Origin: Synechococcales cyanobacterium PMM_0073
GTDB lineage: Bacteria; Cyanobacteriota; Cyanobacteriia; Elainellales; Elainellaceae
Assembly (NCBI GenBank): GCA_949127695.1
Contig: CASBQH010000403.1
Location: 1 to 20,230 of the forward strand
Length of the DNA stretch: 20,230 bases
Direction: 5' to 3'
Below, in pieces: positions 1 to 20,230 of this stretch. The position numbers were made by a program, and so were the translations under genes. The number at the start of each line of letters is the position of its first letter. Position 1 is the stretch's first letter. Under the pieces are notes generated by a model. It searched no databases, was not told the origin of the DNA, and worked only from the letters and a program-made list of their open reading frames with translations.

Positions 1-3000
1 CGCCAAATCCTCACGCCCTTGGCCAGATTAGGAGCCTTCATTGAAACCTTGCTGCTGCAACAGCGAGAGCAGCCAATTTTGATCGTCATTGACGAAATTG
101 ACAGCGTGCTCAGCCTCGATTTTCCCACCGACGACTTTTTTGCCTTTATCCGCGCCTGCTACAACCAGCGCTCCGAAAACCCGGCCTATAAGCGGCTCAC
201 CTTTGTGCTAATTGGTGTGGCCACCCCCTCTGACCTGATTGCCGACAAAGAGCGGACGCCGTTTAATTTGGGGCAGGCGATTGAGCTACATGGGTTTGAG
301 CTGGCCGAAGCGCAGCCCTTAATCGCCGGATTGGCGGCTGTCGCGGCCAATCCACAGGCAGCGCTAGCCGCAATTCTGCACTGGACGGCTGGACAGCCGT
401 TTTTAACCCAAAAGCTCTGCCGCCTGCTCACCGAGCCAGCCCGCTCGCCTCAGATCCCGGCAGGCGAAGAGTCAGCGGCAGTCACAGCGCTGGTGCAGTC
501 GCAGATTTTGAGCCAATGGGAAGCGCAGGACAACCCCGATCACCTTAAAACAATGGCACGCCGCATCTGTGAAAAAGACCGAGCGGGGCGGCTCTTGCAG
601 CTCTATCAGCGGGTGTTACAGGGCGAGCGACTGGGCGAAGTTTTGGCCGACGACAGCCGCGAACAAAACGAGCTGCGGCTCTCTGGGCTGGTGGTAAAGC
701 AGGCCGGCAAACTGCGGGTGTTTAACCCAATCTATCGCGCCGTATTTGACGAAAACTGGGTGCTGGCTTCGCTGGCGGCGATCTGCCCCTACAGCGAAGC
801 CCTGAATGCCTGGATGGCCTCTGGCTGCAAAGATGAGTCGCGGCTGCTGCGGGGCAAGGCATTGCTGGATGGTCTAGTCTGGGTCGAGGGCAAAGCCTTG
901 AGCGAGCCAGAGCAGCGGTTTCTCAGCCAGAGCCAGACGATGGCCGAACGCCTTAGCCGCGAGACTTCTGAGCTATTGTCGCAGCAGGCCAAAGGCGAAG
1001 TCGAGAAGATTTTGGCGCGGTTTGCCCCAGAGCTAGCGCAGATTGCGGCACAGCCCGCCGCCGTAGTGCAGGAAATTCAGGGCTGGGCGGGATCGCAGCC
1101 CGCGCTGACCGAACAGCTCTGCCAGCTGGTGATTTCAGAGTCAGAGTCGCGGATTTTGGCGGGCGAGGAGGCGGGCTGGGTGGCGCATCTGGTGCAGACG
1201 CGGCTGATCCAATATTGGGAGACCCAGATTTCGGCAGAGGTGCTGCGGAGCCTGCGCGATCGGCTGATTTTAGACGAAAAGTATCTCGAAATTCTCCGCT
1301 TCTATGCCAAGGTGCTAAACCGCGAGGCGATTGCTGACGACAGCGGTGAGCTGCGAAGCTTAATTCACTTAGGCTTGGTTGAGAATCAGTCTGGAACACT
1401 GCAAGTGGCAAACCGGATCTATGCCAGCGTATTTAATCAAGACTGGATTGAGCAGGCGCTGGAAACTGCTCAAGAACGTCCGGTGATTCGTCAGCGCTAT
1501 GAGGTGATTAAAAAGCTGGGTGAATCAGAATTAACCCAGACTTATTTGGTTAAAGATCGCGATCTGCCCGGACAGAACCAATATGTGATTCGCAAGATTA
1601 CGCTCCAGGAAAGCTCTGCCGAAACTGCTCCCGCCATCAGCCATCGCTTCAAGCAGCTGGAAAAGCTGAACGGCCATAGCCAGATTCCCAGGCTGCTGGC
1701 CTCTTTTACAGAAGTCGAAGCTGGAGCCGAATCGCTCTATGTGGTGCAGGACTATGTAAACGGTACCGATCTGAATGCCGAAATTAACCTGCCTTGGAGC
1801 GAAGCCCGCGTAATCGATCTGCTGCGCGAAATTTTGGCAATTCTGGAATTTGTGCATCGTCAAAATCTGGCTCACCTCGATTTACAGCCTGATCACATTA
1901 AGCGTCAGCCCGACGGCAAGCTCATGCTAATTGACTTTGGCGTTCTGCCTGCTGCGGCCAGTCCGCCCGCCGGAATTGTCGGCTACGCGCCCCCCCTGCC
2001 GCTGCTCGGCGCAGAGCGCTCTGAGTTCAGCCAGGATCTCTATGCAGTCGGCATCATCGGCATCCAGGCATTAACCGGCCTGCATCCCAGCTATCTGACG
2101 CTGGATCGCAAAACCGGGGAGATTATTTGGCGGTTTGCCACTTCCGATCGACCGTTGATTCCGGTCAGCCCCGGCCTCAGCAAAATCTTGACTCGACTGG
2201 TGCGGCATCAGTCCGATCAGCGCTATCTGAATGCCAGCGAAGTCCTGGCCGATCTGCAAATGCTCCAGCCCGCCCCCACCAGCTGGCTGACCAATCGGCG
2301 GCTGGTGGTGGGCGGCTTGACTAGCCTGCTGCTGCTGAGTGGAATTGGCCTCTGGAGCTATTTCCAAAATCAGCAGTCGCAGCAGCTGGCCGCATGCAGT
2401 AAGCCGATTGCCGCCGCCGAATCAGACGTGGCGCTGGTGGTGGCGGCCAATCGGGTGATGGAAGCCTGCACTGCCGTCATCAACCGCCGACCGCAGAGCA
2501 GCGCTCTCAAAAATCGCGGACAGGCGGCGGCGCTGCTCTGGAAGCATGAATCTGCCGATGCCGAAAAGCTGCTGGAGCAGGCCACAGCCGATTTTCAAGC
2601 CGCCAATAAACTCCAGGGCGATGATCCCCAGGCGCTGTTCTATCTGGGCTTGGCACAGGCGCTCCAAAACGACCCGGCTCACGCTGAAACCTACCGACAG
2701 GCGATTAATCTCTACCTTGACCCGAATCTGGCTCAGTCTAATTTAACCACTACCGACGCGCCAATTTTAGCCGAGCTGCTGGCCTTCTTGCTGCGACAGC
2801 CGCTCTCCCAGACCTACTATGAGCAGGGCGAGGCGCTGTTGCAGCGAGCCTCACAGCTCAGCCCCAGTTCCGTCAACTTAATCTATAACCACGGCAGCTT
2901 CAACGCCAGAGCTGGCAACTACCGCGAGGCGATCCAAATCTGGCAGCAGGAGGCGGTTCAGCCGCCCAGCGAGCGGTTTGGGCTAAGTCAAGGATTTGCC

Positions 3001-3285
3001 TTTTTACTACTGGGTCGAGATGGCTTTCCGGAGGCGCTAGATGCGTTTAAGCAGGTGCTTGCCACCAAGCCTACTCAGCCTCTGGCGCTGGCCTACAGAT
3101 CGCAGCTAGAAGCCTGTCTGATGCCGAATCGCCAAATCCGGGCAGACTGTCAGCTCAATCTGACGCCCGCAGATCTGGGGCAGCAATTCCCAGCCGCTTT
3201 CCCGATTCTGCCGCTCTATAGCTGTGAGCAATATCCGGTGCTGAGGCTGACTGCTGCCAAAGACCGACCGCCGATCTGCGATTAG
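1..3285 (+). CDS. AAA-like ATPase / kinase-like / TPR fusion protein (5' end missing)
   Basis: The frame is open from base 1, so the true start lies upstream; residue numbers here count from the TTG at 19. The beginning matches the second half of a cyanobacterial AAA-like (AAA_35 type) domain, with a Walker B strand ILIVIDEID near residues 20-28; Walker A is outside the window. Residues about 119-250 and 352-482 look like two copies of the same helical/winged-helix region (GQPFLTQKLC versus SQPALTEQLC; NPIYRAVFDENW versus NRIYASVFNQDW). A protein-kinase-like domain follows at about 491-748. Its catalytic loop reads HLDLQPDH (His 619) rather than HRDxKPxN, and the glycine loop is eroded, although LIDFG (Asp 639) is kept, so it may be a pseudokinase. 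One membrane helix lies at about 762-782, then a TPR-like helical tail to the end. Likely a membrane-tethered sensor or scaffold; the ligand is unknown. Confidence 0.85.
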   Translation, partial: RQILTPLARLGAFIETLLLQQREQPILIVIDEIDSVLSLDFPTDDFFAFIRACYNQRSENPAYKRLTFVLIGVATPSDLIADKERTPFNLGQAIELHGFELAEAQPLIAGLAAVAANPQAALAAILHWTAGQPFLTQKLCRLLTEPARSPQIPAGEESAAVTALVQSQILSQWEAQDNPDHLKTMARRICEKDRAGRLLQLYQRVLQGERLGEVLADDSREQNELRLSGLVVKQAGKLRVFNPIYRAVFDENWVLASLAAICPYSEALNAWMASGCKDESRLLRGKALLDGLVWVEGKALSEPEQRFLSQSQTMAERLSRETSELLSQQAKGEVEKILARFAPELAQIAAQPAAVVQEIQGWAGSQPALTEQLCQLVISESESRILAGEEAGWVAHLVQTRLIQYWETQISAEVLRSLRDRLILDEKYLEILRFYAKVLNREAIADDSGELRSLIHLGLVENQSGTLQVANRIYASVFNQDWIEQALETAQERPVIRQRYEVIKKLGESELTQTYLVKDRDLPGQNQYVIRKITLQESSAETAPAISHRFKQLEKLNGHSQIPRLLASFTEVEAGAESLYVVQDYVNGTDLNAEINLPWSEARVIDLLREILAILEFVHRQNLAHLDLQPDHIKRQPDGKLMLIDFGVLPAAASPPAGIVGYAPPLPLLGAERSEFSQDLYAVGIIGIQALTGLHPSYLTLDRKTGEIIWRFATSDRPLIPVSPGLSKILTRLVRHQSDQRYLNASEVLADLQMLQPAPTSWLTNRRLVVGGLTSLLLLSGIGLWSYFQNQQSQQLAACSKPIAAAESDVALVVAANRVMEACTAVINRRPQSSALKNRGQAAALLWKHESADAEKLLEQATADFQAANKLQGDDPQALFYLGLAQALQNDPAHAETYRQAINLYLDPNLAQSNLTTTDAPILAELLAFLLRQPLSQTYYEQGEALLQRASQLSPSSVNLIYNHGSFNARAGNYREAIQIWQQEAVQPPSERFGLSQGFAFLLLGRDGFPEALDAFKQVLATKPTQPLALAYRSQLEACLMPNRQIRADCQLNLTPADLGQQFPAAFPILPLYSCEQYPVLRLTAAKDRPPICD

Positions 3286-3289
3286 GCAG

Positions 3290-3322
3290 TGATTCGGCAA
3301 TGATTCGGCAATGATTCGGCAG
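3290..3322. repeat. 11-bp tandem repeat, three copies
   Basis: The unit TGATTCGGCAA is repeated three times (last base of the third copy differs), starting five bases after the stop codon of the AAA/kinase-like gene. It is one of several short tandem duplications in this window. Confidence 0.8.
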
Positions 3323-3341
3323 TCGGTCTTCGTTGATGCAG

Positions 3342-3614
3342 TCAACAGATTTGGGATGAATATTGCAATTGCGCTTTAATGCGTCTCAGCAGGTTAGCGC
3401 TCTTGGCGTTTTGTAGCACAAACTCATGCTGAACTACGTCAGTGTGAATCGCAAATGGGCGGTCTTGCTGCTGCGCTTCTAGGGCTGCGACAGTTGCCCA
3501 ATTGTGAATAGAGCAGCCAATGGCAAACTGCAAATACTGAGATCGCTGAATCGCCTGACTCAGAGATCTGCGTAATTTGAAATAGCGATCTGCTAGCGAA
3601 ATTCTGGGTTCTGC
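3342..3614 (-). pseudogene. Possible decayed small gene, hypothetical
   Basis: A minus-strand frame is open from 3614 down to the stop at 3342 (about 90 residues). It has protein-like composition (ADRYFKLRRSLSQAIQRSQ, then AALEAQQQDRPFAIHTDVVQ), but no ATG; the only usable start seen is an internal TTG at 3533. Just upstream in another frame is the protein-like stretch KYLEQNPEFR, ending at a TAG where this frame could take over. This suggests a small gene that has lost its start through a frameshift. I do not recognise the family. It may instead be a chance open frame. Confidence 0.3.
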
Positions 3615-3746
3615 TCAAGATATTTGCCACTTTTCTACTATAAGGATGATGCCAATTTTGATTAAGTTCGTCATGTTGGTAGGGAGTTCTGCCAAATCAC
3701 CGCAGACTCGCCCAAAACGCGCCCCATCCCCAAATGGAGTCTGATC

Positions 3747-4160
3747 ATGAGCGATTCTAACGTTCAACCCAGTCGTCAAAAAGCCATTCTCAAATGGGTG
3801 CTAGGATTTTCTATGATCACAGTCGGCATTCTACATTTTGTCTATCCCGATCAGTTCGCCAAGATCGTGCCACCGCCGCTGCCTGCACCAGTTGCGCTCG
3901 TCTATATCAGCGGCCTGTTCGAGATTCTGGGCGGCATTGGCCTGTTGATTCCTGCCTTGAGCGTTCTCGCAGCCTGGGGCTTAATTGCCCTATTTATTGC
4001 GGTTTTTCCCGCCAATATTAACCAAGCCTTTAATAGCATTCCGATTGATGGCATCCCCCATCACCCTTGGCTCTACTGGGTAAGGCTACCCTTCCAGGCT
4101 GTTTTGATTGCCTGGGCCTATTGGTATACCAATCAAGAGCGCGAGCCGCAAAATCTGTAG
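3747..4160 (+). CDS. DoxX-family integral membrane protein
   Basis: A 137-residue protein with about four hydrophobic segments (roughly residues 15-33, 48-68, 70-88 and 110-128). The opening after the first helix, GILHFVYPDQFAKIVPP, and the second helix with LFEILGGIGLLIP are typical of small DoxX-like membrane proteins, which are often about 130-150 residues. The family is linked to redox or thiol stress in some bacteria, but no reaction can be assigned here. The ATG is preceded by a GGAG about eight bases upstream. It stands alone and converges on the L,D-transpeptidase gene 24 bases downstream. Confidence 0.82.
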   Translation: MSDSNVQPSRQKAILKWVLGFSMITVGILHFVYPDQFAKIVPPPLPAPVALVYISGLFEILGGIGLLIPALSVLAAWGLIALFIAVFPANINQAFNSIPIDGIPHHPWLYWVRLPFQAVLIAWAYWYTNQEREPQNL

Positions 4161-4184
4161 CCCGACTGGATAGCTGCCGAGTAG

Positions 4185-4763
4185 CTATGGCTCCACAATC
4201 ACCGAAGTCCCCATCTTCACCGTTTGATAGAGCGATCGCACATCTTCGTTATACATTCGCACGCAGCCATGTGATGCGGCTCGACCCACCGATTCGCGGG
4301 TCGGCGTACCGTGAAAGCCAATATAGCTACGGCCATTTGTCCAGAAGCCAATCCAGCGTTCGCCCAGTGGGTTATCGGGACCCGCTGGGACAATTTCGCC
4401 TGTAAAAGGATGCACCCAGGTTGGATGTTCCTGCATATCAATCACCTGCCAGCTGCCCATGGGCGTTTCCCAACCCGACCGCCCCACTGCGACCGGATAG
4501 CTGGCAATTTGCTTACCGCCCTGATAGACATAGACCCGGCGTTCGCTGCGCTTGAGCACGAGCCGGATGCTGGCCTCTGGCACTGGCAGCATAGGCTTGA
4601 GCGGCGGCAGCTCCGGCAGGATCATCACAGGGATGGGAATTGCCTGAGCCGCTGCGTTGACCGCCTTGGCCGGAAGCTGCGCCCAGCCCAGTATCAGCGC
4701 CGAACCTAAGGCCGAACCCAAGGCTGAACCCAGCCAGATTTGCGAAAGCAGCCGCAGCTTCAT
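4185..4763 (-). CDS. L,D-transpeptidase (YkuD fold), exported
   Basis: 192 residues. The N-terminus is a signal peptide or anchor (KLR, then a hydrophobic run to about residue 35). The catalytic domain spans about 65-191 and carries the YkuD signature: His 151 in GFHGTP, then SHGCVRM with His 165, nucleophile Cys 167 and Arg 169. Such enzymes form 3-3 peptidoglycan crosslinks or attach proteins to peptidoglycan in the periplasm and are the usual carbapenem-sensitive, penicillin-insensitive class. The signal peptide contains three copies of Gly-Ser-Ala-Leu (residues 12-23) encoded by a 12-bp tandem repeat. No LysM or other wall-binding domain is present. The gene stands alone; a possible -10 box lies about 45 bases upstream of the start. 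Confidence 0.93.
   Translation of the reverse strand: MKLRLLSQIWLGSALGSALGSALILGWAQLPAKAVNAAAQAIPIPVMILPELPPLKPMLPVPEASIRLVLKRSERRVYVYQGGKQIASYPVAVGRSGWETPMGSWQVIDMQEHPTWVHPFTGEIVPAGPDNPLGERWIGFWTNGRSYIGFHGTPTRESVGRAASHGCVRMYNEDVRSLYQTVKMGTSVIVEP
4695..4730 (-). repeat. 12-bp in-frame tandem repeat in the signal peptide of the L,D-transpeptidase
   Basis: Three near-identical 12-base units encode GSAL-GSAL-GSAL at residues 12-23. The number of units could change the length of the hydrophobic core without breaking the frame. Confidence 0.8.
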
Positions 4764-4806
4764 GACTCAGTCCCCTAACGCTCAGCAGAAATTGCTCGAC
4801 GCGCTA

Positions 4807-4812
4807 ATTATA
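4807..4812 (-). promoter_or_regulatory. Possible -10 box for the L,D-transpeptidase gene
   Basis: The minus strand reads TATAAT at this site, about 45 bases before the ATG at 4763. The matching -35 is poor (TGTCAG at 4835-4830, 17-base spacer), so the assignment is weak. Confidence 0.3.
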
Positions 4813-4893
4813 AAACCATTTGTTCTGGTCTGACATGATCAGGTCTGGCATTGCCTGTACGATAATATGGCAACATCTGGATGCTGAGCGAGC

Positions 4894-4927
4894 AGAGTGC
4901 CGAATATCAGAGTGCCGAATATCAGAG
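4894..4927. repeat. 15-bp tandem repeat in the leader of the dehydrogenase gene
   Basis: AGAGTGCCGAATATC occurs twice head to tail, followed by a partial third copy (AGAG). It ends 16 bases before the ATG at 4944 and so lies in the presumed 5' leader. Confidence 0.8.
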
Positions 4928-4943
4928 TAGAGCCTGACAAAGC

Positions 4944-5996
4944 ATGGATGTAGCAATTATTGGCGCGAGCGGCGACTGCGGGCGAGAGATTGTGACTCAG
5001 CTGTTGGTGGCTCGGATTCTGGCTCCCACTGAACGCTTGCAGCTAGTGGGGCGAGCAGGCGGCAGGAGCGCCCAAATTTTGGTTGGGCTTTGTAGCGATC
5101 TGCGCGATGCCTACGCCGAAATGGCTCCTGAGCTAGATGTGGCGCTGCATCCTGAAGAAATTGTCGCTGACGTGATTGTAATGACCGCAGGCGCGACGGT
5201 AGGCGGTGGGGTGACTAGCCGGATTGAGCTGGCGCAGGCCAACCTGCCGCTGTTTCAGCGCTATGCTGAGGCAATTGCTCGGTATGGTCAGGGACATGAG
5301 ATTGTGGTGATTGTAACCAACCCGGTAGAGCTGGCTGTGGAGGTGTTTAGTCGCGCCCTAGGACGCCGCCGCGTCATTGGGATTGGCGCTTATTCTGACT
5401 CGCTGCGGTTTCGTCGGGAAATTGCGGCTGATTTGGGCGTGCGGCGGCAGATGGTGAAGGGGTTTGTCGTGGGCGAACATGGCGATCAGATGGTGCCGCT
5501 CTGGAGTACGGTGCGGGTGCAAAGCCTGGATACCGAAGAGCTATTGACCAACTTGGCGCGACTGCGGCAACAGCAGTCAATCAGCGAGTTTCCGCAGCGG
5601 CTGGCTCAGGCCAAACAGGCGGTGCTTGACTGTCTGAGTCAGAGCGTTGAGGCGGCTTATCGTGCCGTTGACCGCCTGCCTGCCGATTTGCGGGTGGTGC
5701 TGCGCCCCTATGTGACGCATCTTTCTGGAGCCAAAACGGTGGCGGCTACAGCCAACGTCACGGTTGATCTGGTCAAAACGCTGTTGGAGGGGCGCGAAAT
5801 TGTGATTTCAGGGCAGGTGCAGCTCAAGGGCGAGTTTTATGACATTCACACGCCGCTGGGAGTGCCAATTGTGGTAACGCCCTTTGGCTGGACGCAGGTG
5901 GTGGCTCTCCAGCTGTGGGAAGAGGAAGCCTGCCTGCTCCAGCGGATGGCTAACTCAATGCAGCGGCGACTGCAAGCGGACTTACAGCATGGCTGA
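4944..5996 (+). CDS. Malate/lactate dehydrogenase family protein, atypical
   Basis: 350 residues with the full LDH/MDH layout. The Rossmann dinucleotide motif GASGDCG is at 7-13 and VTNPVEL at about 124-130 (Asn 126). The catalytic elements are kept: Asp 152 and Arg 155 in SDSLRFR, and His 179 in GEHGDQMVP. Two features are unusual. The acidic residue at the end of strand 2, which normally selects NAD, is replaced by Gly-Arg (QLVGR, residues 33-37), as I recall for the NADP-using archaeal-type MDH of Methanocaldococcus. The mobile substrate loop (81-93, AGATVGGGVTSR) keeps only Arg 93 and lacks the first substrate arginine seen in RKPGMSR of MDHs. The substrate is therefore uncertain. The gene overlaps the downstream ACT gene by eight bases. 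Confidence 0.85.
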   Translation: MDVAIIGASGDCGREIVTQLLVARILAPTERLQLVGRAGGRSAQILVGLCSDLRDAYAEMAPELDVALHPEEIVADVIVMTAGATVGGGVTSRIELAQANLPLFQRYAEAIARYGQGHEIVVIVTNPVELAVEVFSRALGRRRVIGIGAYSDSLRFRREIAADLGVRRQMVKGFVVGEHGDQMVPLWSTVRVQSLDTEELLTNLARLRQQQSISEFPQRLAQAKQAVLDCLSQSVEAAYRAVDRLPADLRVVLRPYVTHLSGAKTVAATANVTVDLVKTLLEGREIVISGQVQLKGEFYDIHTPLGVPIVVTPFGWTQVVALQLWEEEACLLQRMANSMQRRLQADLQHG

Positions 5997-6492
5997 ACAG
6001 CATTGGCTCATGGTGGTGAAATGCCTGGATCAGTCTGGGGTGCTGAGCGCGGTCGCGTCTGTCTTTGCGAATCGGGGCGTGTCGCTGGAGGCCATTTTGG
6101 GCAGCGGTATTGCCACTGTTTACCCTATCGAGAGCTGCCCTATCGAGAGCCGCCCTGCCGAGAGCCATGCGAATGGCCGACTGCTTCTGAGCTTTCGGGC
6201 GACTGAACGCAAAAAAGAAATGCTGCATCGCGTCCTGGAGCGGCTTTCGGCAATTTTGCAGGTGGAGGTTTATGCCTACGATGATCCGCAGCTGCGCGCT
6301 ATTGCGGTGATCAAAGTGCGGCATCTAGAGCAGATTGATCTAAGCTCAGTGCTGGCTGAAACTATCTCCCAAACTGCCGAAGCCCAGACGCTACTGCTGA
6401 CTGGCTCAACGGTGGCGCTGGAGGCAATTGTGCAGCAGCTTCGTCAACAAGCGCTGTTGATCGATCTGGTGATGTCGGCTGTAACGGTATAA
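5989..6492 (+). CDS. ACT-domain regulatory protein, coupled to the dehydrogenase
   Basis: 167 residues. The ATG at 5989 is chosen because it lies in an ATGGCTGA overlap with the stop of the dehydrogenase, and the protein resembles ACT domains from its first residues. Residues about 5-35 (MVVKCLDQSGVLSAVASVFANRGVSLEAI) form the opening beta-alpha unit of an ACT domain, as in the C-terminus of homoserine dehydrogenase. The strand with RLLLSFRATER and the helix MLHRVLERL complete it. Residues about 100-167 (AIAVIKVRH... LLLTGSTVALEAIVQQL) resemble the second half of acetolactate-synthase small subunits. ACT domains bind amino acids or similar ligands and usually control a partner enzyme, and coupling to the dehydrogenase makes that enzyme the obvious partner. 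Residues 46-60 are a triplicated PIES-type repeat. Confidence 0.75.
   Translation: MAEQHWLMVVKCLDQSGVLSAVASVFANRGVSLEAILGSGIATVYPIESCPIESRPAESHANGRLLLSFRATERKKEMLHRVLERLSAILQVEVYAYDDPQLRAIAVIKVRHLEQIDLSSVLAETISQTAEAQTLLLTGSTVALEAIVQQLRQQALLIDLVMSAVTV
6123..6167 (+). repeat. 15-bp in-frame tandem repeat inside the ACT-domain gene
   Basis: Three 15-base units (CCCTATCGAGAGCTG and two variants) encode PIESC-PIESR-PAESH. They fall in the loop between the first helix and second strand of the ACT fold, where an insertion would be tolerated. Confidence 0.85.
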
Positions 6493-6512
6493 AGAACTTG
6501 GCGATCTAGAAA

Positions 6513-6542
6513 TTACAATTGCATCCTTAAGGTTTTTATAGA
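6513..6542 (+). promoter_or_regulatory. Possible promoter of the radical SAM gene
   Basis: TTACAA (6513-6518) and TATAGA (6537-6542) are separated by 18 bases. A transcript starting near 6549 would place the palindrome at 6557-6581 just after the start site. Weak match. Confidence 0.3.
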
Positions 6543-6556
6543 AATACGATTAGAGG

Positions 6557-6581
6557 TTACAGTAGGACAATCCTACTGTAA
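6557..6581. promoter_or_regulatory. Perfect 11-3-11 palindrome, candidate operator
   Basis: TTACAGTAGGA and its exact reverse complement TCCTACTGTAA are separated by CAA. The palindrome ends 12 bases before the ATG of the radical SAM gene. The symmetric 25-bp form is typical of a dimeric repressor site. As RNA it would make a tight hairpin covering the region where ribosomes load. There is no following T-run, so it is not a simple terminator for the upstream ACT gene. Confidence 0.6.
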
Positions 6582-6593
6582 AGCAGCGTTTCC

Positions 6594-8177
6594 ATGCGTA
6601 TTTTATTGGTGTATCCGCGATTTCCCCAAAGCTACTGGTCATTTGAGCAGGCGTTGGCGCTGGTTAACCGGAAAGCCCTGTTGCCGCCCTTGGGATTGGT
6701 CACGGTTGCCGCGATTCTACCTCAGGATTGGGAGTATCGCCTGGTTGATCGCAACATTCGAGATGTAACAGCCGCTGAATGGGGCTGGGCTGATCTGGTG
6801 ATCATGTCGGGGATGATTGTCCAGAAGGCGGATTTTGCGGCTCAAATTCAGCTGGCCAAGCAATATGGCAAGCCGGTGGCAGTAGGCGGCCCCTACGCCA
6901 GCTCGCTGCCTGATGAAGTCCAAGGCTTTGGCGCAGACTATTTAATTTTAGGCGAAGGCGAAATCACGCTGCCGCTGTTTGTCGAGGCGCTGGCAAACGG
7001 CAAAACCAGCGGTCGCTTCACCACCGAAGAAAAGCCCGATGTCACCACAACGCCAGTTCCGCGCTTTGATCTGCTAGAACTCGATGCCTATGATAATATG
7101 TCGGTGCAGTTTTCGCGCGGCTGCCCGTTCCAGTGCGAGTTCTGCGATATTATCATTCTCTATGGCCGCAAGCCGCGCACCAAAACGCCAGCTCAGCTCC
7201 TGGCCGAACTCCAGTGCCTCTACGATCTAGGCTGGCGGCGCAGCATCTTCTTAGTCGATGACAACTTCATTGGCAATAAGCGCAACGGCAAGCTGCTGCT
7301 GCGCGAGCTTAAAACCTGGATGGCAGAGCATGATCACCCGTTCTTCCTCAATACCGAAGCCTCGATTGACCTAGCTCAAGACGACGAAATGCTAGAGCTG
7401 ATGGCAGACTGCAACTTCAACGCCGTTTTTCTGGGCATCGAAACGCCAGATACCGACAGTCTAGCTGTCACCAAAAAATTCCAAAATATCCGCGACCCGC
7501 TGAGCGAATCTGTCCAGAAGATCATGCGCTACGGGCTGCGGGTGACGGCAGGCTTTATCATCGGCTTTGACGGCGAAAAGCCAGGAGCGGGTGAGCGGGT
7601 GATTCAGTTTGTGGAAGAGACGGCGATCTCGCTGGCGATGTTTAGTATGTTGCAGGTGCTGCCCGGTACGGCGCTGGAAACCAGGCTGAAGCAGGAAGGC
7701 CGAATGCTGATGGGTGAGGAAAGCGGCAATATTAACCAGACAACGCTGATGAACTTTTTGCCGAGCCGTCCGATTGAAACAATCGCCCAAGAATATATTC
7801 AGGCGTTTTGGCAGCTTTATGATCCGCAAAAGTATCTCGACCGCACCTACCGTCAGTTTTTGCTAATGGGCGAACCCCGCAACAAGGCTAAGCTGCGAAC
7901 CCCTAGCTGGGTCGTAATTCGAGCGATGCTGATCATCTTCTGGCGGCAGGGTGTCTTGCGTAAAACCCGCTGGAGCTTCTGGCGATATCTGCTGCATATT
8001 ATGCAGGCCAAGCCCAAAAACTGGCAGTACTATCTCTCAATCTGCGCGCTGGGCGAGCATTTCCTGGAGTATCGGCAACTGGTGCGGCAGCAGATTGAGC
8101 AGCAGCTGGCCGAATATCTGAGGCTCAAGGCCGCTCAGGATCAGCAGGCTGAATCAGAGAAGACGTTTGCAGCTTAA
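6594..8177 (+). CDS. B12-binding-type radical SAM protein with DUF4070-like C-terminus (HpnP-like)
   Basis: 527 residues. Residues 1-145 form a cobalamin-binding-type Rossmann domain (MRILLVYPRFP, PLGLVTVAAIL, GGPYASSLPDEV, GADYLILGEGE) but lack a DxHxxG cobalamin-ligand motif, as in other class B members. The radical SAM core holds the cluster motif CPFQCEFC (Cys 177, 181, 184), followed by VDDNFIGNK, FLNTEASID and FLGIETPD. The C-terminal 170 residues match the DUF4070-type extension (Arg- and Trp-rich, about residues 400-510). This architecture is shared by HpnP, the hopanoid C-2 methylase of cyanobacteria, and by several cyanobacterial paralogues of unknown function. A methyltransferase acting on a lipid-like substrate is therefore plausible but unproven. 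No hopanoid gene is nearby. The gene is monocistronic, with a palindrome before it and a terminator after it. Confidence 0.88.
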   Translation: MRILLVYPRFPQSYWSFEQALALVNRKALLPPLGLVTVAAILPQDWEYRLVDRNIRDVTAAEWGWADLVIMSGMIVQKADFAAQIQLAKQYGKPVAVGGPYASSLPDEVQGFGADYLILGEGEITLPLFVEALANGKTSGRFTTEEKPDVTTTPVPRFDLLELDAYDNMSVQFSRGCPFQCEFCDIIILYGRKPRTKTPAQLLAELQCLYDLGWRRSIFLVDDNFIGNKRNGKLLLRELKTWMAEHDHPFFLNTEASIDLAQDDEMLELMADCNFNAVFLGIETPDTDSLAVTKKFQNIRDPLSESVQKIMRYGLRVTAGFIIGFDGEKPGAGERVIQFVEETAISLAMFSMLQVLPGTALETRLKQEGRMLMGEESGNINQTTLMNFLPSRPIETIAQEYIQAFWQLYDPQKYLDRTYRQFLLMGEPRNKAKLRTPSWVVIRAMLIIFWRQGVLRKTRWSFWRYLLHIMQAKPKNWQYYLSICALGEHFLEYRQLVRQQIEQQLAEYLRLKAAQDQQAESEKTFAA

Positions 8178-8197
8178 TTTGCAGCTTAATTTGCAGC
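8166..8197. repeat. 12-bp tandem repeat carrying the stop codon of the radical SAM gene
   Basis: TTTGCAGCTTAA occurs twice in tandem, followed by a partial third copy (TTTGCAGC). The first copy supplies the last residues and the TAA stop. Confidence 0.8.
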
Positions 8198-8229
8198 ATT
8201 GGCTCAGTCAAGTCGGTAATTCTAGAGCG

Positions 8230-8262
8230 GGGTGCAGTTTAAACAGCTGCACCTGTTTTTTT
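8230..8262 (+). terminator. Rho-independent terminator of the radical SAM gene
   Basis: GGTGCAG (8231-8237) pairs with CTGCACC (8247-8253) over a nine-base loop and is followed within two bases by a run of seven Ts. It sits about 50 bases after the stop codon. Confidence 0.8.
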
Positions 8263-8431
8263 GAGGTTTTGAGCTGAAGCCTGCATGGCTTGCTCTGTCT
8301 AAGGGTATAAATTTTCAGCAGCTAGATACATTCTTAAAAGATGCTGATACAGTCAAAGAAATCTCGAATTTGATCAACTGGAGCAGGATTGCTAGAGGTC
8401 GTTAATCTATAGCAACGGGGATGTTTCGTAA

Positions 8432-8589
8432 ATGACTCCGCGCCCGCAGTTTGAGGGGCGAGAATATGCTGGCAGCAGCAAGCAAGCCGGAAAGTGACGC
8501 TGATTACAGGTGGTGGCAGCGGGATTGGCTCTGCTGTCGCAGTGGCTTTTGCCAAAGAATGTCAACGGTTAGGTGAACAATCTATTTAG
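8432..8589 (+). pseudogene. Remnant of a short-chain dehydrogenase (SDR) gene, frameshifted and truncated
   Basis: The ATG at 8432 opens MTPRPQFEGREYAGSSKQAGK, the characteristic leader of the YghA/YhdF-type SDR family (usually MxPRPxxGxxxYxGSGxLxGK). The frame then reaches TGA at 8495. In a second frame, from 8491, the protein continues exactly where the family would: KVTLITGGGSGIGSAVAVAFAKE, the Rossmann TGxxxGIG motif of classical SDRs. A single-base loss near 8490 explains the shift. The similarity stops after AFAKE, and the frame ends at TAG 8587. Only about 45 of some 285 expected residues remain, with no Tyr-x-x-x-Lys catalytic site, so the piece is non-functional. The gene was truncated by deletion, leaving DUF2231 directly downstream. 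Confidence 0.75.
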
Positions 8590-8610
8590 CTGGCTTGATT
8601 CAAAAAACAC

Positions 8611-8615
8611 AGGAG
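8611..8615 (+). promoter_or_regulatory. Strong Shine-Dalgarno sequence of the DUF2231 gene
   Basis: AGGAG lies seven bases before the ATG at 8623. Most genes in this window lack so clear a site, which supports this start. Confidence 0.7.
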
Positions 8616-8622
8616 ATCTCGT

Positions 8623-9144
8623 ATGACACAAACGCCCAACATTCCGCCGATTATTGAAAGCGACGACAAAGAATATCGCGATTCAGGTGTGCCCAGCACG
8701 GTTGCCATTGCCGGACATCCGTTTCATCCGCTGCTGGTCACGTTTCCGATTGCATTTTTGACCGCTGCTCTGCCAACTGACTTGGCCTACTGGTTTACAG
8801 AAGATGCCTTCTGGGCCAAAGTTTCAGTCTGGCTAATTGGGGCTGGCATTGTCACCGGACTGATTGCGGCTGTGACAGGCTTGCTAGACTTTTTAAGAAT
8901 CGAACGAGTCCGGCAGCATAGCGCGGGCTGGCTGCATATGTCTGGGAACGTGGTGGCGCTATTGCTTTCGTCAGTCAATTTAGCGGTACGACTGGCTGAC
9001 CCGGCGGCGGCAGTTGTGCCGATTGGGCTGATCTTGTCAGCTATCGTGGCAACTCTATTGGGCGTCACGGGCTGGTATGGCGCTGAGCTAATCTATCGGC
9101 ATAAGGTGGCGGTGATTGGCTACGGCCCTAATCACCGTCCCTGA
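8623..9144 (+). CDS. DUF2231-family membrane protein
   Basis: 173 residues with a hydrophilic first 30 and then four hydrophobic segments (about 38-57, 67-90, 104-122 and 128-150). The motif GHPFHPLLVTFPIAFLTAALPTD at the first helix, and GLLDFLRIERVRQHSAGWLH before the third, are the conserved core of DUF2231. The paired histidines (GHPFHP and the H of AGWLH) suggest metal or haem binding in the membrane, which has been proposed for the family but is not shown here. The N-terminal STVAIAGHP is typical of cyanobacterial members. The start has a good Shine-Dalgarno sequence. The next gene begins about 90 bases later on the same strand. Confidence 0.88.
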   Translation: MTQTPNIPPIIESDDKEYRDSGVPSTVAIAGHPFHPLLVTFPIAFLTAALPTDLAYWFTEDAFWAKVSVWLIGAGIVTGLIAAVTGLLDFLRIERVRQHSAGWLHMSGNVVALLLSSVNLAVRLADPAAAVVPIGLILSAIVATLLGVTGWYGAELIYRHKVAVIGYGPNHRP

Positions 9145-9236
9145 TAGTCTCCCTCAAGATGCTGTGATCCGCTTGGGTGGGCAAGACTGCTAAATTCTGT
9201 CATACTCTGAATCAACAGCTGTTGGACAGTATCCGC

Positions 9237-10181
9237 ATGAATCGCCCGCCTTCGGATTCTTCTCATTCATCTTCTCTGCCGCTGGCTGCTAATTCTTCCG
9301 CCAGCAGTTTGAGAATACTCAGCATTTTCTTACTGGGTCTAGGATTGGGCACGCTAGCCGCAGCCGGACTGATGCCGAAACCCAGTCCGATTAGTACTGG
9401 ATATCTAGGTTCAATCCAGGCTTCGCAGAGCCGCAGCCAGCCCCATGCTGAGCTTACGGCATCGGCAGTGAAGCTAGCTGATGTTTCTAGCGCTACAGTC
9501 TGTGTCAAAACTCCAAAAGGTCCGGGCGAGCAGGCTTGTGCCTCTGGTGTCTCGATTGATCCGCAGCTAGTTGGCCTCGACCCGGCGGCAGGCGCAGTCG
9601 TCTTGACGAACTATCACGTCATTATGGATATGGGCAATCGTCCGCCGCTGCAATTGGGCGGGCGGGGCGAGATTTTTTCGGCTGAAATCATTCGGACTTC
9701 TCCCGAATTTGATCTCGCGCTTTTGCGGGTGCCCAGCGCTCAGTTTCCGATTGCCGCGCTAGCCGAAACTTCTCCGGCGCAGGGCACAGCCGTCCGAGCC
9801 ATCGGCTTCCCCAACGACCAGCCGCTCACCATCAAAAATTCGTCGCTGCTGGGCAAGACTCAAAACTGTCTGGCCGTTTCTCCCTGCTTAGCCTTGCAGC
9901 AGGGCACCATTACCTTCGGCAATTCTGGTGGGCCTCTAGAAGCGAACGGTCAGGTGATCGGAATTACACAGGGCGAAATCGAAGATGAGCTTGCCATTCC
10001 GGTGGAGCAGATCCGGCAGTTTTTGGCAGGTCAACAGCCTGCGCGTTCGGCCTCGCCTCAGTTTAATTCAGCTGATCCGGGGCTTGGCTCTGGCTATCCT
10101 CCTATGCCAGAATACATGCCAGAACCCATGCCTGACTATTACATGCAAGAGCCTGCCTACGCTCCCTATCCAGCCTGGTAG
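9237..10181 (+). CDS. Membrane-anchored trypsin-like serine protease
   Basis: 314 residues from the ATG at 9237; an in-frame GTG at 9177 would add 20 residues of poor quality and was not chosen. A Ser-rich cytoplasmic head precedes one hydrophobic helix (about 27-46), so the protease domain should be exported. The catalytic triad is visible: His 127 in LTNYHVI, Asp 159 in EFDLALLRV and Ser 230 in FGNSGGPL. This is the S1 trypsin-like/HtrA arrangement, but there is no PDZ domain. Four cysteines (89, 101, 211, 217) could form disulfides in the periplasm. The last 30 residues are Pro-, Met- and Tyr-rich (MPEYMPEPMPDYY), an unusual tail that may bind a wall or membrane partner. The TPR gene follows 38 bases later and may be co-transcribed. 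Confidence 0.87.
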   Translation: MNRPPSDSSHSSSLPLAANSSASSLRILSIFLLGLGLGTLAAAGLMPKPSPISTGYLGSIQASQSRSQPHAELTASAVKLADVSSATVCVKTPKGPGEQACASGVSIDPQLVGLDPAAGAVVLTNYHVIMDMGNRPPLQLGGRGEIFSAEIIRTSPEFDLALLRVPSAQFPIAALAETSPAQGTAVRAIGFPNDQPLTIKNSSLLGKTQNCLAVSPCLALQQGTITFGNSGGPLEANGQVIGITQGEIEDELAIPVEQIRQFLAGQQPARSASPQFNSADPGLGSGYPPMPEYMPEPMPDYYMQEPAYAPYPAW

Positions 10182-10219
10182 TGACTTAGCATATCTTCAA
10201 CCCTGCTGCTAGCGATCCC

Positions 10220-10957
10220 ATGTTTGTTTACCTTGCGGTTGCGCCCATGACTTCCTCTGCGCTAATTCATCTTCTGGGCGCAGGGGGAATTATGCTGGCC
10301 GCAGCGACTCTAGCTGAGTGGCTCAAGCGCCGCCAGCCTCAGCCCGCTGCTGTCTTCCCCAGGCTGAGCGGCCTGATGCAGCCGTTGCAGTGGGTTAATC
10401 ATGCCAAACGAGTGGAGCGCTCAGGTGACTATGAGGCTGCTGTCTCTCTCTATGACAAAGCGCTGCTTCAGCATCCGGCTGACTTTCGGCTGTGGCATGA
10501 GCGCGGGCTGCTGCTGGCCAAGCTCCAGCGCTTTGATGCAGCGATTGCCAGCTATGATCGGGCTTACGAACTTCAGCCCCAGCAGCGCGATCTGGCGCAT
10601 GAGCGCGGCGATGCCCTGCTGCAAATGGGGCGCTACAGCGAGGCGATTGACAGCTTCGATGTTTTTTTGCAATATGCGCCCCAGAATGGGCATGTGCTGG
10701 CTGACCGAGGCTTTGCGCTCATGCAGCTAGGCTGCTATCAGGAGGCGCTCCGATCACTTGAACGTGCTTTACATCAGCGCTGGGAACCCGGCGTGCAGGT
10801 GCAGGCGCGCCGTTATCAAATTGAGGCACTGCGGCGCTCAGGGCAGCTAGAGGCGGCGCTTGCCGTGGCTCAGCTCGCCGTGAAGCAGCATCCAGATCGC
10901 CAGTTTGAGGCGCAGTATGCCGCGCTACAAAAAGCCCTGGGTCATGATTGCGGCTGA
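10220..10957 (+). CDS. Membrane-anchored TPR protein
   Basis: 245 residues. A hydrophobic N-terminal segment (about 10-32) is followed by a basic stretch KRRQPQP, as in a single-pass anchor. From about residue 60 there are at least four 34-residue tetratricopeptide repeats: AKRVERSGDYEAAVSLYDKA, ERGLLLAKLQRFDAAIASYD, ERGDALLQMGRYSEAIDSFD and DRGFALMQLGCYQEALRSLE. A weaker helix pair follows near the C-terminus. TPR arrays bind other proteins, and the partner cannot be read from the sequence. A Met at residue 10 is an alternative start. Close spacing to the protease suggests a common transcript. Confidence 0.85.
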   Translation: MFVYLAVAPMTSSALIHLLGAGGIMLAAATLAEWLKRRQPQPAAVFPRLSGLMQPLQWVNHAKRVERSGDYEAAVSLYDKALLQHPADFRLWHERGLLLAKLQRFDAAIASYDRAYELQPQQRDLAHERGDALLQMGRYSEAIDSFDVFLQYAPQNGHVLADRGFALMQLGCYQEALRSLERALHQRWEPGVQVQARRYQIEALRRSGQLEAALAVAQLAVKQHPDRQFEAQYAALQKALGHDCG

Positions 10958-10990
10958 ATCTTCGCAAATCTCTGAGTTGATCAATAGTTG

Positions 10991-11018
10991 ACCTCACTAA
11001 ATCTCTATGCTGTGAGGT
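10991..11018. other. Inverted repeat after the TPR gene, candidate terminator or operator
   Basis: ACCTCAC and GTGAGGT are perfect complements separated by 14 bases, 34 bases after the TPR stop. No T-run follows, so a role as terminator is uncertain. Confidence 0.35.
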
Positions 11019-11065
11019 ATCGTCAGAATGCCCTGAATCAAGTATCATAAAATTACTATGAAATA

Positions 11066-11094
11066 TTGGTTCATCATTACATTAAATCTATGCT
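11066..11094 (+). promoter_or_regulatory. Possible promoter of the mrp operon
   Basis: TTGGTT (11066-11071) and TATGCT (11089-11094) are separated by exactly 17 bases in an AT-rich stretch, giving a leader of roughly 120 bases before the mrpC ATG. The leader contains the GTGA microsatellite at about 11140. Confidence 0.35.
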
Positions 11095-11138
11095 TCTAAA
11101 AATAGCAGTTTGAGGTGAATTGAGCTGATCGACGGGTG

Positions 11139-11157
11139 GGTGAGTGAGTGAGTGAGG
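11139..11157. repeat. GTGA microsatellite in the mrp leader
   Basis: A run of four to five GTGA/GGTG units lies about 70 bases before the first mrp start codon. Short, but in a position where slippage could alter the 5' leader. Confidence 0.55.
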
Positions 11158-11225
11158 CAGTCTGAGCTTTAGGCTGGCTGTAAGTTTAGTTAATTTCATT
11201 GTTAATTCCACTGTTCACAACTTTT

Positions 11226-11579
11226 ATGCTAGAAGCTTTTGTTCTGATTACGATCATCTGCGGGTTTTTTGGCATCATCTTTAAAAAAAATCTGTTGATG
11301 AAGATTATTTCCATGGATGTGATGAGTACTGGAGTCGTTGCCTATTACGTTTTAATTGCCGCACGCAGTGGTCTATTCACGCCAATCCTGGCCGATTTTA
11401 GCGCTGCTTCACCTGCTTCGCCCGTCGCATACGCTGATCCGGTTCCTCAGGCGGTTATTCTAACGGCAATTGTGATTGGCTTTTCAATTCAGGCGCTGAT
11501 GCTAGTTGGCGTCATGAAGCTGTCGCATGATAATCCGACGCTAGAGATCAGTCAGGTTGAGCTAAACAATACGCCATGA
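11226..11579 (+). CDS. mrpC: Mrp-type cation/proton antiporter subunit C
   Basis: 117 residues from the ATG at 11226; an in-frame TTG at 11199 would add nine residues. The protein is a NuoK-like three-helix subunit: helices at about 2-20, 25-47 and 72-95, with FFGIIFKKNLLMKIISMDVMSTGV before the second helix and PQAVILTAIVIGFSIQALMLVGVMKL forming the third. This matches MrpC/MnhC, which are about 110-120 residues. It opens a run of seven genes joined by short overlaps; its stop overlaps the mrpD start by four bases (ATGA). The complex exchanges Na+ (or another cation) for H+ across the cytoplasmic membrane. Confidence 0.88.
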   Translation: MLEAFVLITIICGFFGIIFKKNLLMKIISMDVMSTGVVAYYVLIAARSGLFTPILADFSAASPASPVAYADPVPQAVILTAIVIGFSIQALMLVGVMKLSHDNPTLEISQVELNNTP

Positions 11580-13003
11580 ACAGTCTGACGATTGTCTGGA
11601 TCGCCTTACCGTTCTTTTTAGGGTTTGTTGTTTATCTAATTCCGCGTCTAGATCGCTACCTTGCCCTAGCGACAGGCTTAGCCTCTGCAACCTACGCGCT
11701 GCTGCTGTTTTTGGCGGCTTCGCCGCTGCGGCTCCAGCTGCTTGATCAGTTTGGGGTAACGCTGCTGCTCGACTCGCTCAGCGGCTACTTTATTCTGACC
11801 AACGCGCTGGTGACAATGGCTGTGGTGCTTTACTGCTGGAGCAGCGACAAGACTGCGTTTTTTTACGCACAGCTGATCATCCTGCATGGCAGTGTAAACG
11901 CCGCCTTTGCCTGCACAGATTTTATTAGTCTTTACGTGGCTTTAGAGGTCAGCGGCATTGCGGCATCGCTGCTGATTGCCTACCCGCGTACCGATCGCTC
12001 AATTTGGGTGGCGCTGCGCTATCTGTTTGTCAGCAATACGGCCATGCTGTTCTATTTGGTGGGCGCAGTGCTGGTTTATCAATCTAGCCACACCTTTAGC
12101 TTTGTTGGCCTGCGTCAAGCTCCGCCGGAAGCTCTAGCGCTGATTTTTATGGGGCTGCTGGTGAAGGGCGGCGTGTTTGTCTCTGGGCTATGGCTGCCCC
12201 TGACCCACTCTGAGTCAGAAACGCCCGTCTCTGCCATGCTGTCGGGCGCAGTCGTGAAGGCTGGCGTCTATCCGCTGGTGCGAGCCGCGCTAGAGGTGGA
12301 GGAGCTAGATCCGTTAATTCGCAGCTTTGGTGTTGGAACAGCTCTGCTGGGCGTAGCCTACGCGGTATTTGAAAAAGACACCAAGCGAATGCTGGCCTTT
12401 CACACCGTTTCGCAGCTCGGCTTTATCCTGGCAGCGCCAGAGGTAGGCGGCTTCTATGCGCTAACGCATGGACTGGTCAAGTCAGCGCTGTTTCTAATTG
12501 CCGGATCTTTGCCCAGCCGCAGCCTCAAAGACTTGCAGCATCAGCCGATTGATGCGCGGATCTGGCTGGCGCTGGCTGTAGCGAGCTTTTCAATCTCAGG
12601 GTTCCCGCTGCTCTCTGGCTTTGGTGCCAAGGTTTTGACGATGCAGAGTTTGGCATCCTGGCAGGTGATTGCCATGAATTTGGCGGCTTTGGGGACGGCG
12701 ATCTCGTTTGCCAAATTTATCTTTCTGCCAAGCGGCGGGGAGCAAGCGGTAAAACCTGGGTTTTGGCTAGCCTTGGGGCTGCTGCTGGGCGGGTTGGTGG
12801 CGGCCAATCTGGTCTACATTGAAGCCTATACGGTGGCCAATATTATCAAGCCTCTGGCAATCATTGCAGCGGGTTGGCTGCTGTATTGGCTGCTGTTTCG
12901 CCGTCTTACGGTCAAGTTACCAAGGCTGCTGGAGCAATTTGATCATCTGATTGGCGTGATGAGCCTGAGCTTGGTGCTGCTGTTTTGGATGGTGCTGGCA
13001 TGA
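11576..13003 (+). CDS. mrpD: Mrp-type antiporter subunit D (NuoN/NdhD-like)
   Basis: 475 residues and about 13-14 helices, the proton-translocating class shared with NuoL/M/N. The conserved charged residues of the channel are present: Glu 124 in YVALEVSG, Lys 197 in LVKGGVFVSGLWLP, Lys 228 in GAVVKAGVYPLVR and Lys 302 in THGLVKSALFLIAG. The motif THSESETPVSAMLSG is the usual HAxAPTPVSALLSG region. Length is close to that of MrpD (about 490). Only one such large subunit is encoded in this cluster, whereas the canonical Mrp has a second one in MrpA. It overlaps mrpC and mrpE by four bases each. Confidence 0.92.
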   Translation: MNSLTIVWIALPFFLGFVVYLIPRLDRYLALATGLASATYALLLFLAASPLRLQLLDQFGVTLLLDSLSGYFILTNALVTMAVVLYCWSSDKTAFFYAQLIILHGSVNAAFACTDFISLYVALEVSGIAASLLIAYPRTDRSIWVALRYLFVSNTAMLFYLVGAVLVYQSSHTFSFVGLRQAPPEALALIFMGLLVKGGVFVSGLWLPLTHSESETPVSAMLSGAVVKAGVYPLVRAALEVEELDPLIRSFGVGTALLGVAYAVFEKDTKRMLAFHTVSQLGFILAAPEVGGFYALTHGLVKSALFLIAGSLPSRSLKDLQHQPIDARIWLALAVASFSISGFPLLSGFGAKVLTMQSLASWQVIAMNLAALGTAISFAKFIFLPSGGEQAVKPGFWLALGLLLGGLVAANLVYIEAYTVANIIKPLAIIAAGWLLYWLLFRRLTVKLPRLLEQFDHLIGVMSLSLVLLFWMVLA

Positions 13004-13392
13004 TTGGACATTTGATATTCCGACTGGCAATTTGGTTCTTGCTCACGGCTAGCCTCAGCCCGATTAATATCCTGATTGGTTTTACTGTCGCGCTGCTCTT
13101 GCCGCGTCGCTACACCGAGCCAGCCACATTGCGAGACTGGCTGCAAGTGCTTTGGAAGATTCTGCTGGCGATTCCCCTTGCCTATTTTGAAGCCTTTGAA
13201 ATGATGGTTCGCCCGCATGATCAAGAAGATATTGTTCTAGAGCGCGTGCCATCTCAGCGTTCTCCCCAGCTGATCTTTTTAGATGTATTTTTAATCACCT
13301 TTACTCCCAAAACAATCGTGCTGAGATTTCACAATGATTGCTATGAAGTCCATCGGCTGCGGCCTAAGATTAGCCCCAGGAGCAAGCCATGA
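13000..13392 (+). CDS. mrpE: Mrp-type antiporter subunit E
   Basis: 130 residues starting at the ATG that overlaps the mrpD stop by four bases; a longer form from 12985 is less likely. Two hydrophobic segments lie at about 5-32 and 52-68, followed by a soluble domain. The segment LQVLWKILLAIPLAYFEAFEMMVRP and the later FLITFTPKTIVLRF (in other species TLTPGTVxLxV) are typical of MrpE/MnhE. The conserved threonine-proline of that strand is kept. MrpE supports assembly or activity of the complex in other bacteria. The stop overlaps mrpF by four bases. Confidence 0.88.
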   Translation: MIGHLIFRLAIWFLLTASLSPINILIGFTVALLLPRRYTEPATLRDWLQVLWKILLAIPLAYFEAFEMMVRPHDQEDIVLERVPSQRSPQLIFLDVFLITFTPKTIVLRFHNDCYEVHRLRPKISPRSKP

Positions 13393-13640
13393 CGCTGATT
13401 TTAATTGCGATGATTTTGGCGCTGCTGATTCCAATTTATGAAGCCTGCAAGGATGAAGATATTTGGCAGAAAATGTTGGCCTTAGCCAGCATTGCCACCA
13501 AAACGGCAATGATGAGTCTGTTTATTTCGGTCTTGCGAGACGACTGGATGATTGGAGTAGTTGCTGTAATTATCTTAAGCGTTGGCAATGCTGGGCTGAT
13601 GCTGTTGGCACATGTGATTCGACGGATGCATGAAGCATGA
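13389..13640 (+). CDS. mrpF: Mrp-type antiporter subunit F
   Basis: 83 residues with three hydrophobic segments (about 2-17, 28-48 and 52-78). It has the MrpF pattern: a short first helix, a charged turn (YEACKDEDIWQKMLAL, equivalent to RGPTxxDRxLAL), and two further helices ending in RRMHEA. It starts on the ATGA overlap with mrpE and ends on the ATGA overlap with mrpG. Typical MrpF length is 85-95 residues. Confidence 0.8.
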   Translation: MTLILIAMILALLIPIYEACKDEDIWQKMLALASIATKTAMMSLFISVLRDDWMIGVVAVIILSVGNAGLMLLAHVIRRMHEA

Positions 13641-13915
13641 TTAATTTCCTCAGCTATTTTTGTATGGGCGTAGGGCTACTGTTCTGGTTTTGGGGCACAG
13701 CCTACCTGCCGAGTCGGCGCTCTGTGCTGTTTAAGCTGCATATGCTATCGATCTCAGATACGCTTGGCTCAATTGCGATTGTGGTAGGGCTGCTGCTCAA
13801 AATCCCCGGCGAATAGCCCTTGCTAATTCTGGCCATTCTGACGCTCGCCGTCTGGAATACGACGCTGGGCTATGTCTTAGCTTACTGTGCCACCGGAGAC
13901 AAACCCCATGACTGA
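13637..13915 (+). pseudogene. mrpG: Mrp-type antiporter subunit G, interrupted by an in-frame TAG
   Basis: The reading frame starts on the four-base overlap with mrpF and would give 92 residues. It has the MrpG core: GTAYLPSRRSVLFKLHMLSISDTLGS, a second helix IAIVVGLLLKIPGE, and a third, PLLILAILTLAVWNTTLGYVLAYC. Codon 60 (13814-13816) is TAG, exactly between GE and PLLILAI, where related proteins have Trp (as I recall, REWPLLIL). A single G-to-A change in TGG would produce it. The sequence after the stop stays fully protein-like to the proper end at 13915, so the lesion is recent, a sequencing error, or read through. The remaining 59 residues lack the third helix. The final TGA overlaps the next start by eight bases. 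An in-frame TTG at 13820 could allow reinitiation. Confidence 0.85.
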
Positions 13916-14534
13916 TGCCCTGACTAGCGCTGCCCCAGTCGATATCTATACTTACTTTATTGTGGCGCTGCTGCCGCTCTCTGCCTGTATGCTGATCTTC
14001 CAGGTCAACCCGTATCACGCCTTGGTGCTGCGGGGCATCCTCGGTGCAATTGCGGCTTTGGTCTATGCGGTCTTGGGCGCAGCTGATGTAGCCTTAACCG
14101 AAGCGCTGATGGGCACCATGCTGGCGATTACGCTCTATGCGGTGGCGGTGCGTTCGTCGCTGGTGCTGCGGCTGGGCGTGATCAATCAGCTGGCAGATCG
14201 GCCAGGAGATCAGCCGCTGGAGCCGCTACTCGCCGAACTGCGAACCATCTTTGGTCGGCGTCATCACCTGCGCCTGGAGCTAGTGCCCTATCCTGATCGA
14301 GCCGCACTGCATCAGGGGCTAATGGCTAAAGAGGTTCACGTTACCTGTGTCGTTCCGTCATTAGAACTGGCTCAAGACAGCAGCGCTTCGCCTGCTTCTC
14401 TGCCGGTTTCCGCTCAGATTACCTATCAGACGACTACTCGCCTTAAGTATCTCTATGAGATTATGCAGGCTGAACTCTCTACTGCTAAAACGCAGCTCAG
14501 CTATCTAGATATAGCCAAGGAAGTGCAATCATGA
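13908..14534 (+). CDS. DUF4040 (MbhD/MrpA C-terminal-like) antiporter subunit
   Basis: 208 residues from the ATG that overlaps the mrpG stop by eight bases; an in-frame upstream start at 13887 is less likely. Residues about 8-85 form three helices with GAADVALTEALMGTMLAI, the hallmark of DUF4040, the region that in classical MrpA lies after the NuoL-like part and in MBH hydrogenases is subunit MbhD. The remaining 120 residues are soluble and unlike classical MrpA (AELRTIFGRRHHLRLELVPYP... TTTRLKYLYEIMQAELSTAKTQL). They look like a cyanobacterial extension. Small proteins of this kind are named MrpA in some cyanobacteria, so I leave the symbol open. It overlaps mrpB by four bases. Confidence 0.82.
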   Translation: MTDALTSAAPVDIYTYFIVALLPLSACMLIFQVNPYHALVLRGILGAIAALVYAVLGAADVALTEALMGTMLAITLYAVAVRSSLVLRLGVINQLADRPGDQPLEPLLAELRTIFGRRHHLRLELVPYPDRAALHQGLMAKEVHVTCVVPSLELAQDSSASPASLPVSAQITYQTTTRLKYLYEIMQAELSTAKTQLSYLDIAKEVQS

Positions 14535-15193
14535 AATGGCTCTATGTGATGGCTGGAATTGCGCTATTTGTTAAAATGCTGATCATCCCAAATCCCATTC
14601 CTGATCTGCTTCAGAGTTCTATCGTGGATCTGGTGGTACAAGACAGCGGCGTGCCCAATGCAGTTTCGGGGATCATTTTCCGCAATCGGCTCTATGACAC
14701 AATTTTAGAAGTGGTGGTGTTTACAATTGCCATTTCCGGCTGTAGTTACCTGCTAGCAAACGAACAGCCTGCGCCCACTGTGCATCAATTTACCGATCAG
14801 CCTTCAATTGTGCTGGCGCGGCTGGGCGCGACCATTGCGGCCTTGGTGGCCTGCGAGCTGGCGATTCGGGGGCATTTGAGTCCCGGCGGCGGCTTTGCGG
14901 CTGGAGTGGCAGGTGGCACGGCAATTGGCCTCGTGGCCATCACTTCGCCTGCCGACTGGATGCAGGCAGTCTATCAGCGCTGGAGAGCGGCGGTTTGGGA
15001 GAAAGTTTCGGTGCTGCTGTTTATTCTGCTGTCGGTCATGACGCTAGTGGGTCTAGAATTGCCGCATGGTGGGCTGGGGACGCTGTTTAGCGGCGGCATG
15101 ATTCCGCTGCTGAATATTTTGGTGGCGCTCAAAGTAGCGCTGGGCTCTTGGGCAGTGATTCTACTGTTTATCCGCTATCGAGGGCTGCTGTAG
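14531..15193 (+). CDS. mrpB: Mrp-type antiporter subunit B, with an N-terminal MbhE-like region
   Basis: 220 residues. Residues 1-90 contain NAVSGIIFRNRLYDTILEVVVFTIAI, matching MbhE/the last part of classical MrpA. The second part begins near residue 95 and carries the MnhB signature RGHLSPGGGFAAGVAGG, followed by three helices ending LGSWAVILLFIRYRG. So one gene combines what are two domains in other systems. It is the last gene of the operon. A nine-base repeat (GTAGGCTGC, twice) straddles its stop codon. Confidence 0.88.
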   Translation: MKWLYVMAGIALFVKMLIIPNPIPDLLQSSIVDLVVQDSGVPNAVSGIIFRNRLYDTILEVVVFTIAISGCSYLLANEQPAPTVHQFTDQPSIVLARLGATIAALVACELAIRGHLSPGGGFAAGVAGGTAIGLVAITSPADWMQAVYQRWRAAVWEKVSVLLFILLSVMTLVGLELPHGGLGTLFSGGMIPLLNILVALKVALGSWAVILLFIRYRGLL

Positions 15194-15537
15194 GCTGCTC
15201 GTAGGCTGCCCATAGCAAGCCTGTCGGTGAGTTAACTGGGATTCTGCTGAGGATTCTGCTATGCTGAAATGCAGCCGCTCTCAGCTTTGTCTGTGACTCT
15301 GGCCTGACTTTGACCTGACTCTAGCCTGACTCCAGACAGACTGCCTTTGGATCTTTCACGCTAAGGATATCTCTCAGAGGATCTCGCTAGCGTTGATTGA
15401 ATGCCAGCCTTTGCTGTAAATATTCTTTTCTAGAATTTGAACAATCGTTCTGGCAAAAGGCAATAAATGTCACGGTTAGATAGGCTGGACTTTGGCATGA
15501 GGCGGCTCTCATCACCCCAACTAGGCTGTCAACTATC
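15194..15537. other. Intergenic region with short repeats
   Basis: No gene seen. It holds a repeat of GGATTCTGCT (two copies, about 15238-15261), three copies of a CCTGACT-centred 11-base unit at 15302-15334, and a possible promoter for the desaturase gene (TTGATT 15393-15398, 18 bases, TAAATA 15417-15422). No clear terminator for the mrp operon was found. Confidence 0.5.
15302..15334. repeat. Three degenerate copies of a CCTGACT repeat
   Basis: GCCTGACTTTG, ACCTGACTCTA and GCCTGACTCCA lie head to tail. The period is 11 bases, close to one helical turn. Confidence 0.6.
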
Positions 15538-16635
15538 ATGTCTACTCTTCAACAGGAGCGCTGGATTACGCAGGCAGACTATGCCAAACGACTGCGCTCC
15601 TTGCTCCCTGCATCTGCTTTTTTGCCCAGCCCGCATAAGCTCTGGATTTTACTGTTAAATTTAGCAATCATTGGGCTGGGTTGGGGCATTGCCGATCATT
15701 TGCCGCAGTGGCGCTGGTATTTGCTCTGGCTCTATTTACCCTTGACTTTGGGGATGGGCAACAGTGTGATCGTGCTGCTGTTCGCCACACATGATCTGCT
15801 GCACAGCAAGGTGATCAAAACTCCGCTGCTCAGAAAAGCGATCAGCCTGTTGGGCTTGACGCTGCTTTGGACGCCGCCCACCTTCTGGAAGGCGGTGCAT
15901 AATCGCGAGCATCATGCCAAAACAAATTCGCAGCATGATCCGGATCGCAACTATCTGGCTGAGCAGCCTGCTAGCTGGGGAAAATGGATTCAAAATCTGT
16001 TTGTGCCCTCAGCCGAAGTGCATCCATTCTGGCTGGTGATTGGGATTGGGTTTGCCTGGGGCGTTCATACCTTTCGCAATTTATCTGCGGTGCTGCTGTT
16101 TAATCATGCTCAAACGACCTATGCAGCCGCTCCGATTCAGGTGAGCGCCAAAGAGCGTCGGGCAATTGCCGGTGAATTTTTAATCATCTTAACCATTCAC
16201 CTTGGCATTCTCAGCTATTTAGGGCTGCATCCGATTAAACTGCTGCTCAGCTATTTCCTGCCGATTTGGCTAGGTTACAGCGGCGTCATGTTCTATGTCT
16301 ATACCAATCATATGCTTTGTCGGATGACTGAGGTAAACGATCCGCTGATCAACAGTGTCTCCATCCGCGTCCCCCAGCTGCTGGATCTACTGCATTTCAA
16401 TTTCTCCTATCATACTGAGCACCATCTTTTTCCAGGACTCAACTCTGACTATTATCCAGAACTCCAGGTTCTGCTCAAGACTGAGTACCCCGATCGATTC
16501 AATTTGCTGCCTGCCAAAACAGCTTGGCAAATGCTGCTACAAACGCCGCGACATTACCAAACAGTCAACAGCTTTACCGATTGGACCGGCTCGAAGTCTG
16601 TTGTCTGTCCCCTGTCTAGCTCTGAGCCGCTCTAG
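15538..16635 (+). CDS. Fatty-acid-desaturase-family membrane enzyme
   Basis: 365 residues. The three histidine boxes of the membrane di-iron family are intact: HDLLH (His 85-89), HNREHH (121-126) and HTEHH (292-296, in NFSYHTEHHLFPG). Hydrophobic helices surround them (about 35-55, 60-80, 165-190, 215-235, 240-265). The first box has three residues between the histidines, as in acyl-lipid desaturases and some carotenoid oxygenases. HTEHHLFPG is common to acyl-lipid desaturases. The substrate cannot be fixed: it may introduce a double bond into a membrane lipid acyl chain or modify another lipid. It is a single gene; no Shine-Dalgarno sequence is visible before the ATG. No cytochrome b5 domain is fused. 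Confidence 0.85.
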   Translation: MSTLQQERWITQADYAKRLRSLLPASAFLPSPHKLWILLLNLAIIGLGWGIADHLPQWRWYLLWLYLPLTLGMGNSVIVLLFATHDLLHSKVIKTPLLRKAISLLGLTLLWTPPTFWKAVHNREHHAKTNSQHDPDRNYLAEQPASWGKWIQNLFVPSAEVHPFWLVIGIGFAWGVHTFRNLSAVLLFNHAQTTYAAAPIQVSAKERRAIAGEFLIILTIHLGILSYLGLHPIKLLLSYFLPIWLGYSGVMFYVYTNHMLCRMTEVNDPLINSVSIRVPQLLDLLHFNFSYHTEHHLFPGLNSDYYPELQVLLKTEYPDRFNLLPAKTAWQMLLQTPRHYQTVNSFTDWTGSKSVVCPLSSSEPL

Positions 16636-16748
16636 CCTAAGCTGACTCAACCCTCAGATAGATCTGCGAGTCCTCCCTTTGTGGTAATTTTGCCATACAG
16701 ACTGCAATCTTCTGTCTCTGCAAACCGTTGATGTAAACCGCTAAACCC

Positions 16749-19028
16749 ATGAACACCGACAGCCAGCACCACAGCCAGCCAACGCCGCCATATGACGAGA
16801 CCAATGCTGAGATGCCAGAAATAGGCGGTGGGCTGCCGGTGATTCAATATTGGGCTGGGCATACGCTCTCCCCAGAAGGCTACAAGCTCTGGAAAACCCT
16901 GTTTCACAAAAGCGCCTGCCTGTCCTGCTCTTGGGGAACTGGCGGACAGAAAGGCGGCTTTACCAACGAAACAGGCGAAAAGCTCCAGCGCTGCATGAAA
17001 AGCGTAGAGGCGATTTCGGCAGAAATTAAGCCCGCTGTGCCAAAGCAGCTGTTTGCCCAGCGTAGCATTCAGCAATTGCAGCAGCTCAGCTCAATGGAAT
17101 GTGATCGACTCGGACGCCTGAGTTTTCCGATGATTCTGCGGGCGGGGCAGTCTCACTATGAGCGAATCGACTGGGAAGAAATCTACTCAATTGCTGAGGC
17201 TGCTTTCCGCCAGCCGCCGGAGCGCGTAGCTTCCTATAGCTCTGGTCGCGCCTCCAATGAAGCCGCCTATGTGCTACAGCTGCTGCTCCGCACGCTAGGC
17301 TCAAATAACCTAGCCGACTGTTCTGATCTTTGCCATGCCCCCTCTACTGCTGCACTCAAACAGATGTTTGGGACGCGCACTTCAGTAGTCAGCCTGGAAA
17401 ACCTGAAGCAGGCTGACTGTATTGTTCTCGCCGGCGGCAACCCGGCCTATAATCAGCCGCGCCTGATGAACGAGCTGATTCAGCTGCGGGAGCAGGGCGC
17501 TAAAATTATTGTAATTAATCCAATTATGGAAATTGGCCTAGTGAAATTTGGTTCACCGGCTTTTCCACTCAAGTCTCTATTCACCGGTTCAGAAATTTCC
17601 TCGCTCTATCTTCAGCCGATTCCCGGCAGCGACACGGCTCTATTCGTCGGCATTCAAAAAGCGCTGCTTCAGCAAAACTTAATTAAACTCGACTATTTAC
17701 AGGCGCATACCGAAAATTGGCAGGCTGTGCTGGAGCAGGCTGGCAGCACCGACTGGGAAACCATCACCTCCACCTGCGGCGTCTCGCAGGCCGAGCTTGA
17801 AGCCGCTGCTCAAATCATCGGCCAGTCTGAGCGCGTGGTGTTTGGCTGGGGCATGGGCATCACGCAGCAGCAGAACAGCGTCGATAACGTCTTTGCAATT
17901 TGCAACACGGCGCTGCTCACTGGCAATGTGGGCAAGCAGGGAGCAGGCGTGATGCCGATTCGGGGTCACTCCAACGTTCAGGGGTTTGGCTCAATGGGCG
18001 TGACTGTCGAGCTGAAGCAAGAGATCCAGCAGGCGCTAGAGCAGCTCTTAGGCCGCCCGCTCAGTCCAATTAAGGGCTATCACACTCGCCATTTAATTGA
18101 GGCCGCAGAGGCGGGTAAGGTGGATACGCTGCTTTGCCTGGGCGGCAACCTCTATGCGGCCAACCCTGATCTGGCTCAGTCCAAGCGAGCGCTCAGTCAA
18201 ATTGACACAATCATCTATCTGGCTACTAAGCCTAACCTCGGCCATTTTCACGGACTGGCGCGACAGAACACAATTGTGATTCCGGTGCTGAATCGATTTG
18301 AGCAACCTTATAAGGTCACGACTGAATCGGGCAACAATTTTGTCAGACTAAGCGACGCGGGCGAGACGCATTTAAAACAGGCTGATCTAATTGCTGAAGT
18401 TGAATTTCTCACCGAGCTAGCGGCGCGGCTGCACGGCACCTATCCCGTCAACTGGCGAGAGCTCCAGAACCCTCAATATATTCGCCAGCTGATTGCTCAA
18501 ACAATTCCGGGCTATGAAAAAATAGCGACGATTGATCAAACTCAGGAGGAATTTACAATTGGCGGTCGGATTTTAACTGAGCCAAACTTCTCGACGCCTT
18601 CGGGCAAAGCCAGCATGTTCGAGACGCCGCTGCCGCAGCTAACTCTGCCGCTCCCTGAGAGTTTTGGGGTTGAATCGGCCACAGCAAACGGCCTAGTTCT
18701 GGCCTTAATGACGGCGCGCAGCTATTCTCAGCACAATACGGTCGTTTATAAAAACGGCGATCAATATCGCGGGATGCCGCATCGCAACTGTATTCTACTC
18801 AATCGATTGGACGCCGAAGCAGCAGGCTGGCAAGAGCATCAGCCTGTCACCGTTCAAGGCGATGCTGGCAAGCTAGAGCAGGTCGAGGTGATTTACGGAG
18901 CTGTGCGTCCCGGTGCGGCCTTAATGTTTTATCCAGAGGTCAACGCAATTTTTAAGGCGCGTATAGAGACGCGATCGGGAACTCCTGCCTATAAGCGAGT
19001 TCCGGTTCTAGTTTATGCTGCTGTGTAA
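16749..19028 (+). CDS. FdhF/YdeP-type molybdopterin oxidoreductase
   Basis: 759 residues, close to the usual 760-770 for this group. The N-terminal region has ACLSCSWGTGG (Cys 57 and 60) and Cys 82, matching the CxxC...C pattern of YdeP-type proteins. The family signature SSGRASNEAAYVLQLLLRTLGSNNLADCSDLCH follows at 164-196, with Cys 195 in the position of the usual molybdenum ligand (selenocysteine or cysteine in formate dehydrogenases). Further conserved pieces are IVLAGGNPAYNQPRL, GWGMGITQQQNSVDN, LLTGNVGKQGAGVMPIRGHSNVQG and, in the C-terminal cofactor-binding domain, TARSYSQHNTVVYKNGDQYRGM. The protein binds bis-pterin-guanine-dinucleotide Mo and probably one Fe-S cluster. It is likely cytoplasmic, as no Tat signal is seen. 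The substrate is unknown, and no electron-transfer partner is adjacent. Confidence 0.88.
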   Translation: MNTDSQHHSQPTPPYDETNAEMPEIGGGLPVIQYWAGHTLSPEGYKLWKTLFHKSACLSCSWGTGGQKGGFTNETGEKLQRCMKSVEAISAEIKPAVPKQLFAQRSIQQLQQLSSMECDRLGRLSFPMILRAGQSHYERIDWEEIYSIAEAAFRQPPERVASYSSGRASNEAAYVLQLLLRTLGSNNLADCSDLCHAPSTAALKQMFGTRTSVVSLENLKQADCIVLAGGNPAYNQPRLMNELIQLREQGAKIIVINPIMEIGLVKFGSPAFPLKSLFTGSEISSLYLQPIPGSDTALFVGIQKALLQQNLIKLDYLQAHTENWQAVLEQAGSTDWETITSTCGVSQAELEAAAQIIGQSERVVFGWGMGITQQQNSVDNVFAICNTALLTGNVGKQGAGVMPIRGHSNVQGFGSMGVTVELKQEIQQALEQLLGRPLSPIKGYHTRHLIEAAEAGKVDTLLCLGGNLYAANPDLAQSKRALSQIDTIIYLATKPNLGHFHGLARQNTIVIPVLNRFEQPYKVTTESGNNFVRLSDAGETHLKQADLIAEVEFLTELAARLHGTYPVNWRELQNPQYIRQLIAQTIPGYEKIATIDQTQEEFTIGGRILTEPNFSTPSGKASMFETPLPQLTLPLPESFGVESATANGLVLALMTARSYSQHNTVVYKNGDQYRGMPHRNCILLNRLDAEAAGWQEHQPVTVQGDAGKLEQVEVIYGAVRPGAALMFYPEVNAIFKARIETRSGTPAYKRVPVLVYAAV

Positions 19029-19081
19029 GCTCATGTAGCCTACGGATAAAATTGCTGCATATACTGCTTGTTACAATGCCC

Positions 19082-19129
19082 TTATACTCTGATCTCTCCC
19101 TCCAGATGGAAGAAGAGATTAGAGTATAA
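19082..19129. other. Long near-perfect stem-loop
   Basis: TTATACTCTGATCTCT (19082-19097) pairs with AGAGATTAGAGTATAA (19114-19129), 16 base pairs with a single G-U, around a 16-base loop. It lies between the convergent molybdopterin gene and the minus-strand gene at 19206. Neither strand has a T-run, so it could be a non-canonical bidirectional terminator or a small repeat element. Confidence 0.6.
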
Positions 19130-19205
19130 AATAGAACCTCAACCTTAGAGATTGATTAAGCCAATGAGCAGATAAGCTGATCTACTTGAGTTTTATTGAG
19201 TGCGG

Positions 19206-19622
19206 TTAGTTGAAAGCATCTTTGATGCCATCTACTGCCCGTTCAATGGCGTTCTTGGTATCATCTACAGCTTCTTGAGTCCGGGCTGAATCTTCGTTGG
19301 CGCGCTTTTCAATCAGATTGCGATCGCTTTTGGCTTTGCGCTCCAAGAAGCCGTCGTTCTCTGTGGCTTGATCAACCTTGCTCGCATTGTCGTTAGCGGC
19401 CTGCTTGACTTTATTGGCAGTGTCCTGGATGAACCCTTTAGCGCTATCTGCATCATCACGAGTTTTCTGCTGCACCTGATTACCCAGATCTGCTGCTAGC
19501 AGCTGAGGAGCCGCGAGCGCTGGAGCATTGGCCACAAGTGATACCGTCAGCAGACAGAGGAAAGCAATGCTCAGCCAGCGCTTGATCGAAGAGAGAGCCT
19601 TGTTGAAATAATTCAGTTTCAT
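19206..19622 (-). CDS. Exported charged helical protein, hypothetical
   Basis: 138 residues. A clear signal peptide covers about 1-37 (basic start, hydrophobic run LSIAFLCLLTVSLVANAPALA, cleavage near ALA-AP). The mature part is almost entirely polar and charged: repeated Lys, Glu, Asp, Asn and Ala with no cysteine and few aromatics. Segments such as AKGFIQDTANKVKQAANDNASK and AVDDTKNAIERAVDGIKDAF have amphipathic 11-residue-like periodicity resembling LEA or apolipoprotein-type helices. No enzyme motif is seen. Similar small secreted proteins are common in cyanobacteria and of unknown function. A good candidate promoter lies 33-60 bases upstream. It is followed by the stem-loop at 19082-19129. 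Confidence 0.75.
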   Translation of the reverse strand: MKLNYFNKALSSIKRWLSIAFLCLLTVSLVANAPALAAPQLLAADLGNQVQQKTRDDADSAKGFIQDTANKVKQAANDNASKVDQATENDGFLERKAKSDRNLIEKRANEDSARTQEAVDDTKNAIERAVDGIKDAFN

Positions 19623-19654
19623 TAGATACAGATTTTGTGAGTTTTAGCATTCTC

Positions 19655-19682
19655 TTTATATCTGATCCGCCTGTAGTCTAAA
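19655..19682 (-). promoter_or_regulatory. Possible promoter of the exported helical protein gene
   Basis: On the minus strand, TTTAGA (19682-19677) and TATAAA (19660-19655) are 16 bases apart, 33 bases before the ATG. Confidence 0.4.
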
Positions 19683-19745
19683 TCTTTCTGAAGGTAGAGT
19701 TTGCCAAGGCAGACTGAACTGTAACTAATTTTGAATAAGCAGTTA

Positions 19746-20230
19746 CTATCTTGTGTTTGCAGATCGATTCAGAAACTTCAAAGACTCAAACCAAAGTAAG
19801 CTAACGACTCCACCCGCTAAACAGACCGCGAGATCGATCGGATCTAGAAACGAGAAGCTAAACAATTGACGTAAAAAAGGAACATAAAGTACGAGGACTA
19901 GAAAAATGAGTGCGCCCCCAATCACCCACCACAGGGCTGCATTGGGAGATTTGAGTACTTTGATGCTGAGGCGCGATGAGGAACGTTCGCTTAAAATTAA
20001 GCCTAAATTTGCTAACATTAGTGTAGTAAACGCCAGCGACCGAGCCTCGAATTCATTTTGTTCGCGATAGACCGAAATCCCAAAGATCACCAGCACGATT
20101 GCCAAACTCCCCAATCCTTGCAAAAGTGCCAGACGAATCGTTTTTCGACCAAACAGCGGCTCCTTAGGGTTACGAGGCGGACGTTTCATCACGTTCGATT
20201 CAGCAGGTTCGGCTTCCAAAACGATTGAGC
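19746..20230 (-). CDS. C-terminal end of a P-type cation-transporting ATPase (partial)
   Basis: The frame continues to the window edge, so the start is outside and about 160 residues are seen. The sequence EAEPAESNVMKRPPRNPKEPLF is the conserved segment that follows the phosphorylation domain in P2-type (Ca2+/Na+/K+-like) ATPases. Four hydrophobic segments of the C-terminal membrane domain follow: LALLQGLGSLAIVLVIFGI, SLAFTTLMLANLGLIL, ALWWVIGGALIFLVLVLYV and LAVCLAGGVVSLLWFESLKF. This is the Cation_ATPase_C domain. Which cation it moves cannot be told because the M4-M6 ligand residues are outside the window. The actual residue at 20219 is Leu (TTG), not a start. Confidence 0.88.
   Translation of the reverse strand, partial: SIVLEAEPAESNVMKRPPRNPKEPLFGRKTIRLALLQGLGSLAIVLVIFGISVYREQNEFEARSLAFTTLMLANLGLILSERSSSRLSIKVLKSPNAALWWVIGGALIFLVLVLYVPFLRQLFSFSFLDPIDLAVCLAGGVVSLLWFESLKFLNRSANTR

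Follow-up and report, generated by a model that had tools for sequence, protein, structure and literature searches.

The stretch of DNA analysed here (the window; 20,230 nucleotides) is contig C403 of a draft genome assembly (G000; 3,607,093 bases in 529 contigs, 77.75% complete). At positions 11199–15193 it carries an mrp operon whose genes are closely spaced, run in one direction and follow the order C-D-E-F-G-(MbhD/DUF4040)-B (Table 1). Sixty of the 71 loci compared, the window counted among them, have this order, which places the window's genes with the cyanobacterial mrp operons, mrpF being assigned by position and tblastn instead of Pfam. In one review's account, mrp operons of cyanobacteria have duplicated C/D or B genes (PMC5703873); the window shares their gene order but, unlike those duplicates, has a single mrpD, as do most of the loci that we compared. 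Judged by its translation, mrpE more likely begins at the ATG than at the upstream TTG. The initial annotation had described the operon as intact apart from mrpG, and the other six frames are indeed open.

Table 1. Features of the mrp operon and of the interrupted mrpG frame (positions in the window).
Feature	Position	Strand	Evidence and remarks
mrpC, intact	11199..11579	+	PF00420, 4e-22; start TTG 11199 uncertain
mrpD, intact	11576..13003	+	PF00361, 8.1e-34
mrpE, intact	13000..13392	+	PF01899, 3.6e-6; ATG 13000 preferred over TTG 12985
mrpF, intact	13389..13640	+	No significant Pfam match; named from tblastn hits at the corresponding position of related operons
mrpG frame, broken at codon 60	13637..13915	+	PF03334 match; translation
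In-frame TAG, codon 60 of mrpG	13814..13816	+	Direct reading; aligned codon TGG in 93/98 other loci
TTG, proposed reinitiation codon	13820..13822	+	Sequence listing; no Shine-Dalgarno-like sequence upstream
GGAG, likely ribosome-binding site of the DUF4040/MbhD gene	13895..13898	+	Sequence; function inferred
DUF4040/MbhD-like gene (MrpA C-terminal part), intact	13908..14534	+	PF13244, 2.6e-14; P0157 shares start
mrpB, intact	14531..15193	+	PF04039, 1.4e-20; own stop is TAG

Codon 60 of mrpG reads TAG, in frame with the ATG at 13637; direct reading and translation thereby confirm the amber codon reported initially. Beyond it the frame remains open as far as the TGA at 13913–13915, which lies in an 8-base overlap with the ATG of the DUF4040/MbhD gene. 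Codons 1–59 belong to the MnhG family (PF03334; 2.1e-10, 41.1 bits against a cut-off of 23.4), codons 62–92 alone match it weakly and below the cut-off (0.09), and the whole frame, its one TAG included, scores 54.4 bits in a six-frame search of the genome; with a TAG at codon 60, the PF03334 domain frame is an interrupted one. This search returned a single MnhG match, the one with the TAG inside, and thus no second copy of MrpG in the assembly. The earlier claim that MrpG-like sequence continues after the TAG down to the overlap is borne out by translation and by alignment: an MrpG from the same genus can be aligned across the stop, with identities of 14/20 residues in the upstream flank and 15/20 in the downstream flank, so the continuity of the frame is more than chance. 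In its matches on both flanks and its place between mrpF and the DUF4040/MbhD gene, the window's mrpG resembles MrpG/MnhG/PhaG (PF03334) of Mrp-type CPA3 antiporters; it differs from them in being broken at codon 60, its first piece stopping short of the presumed third helix.

Among 98 other loci (a count in which some genomes are represented twice), the codon aligned with codon 60 is TGG in 93, GTT in two, and CTT, TTA and ACC in one each. The tryptophan that had been claimed for related proteins is therefore usual, but with five loci encoding Val, Leu or Thr it is not universal. When mrpG is aligned with its close relatives, the best database match is P0001, a 92-residue protein that is encoded on a contig of 9,778 bases and recorded in the sources ncbi and lgn. 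It is intact, has Trp at position 60 and shares 90 of 92 residues with the read-through translation; both mismatches lie upstream of the TAG, and codons 61–92 show no residue difference. The truncated 59-residue MrpG (P0121), on the other hand, is listed for one contig alone, the window's own. The neighbouring DUF4040 protein of the window (P0156) occurs in identical form on two contigs, and its closest relative, another DUF4040 protein (P0157), is 94% identical to it, starts at the same place and, its longest contig also measuring 9,778 bases, probably shares a contig with P0001. At 14300–14534 of the window, the DUF4040 protein and P0157 are near-identical except around residues 152–192, where they differ in length by five residues.

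Across the family, MrpG is present in 26 of 36 genomes, and it is uninterrupted in all of these save the window's genome, with its TAG, and one with a frameshift (i.e., 24 intact). The latter (G031:C116:11211-11470, a draft 82% complete) has its mrpG split at around codon 45, and the second piece contains a TGA.

Mid-gene stops and the decoding of TAG

Since conserved MrpG sequence is still encoded after the TAG, full-length MrpG might be made by readthrough, through either a suppressor tRNA or a recoded TAG, as had been suggested. We regard this as very unlikely. Release factor RF1 is intact (519.7 bits; cut-off 423.25), and TAG, far from being avoided, is the commonest stop codon, closing 67 of 135 homology-supported frames (TAA 35, TGA 33) and 7 of the window's 19 genes, including mrpB of the same operon. 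Structured RNA around the TAG was likewise not found, as shuffled sequences fold equally well (z -0.08). A CUA anticodon occurs at none of the 39 tRNA places found by Infernal (37 named by ARAGORN, the other two anticodons read from the sequence), nor in the two tRNA genes that ARAGORN alone adds, both on contig C269. This result covers a genome only 78% complete, and the tRNA set is itself incomplete, because tRNAs for Trp, Lys, Ile, Tyr and Cys are absent from it; a suppressor might be missing in the same way. Contig C269 also holds, at about 3522–4846 (L137, L146), a 1.3-kb array of some 11 tRNA genes or tRNA-like stretches, of which one or more have an odd T-arm insertion. Such an array might hide a suppressor, but the two tRNA-like hits left unnamed by ARAGORN have anticodon loops that we read as UAG (Leu) and UGU (Thr).

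A recoded TAG would be expected in many genes. From the genome we took 61 contigs or contig parts, 593,159 bases in total and the window among them, and compared these with 80 stretches of the same-genus genome G002 (1,506,740 bases); the best non-overlapping matches comprised 169 alignments and 144,888 bases. Before filtering, the matches listed held many stops, the majority of them in ORFs that were antisense or in another frame. The filtered set held 13 in-frame stops, of which nine were weak (eight near alignment ends, one opposite a gap) and four strong. Two of the strong stops (L179) were discarded because their ORF is an alternative frame of a 360-residue frame, and a third (L155:1730) lies within a 123-residue ORF of doubtful reality. 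The mrpG TAG is thus the only clear mid-gene stop in ~145 kb of homology-supported DNA, drawn from 61 of the 529 contigs, some of them cut, with one further and doubtful candidate. The reverse census of G002 gave six stops, four of them strong (raw counts), so the window's genome is not unusual in this respect. Among the G002 sequences, a 440-residue alignment at 89% identity contains two in-frame TGA codons (L240:17241 and 17370), which may point to a broken gene or to a different frame.

Taken with the presence of RF1, the lack of a CUA tRNA in the assembled contigs and the prevalence of TAG as a stop, this leaves amber readthrough of mrpG unsupported. None of our results points to unusual decoding, and the TAG is most likely an ordinary single-base nonsense change or an error; ruling against recoding keeps a false lead off lists of alternative genetic codes.

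Translation downstream of the stop

The initial annotation had also offered reinitiation at a TTG (Table 1); two pieces of MrpG might then together form a working subunit. The TTG does sit in the same frame, 3 bases past the TAG, and the presumed third helix begins close to the break. Yet there is no Shine-Dalgarno-like sequence before this TTG, which is simply a Leu codon (the position is Leu in 8/8 intact sequences aligned), and no relative in the family has an MrpG split by a stop, the only other broken copy being the frameshifted one. Such a split subunit is, in our judgement, highly improbable.

Polarity on the DUF4040 gene and mrpB had been suggested as well, and here the case is weaker than proposed. 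The DUF4040 gene has its own GGAG, 9 bases ahead of its ATG. A Rho protein above the cut-off was found in 0/20 genomes (the window's genome and 19 relatives); 19 of these 20 gave weak matches that stayed at or below 40 bits (cut-off 509), while 8 of 14 control genomes passed. Cyanobacteria are described as natively lacking Rho (PMC5100998), and Rho-dependent polarity on the two genes is, on these sequence grounds, unlikely. What stands is a possible loss of coupling: mrpG overlaps the next gene in 86 of 89 loci (starts chosen automatically), by exactly 8 bases in 47, and because this overlap is the rule among relatives, translational coupling from mrpG to the DUF4040 gene may be reduced.

Nonsense mutation or consensus error

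With readthrough and reinitiation unsupported, a one-base error and a fresh nonsense mutation survive from the explanations listed at the outset. We lean slightly toward a real, recent single-base nonsense change; that the TAG is instead a one-base assembly or sequencing error, the organism's own mrpG being intact, is a serious if less probable alternative. These weightings are judgements, not measurements.

The 24 uninterrupted copies among the 26 family genomes with MrpG, together with the residue identity to P0001 over codons 61–92, favour a real mutation, and, as the remainder of mrpG is undecayed, the change would be young. An undecayed operon is, however, also expected under a consensus error, and the TAG has been seen in a single contig of a single draft assembly. 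An error would further fit a closest relative whose mrpG is intact and whose DUF4040 gene starts at the same place, a truncated MrpG confined to the window's contig while the identical DUF4040 protein is on two, and an incomplete assembly in 529 contigs. Against it, the TAG site has no homopolymer, and a substitution error would have needed the majority of reads. Nor does the same aligned set contain a credible frameshift among the candidate pairs examined. A scan gave five pairs (L179/L200, L155, L212/L179 and two in L190), of which L179/L200 falls in the region of the discarded alternative-frame ORF, L155 is the same doubtful ORF as above, and one of the L190 pairs is antisense to two ribosomal-protein-like frames. 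The few mid-gene stops elsewhere in the genome also argue that the assembly is not grossly error-ridden. The stop frequency itself agrees with either explanation: by our estimate, one clear stop per ~145 kb is compatible both with about one base error per 10,000 and with new pseudogenes arising at an ordinary rate.

Single-nonsense pseudogenes are known in bacterial genomes. The window's mrpG resembles them in having one stop, a gene otherwise undecayed and a dispensable function; it differs in that its TAG may instead be a draft-assembly error. A non-exhaustive literature search found no published account of this mutation.

Predicted effect on the antiporter, and its dispensability

If a one-base nonsense change did arise recently at codon 60 in this strain, the product would be a protein of 59 residues, without about a third of MrpG and, by position, without the third membrane helix. 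MrpG proteins are described as having three transmembrane helices (PMC5703873, PMC9568556), the third of which carries a proline that Bacillus-type Mrp requires for its activity (PMC7419157). The loss of helix 3 would follow from the position of the TAG, as our hydropathy plot did not resolve helices 2 and 3; a single-sequence search of the PDB gave no MrpG relative, only a chance match to an antibody.

The Mrp complex would then presumably be inactive or badly impaired. One published description has the MrpABCD subcomplex as not active, and the same source reports an MrpG point mutant that had no antiport activity and yet complemented sodium sensitivity in E. coli (PMC5703873), so the loss of function may be only partial. 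Translation of the DUF4040 gene and mrpB would probably continue from the start site of each gene, perhaps at a reduced level, since termination would no longer take place at the overlapping start. It is also conceivable, if improbable, that the TAG is real and tolerated, and that a two-piece MrpG, or readthrough at a low level, tunes how much active Mrp complex is made.

Ten of the 36 family genomes are without MrpG, and the same ten are without MnhB and an above-cut-off MbhD match; six of these ten are among the 27 genomes at least 90% complete. The operon is patchily absent across the family (f1), also inside genera, three of which (g4, g17 and g19) are each mixed. The window's genome has, in addition, eight matches to the Na/H exchanger family PF00999, four of them nearly full length, as other antiporter candidates. 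Given these ten genomes without the operon and the eight PF00999 matches, a null mrpG is plausible in nature.

The significance of the finding is small, and if the TAG is an error it amounts to a remark on draft quality. If the TAG is real, it would add to the indications that some filamentous cyanobacteria can do without the Mrp antiporter.
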